DNA from: Leucobacter chromiireducens subsp. chromiireducens
Lineage (GTDB): Bacteria > Actinomycetota > Actinomycetes > Actinomycetales > Microbacteriaceae
Direction of reading: 5' to 3'
Assembly (NCBI RefSeq): GCF_016758255.1
Contig: NZ_QYAD01000004.1
Coordinates: 248,001-312,000 of the forward strand
DNA length: 64,000 nt
Shown: piece by piece, positions 1-64,000 of the stretch
Layout of the letters: the number at the start of each line of letters is the position of its first letter
How positions within the stretch are numbered: the first letter of the stretch is position 1
The notes under the pieces: model-generated
Databases searched by the model: none
Seen by the model: only the letters and a program-made list of their open reading frames with translations
What the model was told of the DNA's origin: nothing
Program-made: the position numbers and the translations under genes

Positions 1-1
1 C

Positions 2-265
2 GAGTCGCTTCGCCCCCGAGGCGTGTGGGCGAAGCACATCGCCGAGTTCACGAGCACGCCAGCACTCGGGGAACCGCTCCTCGAACCGCTCCGCGCCGAT
101 CCCGATCGATATGTCCAGGACTCGGTAGCAAACTGGATCAACGACGCATCGAAGACGCAGCCCGACTGGGCGCGGGCAATCATCGCGCGGTGGTTGCGGG
201 AAAGCCCCTCTCAGGCAACCGAGCGCATCGCCCGGCGCGCGCTGCGCTCCCTCCCCTCGGAGTAG
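2..265 (+). CDS. DNA alkylation repair protein (AlkD/HEAT-like), C-terminal part
   Basis: The gene runs in from the left edge, so only about the last 87 residues are present. The peptide reads like the end of an AlkD/AlkC-type HEAT-repeat DNA glycosylase: a helix pair with the segment YVQDSVANWINDASK, matching the family pattern 'YVRxSVANxLNDxxK', followed by two amphipathic helices. Proteins of this family remove alkylated bases from DNA in the cytoplasm. It is convergent with the Wadjet operon. The family call rests on this one conserved segment, and the catalytic part lies outside the window. Confidence 0.6.
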   Translation, partial: ESLRPRGVWAKHIAEFTSTPALGEPLLEPLRADPDRYVQDSVANWINDASKTQPDWARAIIARWLRESPSQATERIARRALRSLPSE

Positions 266-269
266 CCGC

Positions 270-293
270 CGCGGCGAGAATGCTCCCGCCGCG
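270..293. terminator. hairpin between convergent genes
   Basis: Arms CGCGGCGAG and CTCCCGCCGCG pair with one bulge around AATG. The hairpin lies in the 36-base gap between the stop of the alkylation-repair gene and the stop of jetC. There is no clear T-run, so this is a tentative bidirectional terminator. Confidence 0.35.
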
Positions 294-301
294 ATGGGGC
301 G

Positions 302-3300
302 CTAGCCGGCCGGAAGCGCGACCTTTGGCTTCGCCCACGAGCGGCCCTGCGTATCCTTCAGGATGTCGTACTCGACGTCCACGTGCGGCTCGATCGCACT
401 GTACTTATCGTTCGGCGCGCCGATGATCAGCTGGAAGCCGAGCCCCCGCCATGCGCCGATCGCGCGCTTCGTGAAGTGCGCGTCCGCCTTGATGAGCGCC
501 TCATCGAGGAACACCGGCGCATAGCGCGGCCGCTCTGCGTCAGCATCGCCGAGCTGATAGCGGAGCGCGGCCCCGACGATGAACGCGATGAGCTCCTGCG
601 ACTCCCCGCCCGACTTCTCGCCGATGTGGTCGTAGAGTGCGGCGTGCGCGCGCGTCTCGGCGTGCACCTTCTCGGCGCTCACGCGCACGTGATTGCGAAC
701 GTCGATGAGGTCGGAGAAATCGGGCGCGGTGCGACGCATGCGTCCGATGAGGCGCGCCATCCGCTCGTACACGTGCGCCCGCTCGGCGTCAGTGCCCGCT
801 GCGTCGATCAAGGCGCGCACCTCGCGAAGCTCGGCGCGGAAGCGACGTCGGGGCTCGGTCTGGTGTTCGCGCGGGGTGATCTGCAGGCGGTGGTCGTCAT
901 CGTAGAACGGCAGATCGCGCATGATGCGGTTGACCGGCTCGATACGCTCGCGGATCTCACGAAGCGCGCGACCAAGGGCCGAATCAAGGTTTGCGAGATC
1001 ATTTCCGGAGAGCCGGAGGAGGCTCTCCTTCCACTCGGCCTCGAGCTCGTGCAGCCCGCTCGCCTCAAGCTCGGCGAGAATCCGCTCGAAGTCCGCCAGT
1101 GAGGCATCGGGGTCTGCGCGCAGGGTCGGGTTCGGCCACGCCTCGAGGAACGATTCGAGGGTACGCCGCAGCCCGTCGCGCTGCTCTTCGAGCGTGGCCT
1201 GTGCCACCGCCTGGTCCTCCAGCATGCGCCGTCCCGCAGAGTCGAGCGCGGCGTCGAAGCGCGCAAGTTCTGCGGCGCTGCCCGCAGCACCGCCCTCGGT
1301 GAGCTCGAAACGAGAGCGCAGGTAGTTCAGCTGCTCCGGGGCAACTCCGCGCTCCGCGTCCTCAGCCTCGTCCACCGCCTGCTGCGCTTCATCCACCTCA
1401 TCGGTGATTCGGGCCCACTGCTCCGCGATGCGCTCCTGCTCACCCTTCGCACGGCCAATCTGCTCCTGCAGGCTGCCGACCTTCGCGCGCACCGCGGCAA
1501 GCTGCTGCTGCACGGCAGCAATCTCGGGGTTGCCCTCGGTCACCTCTGCGATGATGCCGGCCCAGCGCTGCTGCTCGCGCTCCACCGCTGCAACGTCGAG
1601 CTCATCCCAGTTCGCCTCGCGCACCGCGGAGTAGGCCACGAGTCGAGCCTCCAGCGCGTCGAGCGCTCCATCTGCATCGGACTCAGCGCGCGCCGCGTCG
1701 CTCAGCTCGGCCTCGATCAGCGCGAGCTCCGCATCGAGCTCGGCGATGCGGCGTTGATTCGAGAAACCCAGCACGTTTCGCCGTCCCTGACCGCCGTGCG
1801 CTCCACGGCTGCCCTGCGACAGCTGCCCCGCAATCGTGAGCGCCTGCGCGTGATCGCTGAGCTCCGAGGCTCGGTCCACGCACACGAAGTCGTACTGGCG
1901 TTCCAGCCGCTCCTGCAGCCAGCCAGTAAACGGGGTGTCGCGGTAGTCGAGTCTCCCAGGCAGGCGCCGCGGTTCGAGCCGTGCGACGAGCGGGGCACCG
2001 GTCGGCACGCCCTCGTAACGCAACCGCACCGGGGTCCGCACCGTGTCGATCGCTGCGCGGAACTGAGGCAGCGATGCCTCGTCGATCAGCACGGTCGTGG
2101 CGAAACCGCCAAGCGCCAGGTTGAACGCGTCGCGCCACGGCTCGAATTCCGTGCGCACCTCAACGAGTTCGCCGACAAACGGCAGCTCAGAGATCGGGAT
2201 CCCCGCGGCCTCTGCCAGCAGCTCCCTGCTCTCGTGCAGGATCGGGGAGATCGCGTCGCTGCGATCCAGCGTCTGCTCGCGCTCCCGGCCGAGTGCGTCG
2301 CGTCGGCGGCGCAGCGCATCGGCCGCAGCGCGGGCCTCCGCGTACGCCGCGCGGGCCCCTGCCTTCGCGGAGGCATCGGCGAGCGCCGCACGAGCTCGAC
2401 TCGCAAGGGCGGTGAACTCCCGCTCGGAAGCAATCTCCTCCCCCAGCACGGAGGTCGCCTCATCGAAGCGGGCGCGCTGCGACTGCACCGCGGTCATTCG
2501 ACGCTCCACACGCCCGAGCTCACGCTCGGCGGTTTCAAGGCGATCGCCGCCTGATGCCCGGAGCACCTCGGCGAGCGCACCGCGCTCGGCTTCCGCCGCG
2601 TCAGCGAGAGCGTGCTGCGCACGCACCTCAGCGTCGGCGTCACGCTTGCGCTGCTGCAGTTCGCTTTCCACGCCGCGCAGCAGTTCGAGGCGCCGGCTCG
2701 TGCGCCACAGCGCCGCGATGGACGCGGGGTCGGTGAAGCGGCCTACCTCGTCGATGAGACGCAGCCGCTCGGCGGCGTCCTCGATGCGCCCTCTCATGTC
2801 GCGAATCGGGCGGAGCACGCGCACCTGCTTCTGCGCGGTAACCATGCGCGTTCGCGTGCTCTCCAGCTCATCAAAGTGGCTCACCACCGCGTCAGCGATG
2901 GCGAGCGTCTCGGGTTCCTCGAGCACCATGCGCTTGTACAGTTCGTCCACGGTGGTGATCTGTTGACCCGCCTGAATGCGCGCGAGCAGGCTCATCGCTT
3001 TCGCGCCTGCACCCGCCGCCCCGATACCCAACACGGAGTGGATGCGGGCAGAGAACTCGCGATCCGTCGCAATCGATTCGAGCCCTGCCGCGCGCACCGC
3101 CGCGTCGGAGAGCCGCTGCGTCGCCGCACGCTCAAGCGCGGCGAGGTCGAACGGCCCATCAACGACGGCGCGCACCTTCACGGTGTCTTCGAGCACCCTC
3201 GCAGCGGCCGGGATGTACCAGGCGCGCACGGCGGTGAAACGCGAGCCGTCATGGTCGAGCCAGGTCATCGCGATGGCGGTCCACGTGTCACTGCCGTCCC

Positions 3301-3646
3301 CGCGCAGCACACGCACCTGCGTGCCCTCTTCCGTGCGCGACTCGTCGATCTTGCCCCGCCCGTAGGAGAGCACGTTGCGCTGCTCCTCGCCGCGCGGTCG
3401 TCCGGCGACGCCGCCGTTCGACGCCCCGTTGAAGGGGGTCGTGTGGGGCATCATGAGCGCGATGTAGGCGTCCATGAGCGTCGACTTTCCGGATCCCGAG
3501 CCACCGCACAAGAGCGTCGCCGTGGGCGAGAAACGCACTCGGTGCGCACCGTCGTAGCCGCCCCAGTTGACCAACTGAAGTTCGTCTGCGGCCCACTGCT
3601 GGCCGCGCGACTCGGCCGGGATGAGCCCGAAGAGGGTATCGAGCAT
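302..3646 (-). CDS. jetC: Wadjet component JetC, SMC/MukB-like ATPase
   Basis: 1114 residues. It is a large SMC-like ATPase of the JetC/MksB type, which in Wadjet systems loops DNA and detects small circular DNA. The Walker A motif GGSGSGKST is at about residues 48-56. A long coiled-coil region rich in Ala, Arg and Glu fills the middle, interrupted by a hinge-like globular part at about 480-620. The ABC signature SGGES is near residue 1012 and the Walker B PVFLDEA near 1045. The start MLDTLFGLIP lies two bases after the jetB stop; the upstream in-frame extension overlaps jetB and was discarded. It is the last gene of the jetA-jetB-jetC operon. jetD would be expected next but is replaced by a convergent gene. 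Confidence 0.88.
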   Translation of the reverse strand: MLDTLFGLIPAESRGQQWAADELQLVNWGGYDGAHRVRFSPTATLLCGGSGSGKSTLMDAYIALMMPHTTPFNGASNGGVAGRPRGEEQRNVLSYGRGKIDESRTEEGTQVRVLRGDGSDTWTAIAMTWLDHDGSRFTAVRAWYIPAAARVLEDTVKVRAVVDGPFDLAALERAATQRLSDAAVRAAGLESIATDREFSARIHSVLGIGAAGAGAKAMSLLARIQAGQQITTVDELYKRMVLEEPETLAIADAVVSHFDELESTRTRMVTAQKQVRVLRPIRDMRGRIEDAAERLRLIDEVGRFTDPASIAALWRTSRRLELLRGVESELQQRKRDADAEVRAQHALADAAEAERGALAEVLRASGGDRLETAERELGRVERRMTAVQSQRARFDEATSVLGEEIASEREFTALASRARAALADASAKAGARAAYAEARAAADALRRRRDALGREREQTLDRSDAISPILHESRELLAEAAGIPISELPFVGELVEVRTEFEPWRDAFNLALGGFATTVLIDEASLPQFRAAIDTVRTPVRLRYEGVPTGAPLVARLEPRRLPGRLDYRDTPFTGWLQERLERQYDFVCVDRASELSDHAQALTIAGQLSQGSRGAHGGQGRRNVLGFSNQRRIAELDAELALIEAELSDAARAESDADGALDALEARLVAYSAVREANWDELDVAAVEREQQRWAGIIAEVTEGNPEIAAVQQQLAAVRAKVGSLQEQIGRAKGEQERIAEQWARITDEVDEAQQAVDEAEDAERGVAPEQLNYLRSRFELTEGGAAGSAAELARFDAALDSAGRRMLEDQAVAQATLEEQRDGLRRTLESFLEAWPNPTLRADPDASLADFERILAELEASGLHELEAEWKESLLRLSGNDLANLDSALGRALREIRERIEPVNRIMRDLPFYDDDHRLQITPREHQTEPRRRFRAELREVRALIDAAGTDAERAHVYERMARLIGRMRRTAPDFSDLIDVRNHVRVSAEKVHAETRAHAALYDHIGEKSGGESQELIAFIVGAALRYQLGDADAERPRYAPVFLDEALIKADAHFTKRAIGAWRGLGFQLIIGAPNDKYSAIEPHVDVEYDILKDTQGRSWAKPKVALPAG

Positions 3647-3648
3647 GG

Positions 3649-4377
3649 TCACAGCGCAGCGTCTCCTTGTTCGGGTGCGTCGGTGGTCCCGGCAGAAGCG
3701 GGCAATCCGGCCGCCGCATTTTGGGCGCGCAGCCACTCCGCCAGCTCGCGCAGGCGCGGGGCGCTCAGCACGATTTCGATGAGCGGGCTGATGCGGAAGC
3801 GTCCTTCCGACTCCTCTTCGATGATGCCCTCGTGGCGCAGTCGCCCGAGCGCGGTGCGAATGGCCTTCTGACGTCGCGCCACGTCGCCGTCCGCCGCAGT
3901 GAAGTAGCTGAGCACGGTCTGCTCCACCTCTTCGACATCCACGCGAACGGCGGGCTCCCCCGCGGTTGACTCGCGCTGATAGACGGTGCGCAGGTATACG
4001 AGCACGAGCGTCTCGGCACGCGTGTAGGCCTCGTCGCGGAGCAGGATCGGGGCGTCGAGTTCATCCGAACGGATCTGCTGCTTGTAGGCGACCCCGCGCG
4101 CCGGGTCGACCACGAGGCGCACGAAGAGATCGTGCAGGCGGGACTCGATCACCTGCTGGTGCTCGAGGAGCACTTTCCACTCATCCGGGTTGCGCTCGGC
4201 GAGCAGGAAACGACGCTGGAGGAGCCGCACCAGCACGCGCCGCACGTCAAGGTCGAGCACGCCGCGGTCGCCGGGGAAGCTCTCGTCGGGGTCCCGCTCC
4301 ATCGACACCGCGGCGAGGAAGGCATCATCGGGATCGCGGAGCTCCACGTTCGGCTCGGCTATAGGGGTGTCGCTCAT
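3649..4377 (-). CDS. jetB: Wadjet component JetB, DUF4194 protein
   Basis: 242 residues. The DUF4194 family is the MukE/MksE-like kleisin partner of the Wadjet motor. The sequence has the expected winged-helix character: a mid-section '[22 protein letters not shown]', a long helical part, and a C-terminal winged helix around [19 protein letters not shown]. Its start codon overlaps the jetA stop (ATGA) and its stop is two bases before jetC, so the three genes should be translationally coupled. It probably bridges the JetC heads together with JetA. The family assignment uses both length and operon position. Confidence 0.85.
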
Positions 4378-5846
4378 GCGGTCTGGTCTTTCTGAGTGCT
4401 GGCGGTCACGGCGCCGAAGGCGAAGGAGCGGACGCTGCCGTCTGGGCGCAGCGCCTCGACGACGGACACGTCTTCCGTTTCCGACATCCCGTTCCGGTGC
4501 GCGATTTCGAGGAGGCCGAGGAGATCGACGGGGCGCCGGGTATCAGCGTCAGTGCCCGCGAATGCGGCGGCGAGGTCAAAGGTGTCAGTGCCCAGCCCGG
4601 CCACGTACGCCTCGAGCTCGGTGTAGCGTGGGCCGCCCCAAGCGCGCGTGTCCGCATCAACAAACTCAACGCCGGCCTCGTCGGCGCGGAGCGGCTCGGG
4701 ACCCTGCGGCGGGCGCGGATCGCTGAGCGACTGCCTGAGGTGCCCGATCTGCGCTGCGGGGAGGCTGCGCAACGGCTCGGCGCGGTCGGCAGGGCGGGAG
4801 TGCTGCATCCAGCTCTGCAGGCCGGACATGACGCCGCGCAGCAGCTCGTCTACTTCACGATCTCGAGCCGGATCATGGGTGCGCACCTGCGCGGTGATCA
4901 CGTGTGAGGCGCGCCGCTGCGCGGTGAGCACTTCCTGCACGCCCTGCTCCACGCGGCTAGCGATGGCGCGCAGCTCGCTCCGCTGATCCTGCGCCAGGAG
5001 TCCCGCGAACGGCTGCGCAAGCACACCCGTGAGCTGATCCGTCAGCTGGTCGATGTGCTCGGCATCGCCAATCAGGGTGAGCGCACCGGAGAATGCACGC
5101 CCCTCGGGTGTGGCCTGCATGACGTGCTGCCCGCGCCGCAGGTACTCGCGGAGCACCTCACCAGCGGGCCGCACATCGCGGCGCAACTCGGCAACAACGT
5201 CGCGCTGCATTGCGTTGATCGACTCGGCGACACGCGCGAAGTCGGCGGGCAACTCACGCGAGAGGTGCAGTACGTTCTCGGCTTCCTCCAGGAGCAGCTC
5301 GTCGTCCACCGGGTCAATCTCGCCCGCGCGGAGCCGCGCCATCTCCGCATCGATCGCGTTCCGCTCCGCCTGCAGTGCAGCGAGCCGCTGCTCGGGATCG
5401 GTCTCCGCGCTCTGCACGAGCTGGTCGACCGAGTCAAGCAGCGTGCGCACTCGCGAGCGCGACACCCGGGCACGGCCAGCGCCTGCGCGGCCAACGATCT
5501 CCAGTGCGCCGACGGCCTGCGCCGAGAGTCGGTACACCTCGGCTCCGTCTTCAATCTGCGGCACGAGCCAGCCGACCCGTACCCAGTAGCGGCAGATCTC
5601 GCGGCCGTTCCCGGCGGGCAGCCGCCGCTCCCCCTCGTCAAGGCCCGCGGCGCGCAGTTCATCCACGGCGTCGCCCACTTCGACGTGGGCGTCAGAGATC
5701 GCAACCGTGGGGCGCTCCGCGGTGAAGATCTGTGAGAGGGAGGACACCACGAACGGCGCGTAGCGCCCGTGCAGCAGTTCGAGCATCGGGTTCTGGAATG
5801 CCGCCGCCGCCTGGCGGTAGCTCGCCGTAGCCCGTGAGTGTGTCAT
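4374..5846 (-). CDS. jetA: Wadjet component JetA, DUF3375 protein
   Basis: 490 residues. DUF3375 is the MukF/MksF-like kleisin of Wadjet. The N-terminal winged-helix part ([20 protein letters not shown], about residues 13-32) and the long central helical region (about 130-330) with many Glu, Arg and Leu residues fit the family, as does the length. It is the first gene of the operon. A TATCCT box at 5855-5860 sits eight bases before the ATG, so the message may have almost no leader. Wadjet systems limit plasmid uptake; an uptake-limiting role here is inferred from the family and is doubtful without JetD. Confidence 0.85.
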
Positions 5847-5854
5847 ATCCCTTC

Positions 5855-5860
5855 AGGATA
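5855..5860 (-). promoter_or_regulatory. possible -10 box of the jet operon
   Basis: TATCCT reads toward jetA and ends eight bases before its ATG. No good -35 is seen. It would give a near-leaderless jetA message. Confidence 0.4.
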
Positions 5861-5907
5861 CCGCGCACAGCCTCATGCTCGCGCGCCGGGCACTCAGGCA
5901 GTCAGTT

Positions 5908-5931
5908 GCTCAGTCGCTCAGTCGCTCAGGC
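5908..5931. repeat. three tandem 8-base units
   Basis: GCTCAGTC occurs twice and then GCTCAGGC, running over the stop codon of the PucR-like gene just upstream of jetA. Length variation here would alter only the 3' end of the regulator gene and the spacer before jetA. Confidence 0.6.
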
Positions 5932-7083
5932 AGGCCAGCCGATCACCAGCCGCGCGGCCTCCCTCGGGACCGTGGGATCGACCCCGGTGAGCGCGCGGAA
6001 CTCGGAAAGATGCTTGGAGACTGTGTTTCGATGCGAAAACAGGCGCTCTGAGGTCAGCCCGATGCTGCCCGTCGACAGGAAATCCCCCACGGTCTCGAGG
6101 AGGCGGGCCCGCTTCGCCGGGGTGCACGTGGCGAGCGCTGAGCGCACATCAGCGACGATCTCGGTGCCCTCAGCTTGGAGCGCCCGCGCGACATAGCGTG
6201 CCCACCCCCGGCCCCACGTCATGGCTCCCGCTTCGCCCGGCTCCGCGCACAGCGCAAGTTCGCGGGCGATTCCCGCGGAGTGTCGGAGTGCGCGTGGCCC
6301 CTCCGGCTCGCGCACCAGACCCACCCGCAGCTCTGCGATCGCTCGTTCCCGCAGCGCGGCCCCCGCAATATCGTCGCGCACTACTGCGATGAGCGCCCCG
6401 TTCAGATGATGGGTGTGTGCGATACCGCCGCTGCGGCGCAGTTCCGCAAGCGCGGCATGCAGGGCCGGGATCTCGGCGTCGAGCGCCGCGAGGATGGTGA
6501 GCCCCTCCCCCGGCGCGAAGCCGAGTTGCACCGAGAGTGCCGCGAGTCGCTCGTGGGTGGGTGGCGGATCTTGGAAGAGCGCAGCGATCGCGTCGCGATG
6601 CCCAGCGGAAGCCTCGTCCGCGATGCGCCGCGTTTCCCCGAGGTAGGCCCGCTGCACCTGCGCGACCCACGCATCGACGATGCGCAGCACCGCACCCGTG
6701 TGTTGCACAATGAGCGGGGCGTCGGCGGGCTCCGAGAGGGCGACGAGTTGCTCCCAGAGCACCGTGAAGTCAAGGCGGACGGCACTCATGAGGGCGCTCA
6801 GCGGTACCTCGGCTCGGGCGCGGGAGGCGCCGATCTCATCAGCCACCGTGATCGCTTCCCCGAGCTCACCGTCCTTCAGGCCCGCGATGATGCCTACGAA
6901 GGAGAGCTCTGCCGTACGTCGAATTTCGCTCCTGGGGATGGGCGAGGCTTCATAGCCGGGCACCGCGCCAACGAGCGGCAGCAGCGCATTGGTGAGCTGA
7001 GCGGGATCGAGCTGCGCGATGAGGTGCTGCCAGCGTGCGGCATCGCCGTGCCGCGTTTCCGCGCCGAATGACTGATCAACCAT
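5926..7083 (-). CDS. PucR-family helix-turn-helix regulator
   Basis: 385 residues. The C-terminal 60 residues carry the PucR-type helix-turn-helix (VGDFLSTGS...RLFSHRNTVSKHL), used in purine, amino acid and amide catabolism regulators. The N-terminal 300 residues are a helical sensor-like region of the kind found in this regulator class. The chosen ATG (MVDQSFGAE) is six bases after a TACACT box, which supports it over the longer upstream reading. It is divergent from an amidase gene, its most likely target. The ligand is not evident. Confidence 0.75.
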   Translation of the reverse strand: MVDQSFGAETRHGDAARWQHLIAQLDPAQLTNALLPLVGAVPGYEASPIPRSEIRRTAELSFVGIIAGLKDGELGEAITVADEIGASRARAEVPLSALMSAVRLDFTVLWEQLVALSEPADAPLIVQHTGAVLRIVDAWVAQVQRAYLGETRRIADEASAGHRDAIAALFQDPPPTHERLAALSVQLGFAPGEGLTILAALDAEIPALHAALAELRRSGGIAHTHHLNGALIAVVRDDIAGAALRERAIAELRVGLVREPEGPRALRHSAGIARELALCAEPGEAGAMTWGRGWARYVARALQAEGTEIVADVRSALATCTPAKRARLLETVGDFLSTGSIGLTSERLFSHRNTVSKHLSEFRALTGVDPTVPREAARLVIGWPA

Positions 7084-7089
7084 GACCCG

Positions 7090-7095
7090 AGTGTA
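7090..7095 (-). promoter_or_regulatory. -10 box, leaderless start of the PucR-like gene
   Basis: TACACT, six bases, then ATG at 7083. An imperfect inverted repeat GAGTG-N6-CACTC overlaps it (7089-7104) and could be an autoregulatory site. Confidence 0.55.
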
Positions 7096-7230
7096 AGTGC
7101 ACTCGCACGCTTTTTGAGAGAAAACCGAGCGCACCTGCCCTACAAATGAGTGCGTTCTGCCTGAAAGACTGGATCCACTCCGGCGCATGGCACCCCGCCT
7201 GCCCCAAGCTGAGCACACGAGAGGCCCCGC

Positions 7231-9000
7231 ATGACCGAGCGCACCGTCGACCCCGCCCCCACGCCACCACGCGGGGAAGGAGCGTTCTCACTCACCGAGG
7301 CCACGATCGCTGAGACGCTGGCCGCGCTCGGCCGCGGAGTCATCACCAGCCGCTGGCTCGTGGAACGCTATCTCGCACGCATCGCCCGCTTCGACCGGGG
7401 GCCTGAGGGACTGGGCTCGGTCGTCGTACTCAATCCGGAGGCACTGGCCGCAGCGGATGAGGCCGACGCACGGTGGCGCGCGGGCACGGCACGCGCACTC
7501 GAGGGCGTCCCGTTCACGGTCAAGGATTCGTACATGGTGCGCGGACTCACTGTCGCGGCAGGCTCCCCGGCGTTCGCATCGCTCACCGCGCAGTGGGATG
7601 CGCACTCGGTCTCCGTGTTGCGGGATGCGGGCGCGATCCTCATCGGCAAAACAAACATGCCCCCGATGGCCGATGGCGGCATGCAGCGTGGCCTCTATGG
7701 GCGGGCTGAGAGCCCGTACAATCGCGACTATCTCGCTGCGGCCTACGCGTCCGGATCTTCGAACGGCTCGGGCGTGGCCACCGCCGCAAACTTCGCAGCG
7801 TTCGGCATGGGCGAGGAAACGGTCTCTTCCGGCCGGAGCCCCGCGTCGAACAACGCGCTGTGCGCGTACACTCCCAGCTGGGGTGTGCTCTCCATCCGCG
7901 GCAACTGGCCACTCTTCCCCGCGCGCGACGTCGTGGTGCCGCACACTCGCAGCATGCCCGACATGCTCAGGGTGCTCGACGTGCTGGTGCAGGACGACCC
8001 ACACACGCGGGGCGACTTCTGGCGGCGACAGCAGGCCATGCCCATCCCCCGCGCGAGCGAACACCGGCCCACCTCGTACACCGCGCTCGCCCGGCCCGGT
8101 GCCCTTGCGGGAAAGCGCTTCGCCGTCCCTGCGATGTACCTCGGGGAGGATCCCGCCTACCCGATGAGCGTGCGGCCATCGATCCTGCGGCTCTGGGAGG
8201 CAGCGCGGGATCGCCTGACGGCACTCGGAGCCGAACTCGTGATTACCGACTTCCCGCTCATCGGGGCATACGAGCGCGACCGCCCCGGGCAGAAGTTTCT
8301 CGGCGCGCTCGGTGACATGCCAGCGTCTTGGTCAGAACTTGAGTTCCACGGTTTTCTCGGCTTCGGTTGGGACGACTTTCTGCGCGCGAACGCGGATCCC
8401 AATCTGCCGAATCTTGCTGTTGTTGATTCGCGGCGTATCTATCCGACCCCGCCCGGGCAGCTCCCTGATCGCTACGAACGGGTGGGTGACCACGCGGATC
8501 GCTTCGCCTCAATCGTGGACGCCGCGCGCGCGGGAATCCCGGACCCGCAGCACCACCCGGACTTCGCGCATGGGCTGCGCGCGATTGTGGCCCTGCGCGA
8601 GCAACTCGTCGAGCACTGGCTCTCGAACCAGGGCTTCGACGGCCTGGTGTTCCCCGCGAATGCGGATGTGGGCCCGGCGACTGCGGACCACGATCCGGCC
8701 GCCGCGGATCTCGCGTGGACGAACGGCACGCAGTTCTCGCACGGCAACTACGCACTGCGGCACGTCGGGCTCCCCACCGTCACCGTCCCGATGGGCACGA
8801 TGAGCGACATCGGCATGCCCGTCGGGCTCACGTTCGCGGGGGCGGCGTATTCGGATCCCGCACTGCTCGGGTACGCCGCGGCCTTCGAAGCCGGCGGGCC
8901 CGCGCTCCGAACGGCTCCGCCCGCCGCGCCGGCCCTCGCTGAGGACACGGCGCCGACGGGCGGCGGGGGCGCTGCTGCAGCGCAACCGAAGTCGAACTAG
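7231..9000 (+). CDS. amidase-signature family hydrolase
   Basis: 589 residues. The amidase-signature fold hydrolyses amide bonds with a Ser-cisSer-Lys triad. The Lys is K98 in VPFTVKDSY. The Ser/Gly loop ASGSSNGSG (about 173-181) should supply the cis-Ser, and GEETVSSGR (194-202) is in the position of the usual GTDTGGSIR, with S200 as the likely nucleophile. The loop is atypical (V-S-S in place of G-G-S), so this is a divergent branch of unknown substrate. GAGAGG lies ahead of the ATG. The last 40 residues are a low-complexity Ala/Pro/Gly tail. It is controlled, by inference, by the divergent PucR-like regulator. Its stop overlaps the stop of the thioredoxin gene. Confidence 0.85.
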   Translation: MTERTVDPAPTPPRGEGAFSLTEATIAETLAALGRGVITSRWLVERYLARIARFDRGPEGLGSVVVLNPEALAAADEADARWRAGTARALEGVPFTVKDSYMVRGLTVAAGSPAFASLTAQWDAHSVSVLRDAGAILIGKTNMPPMADGGMQRGLYGRAESPYNRDYLAAAYASGSSNGSGVATAANFAAFGMGEETVSSGRSPASNNALCAYTPSWGVLSIRGNWPLFPARDVVVPHTRSMPDMLRVLDVLVQDDPHTRGDFWRRQQAMPIPRASEHRPTSYTALARPGALAGKRFAVPAMYLGEDPAYPMSVRPSILRLWEAARDRLTALGAELVITDFPLIGAYERDRPGQKFLGALGDMPASWSELEFHGFLGFGWDDFLRANADPNLPNLAVVDSRRIYPTPPGQLPDRYERVGDHADRFASIVDAARAGIPDPQHHPDFAHGLRAIVALREQLVEHWLSNQGFDGLVFPANADVGPATADHDPAAADLAWTNGTQFSHGNYALRHVGLPTVTVPMGTMSDIGMPVGLTFAGAAYSDPALLGYAAAFEAGGPALRTAPPAAPALAEDTAPTGGGGAAAAQPKSN

Positions 9001-9398
9001 GCGGGTTCGCCGCTTGCGGCCTCAGCCTCAGCCTGCTCGGCAGCCTGCTTGGCGACCTGCGCGCGCACGTCATCCATGTCGAGGCCACGAACGCCCTCGA
9101 TCAGCTGCTCGAGCGCGGGGGCAGGGAGCGCGCCCGCCTGCGAGAACACTCCGATGCCGTCTCGGAATGCCGCGATCGTTGGGATCGACGTGATCTGGAA
9201 CATCGCTGCGATCTCCTGCTGCGCCTCCGTGTCGATCTTGCCGAAGACGATGTCTTCGTGCTGCTTCGAGGCGGCCTCGTACACCGGCGAGAACGAGCGG
9301 CACGGGCCGCACCAGTCTGCCCAGAAGTCGAGCAGCACGATACCGCCCGCGGTGAGGGTCTCCTCGAGGTTGTCCTTGGTGATCTCAATCGTGCTCAT
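8997..9398 (-). CDS. thioredoxin
   Basis: 133 residues. The thioredoxin fold has the redox motif WCGPC (C30, C33), the cis-Pro loop TSIPT and the acidic IDTEAQQEI segment. It is a cytoplasmic disulfide reductase. The C-terminus carries an extra Ala/Glu-rich stretch of about 25 residues after the normal end of the fold. The start MSTIEITKDN matches the family start, and the longer upstream reading is not thioredoxin-like. It is convergent with the amidase with a 4-base overlap of the stop codons. Confidence 0.92.
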   Translation of the reverse strand: MSTIEITKDNLEETLTAGGIVLLDFWADWCGPCRSFSPVYEAASKQHEDIVFGKIDTEAQQEIAAMFQITSIPTIAAFRDGIGVFSQAGALPAPALEQLIEGVRGLDMDDVRAQVAKQAAEQAEAEAASGEPA

Positions 9399-9630
9399 AG
9401 TGTGTCGCGCGAAATGCGCTCCCTTTCCTCGTGCGTGCCCGGGTGTCTCGCGCTTGGCGCCTGGCCCCCGCTCAGCCACTCCACCCCAGTGAAACGACAT
9501 GAGCCACACGGGTCAACCGTTTCGCGCGGCGCGCCTGAAACGCACGGGCCGCTCCCAGGCGCGCGCGACAGCATGGGAGCGTGTGCATCGCGCACCCGTT
9601 CGCCACGCTCGATAGTCCGAAGGAGCCGCC

Positions 9631-9792
9631 GTGACGCTCACCGCCCCCACCGGCCGCCGCTGGACCCGTCCCCGGCCGGCAGAGATCGTGTTCCTCGGAT
9701 TCGGTGCGGCAGTGTTCACGCTCGCCACAGTTGCTGCGGCTACCATCTGCGTCGTGTGCGCATACCCCGCGACGGTCGGTCCACTCAACTAG
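9631..9792 (+). CDS. 53-residue single-pass membrane protein
   Basis: The gene starts with GTG and has a good ribosome site, AAGGAG, seven bases ahead. The product has a basic N-terminus (RRWTRPRP), then one hydrophobic segment of about 25 residues ending in CVVCAYP, and a short tail. The CxxC at the end of the membrane segment could bind a metal or form a disulfide. It ends two bases before the palindromic operator of the next gene on the same strand and may belong with that regulator. The family is not recognised. Confidence 0.6.
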   Translation: MTLTAPTGRRWTRPRPAEIVFLGFGAAVFTLATVAAATICVVCAYPATVGPLN

Positions 9793-9794
9793 TA

Positions 9795-9821
9795 TGCATG
9801 TCAACCTCGGGTTGACATGCA
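9795..9821. promoter_or_regulatory. perfect palindromic operator
   Basis: Arms TGCATGTCAACC and GGTTGACATGCA are exact reverse complements around TCG. The right arm contains the TTGACA -35 element of the next gene. A protein bound here would block transcription. The obvious candidate is the HTH-DUF3887 protein encoded immediately downstream. Confidence 0.75.
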
Positions 9822-9841
9822 CACTTTCTCGACGTTAGCGT
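9812..9841 (+). promoter_or_regulatory. promoter of the HTH-DUF3887 gene, leaderless
   Basis: TTGACA at 9812-9817 and TAGCGT at 9836-9841 with an 18-base spacer. The ATG at 9848 follows after six bases, so transcription should begin at or next to the start codon. Confidence 0.7.
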
Positions 9842-9847
9842 GGGGCC

Positions 9848-10534
9848 ATGTCCGATTCCCCACCCCCGCAGCCCACGCGCGCGCTCTCCCCACTTGCGGA
9901 GGAGGTTGACGCCGCGGTTCTCGCTGCGGCGAGCGCCGATGCCTCGGTGAGCGCGGCGGGGACGACCTCAGCGATCCAAACAGCGAACGCGCTCTCCACT
10001 GCCGCGCACGATTCGCTCGCCTCCCTGGTCGGTGCTGCGCGTCGCTCCGGCGTGTCCTGGCAGGTCATCGGCGATGCCCTCGGCGTGAGTCGGCAGGCCG
10101 CGTTCAAGCGATTCGGCTCCGCGGGTGAGCCGCCAACGGAAGGAAGCACTATGGCTGATCAGTCCATCGACCTCTCGGCTCGCACACGGGAGGTCTTCGA
10201 GCGATTGAGCGCGGGCGACTACGAGGCAGTTCGAGCAACGATGACGTACAGCTGTGCGCGGACGCTCACCAAGCGGAAGGTGATGAGCGTGTGGGATCAG
10301 GTGGTGCGCGACACGGGCAAGCTGGAGTCCTGCGACGAGCTCACGGTCCGCACTCCGGACGGCACGAACGCGCTCACCAAGTTCGCGGGCAGACTTCTCA
10401 GCAACGGAGCGATCGTCCAGACCACGCTGCGACACGAGGCGGGAGACTGGATCGGACGCGTCGCCTACAACGGCTCCGGGAAGATCACCGGTCTGCTCAT
10501 CGCCCCGGTCGGTGCGGAGGATCTCGCGTTCTAG
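9848..10534 (+). CDS. HTH protein with DUF3887 domain, probable autoregulator
   Basis: 228 residues. Residues 20-65 are a helical Ala-rich region. A helix-turn-helix follows (SWQVIGDALGVSRQAAFKRF, about 70-89). From about residue 105 to the end is a DUF3887-like alpha+beta domain (RTREVFERLSAGDYEAVRAT ... GKITGLLIAP). DUF3887 is a small fold often found on exported proteins, but here there is no signal peptide or membrane segment, so it should act in the cytoplasm as a sensing or dimerising domain. It lies directly behind a perfect palindrome that overlaps its -35. Negative autoregulation is inferred. Confidence 0.7.
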   Translation: MSDSPPPQPTRALSPLAEEVDAAVLAAASADASVSAAGTTSAIQTANALSTAAHDSLASLVGAARRSGVSWQVIGDALGVSRQAAFKRFGSAGEPPTEGSTMADQSIDLSARTREVFERLSAGDYEAVRATMTYSCARTLTKRKVMSVWDQVVRDTGKLESCDELTVRTPDGTNALTKFAGRLLSNGAIVQTTLRHEAGDWIGRVAYNGSGKITGLLIAPVGAEDLAF

Positions 10535-10600
10535 CGATGCAGGTCGAGCGGTGCCGCGAACGAGAAGCTTCGGCCTCTGCGGCACCGCTCGCTGTGTGGG

Positions 10601-10777
10601 CTACTCCCAGGAAGCCGCACCGTTCCCAATGCTGATCTTCACCGTCAGGGTGGTCTCACCCGGTCGCGCGTCGACCGTACCGACGGTGGAACGTCCCTGC
10701 CCCGTGATCACCTCGATGTGCCGCGGCGCCTCGACGATCCCGCGCTCAGAACATGCGTCACTGGGATTCTCCGTTGG
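10601..10777 (-). other. in-frame coding-like tail after the fadD stop, possible gene remnant
   Basis: Immediately after the TAG of the fadD-type gene, in the same frame, an open stretch of 58 codons ends in another TAG. It reads as normal protein (VITGQGRSTVGTVDARPGET ... ISIGNGAASWE) and has neighbour-like codon use. It has no convincing start codon or ribosome site. It may be the 3' end of a gene truncated when the fadD region arrived, or a lost C-terminal domain. The family is not recognised. The rest of the 10535-10777 gap shows nothing else. Confidence 0.35.
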
Positions 10778-12490
10778 CTATGGTGCGGCGAGGAGCAGCT
10801 CCCTGACCTCGCGCCGAAGCACCTTGCCGATCAACGAACGAGGCAGTTCATCGACAACATCTACCCGTTTCGGAACCTTGTATGCAGCGAGCCGCGTACG
10901 GCAGAAATCTCGCACACCCGCCGACGTGACCTCCGCACCACTCCGGATCACTACCGCGGCGGCGACCATCTCAGCCCCGTCCCCACGCGGCAAGGAAACG
11001 ACTGCTGCGTCCGCGATGTCCGGGTGGGAGAGCAGCACTTCTTCCACTTCGGAGGGGGACACGTTGAATCCTCCGGTAATGATCAGTTCTTTCCGGCGGT
11101 CGACTACCGTCACAAAGCCATCCGCCGAAACCGTCACAATGTCTCCGGTGCGCAACCAGCCGTCATGCAGCAGTGTCTCCGCGGTTTCCTCTGGACGCTT
11201 CCAATATCCCTGAAACACCTGCGGACCGCGGATCAAAAGTTCCCCCGGTTGCCCCACACCGACGTCAATGGAGGGATCGTCGGGATCAATCACCCGAATC
11301 TCAGTGCTCGGAAATGGCACCCCCACCGATCCTGGTCGACGTGACGGCCCAGCCGGGTTGCCAAGCGCAACCGGTGACGCCTCGGTCATACCGTAGCCCT
11401 CCACGAGCAGCCCGCCGGTCACCTCTTCCCAGCGCTGCACGGTTGACACGGGCAGTGGCATTGCGCCTGAGATCGCAAACCGCACCGTCGAGAGATCAAT
11501 CTCACCGTGAAGCGCCGCTCGGGCAAGACGGTCGTACATGGGCGGAACACCTGGCAAGAACGTTGGCGGAGAGTGCTTTGCGGCTTTCTTCACAAGCTCC
11601 ACATCAAAAGTGGGAAACAGCACCAATCGAGCGCCGATACTCATGGCGAACGTCAGACACAGCGTCAACCCGTAGGCATGAAACAGCGGCAGCACACCAT
11701 AAAACACCTCGTCACCCTCACGTAGACCGGGGAGCCATTCACGGCCTTGCATCGCATTTGCGCGAAGGTTCGCGTGCGTCAGAATCGCCCCCTTCGGCCT
11801 GCCCGTTGTACCGCTGGTGTACTGCAATACGGCGATGTCATGAAGCTTTGGGGCAGCCACCCGCTTCGGCAGCCGCCTCCCCAGAAGCGACTCCCATGCA
11901 CGCATAGCCTTCGACGCGGGCCGCGCCGTCAGTTTTCTCCGCGCTGCCCGAGCCTTCGGGATCGGCAAACGCAACGCGAGCTGTTGGGCGATGGGCATCG
12001 CCTTCGTCATGTTCACTGTGACGATTCGCCTGGGTCGGACATCTGCCGGCAGTCGATCGATCTTCTCGCTCACCAGGTCCCACACAATGGCCACCTGAGC
12101 CTCGTGGTCCTCAAACTGATGGCGCAGCTCCCGCTCCGTGTACAACGGGTTGTGCTCCACGACAACGGCGCCCAGACGCAGCACCGCATAGAACGCGACA
12201 ACATGCTGGGGGCAGCTGGGAAGTACGAGCGCTACCCGGTCCCCTGGCCCAACTCCGAGCTTCCGCAAGCCGCCCGCCACACGCTCGACCAGTTCGAAGA
12301 GCTCACGGTAGCTGGTGGTCCGCCCAAAGAACTCCAGCGCGACATGATTCGGAAACCTGCGAGCACTCGCTTGCAGGGCCTCTGGCAGAGTTTCCGCGAT
12401 CGGATCAATGTCCGGCCGCACCCCCTCAGCGTAGGACGACAGCCACGGTCGCGTGGGGTCATGCTGAGCTTCGGTACACACTGCCGTCAT
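10778..12490 (-). CDS. long-chain fatty acid-CoA ligase (FadD type)
   Basis: 570 residues. It is an AMP-forming acyl-CoA synthetase: fatty acid + ATP + CoA gives acyl-CoA + AMP + PPi. The AMP-binding P-loop YTSGTTGRPKGA is at about residue 220. EGYGMTEASP is the A5 motif. DGWLRTGDIVTVSADGFVTV and RRKELIITGGFNVSP are the hinge and C-terminal motifs. The catalytic Lys is near the end in SLIGKVLRRE. AGGAGG precedes the ATG. The gene has visibly lower G+C and more A/T-ending codons than its neighbours and sits between a remnant reading frame and a tRNA, which suggests acquisition. The chain-length preference is unknown. Confidence 0.88.
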   Translation of the reverse strand: MTAVCTEAQHDPTRPWLSSYAEGVRPDIDPIAETLPEALQASARRFPNHVALEFFGRTTSYRELFELVERVAGGLRKLGVGPGDRVALVLPSCPQHVVAFYAVLRLGAVVVEHNPLYTERELRHQFEDHEAQVAIVWDLVSEKIDRLPADVRPRRIVTVNMTKAMPIAQQLALRLPIPKARAARRKLTARPASKAMRAWESLLGRRLPKRVAAPKLHDIAVLQYTSGTTGRPKGAILTHANLRANAMQGREWLPGLREGDEVFYGVLPLFHAYGLTLCLTFAMSIGARLVLFPTFDVELVKKAAKHSPPTFLPGVPPMYDRLARAALHGEIDLSTVRFAISGAMPLPVSTVQRWEEVTGGLLVEGYGMTEASPVALGNPAGPSRRPGSVGVPFPSTEIRVIDPDDPSIDVGVGQPGELLIRGPQVFQGYWKRPEETAETLLHDGWLRTGDIVTVSADGFVTVVDRRKELIITGGFNVSPSEVEEVLLSHPDIADAAVVSLPRGDGAEMVAAAVVIRSGAEVTSAGVRDFCRTRLAAYKVPKRVDVVDELPRSLIGKVLRREVRELLLAAP

Positions 12491-12616
12491 ATTGGCGATC
12501 CTCCTACGTCGGTATCCCCCACCCTACGGAGCACCCCATCCCCCAGGACGCATCGACGCCGCCATCCGCGGCGGGCTGAGCGCCACAAGCGAACTCGGAA
12601 ATGAGTCCAAAAACGC

Positions 12617-12653
12617 CGAAAGCCTTCGAATCTCAAAGATTCAAAGGCTTTCG
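12617..12653 (-). terminator. terminator of tRNA-Ala
   Basis: A 17-base stem with one mismatch (CGAAAGCC...GGCTTTCG) lies three bases beyond the tRNA 3' end. On the minus strand it is followed by a GTTTTT run. Confidence 0.8.
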
Positions 12654-12655
12654 TT

Positions 12656-12731
12656 TGGTGGATCTGAGGGGATTCGAACCCCTGACCCCCTGCATGCCAT
12701 GCAGGTGCGCTACCAACTGCGCCACAGACCC
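12656..12731 (-). tRNA. tRNA-Ala(GGC)
   Basis: 76 nucleotides including an encoded CCA. The acceptor stem is GGGTCTG/CAGATCC with one wobble pair, D arm GCGC/GCGC, anticodon stem CCTGC/GCAGG with loop ATGGCAT, and T arm AGGGG-TTCGAAT-CCCCT. The anticodon GGC reads Ala GCC and GCT. The discriminator base is A. Confidence 0.95.
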
Positions 12732-12845
12732 GTGGAAGTCGGAGGAATGCTCCCCCGACAACTCCTCTACTCTACCGCATCGGCCCCCGGGTCACGCAAA
12801 TCAGGCAATCCCGGGCGCGCCATCAGCGCAAACGACTGAGTCGAG

Positions 12846-13250
12846 TTACTCGGCGTCAGTTGCAGCGACCGCGGGTGTCGCGAGCATGTCTGCCACGTCA
12901 ATCACGGGGCAGTCCTGCCACAGCCGCTCGAGCTGGTAGAAGTCGCGCTCCTCCTGATGGAAGACGTGCACGATGAGGTCACCGAAGTCGAGGAGCACCC
13001 ACCGGCCGCTCTCGCGGCCCTCGCGGCGAATTGTGCGCACGCCGGCCTCATTCAGGGCATCCTCGACAGCGTCGGAGATTGCCTGCACATTGCGCTCGAC
13101 CGCCCCGGTGAGCACGAGGAACGCGTCGGCCAGGCCGAAGTGCTCACTCACCTCAAGCGCGACAGGGGCGATCGCGCCCTTGCCGTCCGCAGCCCGGACG
13201 GCAAGTTCGAGATCTGCGCGGAAATCAGTGCGCGTTGCTTGCGTGTTCAG
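12846..13250 (-). CDS. rsfS: ribosome silencing factor RsfS, probable CTG start
   Basis: About 134 residues. RsfS (the Iojap family) binds ribosomal protein L14 and blocks subunit joining. The core is present: ALEVSEHFGLADAFLVLTG, SDAVEDALNE, GRWVLLDFGDLIVHVF and FYQLERLW. The usual family start falls near LNTQATRTDF, but no ATG, GTG or TTG is there in frame. A CTG at 13248-13250 sits seven bases after AAAGGA, so I place the start there. The only in-frame ATG (13307) overlaps the preceding gene and lacks a ribosome site. It is the last gene of the nadD group. The product is certain; the start is not. Confidence 0.85.
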   Translation of the reverse strand: MNTQATRTDFRADLELAVRAADGKGAIAPVALEVSEHFGLADAFLVLTGAVERNVQAISDAVEDALNEAGVRTIRREGRESGRWVLLDFGDLIVHVFHQEERDFYQLERLWQDCPVIDVADMLATPAVAATDAE

Positions 13251-13252
13251 TT

Positions 13253-13262
13253 CAGTTCCTTT
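13253..13262 (-). promoter_or_regulatory. ribosome site that decides a CTG start for rsfS
   Basis: On the minus strand AAAGGAA (13256-13262) lies seven bases ahead of CTG. This is the only well-placed Shine-Dalgarno in the 5' part of the frame. Confidence 0.5.
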
Positions 13263-13290
13263 GATTGTGTGCGCGGCGAAGGGAATGCCC

Positions 13291-14784
13291 TTAGCCGAAC
13301 ATCCCATTGCTTGCGCCCCAAATACCCAGCGCGACAACGGCGAGCAGCAGGCCGCCACCGGTCAACGACAGGATGAGCGGCAGCTTGCTGTGCTCCTTGG
13401 CGGGCTTGGCAACAACAGGGATGGTGGAGTCGACGCGAGCGCTCACTGCGTGCCGTGCAGACACGGGCGCGGGCCCGTGACCGGTGGTCTGCGGATCGTT
13501 CGTCTCCGCGCCGGTGATCGGGTCGATCTCGATCGAGTCATGCAGGCTCGAGTGTCCCCCGGTCTCACCGAGCGACTTCGGCAGCTTCAGCGAGCCGGTC
13601 ACGTACAGATCGCCGGTGCCACCGAGCGGGCCGGTGAGTCCACCGGTCGTCTCCTCAGGCATCGACGGAAGAATCAGCGCGGAAGTGTTGGTTGCCCCAA
13701 CGGCACCTTCCTGCGCCACCGCGCGGGAAATGAGGTCGTCAAAGCCGCCCTGCGCGTCGCCACTCTGCGCAGGCATACTGCGGGTCGCGGGATCGTCAAA
13801 TACCGATCGCCATTCCTCCGGCGGAGCAATGTCGGGGAACGAGTAGCTGGGCTTCGCCGCGACCGGCTCGGGCACAACCTCCTCGGCGACCTCGGCCTCG
13901 GTGACCTCAGCCTCGTGGGCCTCGTCACTGGGCTCCTCCGCTGTGGGTGCCGAAGGCAGGTCGTCGGCGGCCTCAGCCGGAGCAGGATCAGCGAGCAGGG
14001 CACCAGCGGGTGCGGCATTTTCTTCGGCCTCAGCAGCCTCAGTCAGCTCGAGATCAGCCACGTCTGCGGAATCGCTCTCAGCCTCAACCTCGGGCGCGAT
14101 CTCGTCCTCAGCTTCGACCTCTGCACCGCGACGCTGCCACGGGAACCGGCGCTTTGCCTTCGGCTCGGCGGTTGCTTCCTCGGCGTCTTCCGACTCCGAG
14201 GCCTCGGACTCTGAGGGCTGCTCGTCAGCCTCAGGCGCCTCTGCGGGCTCCTCGGCACTGCGCTCTGCTTCTGCCTCGCGCAGCTCGTCCACCGTGAACG
14301 GCTCGGTGGGCGGGGAAATCAGGGAGTCGAAATCCATCTCACCGGTCAGGGGTGCGGCCGGCGCCTCTTCAGCCACCGTCTCCGCAGCCTCGGCCGAAGC
14401 TTCAGGCTCAGCCGACACTTCTGGCTCAGACGCTGCTTCTTCAGCATGCGTCTCATCAGTGTTCTCGTCAGCCGCGGGGTCAGCGTTTGAAGCCGACTCA
14501 TCAACGACCGGAGCAGCGGGCTGCGCGGCCGCACGAGCGGCAAGCGCATCCTCGCGAAGCTGACGCATTTCGCGCCTGCTGCGCGGCGATCCATCCTCGT
14601 TGACCGGAGAGATCTCAATCTCTTCACTCACGGGCGCAGCGACAACATCCTCATCAGGAGCTGTTGCCTCCGGTTCAGCCGGGGCTTCGGCAACCTCTGA
14701 GAGGTCAAGCGCACCGGTCTCGCCCATCTCCCGGAGACGCAGCTCGCGCCGCGTCAACGGTCGTTGTTCGTCGTGTTCACTCAT
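13291..14784 (-). CDS. acidic, disordered protein with C-terminal membrane anchor
   Basis: 497 residues. The N-terminus has a basic motif [14 protein letters not shown], echoed at about residue 70 by [12 protein letters not shown]. Residues 90-330 are dominated by Glu, Ala, Ser and Pro, strongly acidic and surely disordered. The last 30 residues form one hydrophobic segment ([20 protein letters not shown]). It lies between nadD and rsfS, overlapping the nadD stop by eight bases, so it is co-transcribed with both. The protein is probably tail-anchored with the acidic part in the cytoplasm. Function is unknown; similar hypothetical proteins at this spot in Microbacteriaceae are my recollection, not a search. 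Confidence 0.7.
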
Positions 14785-15382
14785 CCTCTGTCGCTTCCTC
14801 GGTGTACAACTCGTGCTTCGCAATGTACTGCACGACACCGTCCGGCACGAGATACCACACCGGATACCCCCTGGCTACCCGCGCTCGGCAATCTGTCGAA
14901 GAGATGGCGAGCGCGGGAACTTCCAACAAGCTTACGTGTTCACCGGATAATCCCGAAAGCGAGAGCTCATGCCCAGGCCGTGAAACTGCAATGAAGTGGG
15001 CAAGTTCCCAGAGCTTGTCCACATCCTTCCAGCTCAGGATCTGCTCGACAGCGTCCGCACCAGAGATGAAGTAGAGCTCCGCGTCCGGCATCTGCTTGCG
15101 CAGGTCCCGCAGCGTATCCACCGTGTAGGTGGGGCCTTCGCGGTCAACGTCCACTCGACTCACCGTGAAGCGAGGGTTTGAGGCCGTCGCGATCACGGTC
15201 ATGAGGTAGCGGTGCTCGCTGGGCGAGACGTTGCTCTTCTGCCAGGGCTCCCCGGTGGGAACGAAAACAACCTCGTCGAGGCCGAAGCTCTGAGCGACTT
15301 CGCTTGCCGCGACGAGGTGTCCGTGATGGATCGGATCGAATGTTCCGCCCATCACCCCGATCCGGCGCTTTGAAGTCACCAT
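14777..15382 (-). CDS. nadD: nicotinate-nucleotide adenylyltransferase
   Basis: 201 residues. It makes deamido-NAD from nicotinate mononucleotide and ATP. The nucleotidyltransferase motif [11 protein letters not shown] is at residues 12-22 and the C-terminal [10 protein letters not shown] is the ISSTxIR motif (Cys-Arg here in place of Ile-Arg). Length is normal. It is followed, overlapping, by the acidic membrane protein and then rsfS, the usual actinobacterial nadD-rsfS grouping. Confidence 0.95.
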
Positions 15383-15396
15383 CCGGGTTCGTTCCG

Positions 15397-15606
15397 TTAG
15401 TGCTGCGCTGCGCCGTGGTCGCGCGCGTACGCCTCAGCCTTCGCGGCGTGACGGTTCGCAACGTCACGGAAGGAGAACGTAACGACGCCAAGAACGACGA
15501 AGATCGACAGGGTGATCAGGCCGAAAAAGGGCGCCGGGAACGGCAGCTCGTTGACAACGTGCGAGCCCGCCTCCGAGGCGACGGCGATCGTGGCGAGAAG
15601 TGACAT
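15397..15606 (-). CDS. small single-pass membrane protein, 69 residues
   Basis: A membrane segment of about 22 residues ([19 protein letters not shown]) is followed by a basic then Ala/His-rich tail. The start at 15606 is preceded by AGGGG six bases away; the ATG five codons upstream has no such site. It lies between proA and nadD on the same strand, 14 bases from nadD. Function is unknown; it may simply be part of the same message. Confidence 0.65.
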
Positions 15607-15663
15607 GGAAAACCCCTGCATTCTAGACAGATTGGATACTCGGTCCCAGTGTACCGGGTCCGA

Positions 15664-16917
15664 TTAGCGAATCTGGCCGTTGCCGCGCACCAACCACTTG
15701 GTGCTCGTCAGCTCGGGCAGACCCATGGGGCCGCGCGCGTGCAGCTTCTGGGTCGAGATCCCGACCTCAGCGCCGAAGCCGAACTCGCCGCCATCAGTGA
15801 AACGAGTGGAGGCGTTAACCATCACCACGGCCGAATCGACCTCCGCGAGAAAACGCTCAGCATTGGCGTAATCCTGCGTGACGATGGACTCTGTGTGATG
15901 GCTTGAGTACTGACCGATGTGCGCAATCGCTTCGTCCATCGAGTCGACGATCCGCACACCCATCTCGAGCGCGAGGTGCTCGGTTGCCCAGGTCTCGTCG
16001 TCTGCAGCGGCGATGCCGGGAACGACGTCACGCGAGGCTTCGTCGCCCGCGAGCGTGACACCGGATTCCATGAGTTCACGGGCGAGTCGCGGCAGCATTC
16101 GCTCAGCAGCGACACGGTGAACGAGTAGCGTCTCGGCCGCGTTGCACACGCTCGGACGGTGGGTCTTCGCGTTGTGCACGATCGACGCAGCCATCTCCTC
16201 ATCGGCGGTCGCGTCAACGTAGACGTGCACGATGCCCGAACCCGTCTCGATGACGGGCACGGTCGATTCCTGCACCACGGTCGCGATCAGCCCGGCACTG
16301 CCGCGTGGGATCAGCACGTCGACGTAGCCGCGTGCTCGCATGAGTCGCGCCGCTCCCTCACGGCCGAACTCGTCGATAGTCTGCACGGCGTCGCCGTCGA
16401 GCCCCACGCTCGCGAGCGCGCGCTGGATCAGCACAACGAGCACGCGGTTGCTGTTCTCCGCTGCGGTGCCACCGCGAAGCACGGCGCCATTTCCACTCTT
16501 CAGGGCGAGTGCGGCGATGTCAATCGTCACGTTCGGGCGCGCCTCGTAGATCGCACCCACTACGCCAAACGGGACGCGCACCTGGTTGATGCGGATGCCA
16601 TTGGCGAGCGTGGAGCCGCGCAGCACCTCCCCCACGGGATCCGGCAGCGCGATCACCGAGCGCACGGCCTCCGCAAGCGCGTGGAGTCGCGCCTCGTCAA
16701 GCCGCAGACGATCAAGCAAGCCTTCGCCGATGCCGTTTCGCTCGCCAGCTTCAAGGTCCTTTGCGTTCTCCGCAACAACCTCTGGCACACTGCGCTCCAG
16801 CTCAACCGCAATCGCCTCAAGCGCGGCGTTCTTCTGCGCGGTTGTGACGGTGGCAAGCGACTTCGACGCGACGCGTGCGCGCTCGAGCTTCTGGAGAAAA
16901 AGATCAGCCTGGGACAT
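15664..16917 (-). CDS. proA: gamma-glutamyl phosphate reductase
   Basis: 417 residues. Second step of proline synthesis: NADPH-dependent reduction of glutamyl-5-phosphate to the semialdehyde. The catalytic Cys is in THRPSVCNAAETLL. EARPNVTIDIAALALKSGN and GGEFGFGAEVGISTQKLHARGP are family signatures, the latter split here to stay short. Full length. It lies 28 bases after proB, with which it forms the proline branch. Confidence 0.95.
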   Translation of the reverse strand: MSQADLFLQKLERARVASKSLATVTTAQKNAALEAIAVELERSVPEVVAENAKDLEAGERNGIGEGLLDRLRLDEARLHALAEAVRSVIALPDPVGEVLRGSTLANGIRINQVRVPFGVVGAIYEARPNVTIDIAALALKSGNGAVLRGGTAAENSNRVLVVLIQRALASVGLDGDAVQTIDEFGREGAARLMRARGYVDVLIPRGSAGLIATVVQESTVPVIETGSGIVHVYVDATADEEMAASIVHNAKTHRPSVCNAAETLLVHRVAAERMLPRLARELMESGVTLAGDEASRDVVPGIAAADDETWATEHLALEMGVRIVDSMDEAIAHIGQYSSHHTESIVTQDYANAERFLAEVDSAVVMVNASTRFTDGGEFGFGAEVGISTQKLHARGPMGLPELTSTKWLVRGNGQIR

Positions 16918-16945
16918 GGCCCAAGCTTAGCCGGTTCGAAGCCGC

Positions 16946-17728
16946 CTACGCGGCGTCGGGGCTGCCGTCGAAGCGAGTGCCATGGTCAGCGCCGTCGAGC
17001 ACACCCGCGAAGAGTCGGGTCTCGGTGAGGAGTACGTGCGTGCCTGCGTCGGCGGCCAGGCGTGCAGCCTGCACCTTCGTGGCGGCGCCTCCAGTCCCCC
17101 AGCCCGACTGCGCCGCGCCGATCTCGATTCCTGCCAGCGCGTCGCCGTACGGCACATGCGGAATGCGCGTGGCACCCACCACGTTCGGCGGGGCGGTGTA
17201 CAGGGCGTCGACGTCGGAGAGGAGCACCAGGCGGTCGGCCCCCACGAGTCGGGCAACGAGCGCGGCGAGGCGGTCGTTGTCGCCGAAGCGAATCTCATGG
17301 GTGGCGACCGTATCGTTCTCGTTGATGATTGGCAGGATCCCGAGCTGCAAGAGACGCTCGATCGCTCGCCGAGCATTGCCGCGGTGCGTGGGGTTCTCCA
17401 TGTCGTGCGCCGTGAGCAGCACCTGGCCGGCAATCACATCGTGGCTGCTGAGCGCGCGCTGGTACCGGTTCACCAGGATGTTCTGGCCGACCGCTGCGGC
17501 AGCCTGCTGCGTCGCGAGGTCTTCGGGGCGTTCATCGAGCCGGAGGAACGGTACCCCCGTCGCGATTGCCCCACTCGAGACGAGGATCACCTCGGCGCCT
17601 GCAGCGTGCAGGCGCGCGAGCGAGTTCACCAGGGTAGGAATCTGCGCGGCGTTGTCGCCGCTCACCGATGACGAGCCGACTTTGACGACGACGCGACGGG
17701 CGGCGAGCAGTTCGTCGCCGACGCTCAC
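16946..17728 (-). CDS. proB: glutamate 5-kinase, short form without PUA domain
   Basis: 260 residues, against about 370 for enzymes with a C-terminal PUA domain. Only the amino acid kinase domain is present: [39 protein letters not shown] and [12 protein letters not shown]. It phosphorylates glutamate and normally takes proline feedback; short forms are known. The start codon overlaps the obg stop, so the two are translationally coupled. Confidence 0.94.
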
Positions 17729-19230
17729 GAGTCCTCGCTCCAGAGCCCCGCCTCGCGTTCGCGCTCGAGCTCGGCGCGGGCCTCAGCCTTACCGTCCATC
17801 ATCTCGTGGTACTCGGTACGACGCTCCTTGTTGGTGCGACGCTGGTTCGGGTCCACGCGCAGGTCGGTGCCTCGGGCACCCATCTGCACTTCCGCCGCGC
17901 TCGTGACAGTCGGCTCCCAATCAAAGACAACGCCAGCACCCGGACCGATGACCACGGTGGAACCTGCAACCGCGCCCGCCTTGACCAGTGCGTCGTCGAT
18001 GCGGATCTTCTGCAGTCGATCGGCGAGGTATCCCACGGCCTCGTCGTTCTGGAAGTCAGTCTGTGCGACCCAGCGCTCGGGCTTCGGGCCGAGGATGCGG
18101 TAAATCGTTCCGTAGGTACCGCCCTCGGGAACGACGCGGAAACCGTTGTCGTCCTTCGCCTTCGGCGTGAGCACGATGCGCGGCTGCTCAGGCGCCTCAG
18201 CCAGCGCTTTCGCACGGGCCTCCTCGACCAGCGCACCAAGCGCGAAGCCGAGCTCACGCAGGCCCTCGTGCGACACGGTAGAGATGAGGAACACGCGGTA
18301 GCCACGCGCCTCAAGGTCCCCGCGCACGAACTCGGCGAGCTCGCGGCCCTCGGGAACGTCGATCTTGTTGAGCGCGATCAGCTGCGGGCGCTCAAGCAGA
18401 GGGATCTGCCCTTCAGGGACGGGGTATGCTTCGAGCTCGCGCAGAATCACGTCGAGATCCGAGATCGGGTCGCGGCCCGGCTCAAGCGTTGCGCAGTCAA
18501 GCACGTGCAGCAGTGCGCTGCACCGCTCAACGTGGCGCAGGAAGTCGAGGCCGAGGCCACGGCCCTCGCTCGCGCCCTCGATGAGTCCAGGGACGTCAGC
18601 AACGGTGAAGCGCGAGTCTCCCGCCTGCACGACGCCCAGGTTAGGGTGCAGCGTGGTGAAGGGGTAGTCCGCGATCTTCGGCTTCGCAGCGCTCATCGCG
18701 GCGATAAGACTCGACTTGCCTGCAGAGGGGTAGCCGACAAGCGCCACATCGGCGATTGTCTTCAGCTCGAGGGTCAGCGAACCCGCTTCGCCCTCGGTTC
18801 CGAGCAGCGCGAAGCCAGGAGCGATGCGCTTGGCACTCGCGAGCGCGTTGTTGCCGAGGCCGCCGATACCGCCACGTGCCGCGACGAAGCGCAGGCCGGG
18901 CTCGTTGAGGTCAACAAGCGTCTCCCCCGCAGCATCCTTGACGACGGTGCCAACGGGGACGGAGAGCACCATCTCTTCGCCCGTGGTGCCTGCACGGTAG
19001 CCGCCAGCGCCAAAGCCGCCGTTCTCCGCCATCCGGTGCGGGCGGCGGTGGAACTCAAGCAGGGTGGTGACCTGCGGGTCGGCAAGGATCACGATATCCC
19101 CGCCGTCGCCGCCGGCACCGCCATCTGGGCCCGCGAGTGGCTTGAACTTCTCGCGTCGGACCGACACGCAGCCGTTGCCGCCGCGTCCCGCCTGAAGGTG
19201 CACCTGCACCTGGTCAACAAATGTCACCAT
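17725..19230 (-). CDS. obg: GTPase Obg/CgtA
   Basis: 501 residues. It has the N-terminal glycine-rich Obg fold (about 1-160), a G domain with [10 protein letters not shown] (G1), DVPGLIEGA (G3) and NKID (G4), and a C-terminal OCT domain (about 350-430). A charged tail of about 70 residues follows. Obg is an essential GTPase that works on the 50S subunit and stress control. It comes after rplU-rpmA as in most bacteria and before proB. Confidence 0.96.
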
Positions 19231-19261
19231 GCTGAGAAATCCTTCGCTAGATACGGCAAAA

Positions 19262-19284
19262 GGCGAGCCGAAGCCCGCCTCGCC
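19262..19284 (-). terminator. terminator or attenuator after rpmA
   Basis: Minus-strand GGCGAG pairs with CTCGCC across an 11-base loop and is followed by TTTT. It sits in the 68-base rpmA-obg gap, so it would lower obg expression relative to the ribosomal genes. Confidence 0.5.
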
Positions 19285-19298
19285 GTTGATCGCCTAAG

Positions 19299-19553
19299 TT
19301 AGGCTGCGGAAACGATGTTGACGACCTTGCGGCCGCCCTTCGCACCAAACTCAACCGAGCCCGCTGCGAGAGCGAACAGGGTGTCGTCCTTGCCACGGCC
19401 GACGTTTGCGCCGGGGTGGAAACGGGTGCCGCGCTGGCGAACGATGATCTCGCCGGCGTTCACCTGCTGGCCGCCGAAGCGCTTCACGCCGAGGCGCTGT
19501 GCGTTCGAGTCGCGACCGTTCTTGCTGGAGCCCACGCCCTTTTTGGATGCCAT
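19299..19553 (-). CDS. rpmA: 50S ribosomal protein L27
   Basis: 84 residues. Characteristic N-terminus [20 protein letters not shown], then the L27 core [16 protein letters not shown]27 reaches the peptidyl transferase centre. It is second in the rplU-rpmA pair. There is no N-terminal processing extension as in Firmicutes. Confidence 0.97.
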
Positions 19554-19587
19554 GAGTCTCTACTCCTTCGGTAGTGCCTGGAAAGTG

Positions 19588-19896
19588 TTACTTGATGCCG
19601 GTGACCTTGAGGCGCGTCAGATCCTGACGGTGCCCCTGGCGGCTCTTGTAACCGGTCTTGTTCTTGTAGCGCTGGATGACGATCTTCGGACCGCGGAGGT
19701 CGTTGAGAACCTCAGCCGTAACCTTGACCTTCGCGAGCGCCGAGGCGTCGGTGGTCACCTTGTCGCCGTCAACGAGCAGCACTGCGGGAAGCTCGAGCTT
19801 GCCCTCTGCGTCTCCCGAAACACGGTTGACGGTGATGATCGAGCCAACCTCGACCTTCTCCTGACGGCCGCTTGTGCGCACAACTGCGTAAACCAC
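19588..19896 (-). CDS. rplU: 50S ribosomal protein L21
   Basis: 102 residues, GTG start with AAGGG six bases ahead. L21 core [14 protein letters not shown] at the start and the C-terminal [20 protein letters not shown] motif. It is the first gene behind a strong promoter with a leader of about 90 bases, in which L21 or another ribosomal protein might act, though no clear structure was seen. Confidence 0.97.
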
Positions 19897-19994
19897 TTCT
19901 CACCCTTTTTCTTAGAGGATTTGTTTTCGTGTCGAAGCGCGGCCGTGCCGACTTCGAAGTCTGAGGTATGCCACCGGAGCGGCACCAACGCTCA

Positions 19995-20024
19995 ATAATA
20001 TCTCGGAGAACCGCACCTGGTCAA
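19995..20024 (-). promoter_or_regulatory. rplU: strong promoter of rplU-rpmA
   Basis: Minus strand TTGACC (20019-20024), 18-base spacer, TATTAT (19995-20000). It is the closest match to a vegetative sigma consensus in the window. The start of transcription would be near 19988. Confidence 0.75.
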
Positions 20025-20041
20025 ATAGGCGCGGCCGCGTG

Positions 20042-22453
20042 TCACTGTCGCTCGCTCTCCTTGCGGCGCACCGTTGCTTCGAGTGCCTCGGCGAGCGCAA
20101 GCTGAGCGGCCTGCGCGTCGTCCTTCGGCTGCTCGCTGCCCGGGCGGAGCGGCGCTGTCGTGACACGCCGACTGCGCGCACGCCCAGATCCCGCGCCCGG
20201 CGCCTCCGGAAGCGCGTCGAGTACCGAGTCGAGCAGGTTGCCCGACAGGGGGGCCTCCGCTACAGGAGCCGGCTCAGCCGCACGCTCGAACGACGACCCG
20301 TCACCGGTGGCGCGCGCCGCACGCGAGGAAACTCGACCGGTCTGTCGGGGCTGGCTTCCGCCGGTACGATCTGCGATCTCTGCCTGGGGCTCGGCCTCCT
20401 TCGCGACGGGAATCGTCGAAGCCGCGACCTGTGCGAGCATGTTCTTCGCACCGTCGGTGATGGAGTGAGCCTTCGCATCGTGCTGCGGCTGCGCCGACTG
20501 CTGGGCGCCCCCACCATTTCCGCCATTGCCGCCGTTGTTGTTCCCGCGGCCGCCTCGCTTCGTGGCGCGCGCCGGCGCCTCGCTGCGGTGCTTTGTGACG
20601 GGCTCATGGTGCACGATCACGCCACGGCCAGCGCACACGTCGCAGGGCTCGCTGAACGACTCGAGCAGGCCAAGGCCCAGCTTCTTGCGCGTCATCTGGA
20701 CGAGGCCGAGCGAGGTCACTTCGGCAACCTGATGCTTCGTGCGGTCCCGGCTCAGGCACTCCACCATGCGGCGGAGCACGAGGTCGCGGTTCGACTCGAG
20801 CACCATGTCAATGAAGTCGACCACGATGATGCCACCGATGTCGCGCAGACGCAGCTGACGCACGATCTCTTCAGCGGCCTCGAGGTTGTTCTTTGTGACA
20901 GTCTCCTCAAGGTTGCCACCCGAACCGACAAACTTGCCCGTGTTCACGTCGACCACGGTCATGGCCTCGGTGCGGTCGATGACGAGCGAACCACCGGAGG
21001 GCAGCCACACCTTTCGGTCGAGCGCCTTTGCGATCTGCTCGGTGACGCGGTACTCGTCAAAGATGTCCCGCTCGCCGGAGTAGCGCTCGACGCGCTCCAG
21101 GAGATCGGGCGCCACCTGCGAGAGGTAGTTCTCGATCACGGTGTATGTGTCTTCACCGGCGATCTTCAGCTTCTGGAAGTCCTCGTTGAAGACATCACGC
21201 ACGATCTTGATGAGCATGTCGGGCTCGGAGTGCAGCAGCACGGGCCCGCCACCCTTCGCAACGCGCTTCTGGATCGACTCCCACTGACGGGTGAGGCGCT
21301 GCACGTCATGGGTGAGCTGGTCCTCGGTTGCGCCCTCGGCCGCGGTGCGGACGATAACGCCAGCGCCCGTGGGGAGCACCTCCTTGAGAATCTTCTTCAG
21401 GCGCGCACGCTCAGTATCGGGGAGCTTGCGTGAGATGCCGTTCATGGCACCGCCGGGCACGTACACGAGGAAGCGGCCGGGCAACGAAATCTGACTGGTC
21501 AGGCGTGCACCCTTGTGTCCCACAGGATCCTTCGTCACCTGCACGAGGACCTGGTCACCGGGCTTCAGCGCGTTCTCAATCTTCCGCGCGGTGTTGCCGC
21601 CTTCAAATTCCGACCAGTCAACCTCGCCCGAGTACAGGACGGCATTGCGGCCACGGCCGATGTCGACGAACGCTGCCTCCATGCTCGGGAGCACGTTCTG
21701 AACACGGCCGAGGTACACATTGCCGATGAGAGACGACTCGCTCGAGCGCGCGACGTAGTGCTCGACGAGCACCTTGTCTTCGAGCACACCGATCTGCACG
21801 CGGTCAGCGGTCGTGCGCACGATCATCTCGCGATCGACCGACTCGCGGCGCGCGAGGAACTCCGATTCGGTAATGACCACGCGGCGGCGGCCTGCGTCGC
21901 GGCCATCGCGGCGGCGCTGCTTCTTGGCCTCGAGCCGGGTCGATCCCTTGACCTTCTGCGGCTCGGTGATCACGGGCGCCTGGCGCTGCGGGCGACGGCT
22001 GCCCTCGTCCTCGGGAGCGGAATCGCCGCCACCGTTCCGACGGCGACGGGTGCGCGAGGAGGACGAAGCGCCCGCGCTCTCGCGCTCATCTACATCGCTC
22101 TCGGGGTGCAGGTGCTGATCGAGAATGTCATCGAGCTGGCGCAGCTCACTCGGTCGCAGTTCGCTCCGGCGGGGCCGCGGCGCGATCGGCGGCACGTCTG
22201 GCGCCAAGAAGATGAGGCGAGTCGTCGCGCGGAAGCGCTCCTCGGGGGTCATCTCCGACAGCGGCAGCACGAGGGGGGTGACCCGTTCCTCTGCCGCAGC
22301 CTGGGGGGCCTCAGCTTCCCCCTCCGCAGACGCTACCTCGGTGGCGTCTGCTTCCGTCGTGTTCGTGTCGCTGGGAGTCTCCGCCTCGGTGTCGACCACC
22401 TCTGGCAGCTGCGGCTCCGAGTCGTGCTGTTCTTCTGTAGTCTGCTTCACCAT
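20042..22453 (-). CDS. ribonuclease E/G
   Basis: 803 residues. It is the endoribonuclease for mRNA decay and rRNA/tRNA processing. An acidic N-terminal extension (about 1-100) and a basic Arg-rich stretch (about 125-210, with NGGGDSAPEDEG) precede the S1 domain (LIGNVYLGRVQNVLPSMEAA). The catalytic part has DRTEAMTVVDVNTGKFVG and IGGIIVVDFIDM, giving the two Asp residues. The zinc-link CDVCAGRG follows, and then a C-terminal Gly/Asn/Gln-rich tail. AAGGAG precedes the chosen ATG. It ends just upstream of the rplU promoter, the usual gene order. Confidence 0.93.
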   Translation of the reverse strand: MVKQTTEEQHDSEPQLPEVVDTEAETPSDTNTTEADATEVASAEGEAEAPQAAAEERVTPLVLPLSEMTPEERFRATTRLIFLAPDVPPIAPRPRRSELRPSELRQLDDILDQHLHPESDVDERESAGASSSSRTRRRRNGGGDSAPEDEGSRRPQRQAPVITEPQKVKGSTRLEAKKQRRRDGRDAGRRRVVITESEFLARRESVDREMIVRTTADRVQIGVLEDKVLVEHYVARSSESSLIGNVYLGRVQNVLPSMEAAFVDIGRGRNAVLYSGEVDWSEFEGGNTARKIENALKPGDQVLVQVTKDPVGHKGARLTSQISLPGRFLVYVPGGAMNGISRKLPDTERARLKKILKEVLPTGAGVIVRTAAEGATEDQLTHDVQRLTRQWESIQKRVAKGGGPVLLHSEPDMLIKIVRDVFNEDFQKLKIAGEDTYTVIENYLSQVAPDLLERVERYSGERDIFDEYRVTEQIAKALDRKVWLPSGGSLVIDRTEAMTVVDVNTGKFVGSGGNLEETVTKNNLEAAEEIVRQLRLRDIGGIIVVDFIDMVLESNRDLVLRRMVECLSRDRTKHQVAEVTSLGLVQMTRKKLGLGLLESFSEPCDVCAGRGVIVHHEPVTKHRSEAPARATKRGGRGNNNGGNGGNGGGAQQSAQPQHDAKAHSITDGAKNMLAQVAASTIPVAKEAEPQAEIADRTGGSQPRQTGRVSSRAARATGDGSSFERAAEPAPVAEAPLSGNLLDSVLDALPEAPGAGSGRARSRRVTTAPLRPGSEQPKDDAQAAQLALAEALEATVRRKESERQ

Positions 22454-22762
22454 TCCTGGTGTCTCCTTCGGTCCGGAGAAAGCATTGCTCGCTCCGGCAA
22501 TTCTTTGTTCGGCGGGTGATCCCGCAAATCCTGTTCCCCGCGGATGCCTGCACCCGCGCTCGGTCGTTCCTCGACCGGTGACGGCCTGGCGGCCGCCAAA
22601 AGACTGTGCGTGCTGTTCCCAATTCCGGGGTGACATGCACTGCGATACTCATTATGTCACGCTCCCCCTGGATTCCGCAGGATCTCGCGCGAACGCAGCA
22701 ACACCGCGTCACCAGCCGGGCGTGGGACGCGTGTTCGCAGGAAACCACGCAGGCAAGCACAT

Positions 22763-22768
22763 TAGGAT
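22763..22768 (+). promoter_or_regulatory. -10 box of the VKOR gene
   Basis: TAGGAT followed by seven bases and the ATG. It gives an essentially leaderless start. Confidence 0.45.
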
Positions 22769-22775
22769 CGGCGGC

Positions 22776-23387
22776 ATGAGCTCTGCACTTGAGACCAACC
22801 GGCGCCCCATAGGTTTCGCCGTGTTCACGATCATCGCTGGCGCGGTGGGCTGGTTCGCGTCCTGGGAGCTCCTCACGGAGTACATCAAGACCCTCGCGCA
22901 GCCCGGCTACGTGCCGAACTGCGCGGTGAGCATTCTGGTGACGTGTGGCCCCAACATGGGGTCGTGGCAGGGCTCGGTGCTCGGATTCAGCAACACCATC
23001 ATCGGCGTCGCCGCGTTCATGGCGCCGATCATCGTCGGCGTCGCGCTCCTCGCCGGCGCGCGCTTTGCCCCGTGGTTCTGGCGCATCTACCAGCTCGGAC
23101 TTCTCGCGGGCTTCGTCTTTGTCTGCTGGCTGTTCACCCAGAGTGTCTACTCGCTCGGCACACTCTGCCCGTGGTGCATGGTGGTCTGGTCGGCCATGAT
23201 CCCGCTCTGGTGGTTCAGTGCGTTCACCCCCGACGCAGCGGGGCTCATTCCTGGCTCAGAGACGCGCCGCCGCGGTTTCCAGCAGGCTCAGTCGTGGGCA
23301 TGGGTGCTGGTCCTCGTGACCGTGCTCATCATTGCGTTCCTCGCCCAGATGCAGCTCGACTGGCTCGCAGAGTTCGCGCGAAACTAG
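22776..23387 (+). CDS. vitamin K epoxide reductase family membrane protein
   Basis: 203 residues, with about five membrane segments. VKOR homologs re-oxidise DsbA-like proteins with menaquinone during disulfide formation outside the membrane. The outer Cys pair is CAVSILVTCGPNMG and the active site is LCPWCMVVW. The residue pattern NMGSWQGSVLGFSNT is typical. No DsbA-like partner is fused or adjacent. It is convergent with coaE, seven bases apart. Confidence 0.9.
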   Translation: MSSALETNRRPIGFAVFTIIAGAVGWFASWELLTEYIKTLAQPGYVPNCAVSILVTCGPNMGSWQGSVLGFSNTIIGVAAFMAPIIVGVALLAGARFAPWFWRIYQLGLLAGFVFVCWLFTQSVYSLGTLCPWCMVVWSAMIPLWWFSAFTPDAAGLIPGSETRRRGFQQAQSWAWVLVLVTVLIIAFLAQMQLDWLAEFARN

Positions 23388-23393
23388 CCCGGT

Positions 23394-24017
23394 TCAGGCA
23401 CCTTCCGCATCGGCGGGAGCCGAGGTGAGACGCTGCCAGAGCGCATCAACCTGGGCGATCGTGTCCGCCTCGCTCCCCGAAGTGTCGATGATGACGTCGG
23501 CAATAGCGCGCCGCTCAGCGTCGCTCGCCTGATTCGCGATCCTGTTGCGTGCGTCTTCGACGGTCATGCCGCGGTGCTCCGCCATTCGCGCGATGCGAGT
23601 CTCCGGCGGAGCTTCAGCGACAACCACCAGATCAAACGGCAGCTCGCGCGCCGCTTCCACGAGCAGCGGAATCTCGTACACGATCACCCCGGCTGGGTTG
23701 GCGTCGCGGGCAACGCCCACAGCCTCGGTGAACAGCCGTTGCACCTCGGGGTGCACGATCCCGTTGAGGGCGCTGAGCGCGGCTGCGTCGGCGAACACGA
23801 TGGCCCCCAGCGCAGCACGATCGAGTGAGCCGTCGTCCCGGATCACCTGCTCTGCGCCGAAGTGGTGTGCCACTTGGGCGAGCCCCGGAGTACCCGGCGC
23901 CACGGCATCTCGGGCGAGCTGGTCAGCGTCAATCCGTGTTGCTCCGAGCTCAGCCAGGCGGTGGCCGATCGTCGATTTGCCTGCGGCGATGCCGCCCGTG
24001 AGTCCGATCAGCGTCAT
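23394..24017 (-). CDS. coaE: dephospho-CoA kinase
   Basis: 207 residues. Last step of CoA synthesis. P-loop GLTGGIAAGKST at residues 4-15, then RIDADQLARDAV and the YEIPLLVEA lid region. The C-terminal UPF0157-like extension found in some actinobacteria is absent. The ATG is six bases after TACGCT, which decides the start. Confidence 0.95.
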   Translation of the reverse strand: MTLIGLTGGIAAGKSTIGHRLAELGATRIDADQLARDAVAPGTPGLAQVAHHFGAEQVIRDDGSLDRAALGAIVFADAAALSALNGIVHPEVQRLFTEAVGVARDANPAGVIVYEIPLLVEAARELPFDLVVVAEAPPETRIARMAEHRGMTVEDARNRIANQASDAERRAIADVIIDTSGSEADTIAQVDALWQRLTSAPADAEGA

Positions 24018-24023
24018 GCCTCC

Positions 24024-24029
24024 AGCGTA
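24024..24029 (-). promoter_or_regulatory. coaE: -10 box, leaderless start of coaE
   Basis: TACGCT, six bases (GGAGGC), then ATG at 24017. The spacer also resembles a ribosome site, so the two readings cannot be separated from sequence alone. Confidence 0.5.
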
Positions 24030-24081
24030 GCGCGCTGCACTGCCATGCCCGCTATGCTGACGACCACAGAGGGAGGCACGC

Positions 24082-24684
24082 ATGCTCGAGGTCATCACCG
24101 GCACCACGCTCGCAGCTTCCGCGGGCCTCAACGCCTACATCCCGCTCCTCGGGCTCGGGCTCCTCTCCAGGTTTACAAGCTGGGTCGAGCTTCCCGCCGG
24201 CTGGGCCTGGCTTGAGAATGGGTGGAGCCTCGGGATCCTCGGCGTACTTCTTCTCCTCGAGGTAATCGTCGACAAGGTGCCCGCGCTCGACAGCATGAAC
24301 GACATTCTGCAGACCCTCGTGCGCCCGGCCTCTGGCGGCATGGTGTTCGCCGCGGGAGCCGCAAGCGATACGGTCGCGGTCGCCGACCCTGTCGCATTCG
24401 CAGACTCACCGCAGTTCTGGCCGTTTCTCGCGGGTGTGGTGATCGCGCTGATCCCCCACCTCCTCAAGGCGATCGCACGCCCCGTATTGAATGTATTGAC
24501 AGCGGGGGCCGGTGCGGCAATCTCCAGCTTCCTCGAGGACATCGGTGCGGTGCTGCTGACGATCCTCGCTGTGCTCGTCCCGCTCGTTGCACTCGGTGCG
24601 CTCATCCTCGTCGTGGTGATGATGGTGCGCAGACTGAGCCGAGTGCGGCGAATGCGAGCAGCGCGGGACCAGGCCGCCACGTAA
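24082..24684 (+). CDS. DUF4126 membrane protein
   Basis: 200 residues with about five hydrophobic segments and a basic C-terminus. The conserved part of the family is visible: ASAGLNAYIPLL near the start, LLEVIVDKVPALDSMND, RPASGGMVFAAG. GGGAGG precedes the ATG. Function is unknown. It is divergent from coaE and convergent with rpsA, sharing the terminator at 24737. Confidence 0.82.
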   Translation: MLEVITGTTLAASAGLNAYIPLLGLGLLSRFTSWVELPAGWAWLENGWSLGILGVLLLLEVIVDKVPALDSMNDILQTLVRPASGGMVFAAGAASDTVAVADPVAFADSPQFWPFLAGVVIALIPHLLKAIARPVLNVLTAGAGAAISSFLEDIGAVLLTILAVLVPLVALGALILVVVMMVRRLSRVRRMRAARDQAAT

Positions 24685-24736
24685 CGCTGCTCGACTGCAC
24701 CTCCCGGCATCCCGGCATCCCAGCGCCCTGGATACG

Positions 24737-24774
24737 CCGAAGGCCCGGCCACCTTTCGGTGTCCGGGCCTTCGG
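24737..24774. terminator. bidirectional terminator, DUF4126 / rpsA
   Basis: A perfect 12-base stem (CCGAAGGCCCGG) with a 14-base loop sits between two convergent genes. There is no long T-run on either side. Confidence 0.75.
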
Positions 24775-24783
24775 TGCGGAGGG

Positions 24784-26232
24784 TTAGTTGCCCTCGAGCT
24801 GTGCCTTCAGCGCAGCGAGTGCCGCGTCGTCAGCAAGCGCGCCGGTCGAAGCCGAGTCGCTCGAGAAGCTCGAACCTGCAGCCTCGGACGCAGCCGGGGC
24901 CGCGATGACCTCGGTGAGTGCCGTGGCGACCTGCTTCTTGTGAGCCTCCCAGCGCTCCTGGGCAGCAGCGTACTCCTGCTCCCACTTCTCGCGCTGCGAC
25001 TCGAAGCCTTCCTTCCACTCCTGCGTCTCAGGATCGAAGCCCTCGGGGTACTTGTACTCGCCGTTCTCGTCGTACTCCGTGGTCATGCCGTAGAGTGCGG
25101 GATCGAACTCGGTGCCCTCGGGGTCAACGCCGTCGTTCGCCTGCTTGAGGCTGAGCGAGATGCGGCGGCGATCGAGATCGATGTCGATGATCTTGACGAA
25201 GACCTCCTGGCCGGCCGAAACGACCTGCTCAGCGAGCTCAACGTGCTGACCCGACAGCTCGGAGATGTGCACGAGGCCCTCGATGCCGTCGGCAACGCGA
25301 ACGAACGCACCGAAGGGAACGAGCTTCGTGACCACGCCCGGGGCGATCTGGCCGATCGCGTGGGTGCGGGCGAAGACCTGCCACGGATCCTCCTGCGTCG
25401 CCTTGAGCGACAGCGAGACGCGCTCGCGGTCGAGCTCGACGGAGAGCACCTCGACGGTAACTTCCTGGCCGACCTCGACGACGTCCGAAGCGTGCTCGAT
25501 GTGCTTCCAGGACAGCTCGGAGACGTGCACGAGGCCGTCCACGCCGCCCAGGTCGACGAACGCACCGAAGTTGACGATCGACGAGATAACACCCTTGCGC
25601 ACCTGGCCGGGCTTGAGCTCAGCGAGGAACGAAGAGCGGGTAGCCGACTGCGTCTCCTCGAGGAGCGCGCGGCGCGACAGCACCACGTTGTTGCGGTTCT
25701 TGTCGAGCTCGAGGATCTTCGCCTCGATCTCCTGGCCCAGGTACGGGGTCAGGTCGCGCACGCGGCGCAGCTCGATGAGCGAAGCCGGGAGGAAGCCGCG
25801 GAGTCCGATGTCAACGATGAGGCCGCCCTTGACAACCTCGATGACGGTGCCGGTGACGACACCCTCGTTCTCCTTGATCTTCTCCACGTCGCCCCAAGCA
25901 CGCTCGTACTGAGCGCGCTTCTTGGACAGGATCAGGCGACCTTCCTTGTCCTCCTTCTGGAGAACGAGTGCCTCAACAGAGTCGCCAACCTCGACGACCT
26001 CATCGGGGTCGACGTCGTGCTTGATGGACAGCTCGCGCGAGGGGATAACACCCTCGGTCTTGAACCCGACGTCGAGGAGCACCTCGTCGCGGTCAATCTT
26101 CACAACGGTGCCCTCGATGAGGTCGCCGTCGTTGAAGGACTTAATGGTCAGTTCGACCGCAGCAAGGAAGTCATCGGCCGAGCCGATGTCGTTGATCGCG
26201 ACCTGCTTGCTGGTGGTCGTTGCGTTCGTCAT
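24784..26232 (-). CDS. rpsA: 30S ribosomal protein S1
   Basis: 482 residues. Four S1 RNA-binding domains are visible, starting near residues 35, 120, 205 and 290 (for example GTVVKIDRDEVLLDVGFKTE and GVISSIVNFGAFVDLGGVDG). An acidic C-terminal region of about 120 residues without S1 repeats follows, as in other actinobacteria. S1 helps mRNA binding to the 30S subunit. The gene stands alone. The upstream 125 bases must hold its promoter but no clear -35/-10 pair was picked out. Confidence 0.96.
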   Translation of the reverse strand: MTNATTTSKQVAINDIGSADDFLAAVELTIKSFNDGDLIEGTVVKIDRDEVLLDVGFKTEGVIPSRELSIKHDVDPDEVVEVGDSVEALVLQKEDKEGRLILSKKRAQYERAWGDVEKIKENEGVVTGTVIEVVKGGLIVDIGLRGFLPASLIELRRVRDLTPYLGQEIEAKILELDKNRNNVVLSRRALLEETQSATRSSFLAELKPGQVRKGVISSIVNFGAFVDLGGVDGLVHVSELSWKHIEHASDVVEVGQEVTVEVLSVELDRERVSLSLKATQEDPWQVFARTHAIGQIAPGVVTKLVPFGAFVRVADGIEGLVHISELSGQHVELAEQVVSAGQEVFVKIIDIDLDRRRISLSLKQANDGVDPEGTEFDPALYGMTTEYDENGEYKYPEGFDPETQEWKEGFESQREKWEQEYAAAQERWEAHKKQVATALTEVIAAPAASEAAGSSFSSDSASTGALADDAALAALKAQLEGN

Positions 26233-26357
26233 GTAAATGGTCTCCAGAATGGACAGGATATTCAGGCGATGCGTGCCAAAATCTTTTCAACCCGGGTTCG
26301 GGCCAAATACGCACTCATCGCATGTGGACATGGTTGAGTCGCCACAAATGTGACAGC

Positions 26358-27428
26358 TCAGTCTATCGCGGCATTCTCGTGAGTTGCAAGCGCAGAAGCG
26401 GGGCGTTTCGCGCGCTGCGTTGCCAGCCCGACGAAGACCCCCACGATGGCGATCGCGAGCCCAGCAAGGAACACGAGCAGCTTGATATTGGCGTCGATCG
26501 TTGCGTCTTCCCAGCGCAGCAGGTTCGGGGCGAACTGCCACGGCTCCCCCAGCACCCGCGCCACGGCCCAGTCGACTCCCACCCCGGACGCACCGAGCAG
26601 CGCCGCAATGATCGAGACCCGCAGGGCAACTGGTCCGGGAACATACCGGATCACAAGCGCCACCGCCCACACGAGCGAGAGGCCAATGGCAGCGAGGGGC
26701 AGCATGAGTTGCAGCCAGAGCCCGGGCTTCCCCACCGCCACGGCGATCACCCCGAGGAACACCGCGATCGCAACAGTGTCGATCGCGAGCGTGAGCACGG
26801 TGCGGTGCCGACGCAATGAACCAGGAAGCGGGAGAAGCGAAAGCAGGATCGGGGTGAACACCACGAGCAGTCCCAGGAGCACTGCGGAGATCGCAATCCA
26901 GACCCAGATGCCGGGTGCTGACTGCAGCCACACCACCACGAGGAGCACCAGGAGGCTGAGAAGGGCACCACCCAGCGCCCACCACCCGGGTCGAGGGATC
27001 CCCAGCAGGGGCAGCGTGGTGAGGCTGAACGCGATGCCGACCGCGGGCAACACGATCCAGAACCAGCTCAGCGAGTGTGACACTGAAAGATTGACAATCA
27101 GGCACGTGAGAATCGTCGCAGCGTATGCGATCGCGGTGCTCCACAGAATCGCGGAGCGCCACCCACGGTAGACCCTGGCATCGCGCGAGTCAGCTCGCGC
27201 CTCATGGTCCTCGCTCGCGCTAATGAGTTCCTGCCCCGTCACACCGAGTTCTGCGGCAAGCGCCTGCACCATGGTGATATCCGGGTACGAGAGACCACGC
27301 TCCCACTTTGACACTGCGGACTCGGTCACGTGGAGGCGAGCCGCGAGCTCCTTCTGGGTGAGTCCGAGTGCGCGCCGGCGCTCGGTGACGAAGCGGCCGA
27401 GATCGCGCTTAGTGATGTCCGTGTTCAT
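26358..27428 (-). CDS. XRE-family regulator fused to a membrane domain
   Basis: 356 residues. The N-terminal helix-turn-helix of the XRE type (about 8-65: RRALGLTQKELAARLHVTES, AVSKWERGLSYPDI) is followed by seven or eight hydrophobic segments and a short cytoplasmic tail. Membrane-tethered XRE proteins can sense envelope state and regulate nearby genes, but no obvious target is adjacent. The loops carry no known sensing domain. The 125 bases between this gene and rpsA show no further gene. Confidence 0.8.
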   Translation of the reverse strand: MNTDITKRDLGRFVTERRRALGLTQKELAARLHVTESAVSKWERGLSYPDITMVQALAAELGVTGQELISASEDHEARADSRDARVYRGWRSAILWSTAIAYAATILTCLIVNLSVSHSLSWFWIVLPAVGIAFSLTTLPLLGIPRPGWWALGGALLSLLVLLVVVWLQSAPGIWVWIAISAVLLGLLVVFTPILLSLLPLPGSLRRHRTVLTLAIDTVAIAVFLGVIAVAVGKPGLWLQLMLPLAAIGLSLVWAVALVIRYVPGPVALRVSIIAALLGASGVGVDWAVARVLGEPWQFAPNLLRWEDATIDANIKLLVFLAGLAIAIVGVFVGLATQRAKRPASALATHENAAID

Positions 27429-27599
27429 GCCACCATCTCACCACGTCCGTGTGGCGAGGCAAGGTCCCGCCTCTTCGAAAACCGCGGAAATCCGCCACTC
27501 GACTGTCTGGCCAGTCGCTTGTTCCGCCGAGAGTTGTTTACAGAGTGTCGCAGAGACGGGTGCGGCCCGAGTACTCCACACGCACACAGACGCAGTCGT

Positions 27600-28487
27600 G
27601 ACGCGTGCGTCCGCAGCGCACACTGCATGCATGAGCGCTGGCGCCGGTAGAGCCGCGCGCGAGCTTTGGCGCTCGGGGCGTACCTCCCACCCGGGGCGTT
27701 CTTCTCGCATCGCACCGCGGCAGCGCTCTGGCGTCTCCCCATCTCGCCACCTCATGCCCATCCCGAACGGCTCGATGTCGCGGCATTTGACGGTCGCCCC
27801 GGCGCGCCCCGTGCGTGGCTCACGTCGCGCTCCCTCTCCCCGTTTCTGGCTGCCGTGACCACACGACACGGTGTGCAGCTCACTGACCCGGCAACCACCT
27901 GGGCGCTGCTCACACCGCTCCTGGGGCGGCTGGAGGCGATCGCACTGGGCGACGCGGTTCGGTATGAGCCTCGGAGTCCAGGATCACGCGTGCCGAGCGC
28001 GCCCCCGCTCGCCTCTCGCCAAAGGAGCTCCACGCGGCACTCTCACTCCCGTATCGTCGCGACCGCCCCCCGACTTCGGGAGATCTACGACGACCTTTCC
28101 CCGAAAGCTGCGTCACCGTCCGAGAGGCACCTCCGTGTGCTCTTTCACCATTGGGGGTTTCCGCCACCGCAGCTCGACCACGATGTCTGGGGCGACACCG
28201 GGGAACTGCTGGGGCGCAGTGCGGTCGCGTTTCCCACACACCGTGTGGCGGTCGAGTATCACCCAACGCGCCGCGACGACGGTGCAACTCAGTGCACGAG
28301 TGTGGCCGAGAAGTCGCAACTGTACGTGACGAACGGCTGGCGACTTCTTCGGGTCACTGCGGAGCTGCTCTACCTCAGGCCGACAACGCTTCGCCGCATG
28401 GTGAGCGATGCCCTCGACTCGAGCAGCACATACGTGAGCGAGCACCGGGACAGTCAGAATCGCCCCGGTGCCCACGGATCGACCTAG
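27600..28487 (+). pseudogene. decayed nuclease-like (DUF559/AbiEi-like) protein gene
   Basis: The family is recognised from patterns: LPPGAFFSHRTAAALWRLP near the start, DPATTWALL, LEAIALGDAV, then LDHDVWGDTGELLG and FPTHRVAVEYH, and finally NGWRLLRVTAELL. These make up an N-terminal AbiEi-like region and a Vsr-like endonuclease fold. Between about 27955 and 28075 the frame looks wrong: the expected text (ITRAERAPARLSPKELHAAL) is in another frame, after which the first frame resumes. The N-terminus also meets a stop (TAG near 27650), with only a TTG at 27666 left to start. I read this as a pseudogene with at least two frame changes, unless the sequence has errors. Confidence 0.6.
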
Positions 28488-31135
28488 TGTGCGGCCGCGT
28501 TCCAGTTGGCTCCGCGGCCCACCTGCACCTCGAGCGGCACCGAGAGCTCGGCTGCGCCCGCCATCTCTTCACGGACGATCACTTCCAGCGCATCCCATTC
28601 ACCCGCAGCAACCTCGAACATCAGCTCATCGTGGATCTGCAAGAGCATGCGGGATGCGAGCCCGGCTTCACGCATGCGTCGTTCCACACCGATCATCGCG
28701 ACCTTGATAATGTCGGCTGCCGATCCCTGAATGGGTGCGTTCAGCGCGGCACGCTCCGCGTTCTCACGCAAGATCCGGTTCGGGCTTGCGAGGTCCGGGA
28801 ACGGACGACGGCGTCCAAAGATCGTCTCCGTGAACGTGTCGCGCTTGGCCTGGTCAACGACGGAGCGGAGGTAGTCGCGCACCCCGCCGAAACGCTCGAA
28901 GTAGTCGGTCATGAGCTGCTTCGCTTCAGCAGCAGAGATCCCGAGCTGCTTCGACAGCCCGAACGCGGAGAGGCCGTAGGCGAGGCCGTAGGACATCGCC
29001 TTCACCTTCGAGCGCATCTCGTTCGTCACGTCCTCCGGTGGCACCCCGAAGATACGCGAGCCGACAAAGCGGTGGAGATCTTCTCCTGCGTTGAACGCTT
29101 CGATCAAGCCCTCGTCGCCCGAGAGATGCGCCATGATGCGCATCTCGATCTGTGAGTAGTCGGCGGTCATGAGCGTCTCGTAGTCGCCCGAGTGGATGAA
29201 GCCTTCGCGGATGCGGCGGCCCTCCTCCGAACGGACGGGAATGTTCTGCAGGTTCGGGTCCGTGGACGCGAGGCGGCCGGTGCTCGCACCGGTCTGCACG
29301 AGAGTGGTGTGGATCCGACCGTCCGGCTGCACGGCTTTGATGAGCGTCTCCACCATCTGCCGCAGCTTGTTGGCGTCGCGGTGCGCGAGCAGTGCTCCGA
29401 GGAAGGGGTGCGGGTTCTTCTGCTGCAAGTCGGCGAGCGCGGCAGCGTCGGTGGTGTACCCGCTCTTCGTCTTGCGCGTCTTCGGCATATCGAGTTCCTC
29501 GAACAGCACCACCTGCAACTGCTTCGGCGAAGACAGGTTCACTTCGTGTCCGATAGCGGCAAAGGCCTCCTGCTCAAGACCGGCGACGCGCTCCGTCAGC
29601 TCCGCATGGTGCGCTTCAAACAGCGGCAGGTCGATCTCGACGCCCCGCTCTTCAAGATCAGTGAGCACCGACACGAGCGGAAGCTCGATATCTGCATAGA
29701 TCTCCCCGGTCCGGTCCGGGAAACGCGCGGCCGCAGCAGCGTGCGCGCGCACGACGTACCAGGCGAGCGCGGCCGCATCGGCCACGCTGCCCTCGTCGGG
29801 AACCAACTGGTTGGGGTCGCCCTCAGGGACCTGCTCCCCCAGGAAACGGAACACTGCTTCGGCAATGTTCTTCTCTGCGGTCGCAGGACGGAGCAGCCAA
29901 GCAGCGATCAAGAGGTCGCCCGCGATACCCCCGATGCGCACGCCCGCCTCATCGGCGAGACGCAGCTGATGCTTCGCATCGAAGAACACCTTGGGTGCGT
30001 CGCTCGCGAGCCACTCCTCAAACTGGGCGTAGTCACGGCCGCCGGGCTGCCAGTGGAAGAGCACCGAGGACTCGGGCGTCGCGAGGCCAACATTTGTACC
30101 AGCCTCGCTCGTCTGGATGACGACCGCGGGCGTATCGGCCTTTGCCAGCCAGTCCCCCAGCTCTTCATCGATCAAGAGCTTCGCGGTGGGCTTCTCCGGC
30201 GCGAGCGGGGTCGCTGTCGCGGTTGCGCCGCCCGTGGGCACCTCTGCACCGGCGAGCTTGCCCACGCGCTGCAGCAGGGTGCGGAACTCGAGACGCGCAA
30301 AGACCTCTCCAACGGCCGTCATATCGACTTCGCCGCGCTTCAGCTCGTCGAGCGTGACGTCGAGCTCCACATCGCGTACCAAGCGGTTCAACCGGCGATT
30401 GCGTTCCGCGAGGTGAGCGTTCTCGCGCAGGCTTTCGCCCACCTTGCCGCCTACCTCGTCCTGGCGCCGCAGGATCTCCTCGAGCGAGCCGAACTGGTTG
30501 ATCCACTTCACCGCGGTCTTCTCGCCCACGCGCGGGATGCCGGGCAGGTTGTCGCTCGTCTCACCCACCAGCGCCGCGATCTCGGGGTACTGCTCGGGGC
30601 GTACCCCGTACCGCTCCATCACCTTGTCTGCGTCATAGCGCGTCAGCTCACTCACGCCCTGCTTCGAGGGGTACAGCAGGGTGATGCGGTCGTCGACAAG
30701 CTGGATTGTGTCGCGATCACCGCTCACCACAAGCACACGGTACCCCGCGTCCGCACCGCGCGTGGCGAGCGTCGCGAGGATGTCATCAGCCTCGTAGTTC
30801 TCTTTCTCGAGCGTGGTGATACCCATAGCGTGTAGGGCCTCCTGCAGCAGCGGAATCTGCCCCTTAAACTCCGAGGGCGTCTCGCCTCGCGTGCCCTTGT
30901 ACTCCGGGTACTCCTCGGTGCGGAAAGAGTGCCGTGAGATATCGAACGCCACGGCGAGCGAGTCCGGGTTCTCGTTACTGAGCAGGTTGATCAGCATGGC
31001 GATGAAGCCATGGATCGCGTTCGTGTGCTGGCCGGTCTGCGTCTGGAAACTGTCGACGGGCAGGGCGTAGAACGCACGGAAGGCCAGCGAGTGGCCATCA
31101 ATGATCATGAGGGTAGGCTGAGGCGTATTCGACAC
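28484..31135 (-). CDS. polA: DNA polymerase I
   Basis: 883 residues. The 5' nuclease domain (about 1-300: IDGHSLAFRAFYAL, EADDILATLA) precedes a degenerate 3'-5' exonuclease domain (about 315-490). The polymerase domain has motif A DYSQIEMRIMAHLSGDE, the fingers helix and motif C QIHDELMFE. The exonuclease part lacks the DxE motif (VGLATP stands there), as usual in actinobacteria, so proofreading is not expected. The GTG start is six bases after TAGGCT. It functions in Okazaki fragment processing and repair. Its stop overlaps the decayed nuclease-like gene. Confidence 0.96.
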   Translation of the reverse strand: MSNTPQPTLMIIDGHSLAFRAFYALPVDSFQTQTGQHTNAIHGFIAMLINLLSNENPDSLAVAFDISRHSFRTEEYPEYKGTRGETPSEFKGQIPLLQEALHAMGITTLEKENYEADDILATLATRGADAGYRVLVVSGDRDTIQLVDDRITLLYPSKQGVSELTRYDADKVMERYGVRPEQYPEIAALVGETSDNLPGIPRVGEKTAVKWINQFGSLEEILRRQDEVGGKVGESLRENAHLAERNRRLNRLVRDVELDVTLDELKRGEVDMTAVGEVFARLEFRTLLQRVGKLAGAEVPTGGATATATPLAPEKPTAKLLIDEELGDWLAKADTPAVVIQTSEAGTNVGLATPESSVLFHWQPGGRDYAQFEEWLASDAPKVFFDAKHQLRLADEAGVRIGGIAGDLLIAAWLLRPATAEKNIAEAVFRFLGEQVPEGDPNQLVPDEGSVADAAALAWYVVRAHAAAAARFPDRTGEIYADIELPLVSVLTDLEERGVEIDLPLFEAHHAELTERVAGLEQEAFAAIGHEVNLSSPKQLQVVLFEELDMPKTRKTKSGYTTDAAALADLQQKNPHPFLGALLAHRDANKLRQMVETLIKAVQPDGRIHTTLVQTGASTGRLASTDPNLQNIPVRSEEGRRIREGFIHSGDYETLMTADYSQIEMRIMAHLSGDEGLIEAFNAGEDLHRFVGSRIFGVPPEDVTNEMRSKVKAMSYGLAYGLSAFGLSKQLGISAAEAKQLMTDYFERFGGVRDYLRSVVDQAKRDTFTETIFGRRRPFPDLASPNRILRENAERAALNAPIQGSAADIIKVAMIGVERRMREAGLASRMLLQIHDELMFEVAAGEWDALEVIVREEMAGAAELSVPLEVQVGRGANWNAAAH

Positions 31136-31141
31136 ACGCCC

Positions 31142-31147
31142 AGCCTA
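31142..31147 (-). promoter_or_regulatory. polA: -10 box, leaderless GTG start of polA
   Basis: TAGGCT, six bases, then GTG at 31135. Confidence 0.55.
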
Positions 31148-31235
31148 CAAGTCGACACCGACATCCACACCGTGGAATTGTGCGCGGGCGAGGCGCCCCT
31201 CGGGGCGCACCACAGAGAAAGGCGCGTTCGACACG

Positions 31236-31688
31236 ATGACCGCGAAGGATCCCGTTTCCACTTTGCCGAGCGACGTGCACCCGGACGACGCACTCGCGTA
31301 TATCCAGGATCGCGGCGTCGGTGCTCTCGCCGATCGAATGGGAATCGAGTTCACCGAGTTTACGCGCGAGCGGGCGGTGGCCACGATGCCCGTCGAGGGA
31401 AACACGCAGCCGATCATGCTCATGCACGGCGGCGCATACGTCGTGCTCGGTGAGACGCTCGGTTCCATGCACGCAAACCTCGTTGCCCCGGAGGGAACTG
31501 TGGCCGTCGGCGTCGACATCAACGCCACGCACACCGGATCCGCGCGCACCGGCCGCGTCACCGGCACCTGCGTGCCGATCAAGTTGGGCCGTTCGATCGC
31601 GGTCCACGAGATCACGATCGACAACGAGGACGGTCAGCGCTGCTCGACCGTGCGCATCACGAACTTCTACAAGCAGGTCTCGAAGTAG
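31236..31688 (+). CDS. PaaI-type hotdog thioesterase
   Basis: 150 residues. The hotdog-fold acyl-CoA thioesterase motif HGGAYVVLGETLGSM contains the catalytic acid. The region TGRVTGTCVPIKLGRSIAVH is the beta-sheet core. GAAAGG precedes the ATG. The substrate is not given by the neighbours (polA divergent, pdtaR convergent). A thioesterase on aromatic or menaquinone-precursor CoA esters is a family-level guess. Confidence 0.86.
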   Translation: MTAKDPVSTLPSDVHPDDALAYIQDRGVGALADRMGIEFTEFTRERAVATMPVEGNTQPIMLMHGGAYVVLGETLGSMHANLVAPEGTVAVGVDINATHTGSARTGRVTGTCVPIKLGRSIAVHEITIDNEDGQRCSTVRITNFYKQVSK

Positions 31689-31709
31689 CCGCGACCCGCG
31701 CAAATCACG

Positions 31710-31743
31710 AGCGCCCCGGGTCCGCAAGGATCCGGGGCGCTCG
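31710..31743. terminator. terminator between thioesterase and pdtaR
   Basis: GAGCGCCCCGG pairs with CCGGGGCGCTC around a loop of 12 bases. It lies between two convergent genes and should act for both. Confidence 0.8.
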
Positions 31744-31763
31744 TGTGTAGGGCCGTGAGGAAG

Positions 31764-32372
31764 CTAGTCCTTCTTCGGTCCGAGCTGATCGATGATCGTC
31801 TTTGCGACGTCCTGCATCGTCAGACGACGATCCATCGAAGCCTTCTGAATCCAGCGGAAAGCCTCGGGCTCGCTGAGACCCATCTTGTCGTTCAGGATGC
31901 CCTTTGCGCGATCAACGAGCTTGCGGGTTTCGAAACGCTCAGCGAGGTCTGCAACCTCGTTCTCGAGCGTGACGATCTGCTGGAAACGCGAGAGCGCAAT
32001 CTCGATCGCGGGGAGCAGGTCGGCCGGGGTGAACGGCTTCACGACGTATGCAAGCGCGCCGGCTTCGCTGGCCCGCTCAACAAGCTCACGCTGGCTGAAC
32101 GCGGTGAGCAGCACCACGGGAGCGAGGTGCGTCTTGTTGATGCGCTCTGCGGCGGAGATTCCGTCGAGCTGGGGCATCTTCACGTCCATGACCACGAGGT
32201 CGGGGCGGAGCTCCTCAACCAGCTTCACAGCGGTCTCGCCATCGCCGGCCTCGCCGACCACATCAAATCCGTTGTCGCGCAGCGTCTCAACGATGTCGAG
32301 GCGGATCAGGGACTCATCCTCCGCGACGACGACGCGGCGCGGGGTGTTCGGGGCAGTGCTCTGGTCATTCAC
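31764..32372 (-). CDS. pdtaR: response regulator with ANTAR RNA-binding domain (PdtaR)
   Basis: 202 residues. Receiver domain with phospho-acceptor Asp in LVVMDVKMP and acidic pocket VAEDES, then a coiled linker and the ANTAR domain (RKLVDRAKGILNDKMGLSEP). ANTAR regulators bind two-hexaloop RNAs and prevent termination. The partner kinase PdtaS is not in the window. The GTG start is six bases after TAAGCT, which fits a leaderless message. Its RNA targets could include leader terminators, but no ANTAR-type double hairpin was recognised here. Confidence 0.93.
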   Translation of the reverse strand: MNDQSTAPNTPRRVVVAEDESLIRLDIVETLRDNGFDVVGEAGDGETAVKLVEELRPDLVVMDVKMPQLDGISAAERINKTHLAPVVLLTAFSQRELVERASEAGALAYVVKPFTPADLLPAIEIALSRFQQIVTLENEVADLAERFETRKLVDRAKGILNDKMGLSEPEAFRWIQKASMDRRLTMQDVAKTIIDQLGPKKD

Positions 32373-32378
32373 CCCTCC

Positions 32379-32384
32379 AGCTTA
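32379..32384 (-). promoter_or_regulatory. pdtaR: -10 box, leaderless GTG start of pdtaR
   Basis: TAAGCT, six bases (GGAGGG), then GTG at 32372. Confidence 0.55.
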
Positions 32385-32536
32385 CGTCATCTGCCACCCG
32401 GATTCCCTGAAACCGGTGGGAGTTGTCCGGCGGGTCGCAACGCCCGTGGCGCGTCGTCGCGCGCGAAAAGGCCTCCGCCTGCGCTAGGGTGGTTCTGTTG
32501 TTCCACCGCACCCCCGGGTGCGGCGAGTTCCATCCA

Positions 32537-32621
32537 GCCGGATTGGCGGAATTGGCAGACGCGGCGCACTCAAAATGCGTTGTCGAAAGACGTGCGGGTT
32601 CAAGTCCCGCATCCGGCACCA
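32537..32621 (+). tRNA. tRNA-Leu(CAA)
   Basis: 85 nucleotides with a long variable arm, as expected for class II Leu tRNA. Acceptor GCCGGAT/ATCCGGC, anticodon loop CTCAAAA with CAA, T arm TGCGGG-TTCAAGT-CCCGCA, encoded CCA. It decodes Leu TTG codons, which are rare in this genome. Confidence 0.95.
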
Positions 32622-32629
32622 CGAGCTCT

Positions 32630-32668
32630 GGCCTCGACTCCCCCACAAAACACTGGGCAGTCGGGGCC
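32630..32668 (+). terminator. terminator of tRNA-Leu
   Basis: GGCCTCGACT pairs with AGTCGGGGCC (one wobble) and the stem continues with C/G pairs; TTTCTC follows. The rest of the gap to 32938, about 270 bases, shows no gene. Confidence 0.7.
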
Positions 32669-32938
32669 TTTCTCATATCGGGAGCGCGACGGCTTGCTCA
32701 CACTGTGCCCACACCCGAAAACAGCTGAAGCCCCGCAGCCACGATCCCGGCTGCTGTGAGCCTGATCGGTGATCTAGCCTTGGGGCTCACTATTGGCCTA
32801 GTGAATGAGTGCACGGTCTACTTCCCGAGCGAAGTGTGTTCTCCACGCAGGTTGTCACTCAACGCGCGCTGCGAGTACTCAGCTGGCGATCATTCTTCTG
32901 TCTGCCAGGCAACTTGTCACCAGGGCCGGCTAGCGGGT

Positions 32939-33655
32939 CTACCCCAGCATTTCGCGGAGGCGCTCCATCGAGCGCAGCCCTTCGAGCACCGGCCCAGCCA
33001 CCACCAGGTAGATGAGCGCGAGGAACACGGCATATGTGAGCGTGAAGCCCGCGCAGGCGGCAATGTTGTCGCGCTTGCCAAAGTGCTCGCCAAACTTACG
33101 CACGAAGGAAACCGGGTGGCGCAGATCCCAGCTGTTGAAACGCGGATAGCGGCCGAGGTACATTCCGAATCCGAGCAGCAGCATGACGACCCCCACCGCG
33201 GTGAGCGGCAGCGGCGCCAGCAATCGCTCGGCGCTATCTCCGTACAGGCTGATCCCCACGACGAGGTGGACGATGAACACGTTGAGCACGGTGTTCACCA
33301 CGCCCGACATTGCAAGCGTGATCACGAGGATGATGTCGTACCACAGCGGTACCTCGTCGTCATCGCGCCGATGCGACTGATTGAGTTCGGTAATCAGGTA
33401 GCTGGCGTTCGGGAGCAGCAACAGCCAGATGAGCCCCGTGGCCCCCAGCACGACGAAGCCGGCTGGCGGCGCGATGACCAACAGCGCCAGCCCGACGAGC
33501 CCGCCGCCCGCAAGCACGATCACTGGCAGGACGGACAGCCAAATGTTCCAGATCATTGGCTTGTAGAGCCGCGTTCGGTACACCGCCGCCCGCAACAGGA
33601 TTAGGAGCAGTGCATACGCGTTGAGCGCGAGCGCGCCGAGAATCAGGAAAAACAT
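32939..33655 (-). CDS. DUF1361 membrane protein
   Basis: 238 residues with seven or so hydrophobic segments. DUF1361 features are visible: LLLPNASYLITEL, VPLWYDIILV and YLGRYPRFNSWDLRHP. Function is unknown. It is preceded on the same strand by two very small reading frames with their own -10 boxes. It is followed by a gene-free stretch up to tRNA-Leu. Confidence 0.82.
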   Translation of the reverse strand: MFFLILGALALNAYALLLILLRAAVYRTRLYKPMIWNIWLSVLPVIVLAGGGLVGLALLVIAPPAGFVVLGATGLIWLLLLPNASYLITELNQSHRRDDDEVPLWYDIILVITLAMSGVVNTVLNVFIVHLVVGISLYGDSAERLLAPLPLTAVGVVMLLLGFGMYLGRYPRFNSWDLRHPVSFVRKFGEHFGKRDNIAACAGFTLTYAVFLALIYLVVAGPVLEGLRSMERLREMLG

Positions 33656-33661
33656 CGCGAC

Positions 33662-33736
33662 CTAGCGTTGCGCGAGCCCCGCGTTGACGAGTGCGAGCGT
33701 GATCCAGAAAATCCCTGCGGGGACGGTGTCTGCCAT
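33662..33736 (-). CDS. 24-residue microprotein or leader of the DUF1361 gene
   Basis: MADTVPAGIFWITLALVN followed by a few residues and a stop, six bases before the DUF1361 ATG. The product is a short hydrophobic helix. The ATG is six bases after TAGGGT, the same leaderless pattern as larger genes here, so the frame is probably translated. It may be a tiny membrane peptide or a translation-coupling leader. It is too short for family assignment. Confidence 0.5.
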   Translation of the reverse strand: MADTVPAGIFWITLALVNAGLAQR

Positions 33737-33742
33737 GGACTC

Positions 33743-33748
33743 ACCCTA
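33743..33748 (-). promoter_or_regulatory. -10 box of the 24-residue microprotein and DUF1361 gene
   Basis: TAGGGT, six bases, then ATG at 33736. Confidence 0.5.
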
Positions 33749-33768
33749 GCGAGACCAGTGTGGGATCG

Positions 33769-33882
33769 CTACGAGTCGCGCTCCTCGCGCTTCCGCTTCG
33801 CGTTGCGCCAGAGGGTCACGCCGACCACGATCCCGGCGCCAACAAACACGGCCCAAGAGATCACTGCTCCGAGAATCATCAC
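33769..33882 (-). CDS. 37-residue membrane microprotein
   Basis: One membrane segment (VISWAVFVGAGIVVGVTLW) is followed by a strongly basic tail, RNAKRKREERDS. The GTG start at 33882, directly before an in-frame ATG, is six bases after TACGGT. The hydrophobic-then-charged layout is that of a small membrane-bound regulator or subunit. No family is recognised. It sits upstream of the 24-residue frame on the same strand. Confidence 0.55.
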   Translation of the reverse strand: MMILGAVISWAVFVGAGIVVGVTLWRNAKRKREERDS

Positions 33883-33888
33883 GCCTCA

Positions 33889-33894
33889 ACCGTA
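33889..33894 (-). promoter_or_regulatory. -10 box of the 37-residue microprotein
   Basis: TACGGT, six bases, then GTG at 33882. Confidence 0.5.
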
Positions 33895-33920
33895 GCAGTC
33901 ACGAGGCTGGCGGACGGCCG

Positions 33921-34118
33921 CTACTCAGTGCTGTCGCCGCTCCCCGGAGCGCCGCCGATGAAGCCCACGATCGCGCCGAGAGCGAGGCCCACCCCGATTC
34001 CCATGCCGACCCAGCCCATCGCGATTCCAGCGACCAGGCCGAGCCCACCGCCAATGATGAGGCCGCCCGTCATCCAAGCAATGGATGCGGCACGGGACGG
34101 AGTACGGTTCTCGCTCAT
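33921..34118 (-). CDS. glycine-zipper membrane protein, 65 residues
   Basis: Two hydrophobic stretches built on GxxxG-type spacing (GGLIIGGGLGLVAGIAMGWV, then GIGVGLALGAIVGFIGG) form a likely helical hairpin. The ATG is six bases after TACCCT; the GGAG only two bases from the ATG cannot act as a normal ribosome site, so the leaderless reading is the better one. Function is unknown. Confidence 0.65.
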   Translation of the reverse strand: MSENRTPSRAASIAWMTGGLIIGGGLGLVAGIAMGWVGMGIGVGLALGAIVGFIGGAPGSGDSTE

Positions 34119-34124
34119 ACTCCG

Positions 34125-34130
34125 AGGGTA
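34125..34130 (-). promoter_or_regulatory. -10 box, leaderless start of the glycine-zipper gene
   Basis: TACCCT, six bases, then ATG at 34118. Confidence 0.55.
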
Positions 34131-34304
34131 CGCCTGTGCGTCGCAGCTGCCGAATCGTGCGGACGCGGCGCACCCAGTTCCCCTGAGAGAACATGGCGCT
34201 CCACGTATGCGCTCTGCGCTACCGTGAGGCAAGCGAACGGCGACCGCCCTGCGCTTCGCCGAGTAACGCCGATGGTGTTCTCCCACTCGAATGGTGGCCG
34301 CCCG

Positions 34305-35426
34305 ATGACGAGCTCGAACGTACTCCTCTCACATCCGCTTGACGCGCTCGGAGAGCTTCGCCCCACCCGGTCTTCGGAAAGGGACTTCCCACCCATCGCG
34401 CGCGCCTACGTCGAGGTAACTCGCACCGCGAAGGAGCAGGGTCTACTTCGTCGAGCACATGGCTTCTACGCGGCTGTGGGCGCCGGGATCGTCGTCGCTC
34501 TCGCTGGAGCAATCGCTGGCTCAATTCTGCTGGGCGACAGCTGGTTCCAGCTCATCATCGCCGCGGTGCTCGGGATCATTTTCACGCAGATCGCCTTCCT
34601 CGCGCACGAGGCCGCGCACCGGCAGATCTTGTCGACCGGTCCCGCAAACGATCGGCTCGCGCGCGTGCTTGCCGGCTCAATTGGCATGAGTTACTCCTGG
34701 TGGGACTCGAAGCACACACGCCACCACGCAAATCCGAACCGCGTCGGCAAGGATCCCGATATCGAGGTCGACACGATCTCGTTCCTCGAGGAGGATGCGG
34801 TCGAGGCGCGCGGGCTGCGCCGCGCAATCACGAAGCGTCAGGGCTGGCTGTTCTTCCCCCTGCTCACACTCGAGGGCCTGAATCTGCACCTGCACAGCTT
34901 CCGGCACCTGTTCTCGCGCGAGCCGGTGCGGGGACGCTGGATCGAACTCAGCATTATCGCCGCCCGCTTCGTCCTGCTCCTCACGCCGGTGTTCCTGTTC
35001 CTTCCCGTGGGGATGGCCTTCGCGTTCCTCGGTGTGCAGTTCGCCGTGTTCGGGGTGTACATGGGCGCGTCTTTCGCCCCGAACCACAAGGGAATGCCGG
35101 TCATCGCGGCGTCCGCAAAGCTTGATTTCTTCTCCAAGCAGGTGCGCACCTCGCGGAACATCCGCGGCGGCTGGTGGGCCACCTCACTGATGGGCGGCCT
35201 GAACTACCAGGTTGAGCACCACCTGTTCCCCAGCATGGCCCGGCCGCACCTCGCGAAGGCGAGCAAGATTGTGCGCGAGTTCTGCGCCGAGCACCGCGTG
35301 CCATATACGGAGACGTCGTTGTGGCACTCCTACGGCATTGTGATCGAGTATTTGAATCGGGTGGGCCTCAGCGCCCGCGACCCGTTCGAATGCCCGGTGT
35401 CGGCACAGTACGGGCGTGCGCGCTAG
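34305..35426 (+). CDS. membrane fatty acid desaturase
   Basis: About 373 residues. Di-iron acyl desaturase with three His boxes: HEAAH, HTRHH and QVEHHLF. Four membrane segments are visible. It inserts a double bond in fatty acyl chains at the membrane with electrons from a ferredoxin or similar. Starts are possible at 34224 (GTG), 34272 and 34305. A TACCGT box at 34220-34225 would put transcription near 34232, so the last two are preferred. It is divergent from the glycine-zipper gene. Confidence 0.9.
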   Translation: MTSSNVLLSHPLDALGELRPTRSSERDFPPIARAYVEVTRTAKEQGLLRRAHGFYAAVGAGIVVALAGAIAGSILLGDSWFQLIIAAVLGIIFTQIAFLAHEAAHRQILSTGPANDRLARVLAGSIGMSYSWWDSKHTRHHANPNRVGKDPDIEVDTISFLEEDAVEARGLRRAITKRQGWLFFPLLTLEGLNLHLHSFRHLFSREPVRGRWIELSIIAARFVLLLTPVFLFLPVGMAFAFLGVQFAVFGVYMGASFAPNHKGMPVIAASAKLDFFSKQVRTSRNIRGGWWATSLMGGLNYQVEHHLFPSMARPHLAKASKIVREFCAEHRVPYTETSLWHSYGIVIEYLNRVGLSARDPFECPVSAQYGRAR

Positions 35427-35438
35427 CGTTCCCGCTCC

Positions 35439-36146
35439 CTATTCGGCGTTTGCGGCCTGAACGGCGGCCAGCGCCGCGCCGGCGAAGCGATGCTCCGGGC
35501 GGCCGACCTCAGCGACCCACACATCCCCGGAGAAGAGGTACCACTGCGTGGTCACGGCGATGCCGTTCTCGGTGGTCAACGCGTAGCCCGTCGCCTCACC
35601 CTCCGTGCGCTTCTCGAAGTCGGAGGCGTCAAGTGCTGCCCGGAAATCGTCGCGCACCTCGGGGCTGAGCACCGCGACGAAGAGCGTCGTCAGCGAGCCA
35701 CTGTTCGGAACACCCCAGGAGCACTGCCGAATCTCGGTCGCCGCGTCGAGCGCCGCGTTCGCCGCGGGGCCCATTGCGCCATCGCGCGCCACGCCCGCGA
35801 GTCGATCGCTCGTCTCTGCGTCGAGTTCCTCGTATCGCGGCTCCCCCAACTCGACGGCCTGCTCCGGCGTGACGAGCGCGTTGCATGCTGGGAGAACCAG
35901 CGGAGCCTCGAGTGCGCCAGTTTTCGGCTCAGCGGGCGGCTCTGGCGCGCTCGGCGTTTCCGGCGCAGGGGCGGAGGTTGTGGGAGCCGGGCTCGCGGGT
36001 GCCTCCCCCGGCTCAGGCGCGCACGCGGCGAGGCCCAGCACACCGAGCGCAGCGATCCCGAGCAGCAGCGCGCGTGGGAATCGCTGGCGAGCCCCGTGCG
36101 CTGACGTGAGCACCGCAGGAGGAGCTGTGGAGATCGAAGCACGCAT
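35439..36146 (-). CDS. lipoprotein of unknown function
   Basis: 235 residues. Signal peptide (basic start, then LLLGIAALGVLGLAAC) with the lipid-attachment Cys at residue 42. A Pro/Ala/Glu linker (about 45-75) is followed by a compact domain with Cys residues (LPACNALVT, EIRQCSWGVP), likely a disulfide, and FSGDVWVAEVG. It resembles the small DUF3558-like actinobacterial lipoproteins, a weak resemblance. The -10 TAGGCT sits seven bases ahead of the ATG. Confidence 0.75.
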   Translation of the reverse strand: MRASISTAPPAVLTSAHGARQRFPRALLLGIAALGVLGLAACAPEPGEAPASPAPTTSAPAPETPSAPEPPAEPKTGALEAPLVLPACNALVTPEQAVELGEPRYEELDAETSDRLAGVARDGAMGPAANAALDAATEIRQCSWGVPNSGSLTTLFVAVLSPEVRDDFRAALDASDFEKRTEGEATGYALTTENGIAVTTQWYLFSGDVWVAEVGRPEHRFAGAALAAVQAANAE

Positions 36147-36153
36147 GTGCCAC

Positions 36154-36159
36154 AGCCTA
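36154..36159 (-). promoter_or_regulatory. -10 box of the lipoprotein gene
   Basis: TAGGCT, seven bases, then ATG at 36146. Confidence 0.45.
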
Positions 36160-36207
36160 GCGAGCGCCTCCGACGGGCGACACCCTCCCGCTCCCGCCAC
36201 ACAGCGA

Positions 36208-36247
36208 AGCGGGGCCCCACGAAGCTTCCGCTTCGCCGGACCCCGCT
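36208..36247 (-). terminator. terminator of pyk
   Basis: A long stem AGCGGGG...CCCCGCT with an inner GCGAAGC/GCTTCG stem, 23 bases beyond the pyk stop. Confidence 0.7.
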
Positions 36248-36269
36248 CTCCTACGTGAGACGCGACTCG

Positions 36270-37739
36270 CTAGGAGTCAGCGCGCCCCAGCGTGTGCTTG
36301 CGCGGGCCTGCCTCAGGCAGCTTTCCCGTGGTCTCACCCATCCGGTGAATGCGCAGCGTGTTCGTGGTCCCGACGATCCCAGGAGGGGAACCGGCGATGA
36401 TGACGACCTTGTCGCCCACCTCAGCGCGCGAGTGCTCGAGCAGCAGCTCGTCCGCCTGCGTGAACATCTCATCGGTGCTCTCCACGCGCGGCACCTCGTA
36501 GCTGCGGGCACCCCAGGTGAGCTCCATGCGGCGTCGCGTGCTCGCATCGGGCGTAAACCCGATGATCGGGATCGGCTTCCGCAGGCGCGACATCCGCCGC
36601 ACCGTGTCGCCGGATTCCGTGAACACGCAAATGTAGCGCGCGCCGATGAAGTCTGCGACCTCGGACGCGGCAAGCGTCAGCGCGCCACCCTGGCTGCGGG
36701 GCTCGACACCGAGCGGCTCGATGCGATCCAGCGCGTGATCCTCGGTGGCCTCGATGATGCGTGCCATGGTGGCAACCGCCTCAACGGGGTACGCCCCAAC
36801 GCTCGTCTCGCCGGACAGCATCACCGCGTCGGCGCCGTCAAGCACCGCGTTCGCGCAGTCGGAGGCCTCGGCGCGCGTGGGGCGGGGGTTCTCGATCATC
36901 GATTCAAGCACCTGCGTTGCCACGATCACCGGCTTCGCGTTGCGTCGCGCGAGCGCGATCGCCTCGGTCTGCACGAGCGGCACCTGTTCGAGGGGCAGTT
37001 CGACGCCCAGGTCGCCACGGGCCACCATGATGCCGTCGAATGCGTCGACGATCTCTTCGAGGTGCTCGACGGCCTGCGGCTTCTCGATCTTGGCGATCAC
37101 AGGAAGGCGCACGCCCTCCTCGTCCATGATCTCGTGCACGCGGGTGATATCAGCGGCGTCGCGCACGAACGAGAGCGCGATGTAGTCGGCGCCGAGGGCA
37201 ATCGCCCAGCGCAGATCCTGCTCATCCTTGTCGGAGAGCGCGGGCACGTTGACCGCGACACCGGGGAGGTTGATGCCCTTGTTGTTCGACACGGCACCGG
37301 GGATCTCGACGGTCGTGTAAACCGTGTCCTCGGTGACACGCACTGCGCGGAGACCGACCTTGCCGTCGTCCACAAGCAGCGGGTCGCCGACCTTCACATC
37401 GCCCGGCAGCCCCTTGTGGGTGGTGCTGGAGATCGTGCGATCCCCCACGATGTCGCGCGTGGTGATTGCGAACTCATCGCCCACCTCGAGTTCGTACGGG
37501 CCACCCTCGAACTTGCCGAGGCGGATCTTCGGCCCCTGGAGATCTGCGAGCACCGCGATGGGACGCCCGACCTCGATCTCCGCGCGCCGGATGTTGCGGT
37601 AAATCCCCTCGTGCACGTTGTACGTGCCGTGAGACATGTTGAGTCGGGCCACATTGACGCCCGCGCGAATCAGTTCCAGCGTGTGGTCGTAGCTGGAGAC
37701 CGCCGGCCCCCAGGTCGCAACGATCTTGGCGTGGCGCAT
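36270..37739 (-). CDS. pyk: pyruvate kinase
   Basis: 489 residues. Last step of glycolysis, phosphoenolpyruvate + ADP to pyruvate + ATP. Motifs: ARLNMSHGTY, the catalytic Lys in IAKIEKPQAVE, metal/substrate loop MVARGDLGVELP and DAVMLSGETSVG. A C-terminal allosteric domain is present. AAGGAG lies five bases before the ATG. It is probably the last gene of a message that includes lgt. Confidence 0.96.
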   Translation of the reverse strand: MRHAKIVATWGPAVSSYDHTLELIRAGVNVARLNMSHGTYNVHEGIYRNIRRAEIEVGRPIAVLADLQGPKIRLGKFEGGPYELEVGDEFAITTRDIVGDRTISSTTHKGLPGDVKVGDPLLVDDGKVGLRAVRVTEDTVYTTVEIPGAVSNNKGINLPGVAVNVPALSDKDEQDLRWAIALGADYIALSFVRDAADITRVHEIMDEEGVRLPVIAKIEKPQAVEHLEEIVDAFDGIMVARGDLGVELPLEQVPLVQTEAIALARRNAKPVIVATQVLESMIENPRPTRAEASDCANAVLDGADAVMLSGETSVGAYPVEAVATMARIIEATEDHALDRIEPLGVEPRSQGGALTLAASEVADFIGARYICVFTESGDTVRRMSRLRKPIPIIGFTPDASTRRRMELTWGARSYEVPRVESTDEMFTQADELLLEHSRAEVGDKVVIIAGSPPGIVGTTNTLRIHRMGETTGKLPEAGPRKHTLGRADS

Positions 37740-37752
37740 GTGCTCTCCTTGC

Positions 37753-38706
37753 TTAGCGAGACGAAGTAGCGGAATCGACGGTTGCGGCGGGTGCATCGCC
37801 GTGGTCGATCACGTGGAAGAACTCCTCGGAGTCAGCGGTGTCGCGAAGCACCGAGTCAAGCGGGTTGCTGCGTCCCGGCAGGTACACCGAGGACTCGAGG
37901 CCCACGTGGCGACGGCGCTGCACGAAGATCGCAACGAGGCCGACAACGATCGCGAGGAGCGCGGCAAGCACGTTCGTGCGGATACCGAGGAAGAGCAGGC
38001 TCGGATCGACGCGGAGCGACTCAGTGAATGCGCGGCCGATGCCGTACCAGACGAGGTACATACCGAAGAAGGTGCCCCAGCGGGGGCGCCACTTCCGCTC
38101 GATGGCAAGCAGCACGATGATGCCGAGGATGTTCCACAGCGCCTCGTAGAGGAAGGTGGGATGGAAGAGCGTGCCCTCGGGCAGACCGATCGGGAAGGCG
38201 GGGTTCGACGACTCGATCTCGAGACCCCAGGGCAGCGTGGTCGGGCCACCGAACAGCTCGTGGTTGAACCAGTTGCCGAGGCGGCCGACCGCCTGCGCAA
38301 TGAGCAGACCGGGAACCAGCGCATCCGCGAACGAGGCGAAGCGGATGCCCGTGATGCGCGAGGCAATCAGCACGCCGACGCCACCGCCGAGCAGCGCGCC
38401 GAAGATGGCGATGCCACCGTTCCAGAACGCGAAGATCTCGAGGGGGTTCTTGCCCGCACCGAAGTAGTCACCCCAGTGCGTCACCACGTGGTAGAGACGC
38501 GCGCCGATGATGCCGAGCACGAGCGACCACACGAGGAAGTCGAGCGTTGCGCCCTTCTCTCCCCCGCGGGCGGTCAGACGGCGAGCCGTCCAGATCCCCG
38601 CGATGATAATCCCCGCGATGATGCAGAGCGCGTAGAAGTAGATCCGCAGGGGGCCGATCTGCAGGAACTGCAGGTCGGGGCTCGGGATGCTCATTGGGAG
38701 AATCAT
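37753..38706 (-). CDS. lgt: prolipoprotein diacylglyceryl transferase
   Basis: 317 residues. It transfers diacylglycerol from phosphatidylglycerol to the lipobox Cys of prolipoproteins. Family signature GRLGNWFNHELFGGPTTLPW, plus GARLYHVVTHWG. Seven membrane segments and a cytoplasmic tail of about 50 residues with no known role. It follows trpA, a common arrangement in actinobacteria. Substrates in the window are the lipoprotein and the secreted peptidase. Confidence 0.96.
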   Translation of the reverse strand: MILPMSIPSPDLQFLQIGPLRIYFYALCIIAGIIIAGIWTARRLTARGGEKGATLDFLVWSLVLGIIGARLYHVVTHWGDYFGAGKNPLEIFAFWNGGIAIFGALLGGGVGVLIASRITGIRFASFADALVPGLLIAQAVGRLGNWFNHELFGGPTTLPWGLEIESSNPAFPIGLPEGTLFHPTFLYEALWNILGIIVLLAIERKWRPRWGTFFGMYLVWYGIGRAFTESLRVDPSLLFLGIRTNVLAALLAIVVGLVAIFVQRRRHVGLESSVYLPGRSNPLDSVLRDTADSEEFFHVIDHGDAPAATVDSATSSR

Positions 38707-38788
38707 TCACTCCTCTTTCGCCCGCGGCTAGGCCGCCGGAAGCTGCTGGTGGTGCTGTGCCAGTGCGACACAGCGGTCGAAATTCATC

Positions 38789-39586
38789 CTAGCGCGGCGC
38801 GGTTCCCGCAGCGATTGCACGCACGGTTTCCCCGAGCTGCGCAACACCGCCGTCGCGCAGCGCGCGCACGAACGCGGTACCGACGATGGCGCCGTCCGCG
38901 TACTCAAGGGCCCCGGCGACCTGCTCGGGCGTGGAGATCCCGATCCCCACGCAGGCAAGCTCGGCCCCCTGCGCACGAAGTCGTCCGGTGAGGCCACGAG
39001 CTGCCGCGTCAAGCTCCGCACGCTCTCCCGTGATGCCCATGGTCGACACGGTGTAGACAAAGCCCGTGCTCGACTCGGCAACGAGCGCGAGACGTTCATC
39101 GCTGGAGCTCGGCGCCGCCAGGAACACCCGGTCGAGGCCGACACGCTCCGACACCGCGATCCACTCGCCAGCGGCATCGGGGGTGATGTCCGGCGTGATG
39201 AGGCCAGCGCCGCCCGCGGCGGCAAGGTCCTCCGCGAAGCGCTCAACCCCGTACTGCATCACCGGGTTCCAGTAGGTCATCACGAGGACGGGCACGTCGA
39301 CGGCCTCACGCACGCGGCGCACGGCCTCGAACACGTGCGCAACGCGGAAGCCGCCCGCAAGAGCGGTCTGCGTGGCCTCCTGAATAATCAGTCCGTCCAT
39401 GACCGGATCGGAGTAGGGCAGGCCAAGCTCGAGCACATCTGCGCCCGCATTCGCCATCTCGATCGCCGCTGCGACGCTCGTATCGAGATCCGGGAAGCCG
39501 ACGGGGAGGTAGCCAATCAGCGCGCCAGCGCGCTCGGCCTTCGCGGCGCGGATCGCACGCTCGACCTGAGATTCGATCCCGCTCAT
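38789..39586 (-). CDS. trpA: tryptophan synthase alpha subunit
   Basis: 265 residues. Cleaves indole-3-glycerol phosphate to indole, which passes to TrpB. Catalytic Glu in [18 protein letters not shown] and catalytic Asp in YSDP region; the phosphate-binding loop is near [10 protein letters not shown]. Its start overlaps the trpB stop by four bases. Confidence 0.96.
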
Positions 39587-40854
39587 CCCTCGGCTCCTGC
39601 CTCGCCATCGAGCAGGCCAAAGTAGCGGCCCGCAGTTGCCATGTCCTTGTCGCCGCGCCCGGAGAGGCTGACCATCACGATCTGCTCCGGGCCGAGATCC
39701 TTCGCGATCCGCATCGCGCCAGCCAGCGCGTGAGCTGACTCGATCGCGGGAATGATGCCCTCGGTCTGGCTGAGCAGGCGCAGCGCCTGCATCGCCTCGT
39801 CGTCGGTCGCGGGAATGTAGCTCACACGGCCGATATCGGACAGCCAGGCATGCTCCGGACCAACGCCCGGGTAGTCGAGTCCGGCCGAAATCGAGTGCGA
39901 CTCGATCGTCTGCCCATCCTCGTCCTGCAGCACGTAGGTCTTGGCGCCGTGCAGGATGCCCGGCCGGCCGCGCTCGATGGACGCGGCGTGACGCTCGGTG
40001 TCGACACCGTCGCCCGCAGCCTCCACACCGTAGATCTTTACGTCCGCGTCATCGAGGTAGGCATCGAACATGCCAATGGCATTCGAGCCGCCGCCCACGC
40101 AGGCAACGACCGCGTCGGGCAGACGCCCCTCGCGTGCGAGCAGCTGGGCGCGAGCCTCCTCCGAGATGATCTTCTGGAAGTCGCGCACCATCGCGGGGAA
40201 CGGGTGCGGGCCCGCGGCGGTGCCAAAAATGTAGTTGGTGCGATCGACCGTGGCCACCCAGTCGCGATACGCCTCGTTGATGGCGTCCTTCAGCGTCCGT
40301 GAACCGGTGGTCACCGGAATCACCTCTGCGCCGAGCAGGCGCATGCGGGCCACGTTGAGAGCCTGACGCTCGGTGTCCACCTCGCCCATGTAGATCGTGC
40401 ACTCGAGACCGAAGAGAGCCGCTGCGGTCGCGGTCGCCACACCGTGCTGGCCGGCGCCGGTCTCCGCGATGACGCGCTTCTTGCCGAGGCGCTTCGTCAG
40501 CAGAGCCTGGCCGAGCACATTGTTGATCTTGTGCGAGCCGGTGTGGTTCAGGTCTTCGCGCTTGAGGTAGATTCGCGCGCCACCAGCGTGCGCGGCAAAG
40601 CGCGGCACCTCGGTGATCGGAGATGGGCGCCCCGCATAGCTCTCGAGGAGCTCAACGAGCTCGGCACGGAACTCGGGATCGACCTGCGCCTCGACGTATG
40701 CCGCCGTCAGCTCATCGATTGCTGCGATGAGCGATTCGGGCATGAACCGGCCGCCGAAGTCACCAAAGAACGGACCGTGCTGCTCGCGCAGGCTCGTCAC
40801 GGACTCCGATGCGGCCCCGGTGGGCGTCGTCGCTTCTGCGGGGTGATCTGTCAT
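39583..40854 (-). CDS. trpB: tryptophan synthase beta subunit
   Basis: 423 residues. PLP enzyme that joins indole and serine. Lys109 in HTGSHKIN holds [22 protein letters not shown] and [10 protein letters not shown] bind substrate and cofactor phosphate. It carries an N-terminal extension of about 25 residues before [11 protein letters not shown]. This is the operon-encoded partner of TrpA; a second, different trpB is at 58790. Confidence 0.95.
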
Positions 40855-40868
40855 GGTTTTCCTCAGTG

Positions 40869-41639
40869 TCAGACGCTGAGGTAAGACTGCAGCGTCGCGA
40901 CGGGATCGTTGGTCACGAGCGCCTCACCGACAAGAACGACATCAGCGCCGGCCTCGCGGTAGTGCGCCACATCCGCGACGTCGAGCACGGCCGATTCGGC
41001 CACGCGAATGACACCAGCGGGGATCTGGTCGGCAACGCGGCCGAACAGCTCGCGATCGAGTTCAAAGGTACGCAGGTCGCGGGCGTTCACGCCGATGAGC
41101 TGGGCACCCAGGTCGACGGCGCGCGCCACCTCGTCCGCGGAGTGTGCTTCCACGAGCGGGGTCATGCCGAGCTCGCGAATCATGGTGTGCAGCGACACGA
41201 GGCGCTCCTGCGGCAGCGCAGCCACGATGAGCAGCACGAGGTCTGCACCTGCAGCACGCGCCTCGAGCACCTGGTACTCGTCGCCGATGAAGTCTTTGCG
41301 GAGCACCGGAATACTCACGGCCTTGCGGACAGCCTCGAGGTCTGCGAGTGAACCCTTGAACTTGCGCTCCTCGGTCAGCACGCTGACGGCGCTCGCGCCG
41401 CCGGACTCATACTGCGCCGCGAGCGTCTGCGGCTCCGCGATCTCGGCAAGGTCACCGCGAGAGGGGCTCGCGCGCTTCACCTCGGCGATCACCTTGATGT
41501 GGTCGGCGGGGGCAAGGGCAGCGAGTGCGTCGAGTGCGGGAGCACGACCGAGAGCTTCGGCCTCCACCTGAGCGGAAGACCGAAGCTCTCGTCGCGCCCG
41601 CGCGTCCTCGAGGGATCCCGCGAGCAGTTGGTCGAGCAC
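40869..41639 (-). CDS. trpC: indole-3-glycerol phosphate synthase
   Basis: 256 residues. TIM-barrel: [15 protein letters not shown] with the catalytic Lys and Ser, then [24 protein letters not shown] and AESAV. The GTG start is separated from the HGxxPAAW stop by a single base, so the two are coupled. It precedes trpB. trpD, trpG and trpF are not in the window. Confidence 0.95.
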
Positions 41640-41640
41640 G

Positions 41641-41874
41641 TTAGTCGTGCGTCTTGGGGGCGAACTTCGGGCCGTTAACGCCGTAGCCCGCCTTCGACAG
41701 GATCCACCCGAGGATGGCGCCGAGAACGACGATGCCAGCGCACACCCACACCATGGTCGACATGTGCAGGAAGAAGAAGACGGTGCCGGCAGCGATGCCA
41801 AGCAGCATCACCACGACCGCCGTCCATGCGGCGGGCGAATCACCGTGACCGGGGTCTCCGTGCTGGGTACTCAT
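41641..41874 (-). CDS. HGxxPAAW family membrane protein
   Basis: 77 residues. It starts with [13 protein letters not shown], the motif that names the family, then has two membrane segments ([35 protein letters not shown]). The family occurs almost only within actinobacterial trp operons. Its role is unknown; a part in tryptophan or indole handling at the membrane is a guess from position. Confidence 0.88.
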
Positions 41875-41908
41875 GAATCTCCTCTGAACGGGTGTGAACT
41901 CTTTAAGC

Positions 41909-42487
41909 CTAGCGGATATCCGCGGTGGGGTCGTCGCCGTCGCTCAGCGCGTCCCAGTCCGAGATGCGGTCGGGCGCGCCGCCGCGCGACTTTGCCGCCG
42001 ATCCCGCATCGTATTTGCGACCGCCGGTGACCCAACGCCCGCCCGTAATCGCGACGAGGACTCCCAGCAGCGCGGCAAGCACGCCCGCGGCGAGGCTGAC
42101 CCACGCCCACACGGACACCTGGCTCCACACCACCATGGTGGTGCTCGCGCCGCCGGCGATGCCGGTGAGCTCGGTGATGCGGCCGGAAACCGCGGAGAGG
42201 GGCGCCTGCAGCACATTGATCGTCAGCGCAGCGAGCCCCACGCCCAGCAGCGCGACGAGCACGCCCAACACGCGCCGGAAGATGGGCCCTGCGATCGTGA
42301 GCGCGAGGGCCGCCGCAACGATGGCGATCGCAACGGGCGAGAGCGCGGGGTTCAGCGCGTGGCCCGTGACCTTTTCGATGTCGTGGGTGCCGTCGAGCAT
42401 GAACGAGACCCAGGCCTGCGCGCCGGCCAGCAGGCCTGCGCCACCGACAATCGCGATCCCGCTTAGGGACAGCAGCTTCGGGCTCAT
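41909..42487 (-). CDS. Trp biosynthesis-associated membrane protein
   Basis: 192 residues with four membrane segments and a cytoplasmic tail ending SDWDALSDGDDPTADIR, the conserved tail of this family. Typical first segment GIAIVGGAGLLAGAQAWVSF. Found next to trpE in actinobacteria. Function is unknown. Its start overlaps the trpE stop by four bases. Confidence 0.88.
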   Translation of the reverse strand: MSPKLLSLSGIAIVGGAGLLAGAQAWVSFMLDGTHDIEKVTGHALNPALSPVAIAIVAAALALTIAGPIFRRVLGVLVALLGVGLAALTINVLQAPLSAVSGRITELTGIAGGASTTMVVWSQVSVWAWVSLAAGVLAALLGVLVAITGGRWVTGGRKYDAGSAAKSRGGAPDRISDWDALSDGDDPTADIR

Positions 42488-44052
42488 CGTGCAGACTCCT
42501 TCAGTTCGTGCAGCGTGTTGGCAATTGCGATGGCGCGCAGTGGGGCCGCGGCCTTACTGCGGCACTCGGCGTCCTCCGATTCGGGCACCGAGTCTGCGAC
42601 GATGCCGGCACCGGCCTGGACCATCGCAATGCCGTCCTTGATCGTTGCGGTGCGGATGGCGATCGCGAGGTCGGCTGCGCCGCCCAGGCCGAAGTAGCCA
42701 ACAACGCCGCCGTAGACGCCGCGCTGCACGGGCTCGAGCGCGTCGATGATCTCGAGAGCGCGCGGCTTCGGTGCGCCCGAGAGTGTGCCCGCGGGGAATG
42801 TGGCCTGGAACACGTCGATGGGGCTCTCCCCCTCGCGCAGCTGCCCCTCCACCGTCGACACAATGTGCATGATGTGGCTGAAGCGCTCGATCCGCATGAA
42901 CTCGGTCACCTCAACCGACGCGGGTTCGCAGGCACGCAACAGGTCGTTTCGTGCCAGGTCGACGAGCATGAGGTGCTCGGCACGCTCCTTCTCGTCGGCG
43001 AGGAGATCGCGCTCGTGCTGCTGATCCTCGTCAACCGTTGCGCCACGCGGCCGCGATCCCGCAATTGGATGCGTCATCACGTGACCGCTCTCCTGCACCG
43101 TGACGAGCGCCTCTGGGCTCGATCCCACGACCGCAAACGGGGCGCCGTCCGCGTCCTCGAGCTGCAGGAGGTAGAGGTAGGGGCTCGGGTTCAGGTGCCG
43201 CAGCACGCGGTAGACATCGAGCGGGTCTGCCGTGCACTCCTGGTCGAAACGCTGCGATGGCACCACCTGGAAGATATCGCCATCCACGATGTGGCGCTGC
43301 GCGACCTCGACCGCACGCAGGAACTCGGGAGTGCTCGTCAGCCGGCGCGGCGCGGGCTCTGCCTCGCGGTCGAATGAGCCGAGTGGCGAACTCACCGGGC
43401 GCGCGAGTGCCGCTTGGAGCGCGTCGAGCCTAGCCTGCGCATCCGCCCACTGATCGTCGGCGTGTGCGGCGGCTGCCCCGTCGGCGAGCACGCCGTCGTT
43501 GAGCACGTTTGCGAGCAGCACGACGCTTCCCTCACGGTGATCGATCACCACGAGTTCAGAGACGAAGCTCAGGCCCTGTGTGGGCAGCCCGGGGCCCTCG
43601 CTGGGGCCGTGCTCGAGCTTTTCGAACTGACGCACGGTCTCCCACCCGAGGTAGCCTACAAAGCCGCTGGCGAGCGGCGGGAGGCCGGGAACCTGCGGTG
43701 CACGCCAGCGCTCGTAGGCAGCCCGCAGCGCCTCGACCGGGCCGCGGTCAGCGACGCCGCCGGGCAGCAATCGCTCCTCGCTCACATCACTTCCGGGCGC
43801 GGGCGCCCAGTGCGCCCGACCGCCGCGCTCGCCGAGCACGCCGAAGCTGCCAGCGCCGACAAAGCTAAAGCGGGTCCACACTCCGCCCTGCTCGGCAGAT
43901 TCGAGCAGGAAGGTGCCCGGCCGCGAGTCCGCGACCTTGCGGTAGATGCTCACCGGGGTATCCGCGTCGGCGAACACCTCTCGGCAGACGGGGATCACGG
44001 CGTGGGTGGATCGCGCGGCGTCGAATGCTGCGCGCGTGGTCGTCAGGGTCAC
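42484..44052 (-). CDS. trpE: anthranilate synthase component I
   Basis: 522 residues. Makes anthranilate from chorismate with TrpG (not in the window). Chorismate-binding core: PIAGSRPRGAT, DLARNDLLRA, GTLSGAPKPRALEII and GIAMVQAGAGIVADS. The N-terminal tryptophan feedback site (LLESAEQGGVWTRFSFVG) is present. The GTG start is six bases after TAGGCT, leaving no room for a leader peptide or attenuator at the head of this operon. Confidence 0.96.
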   Translation of the reverse strand: MTLTTTRAAFDAARSTHAVIPVCREVFADADTPVSIYRKVADSRPGTFLLESAEQGGVWTRFSFVGAGSFGVLGERGGRAHWAPAPGSDVSEERLLPGGVADRGPVEALRAAYERWRAPQVPGLPPLASGFVGYLGWETVRQFEKLEHGPSEGPGLPTQGLSFVSELVVIDHREGSVVLLANVLNDGVLADGAAAAHADDQWADAQARLDALQAALARPVSSPLGSFDREAEPAPRRLTSTPEFLRAVEVAQRHIVDGDIFQVVPSQRFDQECTADPLDVYRVLRHLNPSPYLYLLQLEDADGAPFAVVGSSPEALVTVQESGHVMTHPIAGSRPRGATVDEDQQHERDLLADEKERAEHLMLVDLARNDLLRACEPASVEVTEFMRIERFSHIMHIVSTVEGQLREGESPIDVFQATFPAGTLSGAPKPRALEIIDALEPVQRGVYGGVVGYFGLGGAADLAIAIRTATIKDGIAMVQAGAGIVADSVPESEDAECRSKAAAPLRAIAIANTLHELKESAR

Positions 44053-44058
44053 CCGATC

Positions 44059-44064
44059 AGCCTA
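44059..44064 (-). promoter_or_regulatory. trpE: -10 box, leaderless GTG start of the trp operon
   Basis: TAGGCT, six bases, then GTG at 44052. The hisI gene ends 100 bases upstream. A separate trp promoter is likely. Confidence 0.6.
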
Positions 44065-44152
44065 TCGCGCGGGGGCTGTGCAACCGCGCCGCTTCTCGAT
44101 CGGGATCCGGGACCAGCGCGTTCCGCGGGAGTTCCCCGCTTACAGGCTCCCC

Positions 44153-44518
44153 CTACGCCTCGGGCGAAGGCTCCCCCACCAGGGCCGGAATCTCGCGGCC
44201 CGTAAAGCAGCTCCGCGTACCGGTGTGGCACGCGGCGCCGATCTGTTCGACCCGAACGAGCAGCGTATCCCCGTCGCAGTCGAGCGCGACGCTCCGCACG
44301 TACTGCCGGTGGCCGGACGTGTCCCCCTTGCGCCAGTACTCCTGCCGCGAACGAGACCAGAACGTCACCCGACCCGAGGTGAGCGTTCGGCGCAGTGCTT
44401 CGTGATCCATCCACGCGAGCATGAGCACCTCGCCGGAGGCATCGTCCTGAATAATCGCGGGAAGCAGCCCGTCGGGGCCGAACTTCACGCTCTCGGGAAC
44501 CGCATCAGCGGGGATCAT
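44153..44518 (-). CDS. hisI: phosphoribosyl-AMP cyclohydrolase
   Basis: 121 residues. Opens the purine ring in histidine synthesis. The metal-binding Cys/His/Asp set is in [32 protein letters not shown], shown here split as LDCDGD and [12 protein letters not shown]. Only the cyclohydrolase part is present; HisE is a separate gene. Overlaps hisF by four bases. Confidence 0.95.
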
Positions 44519-45312
44519 TCGCCGCTCCTCTCACGCGCGATCGCGCCGGGGAGGCGCACCGTGTGGCCCGCGTCGGCAAGCGCGCGCTTCACCTCACCGA
44601 TTGTGAACTTGTTGTAGTGGAACACCGACGCGGCAAGCACTGCGTCCGCACCGGCCTCCACGGCAGGCGCGAAGTGCGCGAGCTCGCCAGCGCCGCCAGA
44701 TGCGATCACCGGGACATCGGCGATCTCACGCACCAGTCGGGTGAGCTCCAGATCGAAACCATCCTGCGTGCCGTCGGCGTCCATTGAGTTGACGAGCAGC
44801 TCACCCGCACCGCGTTCCACCGCTTCGCGGCACCACTCGAGCGCGTCAAGGTCGGTCTCCCGCTTGCCGCCGTGAGTCGTAACGACGAACCCGGAGGGCG
44901 TTCGCGGGCTCCGCTTCACATCGAGCGACAGCACCACGACCTGCGCGCCGAAGCGATCGGCGATCTCACCAATCACGTCCGGGCGCGCGATTGCACCACT
45001 GTTGATGCCGACCTTGTCGGCTCCAACGCCGAGGAGCCGGGCAACATCTTCGGCGCTGCGCACCCCGCCGCCAACGGTCAGCGGGATGAAGACCTGCTCG
45101 GCGGTGCGCTGCACCACGTCGTAAGTGGTGGAGCGGTCATCCACCGTAGCGGTGACGTCAAGGAAGGTCAGTTCGTCGGCGCCCTGCTCGGCATACTTCG
45201 CCGCGAGCTCGACTGGATCCCCCGCATCGCGCAGGTTCAGAAAGTTGACCCCCTTCACAACACGGCCCGCGGCCACGTCGAGGCAGGGAATCACTCGGGT
45301 TGCAACAGTCAT
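44515..45312 (-). CDS. hisF: imidazole glycerol phosphate synthase subunit HisF
   Basis: 265 residues. TIM-barrel cyclase that forms the imidazole ring with ammonia from HisH. Catalytic Asp in [15 protein letters not shown] and the second in VLSLDVKR; phosphate loops at GGGVRSAED and [10 protein letters not shown]. It overlaps hisI. It lies 14 bases after hisG. Confidence 0.96.
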
Positions 45313-45326
45313 GAGGCAGGCTCCTG

Positions 45327-46169
45327 TTAGAGGCGAGCGGCGTGGATGGGCGTGACCAGGATCGCGCGGGCGCCCAGGTCATAGAGCTCGTCCATGATCG
45401 TGTTCGCTTCGTCGGCGCGCACCATGACGCGCACCGCCACCCAGGCCTCATCCTTCAACGGCGACACCGTGGGCGACTCCATGCCACCGGCCACCTGCGA
45501 GGCAGCCTCGAGCTGCGCGGCGGGCAGGTCGTAGTCCATGAGCACATACTTGCGGGCCACGAGCACACCGCGCAGGCGGCGCAGCAGGCGCTCGATCCCG
45601 GGGTGCTCGTTCGGCCCTCCGATGAGCACCGCGGTCGACTCGAGAATCACGGGTCCGAAGATCTCGAGTCCGGCGGCACGCAGCGTTGCACCGGTCGAGA
45701 CCACATCGGCCACGGCGTCTGCGACGCCGAGCTGCACCGCAGACTCGACGGCGCCGTCGAGCTTTACGAGCACTGATTCGACACCGCGCGCCCGCAGAAA
45801 GTCATCCACGAGTTTCGGGTAGCTCGTGGCAATCCGCTTCCCCGCGAGGTCGGACAGCTCGATGAATCCGCCGCCGGCCGGCGCCGCGAAGCGGAACGTG
45901 GAGTCCGCGAACTCGAGCGTCTCAACCTCGGTGGCCGTCGAGCCGGAGTCGAGCAGCAAATCGCGCCCGGTAATGCCCACGTCGAGCGCCCCCGATCCCA
46001 CATAGGTCGCAATATCACGCGGGCGGAGGTAGAAGAACTCGACGTCATTGCGCGTGTCCGCGTGAACGAGCTTGCGGCTGTCACGACGACCCGAGTAGCC
46101 CGCCTCCGCGAGCATCTCGGCGGCGATCTCGGAGAGCGATCCCTTGTTCGGGACGGCGATGCGAAGCAT
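45327..46169 (-). CDS. hisG: ATP phosphoribosyltransferase, long form
   Basis: 280 residues. First step of histidine synthesis. Catalytic core ([13 protein letters not shown] ... [30 protein letters not shown]) plus a C-terminal ACT-like domain (about 205-280), so no HisZ is needed and histidine feedback is expected. GGAAGGA precedes the ATG at 46169. It is separated from hisE by about 96 bases. Confidence 0.95.
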
Positions 46170-46265
46170 GGTGGAGGAGTTCCTTCCGTGGTGGCAGCCG
46201 AATCTGCAGCGTGCCGGGTGATGTGAGGTCAGCGGCAAGCGTCGGCGCCGGGAAGGGCACCGACG

Positions 46266-46529
46266 CTACAGATGCGTGTACACGTCCTCAAGGCTCAGCC
46301 CCTTGGCGAGCATCAGAACCTGCAGGTGGTAGAGCAGCTGGCTGATCTCCTCAGCGCAGGCCTCATCGGACTCGTGCTCCGCGGCCATCCAGACCTCGGC
46401 GGCCTCCTCAACGATCTTCTTACCGATCGAGTGGATGCCGGCATCGAGGCGAGCGACCGTGTCGCTCCCCTCAGGCCGAGTCGCGGCCTTCTCGGAGAGC
46501 TCAGCGAAGAGCGAGTCGAAGGATTTCAC
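46266..46529 (-). CDS. hisE: phosphoribosyl-ATP pyrophosphatase
   Basis: 87 residues. Second step of histidine synthesis. MazG-like helical fold with the metal-binding [14 protein letters not shown] and [11 protein letters not shown]. The GTG start is six bases after TAGTGT. First gene of the hisE-hisG-hisF-hisI group. Confidence 0.95.
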
Positions 46530-46535
46530 GGTTCT

Positions 46536-46541
46536 ACACTA
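46536..46541 (-). promoter_or_regulatory. hisE: -10 box, leaderless GTG start of hisE
   Basis: TAGTGT, six bases, then GTG at 46529. No good -35 was found. Confidence 0.5.
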
Positions 46542-46589
46542 CCGGGTTTCGGCGGCGGCCCGTGCCACGGCGAGCTCCTCGCCCCCAAC

Positions 46590-47348
46590 TCAGTGAGCGC
46601 ACACGCGAATTGCCCATCCGATGAGGATCGCTGACGCCGCAGCGATCCCGCCCGCCAGAATCGCTCCGCCAACGACTCCAGCCTCAGCTCCCGCAAGAGA
46701 TTCCCCGGCTATCCGCGCAAGCGCAGACGTCGGCACCCACTCGAACGCCCTGCCGAGGGCCGGAGCGATGCTCGCGAGCGGCAGCACTCCGCCTGTCAGG
46801 AGCACCACCGCGGGAAGCACTGCACCGATCGCTCGCGCGCGTGCCGGCCGGGCGACGCGCGCAGCCACGGCCGCCGCGAGCGCCATACCACACGCAGACA
46901 GTGCCACCCCGGCGAGCAGCAGCCCGCCGAGCCCAACGAAATACGCACGAATGACGGCGCCACCCCCGACGGAGCCGAGCTCGATCGCCCCGGGCACCGC
47001 CGCAGCGACGACGAGCGCGACACCGATGACCACGGCGCTCCCGGCACGCGAATCGAGCAGCTGCGCGCGGAGCAGAGCGCCGCGCGCAGCTGGCGTGGTG
47101 GCGAGGAGCCGGAGCAGACCGCGCTCGCGCGCGTCAACAACGGGAGCCGTGACCGTAGCGAACGGCAGCACGATGAGCAACACGGCGAGGAGTAGCGGGA
47201 GGCCCGATCGGAGCACCATGCCGTGCGCGGAGAACAGCACGTCTGAGGCGGCCAGCAGCGCAATGCTCAGGATCGGGGTGACGAGCGAGATGCGGGAGCG
47301 CGCGGGCGCTCTTCGGCGCTGCGTGCGCACCGCCTCACGCAGATTCAC
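46590..47348 (-). CDS. ABC transporter permease, 252 residues
   Basis: Six hydrophobic segments of the ABC-2 type. A cytoplasmic stretch DARERGLLRLLATTPAARGALL is the coupling-helix pattern of ABC-2 permeases (the first permease of this operon has GRGTLQLLGTTPLPRG in the same role). It is the last gene of the operon. The start overlaps the ATPase stop by four bases. Substrate unknown; ABC-2 systems of this kind export lipids, peptides or drugs. Confidence 0.85.
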   Translation of the reverse strand: MNLREAVRTQRRRAPARSRISLVTPILSIALLAASDVLFSAHGMVLRSGLPLLLAVLLIVLPFATVTAPVVDARERGLLRLLATTPAARGALLRAQLLDSRAGSAVVIGVALVVAAAVPGAIELGSVGGGAVIRAYFVGLGGLLLAGVALSACGMALAAAVAARVARPARARAIGAVLPAVVLLTGGVLPLASIAPALGRAFEWVPTSALARIAGESLAGAEAGVVGGAILAGGIAAASAILIGWAIRVCAH

Positions 47349-48271
47349 GGTTCGCCGTTCACCGCGCGCAGGTACACGTCAGCGAGCTCGGTTTCGCGCA
47401 CTGTGATGCCTGAGGCGCGAAGCCCGCGAGTGAACGTGACGCGCCGCAACAGGTCATCTGGCACAGTGCTTCGCGCGGTGATGCGGCTCCCACCGGCGGG
47501 CAACTCAGTCTCACTCCAGTCTTCGCCCACTGCCTCTGCGATGAGCGAGCGCTCCGTGCCCGCCGGCACGGTGAAGGCCACCTCGCCACCTCCGGCGTGC
47601 GCGCGTGCAAGCTCGGCCGGAGCACCCTGCAACACGATCTGCCCCGCCCGCATAATGAGCACCCCGTCGCACAGCGCCTCGGCCTCGTCGAGGTGATGCG
47701 TCGTGAGCAGCACGGTGGTGCCGCCCGCGCGAATCGCACGGATCAGCTCGGCGATCCCGAGCCGACTTGCAGGGTCAAGCCCCGCCGAGGGCTCATCCAA
47801 AATCACGACACGCGGCTGCCCCACGAGCGCGATCGCGATCAGCAACCGGCGCAGCTCACCGCCCGAGAGGTGCCGCACCTGGGTGCCGCGGCATCCCTCA
47901 AGCTGCACGCGAGCACGAAGCTCATCCAGATCCGCTGGATGCTCATGGAATGAGGCAAACAGCGTGAGCGTCTCGTCAACGGTGAGGATCGGGAAGAGCG
48001 CGGCCTGCTGTGGCTGGACGCCAACGGCGGCGGTGATCGTGGCGCGATCCGTCGCGGGATCAACGCCCAGCACACGCACGCGGCCGACGCTCGGTGAGGT
48101 GAGCCCCGCGATGAGGTCCACCGTGGTGCTCTTGCCCGCTCCGTTCGGCCCGAGGAGCCCCACGATCGCCCCCGCGCCCACGGTGAACTCGATCCCTCGC
48201 AAGATTTCGGTCTCACCGAAGCGCTGGCTCACGTTCGCGACCTCAATGATCGGCTCGTTCGGCGCGCTCAT
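47345..48271 (-). CDS. ABC transporter ATP-binding protein
   Basis: 308 residues. Walker A GPNGAGKST, Q-loop, signature HLSGGELRR, Walker B VVILDEPSAGLD, H-loop TTHHLDEAE. The C-terminal 75 residues form an extra alpha+beta domain typical of multidrug or antibiotic-export ATPases (VAFTVPAGTERSLI). It energises the two permeases of the operon. Start overlaps the stop of the HTH gene by four bases. Confidence 0.93.
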   Translation of the reverse strand: MSAPNEPIIEVANVSQRFGETEILRGIEFTVGAGAIVGLLGPNGAGKSTTVDLIAGLTSPSVGRVRVLGVDPATDRATITAAVGVQPQQAALFPILTVDETLTLFASFHEHPADLDELRARVQLEGCRGTQVRHLSGGELRRLLIAIALVGQPRVVILDEPSAGLDPASRLGIAELIRAIRAGGTTVLLTTHHLDEAEALCDGVLIMRAGQIVLQGAPAELARAHAGGGEVAFTVPAGTERSLIAEAVGEDWSETELPAGGSRITARSTVPDDLLRRVTFTRGLRASGITVRETELADVYLRAVNGEP

Positions 48272-48492
48272 TTTCGACCTCCCGAGGGTGGTGCGTCCGA
48301 AGGGTCGGGCACAAAGATCTCCTCGATCGGGCGGCCGAACACGTGCGAGATTCGAAACGCAAGGGGAAGCGAGGGGTCGTACTTGCCCGATTCGAGCGCG
48401 TGGATCGTCTGCCGGGAGACCCCGAGCAGCTCGGCAAACTGCACCTGAGACCAGCCCGCCGCCGTGCGAAGGGTGCGCACCTTGTTGTTCAC
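48268..48492 (-). CDS. small HTH regulator, 74 residues
   Basis: A helix-turn-helix of the XRE type: VRTLRTAAGWSQVQFAELLG, VSRQTIHALESGKYDPSLPL. Proteins of this size next to a small membrane protein and ABC genes are common in Gram-positives. The GTG start overlaps the stop of the membrane protein by four bases. It is the best candidate to bind the two GTCAAG-N4-CTTGAC sites upstream of the operon and so control its own operon. Confidence 0.88.
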   Translation of the reverse strand: MNNKVRTLRTAAGWSQVQFAELLGVSRQTIHALESGKYDPSLPLAFRISHVFGRPIEEIFVPDPSDAPPSGGRK

Positions 48493-48890
48493 TTCGCACC
48501 TCGCGCAGAGCGCACCATCGCGGCGATCCCCCACGCGCTCATGCCGATCACAAACACGCCCCACACGAGATATGGGATCGGACCAACGACCCCCTCCACC
48601 ATGCCCATCACCACGGCAGCGAGCATCGCGGCAACGAACCCCACCGCGGCGGCAGCCATCATTCTGGGTCGCACGTACTCGTCGAGCCCCCGCACGAACT
48701 GCAGCGCGGCGAGCAGCATCCACACCACCGGCAGGATCGGCACGAGCCCGAGCGCGATCCAGAGCGGCGTGTCTGGCTCAGCCACCAGCCCCCCGCCGAG
48801 GAACAGCAGCAAGAACAGCGCCGCGGCAAGCCCCATGTGCCAGGCGTAGCGTCGAACGTTCTTGCGTTCGATTGCAGTGAGTTCAGTCAC
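48489..48890 (-). CDS. four-helix membrane protein, 133 residues
   Basis: Four hydrophobic segments in two pairs (MGLAAALFLLLFLGGGLVAE, WIALGLVPILPVVWMLLAAL, and two more) with a basic end. AGGAGGT is well placed before the GTG at 48890. It overlaps the upstream permease by eight bases. It is probably a DUF2178-like or similar partner of the HTH protein, as found in many operons; exact family not recognised. Confidence 0.75.
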   Translation of the reverse strand: MTELTAIERKNVRRYAWHMGLAAALFLLLFLGGGLVAEPDTPLWIALGLVPILPVVWMLLAALQFVRGLDEYVRPRMMAAAAVGFVAAMLAAVVMGMVEGVVGPIPYLVWGVFVIGMSAWGIAAMVRSARGAK

Positions 48891-50037
48891 GATGAGACCT
48901 CCTGAGAGTGTGTGGCAGTGGAGAGTGTGTGGAGGAGAGCAAAGCGTCGGCGCTCGCGGCGCCAGGGACGGCGACACCGCGTGGGGCCGCCCACTCAAAT
49001 CGGCGGGCGGCGAAGGCGAAGCAAACAGCCCCCGTGAGCAGCATGAGCCCCCAGGACACCGGTACCGGGAGGAACGGAGTGGTACCCGCGAGGTCCGCGC
49101 TCGCGGACTCCACCAGCCAGCCGCCCGGCAGTAGACCACTGACGAGGCGCAGTGGCTCCGGCAGGAGCCCCACCGGGAGCACCGCACCCGCGCTGCTCAC
49201 GAGCGCGAAGCAGACGCCCGCCATGAGGCTCTGGCTCGATTCGGCGTTGCTCGCACGCGCGGCGAACAGCGCAGCCAGACCGAAGAGCAGCACAATCGCG
49301 CACATCACGGTACCGAGGAAGCGCGGGATCCCGGTGGGCTCCATGCTCTGCCGCGCGAGCGCTATCGCAGTGACGCCGGCCACGCTGAACGCAACGAGGC
49401 TCAAGCGATTCGGCACGCGCGAGAGCAGGAACAGCCCACGGGGCAACGGCGTCGTGCCGAGCAGTTGGAGGGTGCCCCTGCCCCGCGCGGCGACGAGCGG
49501 AACGGTCGTGCCGAGCAGCGAGATCGCGGCAAGCGCGGCGATGAGGATCGTGCCGAGGTTGAGGCGCAGGAAGTCGGGCATCGCCTCACCGTCGCGTCCC
49601 AGGGTGTCGATCTGTCCCGCGGGCACGCCAGCAGAGCGAAGCGCGCGCCAGACAGAATCCCACCCCACGTGTGCTTCCGTCACCTCGATGACGATGCGAT
49701 CGTCGTTCCCGTTGCCGTTGCCGTTCCCGCCAGCGTCGCTCGCGGCGGCCGGCTCGCTCCTGACTAGGACGTTTGCGGCACCCGCGGAGGATGCAAGCAC
49801 ACCCCGGGCCTCAAGCTGCGCAGCCACGGGCATCGCGGCGGCGCCAGTGAGCCCCCTCGCGTCTACACGCGGGGCGTCGCCCACCACGGAGAACGCCAGC
49901 CACATGCAGGTGTGGATGACGAGCAGCACCAGCGCCATGGTGAGCATGGATGCCCAAACAAGGCGGTCGCGGCGCAGCTCCCGGGCGTCAGCGCGCACGA
50001 GCGCACGAAACGCGCCGATTCGTGTGCGGAGCCGCAT
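48883..50037 (-). CDS. ABC-2 type permease with large outer domain, 384 residues
   Basis: One N-terminal membrane segment, an outer domain of about 140 residues (about 55-160), then five more membrane segments. The outer domain contains a low-complexity run of alternating Gly and Asn (about residues 104-110) and a VIEVTEAHVGWDSVWRALRS helix. The C-terminal 35 residues are a Ser/His/Arg tail that overlaps the next gene. First gene of the operon, with two palindromic sites just upstream. Substrate unknown. Confidence 0.82.
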   Translation of the reverse strand: MRLRTRIGAFRALVRADARELRRDRLVWASMLTMALVLLVIHTCMWLAFSVVGDAPRVDARGLTGAAAMPVAAQLEARGVLASSAGAANVLVRSEPAAASDAGGNGNGNGNDDRIVIEVTEAHVGWDSVWRALRSAGVPAGQIDTLGRDGEAMPDFLRLNLGTILIAALAAISLLGTTVPLVAARGRGTLQLLGTTPLPRGLFLLSRVPNRLSLVAFSVAGVTAIALARQSMEPTGIPRFLGTVMCAIVLLFGLAALFAARASNAESSQSLMAGVCFALVSSAGAVLPVGLLPEPLRLVSGLLPGGWLVESASADLAGTTPFLPVPVSWGLMLLTGAVCFAFAARRFEWAAPRGVAVPGAASADALLSSTHSPLPHTLRRSHRD

Positions 50038-50051
50038 GCCACCCTCGTTTC

Positions 50052-50067
50052 GTCAAGTTTACTTGAC
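50052..50067. promoter_or_regulatory. operator 1 of the ABC operon
   Basis: GTCAAG-TTTA-CTTGAC, a perfect 16-base palindrome, 15 bases upstream of the first permease start. Confidence 0.72.
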
Positions 50068-50095
50068 ACCTAGGCAATCAGGCGTGCGGCAAAAT

Positions 50096-50111
50096 GTCAA
50101 GCATCCTTGAC
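50096..50111. promoter_or_regulatory. operator 2 of the ABC operon
   Basis: GTCAAG-CATC-CTTGAC, same arms as operator 1 and 44 bases from it, about four helical turns. The minus-strand TTGACA at 50095-50100 lies in this site and is the best -35 candidate for the operon, though no clear -10 follows. Confidence 0.72.
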
Positions 50112-50154
50112 GCGCCCGGGCGCACAGCTCCCTTCCTTTGGCCAGGCTCGGCTC

Positions 50155-50179
50155 CCGCCACCCCGCCACCCCGCCACCC
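50155..50179. repeat. tandem CCGCCACC, three copies
   Basis: Three 8-base units in a row in the gap between the ABC operon and rpe. The remaining gap (50112-50336) has a small GGGCA/TGCCC hairpin near 50185-50210 and no gene. Confidence 0.7.
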
Positions 50180-50336
50180 CGCAGGGCAGCTTGCCCGCAA
50201 AAGGGCAGGCCAAACGCGCATGCAAGCTCCCCTCGCGCAGCGAACTTACCCCGCGGCGGGATATAACGGCAGGAAAGTGGGCAAGGCCGCACGAAGCGCG
50301 CTGGCAGGGCGGCAGGAGCCGCCGGAGCGGACGGCC

Positions 50337-50999
50337 CTAGTGGGTGTGGGTCGCCGCGGCCACGCGGAGGGCGGCGATGCGGTCCTCCGGCACCCCGCCG
50401 TACACGGCGGAGCCAGCCACAAAGGTGTCGGCGCCGGCCTCGGCCGCGATCCCGATCGTGTCGACGGTGATTCCGCCATCGACCTGCAGCCACACGTCGA
50501 GCCCGAGCCGCGCCTTCGCCTCAGCGAAGCGGCGCAGCTTCGGCATCATGTCGGGCATGAACGACTGCCCGCCGAAACCGGGCTCCACCGTCATGACCAG
50601 CACCTGGTCGAACTCGGGCAACAGCTCAAGGTACGGCTCGGGGTCCGTGCCCGGCTTGAGTGCGATGCCCGCGCGGGCGCCAATCTCGCGAATGCGACGT
50701 GCGAGCGCCACCGGATCGGCCGCCGCCTCAGCGTGGAACGTCACCGAGTAGGCGCCAAGCTCCGCGTAACCGGGGGCCCAGCGATCGGCGTCCGAGATCA
50801 TGAGGTGCACATCGAGCGGCACCGGCGAGACCGCCTGGATACGCTCAACGATGGGCGGACCCATCGTGAGGTTCGGGACAAAATGGTTGTCCATCACATC
50901 GACGTGCACGAGGTCCGCTGAGCGGATGGCCTCAAGCTCCGCCTGCAGGTTGACGAAGTCGGCGGACAGGATGCTGGGGTTAATGCGCTGCGCGGTCAC
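50337..50999 (-). CDS. rpe: ribulose-phosphate 3-epimerase
   Basis: 220 residues from the GTG at 50999 (an earlier in-frame GTG at 51020 would add seven). Pentose phosphate pathway: ribulose-5-P to xylulose-5-[29 protein letters not shown] and [14 protein letters not shown], with metal ligands in the HVDVMD and [10 protein letters not shown] segments. It follows rsmB. Confidence 0.95.
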
Positions 51000-51025
51000 G
51001 CCACCAGTGTATGCGCTCACGGAGG

Positions 51026-52609
51026 CTACGCGTCGCGGCGGAACAGCGCGACGAACATCGCGTCGGTGCCGTGGCGGTGCGGCCAGAGCTGCGCGCTCAG
51101 CTCCTCGCCGGCGATGTCGATGTCGCCTCGGGCAACCTCGCGCAGCGCGGCGCGCGCGTCGAGCTCGGTGAGGCCCGGGGTGCGGCGCACGAGACGCTCC
51201 ACCGCGATGCGGGTCTCCGCGAGATGCGGCGAGCAGGTCACGTATGCGAGCAGGCCGCCCGGCGCGAGGTGCGCCACCGCAGCATCGAGCAGTTCCGTCT
51301 GGAGAGACGTGAGCACGGGCAAGTCCGAGGGCTGCTTGCGCCAGCGCGCCTCGGGTCTACGACGCAGAGCCCCAAGGCCGGTGCAGGGCGCATCAACCAG
51401 GATCCGGTCGAAGAGCTCGCCTCCGTACGCGGCGTCATCGCGTCCGTCATGCGACACCACCTCAATCGTGTCCGCCACCGCAGTGACTGAGCGGCGCACG
51501 AGCTCAGCCCGGTGCTCCGAAACCTCGTTCGCGCGCACGCTCGCGCCGCCCACACGGGCCTCGGCCCCCAGAACCGCGGTCTTGCCGCCGGGGCCGGCGC
51601 ACAGATCAAGCCAGCGCTCCCCCGACCGCACCGGCTCGGCGCGGGTCAGCGCGAGTGCTGCGAGCTGAGAGCCCTGATCCTGCACACGCAGCTCCCCCTC
51701 GGGCAGCCCCGCATCGGCGATCGCTCGCCCGGGGTCACCGCCCGCGAGCTCAAGGCCGAGAGGCGACGGCCCTGCCGCAGAGAGCACGGGGTTCGGCTCG
51801 GACGCGTGCTCATCCTCGACCAGCTGCTCGGGATCAACCCCGCTGCCAGGCAACAGTGCGAGGCTGACGCGGGGTGCGTCGTTGTCGGCTTCAAGGAGAG
51901 CCGCAAGCTCGTCCTCTCGCCCCTCGGCGCGCAGCGCGTCGCGGAGCGCGCGAAGTACCCACGCGGGGTGAGACTGCATTGTCGCGAGTGCTTCGTCAGC
52001 AGAGGCAGCACTCGCCTCGATCTCGGCATCCCATTCCTCGTTCGTGCCACGCCCCACTGCACGGAGCACACCGTTAACGAAGCCAGCCGCGTTTGGATTG
52101 GCGACCCGGCGCTGCAACTCGACGCTCTCGTTCACCGCGGCGTGCGCGGCCGTCCGCATGCCCAGGAGCTGGTGCACGCCCAGTCGCAGGACGTTGCGGG
52201 TACGCGGGTCGACATTGTCGATCGCACGACCTGAGGCGATCTCGATGATGCGGTCGTAGCGACCACGCCAGCGGAGCGCCCCCGCAACGAGTTCGGTTGC
52301 GAGACCCGCGTCACGCGAGTCAAGACCGGCATCGCGCACGCGGGCGGGAAGCGCGAGGTTCGCGTACGCCTCGCGTTCGTCAACATCGCGCAGCACGTCA
52401 TAGGCAACGAGTCGCGGTGCGGAGATGTGCGCGCGCTGCGGGCGCTGATCCCGATCGCGCGAGCCACGCTGCCCGCGCGGCGCCTGGCCGCGTGAGTTCT
52501 GGCCGCGCGAGTTCTGGCCGCGCGAGTTCTGGCCGCGTGCGCCCTCGCTGCGCTGCCCGCGCGAGTTCCGATTGCGGCCGTTCTCGGCGCCGCCCTGCTC
52601 CCGGCTCAT
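51026..52609 (-). CDS. rsmB: 16S rRNA m5C967 methyltransferase with repetitive N-terminus
   Basis: 527 residues. The N-terminal about 60 residues are low-complexity Arg/Gly/Gln/Asn, with SRGQN units, encoded by 15-base DNA repeats. A NusB-like RNA-binding domain (about 65-190) is followed by the SAM methyltransferase domain: [16 protein letters not shown], the catalytic Cys in [19 protein letters not shown] and [11 protein letters not shown]. Start codon follows the fmt stop by overlap. The basic tail may bind rRNA. Confidence 0.95.
52486..52530. repeat. 15-base tandem repeats in rsmB
   Basis: Three units of GGCCGCGYGAGTTCT in a row (52486-52500, 52501-52515, 52516-52530), with a degenerate fourth. 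They encode SRGQN in-frame. Confidence 0.8.
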
Positions 52610-53544
52610 GCGAGCACCGCCGATCCCCCGCGGCCACGCAACCAGGCCGCAGCGTCCATCGCGGGCTTCCCGGCCGGCTGCACGCGACGCAGCTCGAGCA
52701 CGGCTGGCGCCCCATCCGGCCCAGCCCCGGTGGTGAGCAGCACAGCTCCGCCCACCAGCTGCACCGCTCCAGGCTGCCTGCTCGACGCCGCGTCCGCGTC
52801 GGCGACCGCGAGTTCGAGGAGTTTGATCGGCTGGTCTTCGTGCAACGCGAATGCGCCCGGCTCGGGCGTCACCCCGGCCCAGTGCGCGAGGACCTCTGCG
52901 GCGGATCGCGAAAGATCGAGCTTGCCGTCTTCACGGGTGAGCTTGTGGGCGTACGTCGCCTCGCCCGACTGTGGCTCGCCGGCGTTCGGGTCCGTGGCGA
53001 GCAGGGCAACTGCTTCCTGCACGGCGGCCGTGCCGAACTCGGCCAGCTCGGTGAGCGCGGCGCCCGCTGAAGTTCCTGGCGCGAACGTGCGCGCATCTCG
53101 GGTCAGCACGTCGCCAGCGTCGAGTGCAGCGACCAGGCGGAAGACCGTGACCCCGAGGGTCTGCTCGCCCGCCTCGAGTGCGCGCTGCACGGGCGCAGCA
53201 CCGCGCCACCGGGGCAGCTCGGAGAAGTGCAGGTTGATCCATCCGTGCTCCGGGTCCGAGAGCAGCGGCTCGCGGACGAGGCCGCCGTAGGCAACAATCA
53301 CGCCGAGTTCGGGCGCGAGATCCGCGACCCAAGCGGTCGCTTCGTCGCCGAGCCGATTCGCCTTGAGTGTCGCGATGCCCAGGTCTGCGGCGGCCTGGGC
53401 AACCGGCGAGGGGGTGAGCACGCGCTTGCGGCCAAGCGGCGCGTCCTCGCGGGTGATGACGCCAACGACGTCGTGGCCCGCGTCGACCAAGGCGCGCAGG
53501 CTGGGCACGGCGAACTCCGGGGTTCCGGCAAACACGATACGCAT
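52606..53544 (-). CDS. fmt: methionyl-tRNA formyltransferase
   Basis: 312 residues. Formylates initiator Met-tRNA. RIVFAGTPEFAVPSLRAL at the start, then the formyl-folate site YGGLVREPLL, catalytic Asn/His in NLHFSELPRWRGAAPVQ, and a C-terminal OB-like domain. The ATG at 53544 follows a small intergenic gap. Overlaps rsmB by four bases. PriA, its usual upstream neighbour, lies 9.8 kb away. Confidence 0.96.
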   Translation of the reverse strand: MRIVFAGTPEFAVPSLRALVDAGHDVVGVITREDAPLGRKRVLTPSPVAQAAADLGIATLKANRLGDEATAWVADLAPELGVIVAYGGLVREPLLSDPEHGWINLHFSELPRWRGAAPVQRALEAGEQTLGVTVFRLVAALDAGDVLTRDARTFAPGTSAGAALTELAEFGTAAVQEAVALLATDPNAGEPQSGEATYAHKLTREDGKLDLSRSAAEVLAHWAGVTPEPGAFALHEDQPIKLLELAVADADAASSRQPGAVQLVGGAVLLTTGAGPDGAPAVLELRRVQPAGKPAMDAAAWLRGRGGSAVLA

Positions 53545-53612
53545 CCCTCTATTCTCGCATCCCCCGCGGCGTCGCGCGCGCGTCTCAGCTCGTCTCTGCC
53601 GGTCTCCCGAGC

Positions 53613-56600
53613 TCATCCCCCGAGCGCAGCTGCCAGTTCTCGCGCTTTCCGCAGTGCCGCCTGCGAGCCTTTGCGCTCGGCGAGCTCTGAGAGTCCGGGC
53701 CACGAAGCGGAGTCCGGGGGTAGCAGACCGCGTCGGGCCGCCTCCGCGAGCGACGGCGCGCGCAGCAGCGCCGCATCGAGCACGCGGTTCAGCCACCGCG
53801 GCGGGGCACCACTGGCAGAGCCCGCGACTCGCACGGACTCCGTGAGCACGGGCCACAGGGCGCGGAGCGTATCCGGTTCGGCCTCGATCATTCCGGCGAG
53901 CTTCACCGGCGTAAAGTCAGGGCTCTCGAGCAGTCTGGCGACCGCGAGCCGCACGGAGTCGGCGCCGAACAGCCCGTTTCTGACCGCCGCGAGCACGTGA
54001 TACCCGCTGCCATTGTCGTGGTTCATCCCGCTGAGCAGCACGGCGACCATACCGACAGTGATGGGCGGAACCAGTTCTCCGCGTCCGAGCGGGCCAGCGT
54101 TGCCGTCGCGCCAGTTGCGGTGCTCGGCGATCCTGATCGCTTGCGCTGCCGCATCCCACCGCAGCCACGACCGCGAATCGTGCCGCACCTCATCTGTCTC
54201 GGAGCGGATCTCGGTCATGCCGCACTGCCCCTCTTCCTCAATGTCGTAGAACCATGAGGTGCGGGTGCGGAAGCGGCGCGGGCCGTCAGCCGGCTCGGCG
54301 AGCCGCTCGGGGGCGAACTCAAGCTCAATCTCGAGCAGTCTCGTCGACGCATCCGGATCGTGCCAGCTCGCTCGGATCACGGCCCCGTCGTCGACCACGG
54401 CCGGCGCGGTCGACTCAGCCGGCTCGGCGGGCCAGAACTCGGCGAACTCATCGTCGGTCGCGGTGGCGGCAGTGTGCTCGGCGGGCTGCTCGGGCACCGT
54501 CGGCGCCGTCGCGGCTTGGCCCGTCGCGGCTTGACCCGTCGCGGCCTGCGGGAGCGCGGCAACGATTGCCTTCGCGAGCTGGACGGCGCGCGACGCACCT
54601 CCAGCGGCGGCGAGCGCTCTGACGCTCGCAATCTCGAGGGCGTCGTTCGGCGCGTCGCCGGTGTCGACTGCGGCGGTCACGGACGGCAGGAGTTCGCCGA
54701 TCGCTTCAACGAGCTCCGCGGTTCCTGCGAGGCGTCGGGGCGCGGCGAGCGATAGCGCGACGAGGTCGTCGAGCAGGGGCCAGACGACGGCGAGCATCCC
54801 CTCGTCAGCGAGTTCGAGGCACGCGGTCGCGAACGCGGCGAGCTTCGTCGGACTGTCTGCCCACCCGAGCTTCCGCACGTCGGCGGCCCCCGGAACGAGG
54901 AGGCCGCGTTCCCACGCCTCCCTGATCGCGAGGGCACCGTCACCGATGGCCCGCTCGTGGAGGCCGCGCTGCGCCCCGACGAGGTTCACTGCCTGCCCCG
55001 GCGTGAGTGGCTCGCGCCGCCGCACGAGCTGACGCAGCACGAGGCCGAGCGCGGAACTGTCGAGGTCCCCAGTTGTCAGGGCCGCCCAGTCGCCGCCGAG
55101 TGGCAGCACTCCAACCTCGATGTCGCTCCGGTAGGCGTCTGCCTTCAGCCTGGCTGGGAATGCGGCGAGGGCCGGGGGCTGTTCGAGCTGCGTGGGCGCC
55201 CACCAATGCCGCTGGGCGTCGAGTTCAACGTCGGGCTCTGCAAGCGGGTGCGCAAAGTACTCGGCGGCCACGGCCCCCGCGCGTACCGGCAGTTCGGCCC
55301 CGTCTTGGCCAACGATAGCGACCTCGATGTTGCGGAGCTCGGCGCGCCGTTCGGGCGTGACATCTACGGGGTCAACCCGCAGCAGGGCGAGCAGCACGTC
55401 GGCCTCGCTCGCCACGGCCCCCTCCGAGGCATATGCGCGCAGCCTGGCCGTGAATGCGTCGGCTGAGATGCGCATGTCATCCCACGTTGGCGTCGAAAGC
55501 AGCACGGGAACCTCGCCGAGTCGCTGTGTCACCGCGGCATCGCGGGCGGGCGACGGACCGAAGATCGTCGGCCTCGACCCCGGGAAATCTTCGCGGGCGG
55601 GCCGGTCAAGCGCGGTGAGGGCTTCCCCCGCAACCCACTGCGCAATGCAGCGCAACCCCGGGACCCAGTGCTGGCGCACGCCGCGGAGGGCGGTGCGCGC
55701 GAGATCAGGATCCCGACGCGCCAGTTCATTCGCCAGCGCAAGGAGGCGCTCGGCGACGGGATCGACCGCGCCGCCCTCCGGCCTGCCAGAGAGCTCCGCG
55801 GCCGCGGCGGTGACGGCCCCGACGAGGGCATCGGTGTCGGCGGTGGCGAGCGCCTCAGCGCCTCCCAGGCCGAGCGAGAACCGCGGCACCTCCCAGAGCG
55901 GCGGGGTTGCCTCCCATCGGCCTCGCAAGGCGCTCAGCGCGGCTCCCGCGGGTGCCATCCGCTCGCCTGCGGACTCGCCAAGCACCGGCGCGATGCCCCA
56001 GGCGTCCAGGAGCCGCGTCGCCGCGCGAGCGAGGGGCACGTCGTTTCCGGCCCGCAGCGGTTCCACGAGCCCCGCGATCTCGGCGCCGATCGCGGGGCTG
56101 GGGGCGGGGCGACCCGCGGCCGCGGAGAGCAGTGCGCGGCGCGCCTTCTTTGACTTCACGCTGAGCCCAAGCTGCAGCACTTCGAGGAGCGTGTCGTCGT
56201 CGCCGAGGGCGATGAGCGCGGGGCCGAACGCCTCCGCGAGCGGCGCATCGCCGGTCGCGATAGCCGACACGAGCGCGTCAGCCCGGTCGAGCAGCTCGGG
56301 TCGGCGAGCCTCGCCCGTGAGCCCGAGCTCCTCGGTGAGAAACGCGGCCCACACCTTCCGGTCACCGGGCCGCTGGGCAGCGTCGAGCCCGGCGAACGCC
56401 AGCTCGAGCGCGGCATCGGCGTCGAGCCACCCACGATCGAGCGCTGCCTGGAGCAGTCCCCCGAATGGTCCGGTGACGCTCAGCCCGAGGGCGACCGCCA
56501 CCTCAGCGTGCTCGCGGAAGCGCGGGCCGAGCAGCGTGCTGGGAATCTCTCCCCGGTCGCGGGGCTGCAACCAACCCTCGTTCGCTGGCGCGCCGAGGGC

Positions 56601-57113
56601 GTACACCGCCCAGTCGCGCAGATAGTCGAGGTTCTCGGGAATCGGCAGCGCGAACTCGTGCACGAGGCGCACCGTGGAGCCCGCGAATCGTGAGGTCGCG
56701 TCGATCCACATCCGTCCGCCGCCCGCAGAGGCGTGCGCCACGAAACTCTGGGCGTACGCTGCGCCGCGGTCGGCGACGACGGCTGTGAGCAATTCGTCGC
56801 TGACTGCACCGCTCGCTGGCGCGATCGCAACAGCTCGCTTCGCGGGGACGCCGACGCGGATCGCGAACAACGCGAGCATGCCCGCGTGCACGCCGTCGCC
56901 GAGCCAGCTGCGCCAGCCGTAGCTCGCGGCGTCGATCGCGTCGAAGGAGCCCCACTCACCAGCCTTCAGCCCGGCGAGCGCGATCCGCTGCTGCTCGGGG
57001 GTGCCAAGCGGCAGGGCAAGAATCTCTTCAGCGCCCAAGTCAGGGGCAAGCGCCGTCCAGCCGAGCGCGTGGTAGACCGCGAGTGAGTCGTTCAGTGCTG
57101 CGGAGGCGCTCAC
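53613..57113 (-). CDS. 1166-residue protein coupled to a SWIM protein (DUF6493-like)
   Basis: A very long, Ala- and Leu-rich helical repeat-like protein without membrane segments or nucleotide-binding motifs that I can recognise. Residues about 890-930 hold a Gln/Ala/Thr linker encoded by 15-base repeats. The last 250 residues form a separate compact region (WFYDIEEEGQCGMTEIRSET, then HRNWRDGNAGPLGRGELVPP, ALLRAPSLAEAARRG). The GTG start overlaps the SWIM gene stop (GTGA). From memory, actinobacterial SWIM proteins are often next to DUF6493-type proteins of this size; I use that only as a weak label. Function unknown. Confidence 0.55.
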   Translation of the reverse strand: MSASAALNDSLAVYHALGWTALAPDLGAEEILALPLGTPEQQRIALAGLKAGEWGSFDAIDAASYGWRSWLGDGVHAGMLALFAIRVGVPAKRAVAIAPASGAVSDELLTAVVADRGAAYAQSFVAHASAGGGRMWIDATSRFAGSTVRLVHEFALPIPENLDYLRDWAVYALGAPANEGWLQPRDRGEIPSTLLGPRFREHAEVAVALGLSVTGPFGGLLQAALDRGWLDADAALELAFAGLDAAQRPGDRKVWAAFLTEELGLTGEARRPELLDRADALVSAIATGDAPLAEAFGPALIALGDDDTLLEVLQLGLSVKSKKARRALLSAAAGRPAPSPAIGAEIAGLVEPLRAGNDVPLARAATRLLDAWGIAPVLGESAGERMAPAGAALSALRGRWEATPPLWEVPRFSLGLGGAEALATADTDALVGAVTAAAAELSGRPEGGAVDPVAERLLALANELARRDPDLARTALRGVRQHWVPGLRCIAQWVAGEALTALDRPAREDFPGSRPTIFGPSPARDAAVTQRLGEVPVLLSTPTWDDMRISADAFTARLRAYASEGAVASEADVLLALLRVDPVDVTPERRAELRNIEVAIVGQDGAELPVRAGAVAAEYFAHPLAEPDVELDAQRHWWAPTQLEQPPALAAFPARLKADAYRSDIEVGVLPLGGDWAALTTGDLDSSALGLVLRQLVRRREPLTPGQAVNLVGAQRGLHERAIGDGALAIREAWERGLLVPGAADVRKLGWADSPTKLAAFATACLELADEGMLAVVWPLLDDLVALSLAAPRRLAGTAELVEAIGELLPSVTAAVDTGDAPNDALEIASVRALAAAGGASRAVQLAKAIVAALPQAATGQAATGQAATAPTVPEQPAEHTAATATDDEFAEFWPAEPAESTAPAVVDDGAVIRASWHDPDASTRLLEIELEFAPERLAEPADGPRRFRTRTSWFYDIEEEGQCGMTEIRSETDEVRHDSRSWLRWDAAAQAIRIAEHRNWRDGNAGPLGRGELVPPITVGMVAVLLSGMNHDNGSGYHVLAAVRNGLFGADSVRLAVARLLESPDFTPVKLAGMIEAEPDTLRALWPVLTESVRVAGSASGAPPRWLNRVLDAALLRAPSLAEAARRGLLPPDSASWPGLSELAERKGSQAALRKARELAAALGG
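54507..54546. repeat. 15-base tandem repeats in the 1166-residue gene
   Basis: CGTCGCGGCTTGRCC occurs twice and CGTCGCGGCCTG once, encoding the QAATGQAATGQAAT linker in-frame. Confidence 0.75.
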
Positions 57114-58588
57114 GCCTGCTCCTTCGGAGTTGGGGCCTGTGCTGGTTGCTTCAGTGTTGTCGCCGGAGTTATCCCTGGGGTGCGCTGGGATGCCCGGGCC
57201 ATCTCGACGGCGAGCACGTGTTTGCAGGGGCCTCGCCCAGTGCCGTGACGCAGGCCCCAAGCGCAGCCGCACACGAGTTGCTCGTCGTCGCCGAGGCGCA
57301 CGATGTTCTCCCCGGTTGCCCGTGCGGTGCTCCCCGTGCCGCCGGATTCGCCGCCCCGCACGATCCAGCTGCGAGGCTCCCCGGAGCTCCCGTCACCCGC
57401 GCTCGGCAGAACCCGCCCCGCGGCGACGAGCGCCCGAGCAGCGGTGAGGCGCGGGCCGTCGCGCTCGATCCTGGTCGGATCGTCGGGAAGCTCTCGGTGG
57501 AAGTGCGCACCATCGGCAAGATCCCAGCCGACGCGGCCCGAGGCGGCAAGCACTGCGATCGCGCCGTCCGCGCGGGCCCGCGAGATCCCTGCTGCTTTGG
57601 CGAGCCCGTCGGCGTCGATGGCCGGCTCGAACGCAAGTAGCGCGGAGACGAGTTCGGCGTCTGCGACGACGTCGTCGCCCGCGAGCGCAGCGAGCAGCGC
57701 GCCCTCACCCGAGTGCCCGCGCCAGGCTTCGGCGGTCAGCCCGAGGGTGAGCCGTGCGTGCGGGAGTTCGAACACCACGGCGACAGCGCCGGTCTCCGTG
57801 TGTGGCGCGCCGTACACCGTCGCGCTACGCAGGTGCGGGAGGAGGCGCTTCGCCGCGCTCAGGCGATGCAGCCCAGGAACTGCGATGGCTCCAGCCACTG
57901 GTCGCGATGCGACCCGCACACCCGATGGCGCGGGAGCGAGCCAGGCGGTTCGGCCGTTGGCGGTCGCCGGCGGGACCGCGGAAAGGAACGCGCGTGCCTC
58001 CTGCGCCGTGAGCGTCGCAAGCGGCACCATTCGACCGTGGAGCTCGGCGACGTTGCCGAGCGCCCGCACCCACCGATCTGGCATGTTCACGGGGCGCTCC
58101 GCAGAGTGTTGCGTCGGCGTGGCGAGCACCGCGCCTCGGGCGCCAACGTCGAGGTGAAGGAGCTCTGCTCGCCGCACCGCCGAGAGCACCGAGCGCGACC
58201 CCTGCCCGAGGTCAACGTTGGTCGTACCGTGCGCGATGTCGCCGCCGTCAAAGCCAGCCCCGAGCAGGTCGAGCCGCGCGTACACGCTGTTGCAGGCGGA
58301 GAAGCTCTCCGCGCGCAACCTGTCGCCGTTCGCCGTGAGAACCGGGTCGCGCATCGTCGTCGGCACGTACTGGAAGTAGCGGGTCGCGGTGATGTCCGCG
58401 AGCACGAGCAAACCGCGGGCGAGCACGAGCGGCTCAGTCGCAAACCCCGAGAAGAAGCTCGGCGACCTGTCGATGCCGCTCGGCGTGAGCGCAGGGGCGA
58501 GGCCGAGCAACAGGCCGTCGGGGTTCGCCCCAGTCAGCGCGCCAAACGCCCGCGGGCTGGCCGGTACCGGTGCGAGCTGCAGCGTCAT
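57110..58588 (-). CDS. SWIM zinc-finger family protein
   Basis: 492 residues. A C-terminal SWIM motif CxC-Xn-CxH is clear: VCGCAWGLRHGTGRGPCKHV (about 450-469). SWIM fingers bind DNA or protein. The N-terminal 430 residues are helical with no recognised domain, except a winged-helix-like part (LAKAAGISRARADGAIAVLA). Stop overlaps the start of the 1166-residue gene, so the two are made together. The ATG is six bases after TAGCAT. It is divergent from the trpL/trpB2 unit. Confidence 0.85.
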   Translation of the reverse strand: MTLQLAPVPASPRAFGALTGANPDGLLLGLAPALTPSGIDRSPSFFSGFATEPLVLARGLLVLADITATRYFQYVPTTMRDPVLTANGDRLRAESFSACNSVYARLDLLGAGFDGGDIAHGTTNVDLGQGSRSVLSAVRRAELLHLDVGARGAVLATPTQHSAERPVNMPDRWVRALGNVAELHGRMVPLATLTAQEARAFLSAVPPATANGRTAWLAPAPSGVRVASRPVAGAIAVPGLHRLSAAKRLLPHLRSATVYGAPHTETGAVAVVFELPHARLTLGLTAEAWRGHSGEGALLAALAGDDVVADAELVSALLAFEPAIDADGLAKAAGISRARADGAIAVLAASGRVGWDLADGAHFHRELPDDPTRIERDGPRLTAARALVAAGRVLPSAGDGSSGEPRSWIVRGGESGGTGSTARATGENIVRLGDDEQLVCGCAWGLRHGTGRGPCKHVLAVEMARASQRTPGITPATTLKQPAQAPTPKEQA

Positions 58589-58594
58589 ATCTCG

Positions 58595-58600
58595 ATGCTA
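58595..58600 (-). promoter_or_regulatory. -10 box, leaderless start of the SWIM gene
   Basis: TAGCAT, six bases, then ATG at 58588. It is the minus-strand promoter of a 68-base divergent region. Confidence 0.55.
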
Positions 58601-58644
58601 GCGAGGTCCCCCGACGTCGGCACAGCGCAGTGCGCGGATGGTGC

Positions 58645-58650
58645 TACACT
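58645..58650 (+). promoter_or_regulatory. -10 box of the trpL-trpB2 unit
   Basis: TACACT, six bases, then the leader ATG at 58657. It is the plus-strand promoter of the divergent region. Confidence 0.55.
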
Positions 58651-58656
58651 CGCCCC

Positions 58657-58689
58657 ATGCACATCGTGATTCAGTGGTGGGCCGCCTAG
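58657..58689 (+). CDS. trpL: tryptophan leader peptide
   Basis: A 10-residue frame, [10 protein letters not shown], ending in TAG. The two Trp codons TGG TGG at 58675-58680 sit just before the attenuator hairpins, the arrangement of classical ribosome-mediated attenuation. When Trp-tRNA is short the ribosome would stall on the TGGs and allow read-through into the trpB gene. Confidence 0.85.
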
Positions 58690-58751
58690 GGCGGTCACTC
58701 TTCACGCATCTGCATGCACACGACACCGCCTCTCGGAGGCGGTGTTTTTTT
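58682..58751 (+). promoter_or_regulatory. tryptophan attenuator with terminator
   Basis: Segment 1, CCGCC (58682-58686), pairs with segment 2, GGCGG (58690-58694). Segment 2 (GGCGGT) can instead pair with ACCGCC (58725-58730), the 5' arm of the terminator. The terminator is ACACCGCCTC / GAGGCGGTGT with loop TCG (58723-58745), followed by seven Ts (58745-58751). A ribosome stalled at 58675-58680 covers segment 1, so segment 2 pairs with segment 3 and transcription continues. Confidence 0.85.
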
Positions 58752-58789
58752 GTCTCACGAGCGGCGCAACGACGCAAAGGATCCCTCCC

Positions 58790-59998
58790 ATGACACAGTC
58801 CACGATTTCCCCGTACCGCGCGGATGAGGCCGGCTACTTCGGCGAGTTCGGCGGTGCGCCGCTGCCCCCGTTCCTGGTTGAGCCGATCGCTGAGGTGGCA
58901 CGCGAGTACGCTGCGGCGAGCGCGGATCCCGCGTTCCAGGAGGAGTATCAGGCGCTGCTCTCGAAGTACGTGGGCCGTCCGTCGCTCCTGTACTTCGCGG
59001 AGAATCTCACCCGCGAGCTCGGCGGGGCGAAGATTTACCTGAAGCGTGAGGATTTGAACCACACGGGCGCGCACAAGATCAATCACTGCCTGGGCGAGGC
59101 TCTGCTTGCGAAGCGAATGGGCAAGACGAAGCTCATCGCGGAGACGGGTGCGGGGCAGCACGGTGTCGCCCTGGCCACCGCGGCGGCGCTCGTTGGGCTT
59201 GAGTGCGACATCCACATGGGCGCGATCGACGTGGCGAAGCAGCACCCCAATGTGGTGCGCATGGAGCTGCTCGGCGCGAAGGTCGTGTCGGTTGAGGAGG
59301 GCGGGAAGACACTCAAGGAGGCCGTCGACTCAGCGTTCGCGGTGTACGCGGCGCACCCTGAGGAGTACTTCTTCGCGATCGGCTCCGTCGTGGGCCCGCA
59401 CCCGTACCCGTCGATGGTGCGCGATTTCCAGTCAGTCGTGGGCCGCGAGGCTCGCGCGCAGGTGCTCGAGGCCGAGGGGAAGCTGCCCGACGTGCTTGTG
59501 GCTGCCGTGGGCGGTGGCTCGAACGCGATGGGACTGTTCGATGCTTTCCTGGAGGACGAGTCGGTGCGCATCATTGGTGTGGAACCGGCGGGCGAGGGTC
59601 TCGATGGGGATCGCCACGCGGCGACCATGACTCTCGGCACTCCCGGCATGCTGCACGGTATGCACACGAAGGTGTTGCAGGACGCGAACGGCGAGCCGTC
59701 CCCCGTGCACTCGATCGCATCCGGGATCGACTACCCGGGCGTGGGCCCGCAGCACGCCCACCTCGAGCAGCTCGGCCGCGCGGAGTACGTGACCGCCTCA
59801 GACGCGGAGACGCTCGAGGCGTTCCAGCTCCTCACTCGGAAGGAGGGCATCATCCCCGCCCTTGAGTCGGCCCACGCGGTTGCGCACGCGATCAAGCTGG
59901 CGCCCACGCTGCCCGCCGACGCGGTGATCATCGCGAACCTGTCGGGGCGCGGCGATAAGGACGTGGACTTCGTCGCGGAGCGCCTGCGCGGGGCCTGA
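58790..59998 (+). CDS. second tryptophan synthase beta chain
   Basis: 402 residues. PLP Lys96 is in [29 protein letters not shown] and [10 protein letters not shown] are intact, so the enzyme should be active. It differs widely from the operon Trp[14 protein letters not shown] at the start against [23 protein letters not shown] in the middle, and no N-terminal extension. The HPNV form resembles proteobacterial TrpB. There is no trpA beside it. It may pair with the operon TrpA or make Trp from free indole. Confidence 0.93.
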
Positions 59999-60011
59999 TC
60001 CCCAGCTGCGT

Positions 60012-60058
60012 CCGCCTGCCGTGCCGTTCACGGGACCCCGATACGGCGCGGCAGGCGG
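60012..60058. terminator. bidirectional terminator, trpB2 / symporter
   Basis: A 15-base stem CCGCCTGCCGTGCCG / CGGCGCGGCAGGCGG (one wobble) lies between two convergent genes. Confidence 0.8.
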
Positions 60059-60064
60059 GCACGG

Positions 60065-61534
60065 CTAGCGTTCGGGGTTCGGAACGGGGATCGTCCCCGT
60101 AACGCTCAGCTCGTCCTCCCAGCAGCTGATCCCCGCGACGTTGGGCAGCCGATCGCGGGTGAACACCGGGTCGCGGCCCTCGCGGCGCTGGGCGGCGTAG
60201 TCGCGCATGAGGCGGAACACGAGCCCGGACAGCAGCGCTATCGCAACCAGGTTGACGAGCGCCATGACGCCCATGATCGCGTCAGCGGTGTTCCAGATGA
60301 GGTCCGCGGACGCGACCGCGCCCACGAAGATCGCGACCACCGCGAGCACCCGGTAGCCGAACAGCACTCGCGGGCGGGTCGAGATGAACTCGATGTTCGA
60401 TTCGCCGTAGTAGTAGTTGCCGAGGATCGAGCTGAACGCCAGCAGGAAGATGATGACGCTGAGCAGCGCCCCCGCCCACGGGCCGAGCGTGCCCTCGATC
60501 GCGTTTTGCGTAAGGCCGATCCCGCGCGTGGCCGAGCTCAGGTCGGGCGCCGTCACGAGGATGATGAACGCGGTGATCGAGCAGATGAGGAAGGTGTCGA
60601 AGTAGACGCCGAGAGTCTGCACGAGACCCTGCTTCACGGGGTGCGTGACCGCGGCGGAGGCGCCCGCGTTGGGCGCAGACCCCAGCCCCGCCTCGTTCGA
60701 GAACATGCCGCGCTTGATGCCGGTCATGAGGATCATGCCGAACGCGGCGCCCACCACCTCGTTGAACCCGAACGCTTGCGAGTAGATCGAGGCGAACACA
60801 CCGGGCAGCTGATCGATGTTGAGGAACACGATCACGAGGCCGAGCAGGAGGTAGGCGAGCGCCATTGCGGGCACGACCGCCTGCGTGACGCTGGCGATAC
60901 GGCGCACACCGCCGAACACGACGAGGCCCGTGAGCACCGCGAGCACTGCCCCGATGACGAGCGTGGCCCAGCCGGAGTTCTCGGGCGAGAGCCCGGCAGT
61001 CGAGGTCAACGTTGCGCTGATCGTGTTCGCCTGCAGGGACGAGAACGCGAACGGGAAGCAGACGATGAGAATCCCCGCGAAGAGCGTACCCATCCAGCGG
61101 GATCGGAGCCCGTGGAGCATGTAGTAGGCGGGGCCACCGCGGAAGCCATCCGCGTCGCGCACCTTGAAGAGCTGCCCGAGGGTGGACTCGACAAAGCTTG
61201 ACGCGCCACCGATAAAGGCCATGGTCCACATCCAAAACACCGCGCCGGGGCCACCGATCGCGATCGCGGTGCCGACGCCCGCGATGTTGCCGACGCCAAC
61301 GCGCGAGGCCGCGGAGATCGTAAACGCCTGGAACGCGGACACCGACTGCGGGGTGCCGTCGCTTTTCACCGGCGTCTTGTCGGTCAGCGTGCGGAACATC
61401 TCGGGCAGCCACCGGAACTGCACGACCCCGGAGCGGAGCGTGAAGTACAGTCCGAGCACGACGAGCACGGGCAGCACCGCCCACGTCCACAGCCGGTCTC
61501 CTGCTGCGAGCACGAAGTCGTTGATTGCGTCCAT
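60065..61534 (-). CDS. alanine/glycine:sodium (AGCS) symporter
   Basis: 489 residues with about ten membrane segments. AGCS signatures: VGVGNIAGVGTAIAIGGPGA and GMFSNEAGLGSAPNAGASA. Imports small neutral amino acids with sodium. The ATG is six bases after TACCCT. A soluble C-terminal tail of about 40 residues has one Cys-Trp pair and no known role. It lies next to a secreted peptidase, which could supply its substrates. Confidence 0.92.
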   Translation of the reverse strand: MDAINDFVLAAGDRLWTWAVLPVLVVLGLYFTLRSGVVQFRWLPEMFRTLTDKTPVKSDGTPQSVSAFQAFTISAASRVGVGNIAGVGTAIAIGGPGAVFWMWTMAFIGGASSFVESTLGQLFKVRDADGFRGGPAYYMLHGLRSRWMGTLFAGILIVCFPFAFSSLQANTISATLTSTAGLSPENSGWATLVIGAVLAVLTGLVVFGGVRRIASVTQAVVPAMALAYLLLGLVIVFLNIDQLPGVFASIYSQAFGFNEVVGAAFGMILMTGIKRGMFSNEAGLGSAPNAGASAAVTHPVKQGLVQTLGVYFDTFLICSITAFIILVTAPDLSSATRGIGLTQNAIEGTLGPWAGALLSVIIFLLAFSSILGNYYYGESNIEFISTRPRVLFGYRVLAVVAIFVGAVASADLIWNTADAIMGVMALVNLVAIALLSGLVFRLMRDYAAQRREGRDPVFTRDRLPNVAGISCWEDELSVTGTIPVPNPER

Positions 61535-61540
61535 GGGATC

Positions 61541-61546
61541 AGGGTA
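61541..61546 (-). promoter_or_regulatory. -10 box, leaderless start of the AGCS gene
   Basis: TACCCT, six bases, then ATG at 61534. Confidence 0.55.
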
Positions 61547-61616
61547 TTTCACCCTGGTCCGTGTGGCGCGGATTGGCCGCGGCCGCGGCGCTGCCGATTC
61601 CGCCGCGCGCCCGGCG

Positions 61617-63176
61617 CTAATTCGCCGGGCAGACCGTTCCCTTTGCGGGCAGCTCACCCTCCAGAAGGAACGCCGTGGTCGCCTGATCCGCGCAGCTCGA
61701 GCGATCGGTGAACGACGCGCCGTGGCCGTGCCCCTCCACGGTGAGGAAGCGGGTGTTGCCCATCTGCATGGCAAGGTTCTTGCCGTTCGCAAACGGGGTG
61801 GCGTGATCGCCCTCGATCCCAATCACGAGCATCGTCTGGTCATCCGGAGCAGAGAACGCTTCGAGGTCGGTGCCACTCTCCGGGAGCGCATCGCAGGAGA
61901 CGTCGGCGAAGGGCCGCAGCACATCGTCGGTGATCTCGGGACCACCGAGGAGGCGCGGCACGCCCTGATCCTCAATGTGGTTCAGCAGCTCCACGATGCC
62001 CGGATCGTCGGGAAGCGAGTGACACCGGACAATCAGTCCGCTCGAGCTGACCGCGGCGCCACCATCGGACATCGCCGCAACGACCGCATCAACCTGCGCG
62101 GGATCGCGCTCGAGCAGCCCCGCCACATGATTGAGCACGGTGACGCGCGTGAGCGCACGGCCGTACAGGCCGGTCATGAGGTACCCGCTCAGCGTGTCGC
62201 CGGTCACCTCGGTGCCGTCGCTCGCGACAATCGGCTGCTCGGTGAGAGCGGCCTGCGCTGCGAGCAGCTCATCCTCGGAGGTGATCGGGCACGCCGTCAC
62301 GCCGGGCGTCTCCTCACAATCCTCGACCATCGCGACGAGCTCGGTAGCCATCGCGACCGCTTGATCGAAGGTGCCAGCCGGCGCGGCCCAGGTCTCGTCG
62401 GGCGCGCTATCGAGCACCATGCGCCCCACACGCTCCGGGAAGAGTGTCGAGTAGGTGGCGCCGAGAATCGTGCCGTAGGAGTAGCCCAGGTAGTTCATGC
62501 GGTCCTCGCCCTGCAGCGCGCGCAACAGATCCATGTCGCGCGCCACCTGCGAAGTGCCCATCGTGCGCGCCAAGGGGAAGTCGTCCGCGCACACCGCGAG
62601 CTGCACCTCGAAGATGCTCGACACCGGCTCGCAGTCGACCGCGTCACTTCGACCGGTGCCCCGCGGATCGAAACCGATCACGTCGTAGTGGGCGAGCAGT
62701 TCCTGAACCCCGGGCGACGCGGTCTGGTTCCAGGTGTAGTCAATGCCGGAGCCGCCCGGGCCGCCCGGGTTGCCGAACAGCGCACCGAGCTTCGTTGGCC
62801 CGGTCGCGGGCACGCGCACTACGGCGAGTTCGATCGTGTCGTGATTGCGCGGGGTGTTCCAGTCGAGCGGGGCCTCCACGGTGGCGCACTCGAACGTGTC
62901 GACGGGCGCCCCGAGATCGCCCACACGCTTCGCCGTCTCGGCGTCCAGGCCAAAGTCGTCACCGCACTCGCCCAACTCAATCGTCTGCGCGTAGGCGCCA
63001 GGGAACGTCTCGCTCTGCAGCGCGCTCGCGGTCCGCTCCACCGGCGCACACGCGGTCAGCAGTGCGAGCGCGGCGACCAGCCCCGCGCTCGCCGCAGTGA
63101 GCAGCGTTCGGCCCCGAAGCCGGCGGTCGCCCGGCGCGTGCGGTGCGCGCTTGCGGCTCCTCGTGCGTGCAGACAT
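61617..63176 (-). CDS. secreted alpha/beta-hydrolase, tripeptidyl-aminopeptidase type
   Basis: 519 residues. Signal peptide with lipobox LLTAC (Cys43). The alpha/beta fold has oxyanion region GNPGGPGGSGIDY, nucleophile Ser233 in LGYSYGT, and the C-terminal TAP-like part with GIEGDHATPFAN and the final His in EGHGHGASF. Enzymes of this family release peptides from the N-terminus outside the cell. AGGA precedes the ATG. Lgt, encoded at 37753-38706, should modify it. The neighbour is an amino acid symporter. Confidence 0.9.
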   Translation of the reverse strand: MSARTRSRKRAPHAPGDRRLRGRTLLTAASAGLVAALALLTACAPVERTASALQSETFPGAYAQTIELGECGDDFGLDAETAKRVGDLGAPVDTFECATVEAPLDWNTPRNHDTIELAVVRVPATGPTKLGALFGNPGGPGGSGIDYTWNQTASPGVQELLAHYDVIGFDPRGTGRSDAVDCEPVSSIFEVQLAVCADDFPLARTMGTSQVARDMDLLRALQGEDRMNYLGYSYGTILGATYSTLFPERVGRMVLDSAPDETWAAPAGTFDQAVAMATELVAMVEDCEETPGVTACPITSEDELLAAQAALTEQPIVASDGTEVTGDTLSGYLMTGLYGRALTRVTVLNHVAGLLERDPAQVDAVVAAMSDGGAAVSSSGLIVRCHSLPDDPGIVELLNHIEDQGVPRLLGGPEITDDVLRPFADVSCDALPESGTDLEAFSAPDDQTMLVIGIEGDHATPFANGKNLAMQMGNTRFLTVEGHGHGASFTDRSSCADQATTAFLLEGELPAKGTVCPAN

Positions 63177-63317
63177 GGTTGTCCTCCCCCCAGACAGACG
63201 CGACGCAGAGTGCGACTCGCGGTTACACCGAGGTTCTCATCGTTGTGTGCGTCGCGGACTCGGGATCCCCAAACACTGCGCAATGTGCCGCGCTGACTGC
63301 GCGAAATGCCCGCGGGC

Positions 63318-64000
63318 TCAGGAATCGAACACGCCCCGGTCATCGAAGCGGAGCCGCAACGCTTCGGGCCGGGCCCTCCCCGGCGCGCTCTTCGCCCGGG
63401 TGCGCGAGGCGGAGCCCGCCGCGTCTGCAACGAGGGCCCCGCGCAGTCGACTCGCCACTTCGCCGCCCTGCGCGTAATCGAAGCGCACGATCGCGCGCAC
63501 CAAACCCGCGGGCCGCCGAGCCACACCACCGGACGGGAGCGGGGTGGGGCCCAAGAAGTCAACGCCAGGCACGCCGCGTAGCGGCTGCAGTGCGCGCTCG
63601 ACCTCGTCAGGTCCGCCGCTCACGCTCGCCACACGCACGAGGGGTGGATAGCGGAGCGCGTGACGATCCCGGAGTTCCGCGCGTAGCCACTCCTCAGTGC
63701 GCCCGGTCACGAAAGCGCGCACGACAGGCCCACCGCCGGAGGCCATCAGGCAGAGTCCGTCTGGCGCGGCGAGCGCGGCGGCGTTCTCCCACCACCGGAG
63801 GCAGTCCTCCCCCGCGCGCAGCGTCTCGATGCTGAGGAGGCGCTCCGCGTCGAGCAGCACGACGGCACGGTAGCCGCCGGCCGCGAGCGGCTCAGCGCCG
63901 CGCGTGGCCACCACGAGCGCGGGACGGCCGTCTACGCGTTCGCGTGAGTGCTCGCCATCGCTCAGGATCACGCGCGTGCCCTGGAACTGCCGCTCAAACT
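63318..64000 (-). CDS. priA: primosomal protein N' (PriA), C-terminal part
   Basis: The gene runs off the right edge; about 226 C-terminal residues are present. The visible part has VDGRPALVVATRGAEPLAAG and GYRAVVLLDAERLL (helicase-lobe remnants), EWLRAELRDRHALRYPPLVR and the C-terminal domain GPTPLPSGG. The zinc-binding Cys cluster expected in active PriA is not in the visible part, and actinobacterial PriA often lacks helicase motifs. Its usual neighbour fmt is 9.8 kb away. Confidence 0.88.
   Translation of the reverse strand, partial: FERQFQGTRVILSDGEHSRERVDGRPALVVATRGAEPLAAGGYRAVVLLDAERLLSIETLRAGEDCLRWWENAAALAAPDGLCLMASGGGPVVRAFVTGRTEEWLRAELRDRHALRYPPLVRVASVSGGPDEVERALQPLRGVPGVDFLGPTPLPSGGVARRPAGLVRAIVRFDYAQGGEVASRLRGALVADAAGSASRTRAKSAPGRARPEALRLRFDDRGVFDS

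Follow-up and report, generated by a model that had tools for sequence, protein, structure and literature searches.

Several described systems share a part of the arrangement reported here. Transcription attenuators were published for trpS and for trp operons of Actinobacteria (PMC1262725), and in Streptomyces lividans they were described for the monocistronic genes trpE and trpS (PMC8079986). In Corynebacterium diphtheriae, classical Trp attenuators were predicted in front of trpB1EDGC and trpB2A (PMC1262725; PMC5784534), and the trpRBA genes of Chlamydia trachomatis represent a Trp-regulated TrpB tied to external indole (PMC7755916, PMC4042155). Genes encoding TrpB2 and other TrpB proteins outside operons were described (PMC1854888), including an orphan trpB of Mycoplasma californicum, for which the use of indole was proposed (PMC4081997). 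The plTrpB of Pelodictyon luteolum is a natural stand-alone TrpB1 encoded away from trpA (PMC11917138). Additionally, the use of external indole through TrpB was reported in Bifidobacterium (PMC11085991), and trpA and trpB were reported in a part of groundwater Patescibacteria bins (PMC8672522). The last paper was the only open-licence match for Leucobacter together with trpB, and no description of an attenuated lone trpB was found in the open-licence literature.

The locus studied here lies in a 64,000-nucleotide stretch of the Leucobacter chromiireducens subsp. chromiireducens genome, which is referred to as the window. It resembles the trpL1-trpE and trpL2-trpS units of S. lividans in having a monocistronic target, a putatively leaderless leader and two hairpins; however, the targets in S. 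lividans are anthranilate synthase or a tRNA synthetase rather than a lone trpB, and, unlike the leader in the window, trpL2 encodes only one Trp and lacks a U-rich stretch (PMC8079986). The C. diphtheriae operons likewise have a predicted classical attenuator before trpB, but that trpB heads a multi-gene operon (PMC1262725; PMC5784534), whereas the C. trachomatis trpB has trpA beside it and a TrpR repressor (PMC7755916, PMC4042155). The location outside an operon is shared with the TrpB2 and orphan trpB genes, yet the window protein is of the TrpB1 type, and the excerpts available for those genes mention no attenuator (PMC1854888, PMC4081997). As in P. luteolum, a TrpB1 is encoded away from trpA; however, plTrpB was described as holding the LBCA-Res6 residues, when the window protein has one of the six (PMC11917138). 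The locus is thus a known sensor type on an unusual target, a lone trpB.

The lone trpB extends on the plus strand from the ATG at 58790 to the TGA at 59998 and encodes a TrpB1-type protein of 402 amino acids. The protein matched TIGR00263 with 567.1 bits (curated cut-off 392.45, E 1.8e-170), and its homology, as judged from sequence, is beyond doubt. The nearest named relatives by lone trpB were Leucobacter species of the family Microbacteriaceae, with 96% identity in L. chromiireducens. The gene is followed by a convergent gene (60065-61822), which we take to be a putative symporter. The sequence-only reading had described an orphan trpB that lacks trpA. This held for the immediate surroundings, where no trpA stands beside the gene, but not for the window as a whole, since both a trpA (38789..39586, the only one matched in the genome) and an adjoining second, canonical trpB (39583..40854, 52% identical to the lone TrpB at the protein level) were located on the minus strand. 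Therefore, the lone trpB is an extra copy and not the only trpB of the genome. The canonical genes belong to a minus-strand cluster in the order hisG, hisF, hisI, trpE (42484..44052), a membrane protein, trpC, trpB and trpA, about 19 kb from the lone trpB. The names in this cluster, that of trpE included, were assigned by sequence likeness, except for TrpA, TrpB, IGPS and TrpD, which were searched; the trpD of this 3.2 Mb genome was matched outside the window.

The leader of the lone trpB was analyzed on the plus strand between 58642 and 58752. An extended -10 promoter element, TGCTACACT, occupies 58642..58650 and is followed by a reading frame for a leader peptide of 10 residues (ATG at 58657 to TAG at 58689) with tandem TGG codons at 58675-58680. 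Segments 1 and 2 form hairpin 1:2 (58680-58686 with 58690-58696), the loop of which is the stop codon of the leader. The alternative antiterminator 2:3 pairs 58690-58695 with 58725-58730, and the terminator 3:4 consists of 10 bp (58723-58732 with 58736-58745) followed by a run of seven T at 58745-58751. All these elements, from the -10 box to the seven Ts, had been read from the letters before and were recovered at the same positions. The leader RNA folded with a z-score of -3.45, and none of 200 shuffles was equally good. A mechanical scan for a short open reading frame with tandem Trp codons (WW ORF) followed by a terminator returned a single site in the 64 kb, namely this one, and no sites in 100 windows simulated from the dinucleotide frequencies of the window. 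Rfam contains a Trp leader family. A search of the whole window with Rfam release 15 at the gathering score gave two tRNAs only and no Trp leader, and a search of 201 bases at an E-value of 1 gave three sub-threshold sRNA matches, again with no Trp leader; the best of these was RcsR1 with 21.9 of 60 bits. Altogether, the leader of the lone trpB carries the sequence features of a classical ribosome-mediated Trp attenuator.

It was proposed that, when Trp-tRNA is sufficient, the ribosome would reach the stop codon in the 1:2 loop and cover segment 2, so that terminator 3:4 could form and transcription would stop. When Trp-tRNA is too scarce, the ribosome would stall at the TGG pair and occupy segment 1, leaving segment 2 to pair with the newly made segment 3, and the polymerase would read into trpB. 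The folding of the leader with and without a ribosome was in partial agreement with this scheme. The states differed in RNA cut at segment 3, where two ribosome positions were covered: the 2:3 helix formed with a probability of 0.99 when the ribosome was placed on the second Trp codon and was absent (0.00) when it was placed at the stop codon. They did not differ in the full-length RNA with a masked ribosome, where terminator 3:4 won in every ribosome state with a probability of 1.00. The switch would therefore have to be kinetic, with the decision made during transcription. Read-through of the terminator upon Trp starvation is what this architecture predicts, in keeping with the way ribosome-mediated attenuation commonly operates.

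Given the position of TGCTACACT, transcription would be expected to begin at the ATG of the leader (58657) or directly beside it. The same spacing recurred in relatives. A TAnnnT element ending 5-8 nt before the leader start was present in 31 of 38 leaders when the script's choice of start was used, in 37 of 38 after seven starts were moved upstream by hand, and in all 38 when any in-frame upstream start was allowed; under this last rule, shuffled upstream sequences gave 2.0 on average and 7 at most. A further set of 47 loci, one of which (L164) gave no leader, showed the spacing in 42 of 46 leaders of relatives under the last rule. Such a distance between the -10 element and the ATG leaves no room for a ribosome-binding site; hence, the RNA from which the leader peptide is read is probably leaderless, as was described for trpL1 and trpL2 of S. 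lividans (PMC8079986).

The conservation of the module was then assessed in 54 genomes of the genus, all of which gave a TrpB match of some kind, a few of them weak only. A lone-type trpB was found in 35 genomes, intact in 34 (80-100% identical) and in two pieces in one (G018); it was not found in the other 19, some of which are incomplete. When the upstream regions of all 35 copies were inspected, a WW leader was present in 34. The exception was G003 (locus L088), where the terminator was kept and the leader peptide together with segment 1 was replaced by foreign sequence. A transposase-like reading frame (L088:2915-3889), presumably an IS transposase, abuts the lone trpB unit in this genome. 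This natural disruption of the leader should free trpB from Trp control. In G018 (locus L121), an intact attenuator is followed by lone trpB as two overlapping pieces in different frames, which reflects either a mutation or a sequencing error.

The leaders were extracted from 39 loci, and L088 (no WW), L085 and L117 (duplicates) were left out. The resulting alignment of 36 leaders comprised 32 from the genus and one each from Boudabousia, an Actinomycetaceae bin, Gleimia and Micrococcus lylae; L090, L095, L097 and L104 were trimmed at the 3' end beforehand. As rows lacking WW were excluded, the WW is invariant in this alignment by selection. Helices 1:2 and 3:4 were paired in 93.8% of 576 cells, far above the values for slid registers. 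Double changes were counted in 17 cells of these helices and affected 8 base pairs; the shuffle mean was 5.0, and none of 500 shuffles was as high. Helix 2:3 was paired in 86.9% of 252 cells and showed no covariation beyond shuffles in the 36 leaders. In all 36, the leader stop codon was located inside the 1:2 loop and two codons past the WW. An ATGC at the leader start with a partner GCAT in the spacer was recorded in 26 of the 32 genus leaders (shuffle mean 2.2), and this pairing could close the 1:2 arm over the start codon. The idea of classical attenuation had thus been exposed to comparison with relatives and withstood it, both in the WW pair of 34 of the 35 genus copies and in the compensatory changes of helices 1:2 and 3:4.

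A leader model (R1) was used to look for the same attenuator type elsewhere. In the window's own genome, strict filters left one match, at the lone trpB, and none at the main trp cluster, so no such switch was detected before the trpE cluster. At an E-value of 0.01, the model matched 30 of the 299 genomes of the family and 63 of the 394 of the class, and 59 loci were kept. Among the loci inspected, those upstream of lone trpB were from genus members together with L128, L129 and L136. Other loci of the family (L130-L135 and L137-L145) preceded a divergent gene resembling trpE, with 30-33% identity to the window TrpE over the matched stretch, and eight of the inspected loci L153-L181 preceded a Trp/Tyr-type tRNA synthetase. 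Pfam searches on L128, L131, L138, L153 and L174 agreed with the calls of the downstream genes. The trpE-like and synthetase targets are in line with the attenuators published for trp operons, trpE and trpS. Seven loci (L146-L152, E 2e-4 to 0.01) had no trp gene nearby and were treated as chance matches; six of them had no short WW ORF, L146 had WW ORFs downstream of the match only, and the reading frames downstream of L149 and L151 gave no Pfam family at 1e-10.

Further, the lone TrpB was compared with its relatives. The lone set consisted of the best 80 relatives listed and 30 genus loci including that of the window, 110 loci in total, which are not all independent, since L004-L015 appear to be conspecific with some of the genus loci. 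Two TrpA queries at E 1e-5 found trpA within the flanks of none of the 110 loci, where the genus loci cover about 1.5 kb on each side and, of the 80 loci L004-L083, 17 are truncated. The same feature was present in 14 of 16 canonical control loci, L187 and L207, which are labelled canonical, being those without. A maximum-likelihood tree was built from a hand-picked sample of 44 lone and 16 canonical genes. All 44 lone TrpBs were placed on one side of a branch with 100/100 support and the 16 canonical ones on the other, a separation that arises partly by construction, as similarity to the window protein was the criterion for collecting the lone proteins. The tree shows a separation from the sampled canonical TrpBs rather than one clade of all lone TrpBs. 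The lone proteins in the tree came from Actinobacteria, Patescibacteria-group bins and Proteobacteria, with single bins of Spirochaetota, Bacteroidota and Planctomycetota; among the Patescibacteria-group bins, the lineage was checked for Nomurabacteria. Collections of plasmids and phages also contained TrpB relatives (116 and 17 records, respectively), and those listed were 56-62.5% identical.

The catalytic positions K87, E109, Q114, H115, D305 and S377 were kept in 44 of 44 lone TrpBs, and K167 in 43. The TrpB1 type is marked by K162 and D300 in Pyrococcus furiosus numbering, and an Arg at D300 marks TrpB2 (PMC1854888). With K167 and D305, both present in the window protein, taken as the equivalents of K162 and D300 by a number match assigned in this analysis, the protein is classified by its residues as TrpB1 and not TrpB2. 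A simple conservation rule yielded 16 positions that split the lone from the canonical set, and we assume that some of them lie near the TrpB active site. The residues N171 and R175, kept in 16 of 16 canonical proteins, were changed in all 44 lone ones, N171 being replaced by Asp and R175 being lost; E172 was replaced by Ser in 42 of 44. R175 is taken here to be a TrpA contact residue, although nothing on this role was found in the literature examined for TrpA-contact residues. Neither an adjacent trpA nor N171 nor R175, the features used here for a TrpA-coupled TrpB, was found for the lone TrpB. In PMC5573416, beta-N171 is located at the alpha-beta interface and paired with alpha-D56, and an Asp at position 171 should repel the latter. 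The six residues of Res6 (E36, E42, T53, S187, A279 and M280) were linked to stand-alone activity in LBCA and plTrpB (PMC11917138). This signature was tried and rejected for the window protein, which has A, Q, S, S, M and H at these positions, that is one of six (S187), under a chain-to-paper offset assigned in this analysis. The TrpA independence of the lone TrpB would therefore rest on other grounds, and from the interface changes we infer that it no longer docks to TrpA.

The genomes of carriers outside the genus were searched for the rest of the pathway. Of the 18 carriers tested, seven gave no TrpA match. Two of these are Gleimia coleocanis and an Actinomycetaceae bin, and the other five are bins of 0.6-1.0 Mb, of which four are titled Parcubacteria, Nomurabacteria or Paceibacterota and one, L026, falls among these on the tree. 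In the TrpD test, which covered 17 of the 18 carriers and the genome of the window, no match over the cut-off was obtained in the same seven carriers, and two of them gave weak matches below it. IGPS was not matched in the five small bins, where the absence of a gene is weak evidence since these are metagenome bins of 0.6-1.0 Mb. The two Actinomycetaceae among the seven (G057 and G060) kept an IGPS gene (PF00218) and are also those with the weak TrpD matches. A single trpB per genome and a WW ORF before it were found in all seven, and among the 11 carriers with TrpA a WW ORF was found in three (L018, L040 and L082).

Six Patescibacteria-type bins of 0.5-1.0 Mb (L021, L025, L026, L029, L032 and L036) carried a lone trpB with a WW ORF. 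The sequences of their leaders were unlike the actinobacterial ones; a hairpin could be drawn after the WW, and in most of the six a hairpin was visible by eye before a T-run. The leaders folded 2.7 to 4.9 standard deviations below mononucleotide shuffles. Among the best 80 relatives listed, 24 had a WW ORF within 400 nt, eleven of them titled Leucobacter. For these 24, a stem finder applied to L014-L083 gave no terminator at L025, L040 and L082 and a distant one only at L062. Most proteobacterial loci among L034-L083 had a lone trpB with no WW leader within 400 nt.

TrpA was present in 51 of the 54 genus genomes, and thus salvage would not be the only route to Trp there. One genus genome (G015) had the lone TrpB with TrpA and canonical TrpB unmatched; as the assembly consists of 110 contigs, the missing trpA and trpB are possibly an assembly gap. 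Tryptophanase was unmatched in 53 of the 54 genomes and the one match was below the family cut-off, when the profile did match the E. coli control. Therefore, indole would come from outside the cell or from leakage.

Taken together, it is quite likely that the lone trpB is a monocistronic gene for a TrpA-independent TrpB that uses free indole and serine under Trp shortage and is controlled by classical, probably leaderless Trp attenuation. The enzyme would join free indole with serine to form Trp without docking to TrpA, and the cell short of Trp would use indole released by neighbours or leaked from its own pathway. The sequence-only reading had suggested a scavenging or reserve enzyme for indole plus serine, and this putative function gained weight from the loss of the interface residues and from the lone TrpB being the sole TrpB in the 7 of 18 carriers with no TrpA match and TrpD below the cut-off. 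The salvage role is made credible by the carriers that gave neither a TrpA match nor a TrpD match over the cut-off, and it is considered likely.

The lone TrpB might instead work with the canonical TrpA as an isozyme for starvation and supply extra beta subunits to the ordinary pathway when Trp is short. Such a role would fit the genome of the window, where trpA, trpC and trpD were matched, and the 51 genus genomes with TrpA, but all 44 lone TrpBs lack both N171 and R175, the Asp at 171 would face alpha-D56 (judging from PMC5573416), and 7 of 18 tested carriers outside the genus gave no TrpA match. We regard this isozyme as unlikely. A somewhat smaller probability is given to a TrpB-derived PLP beta-replacement enzyme that accepts another nucleophile, an indole analogue or other amine, in a Trp-controlled secondary pathway. 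The conservation of K87, E109, Q114, H115, D305 and S377 in all 44 lone proteins argues against it, as does the Trp sensor, which makes most sense with Trp as the product, and the seven genomes without a TrpA match in which this is the sole TrpB. The 16 positions separating the lone from the canonical set speak for such an enzyme, and a linked pathway is possible, as the neighbours outside the genus were compared with window genes and by reading frame length only.

Finally, the attenuator and trpB could be remnants of a trp operon acquired by transfer, without a function today. Predicted attenuators do precede trpB1EDGC and trpB2A in C. diphtheriae (PMC1262725), and 19 of the 54 genomes of the genus, incomplete ones among them, gave no copy of the gene; in addition, the G018 copy is split in two, and the leader in G003 is cut by the transposase-like reading frame. 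A remnant is nevertheless very improbable, given 33 other genus genomes with an intact gene at 80-97% identity, the covarying hairpins and the WW leader in 34 of 35 copies.

The reading preferred here, an attenuated TrpA-independent TrpB for the salvage of indole, may extend beyond Leucobacter. On balance, we lean slightly towards a cross-phylum group of TrpA-independent TrpB1 enzymes, so far unnamed, that would travel as a one-gene indole-salvage cassette; in a part of the group, the cassette would include a leaderless Trp attenuator of its own. For Gleimia and the tiny-genome Patescibacteria, this enzyme would be the last remaining step to Trp, tying the cells to the indole of their neighbours. 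The locus would offer a compact example in which a starvation sensor directly controls an enzyme of nutrient salvage. The lone group is also a natural set of TrpBs that has apparently departed from TrpA and may inform how dependence on an allosteric subunit is gained or lost. If the proposal is true, an attenuated lone trpB would be a genomic marker of indole dependence, and it could be used to predict cross-feeding in communities, including those with uncultured Patescibacteria.
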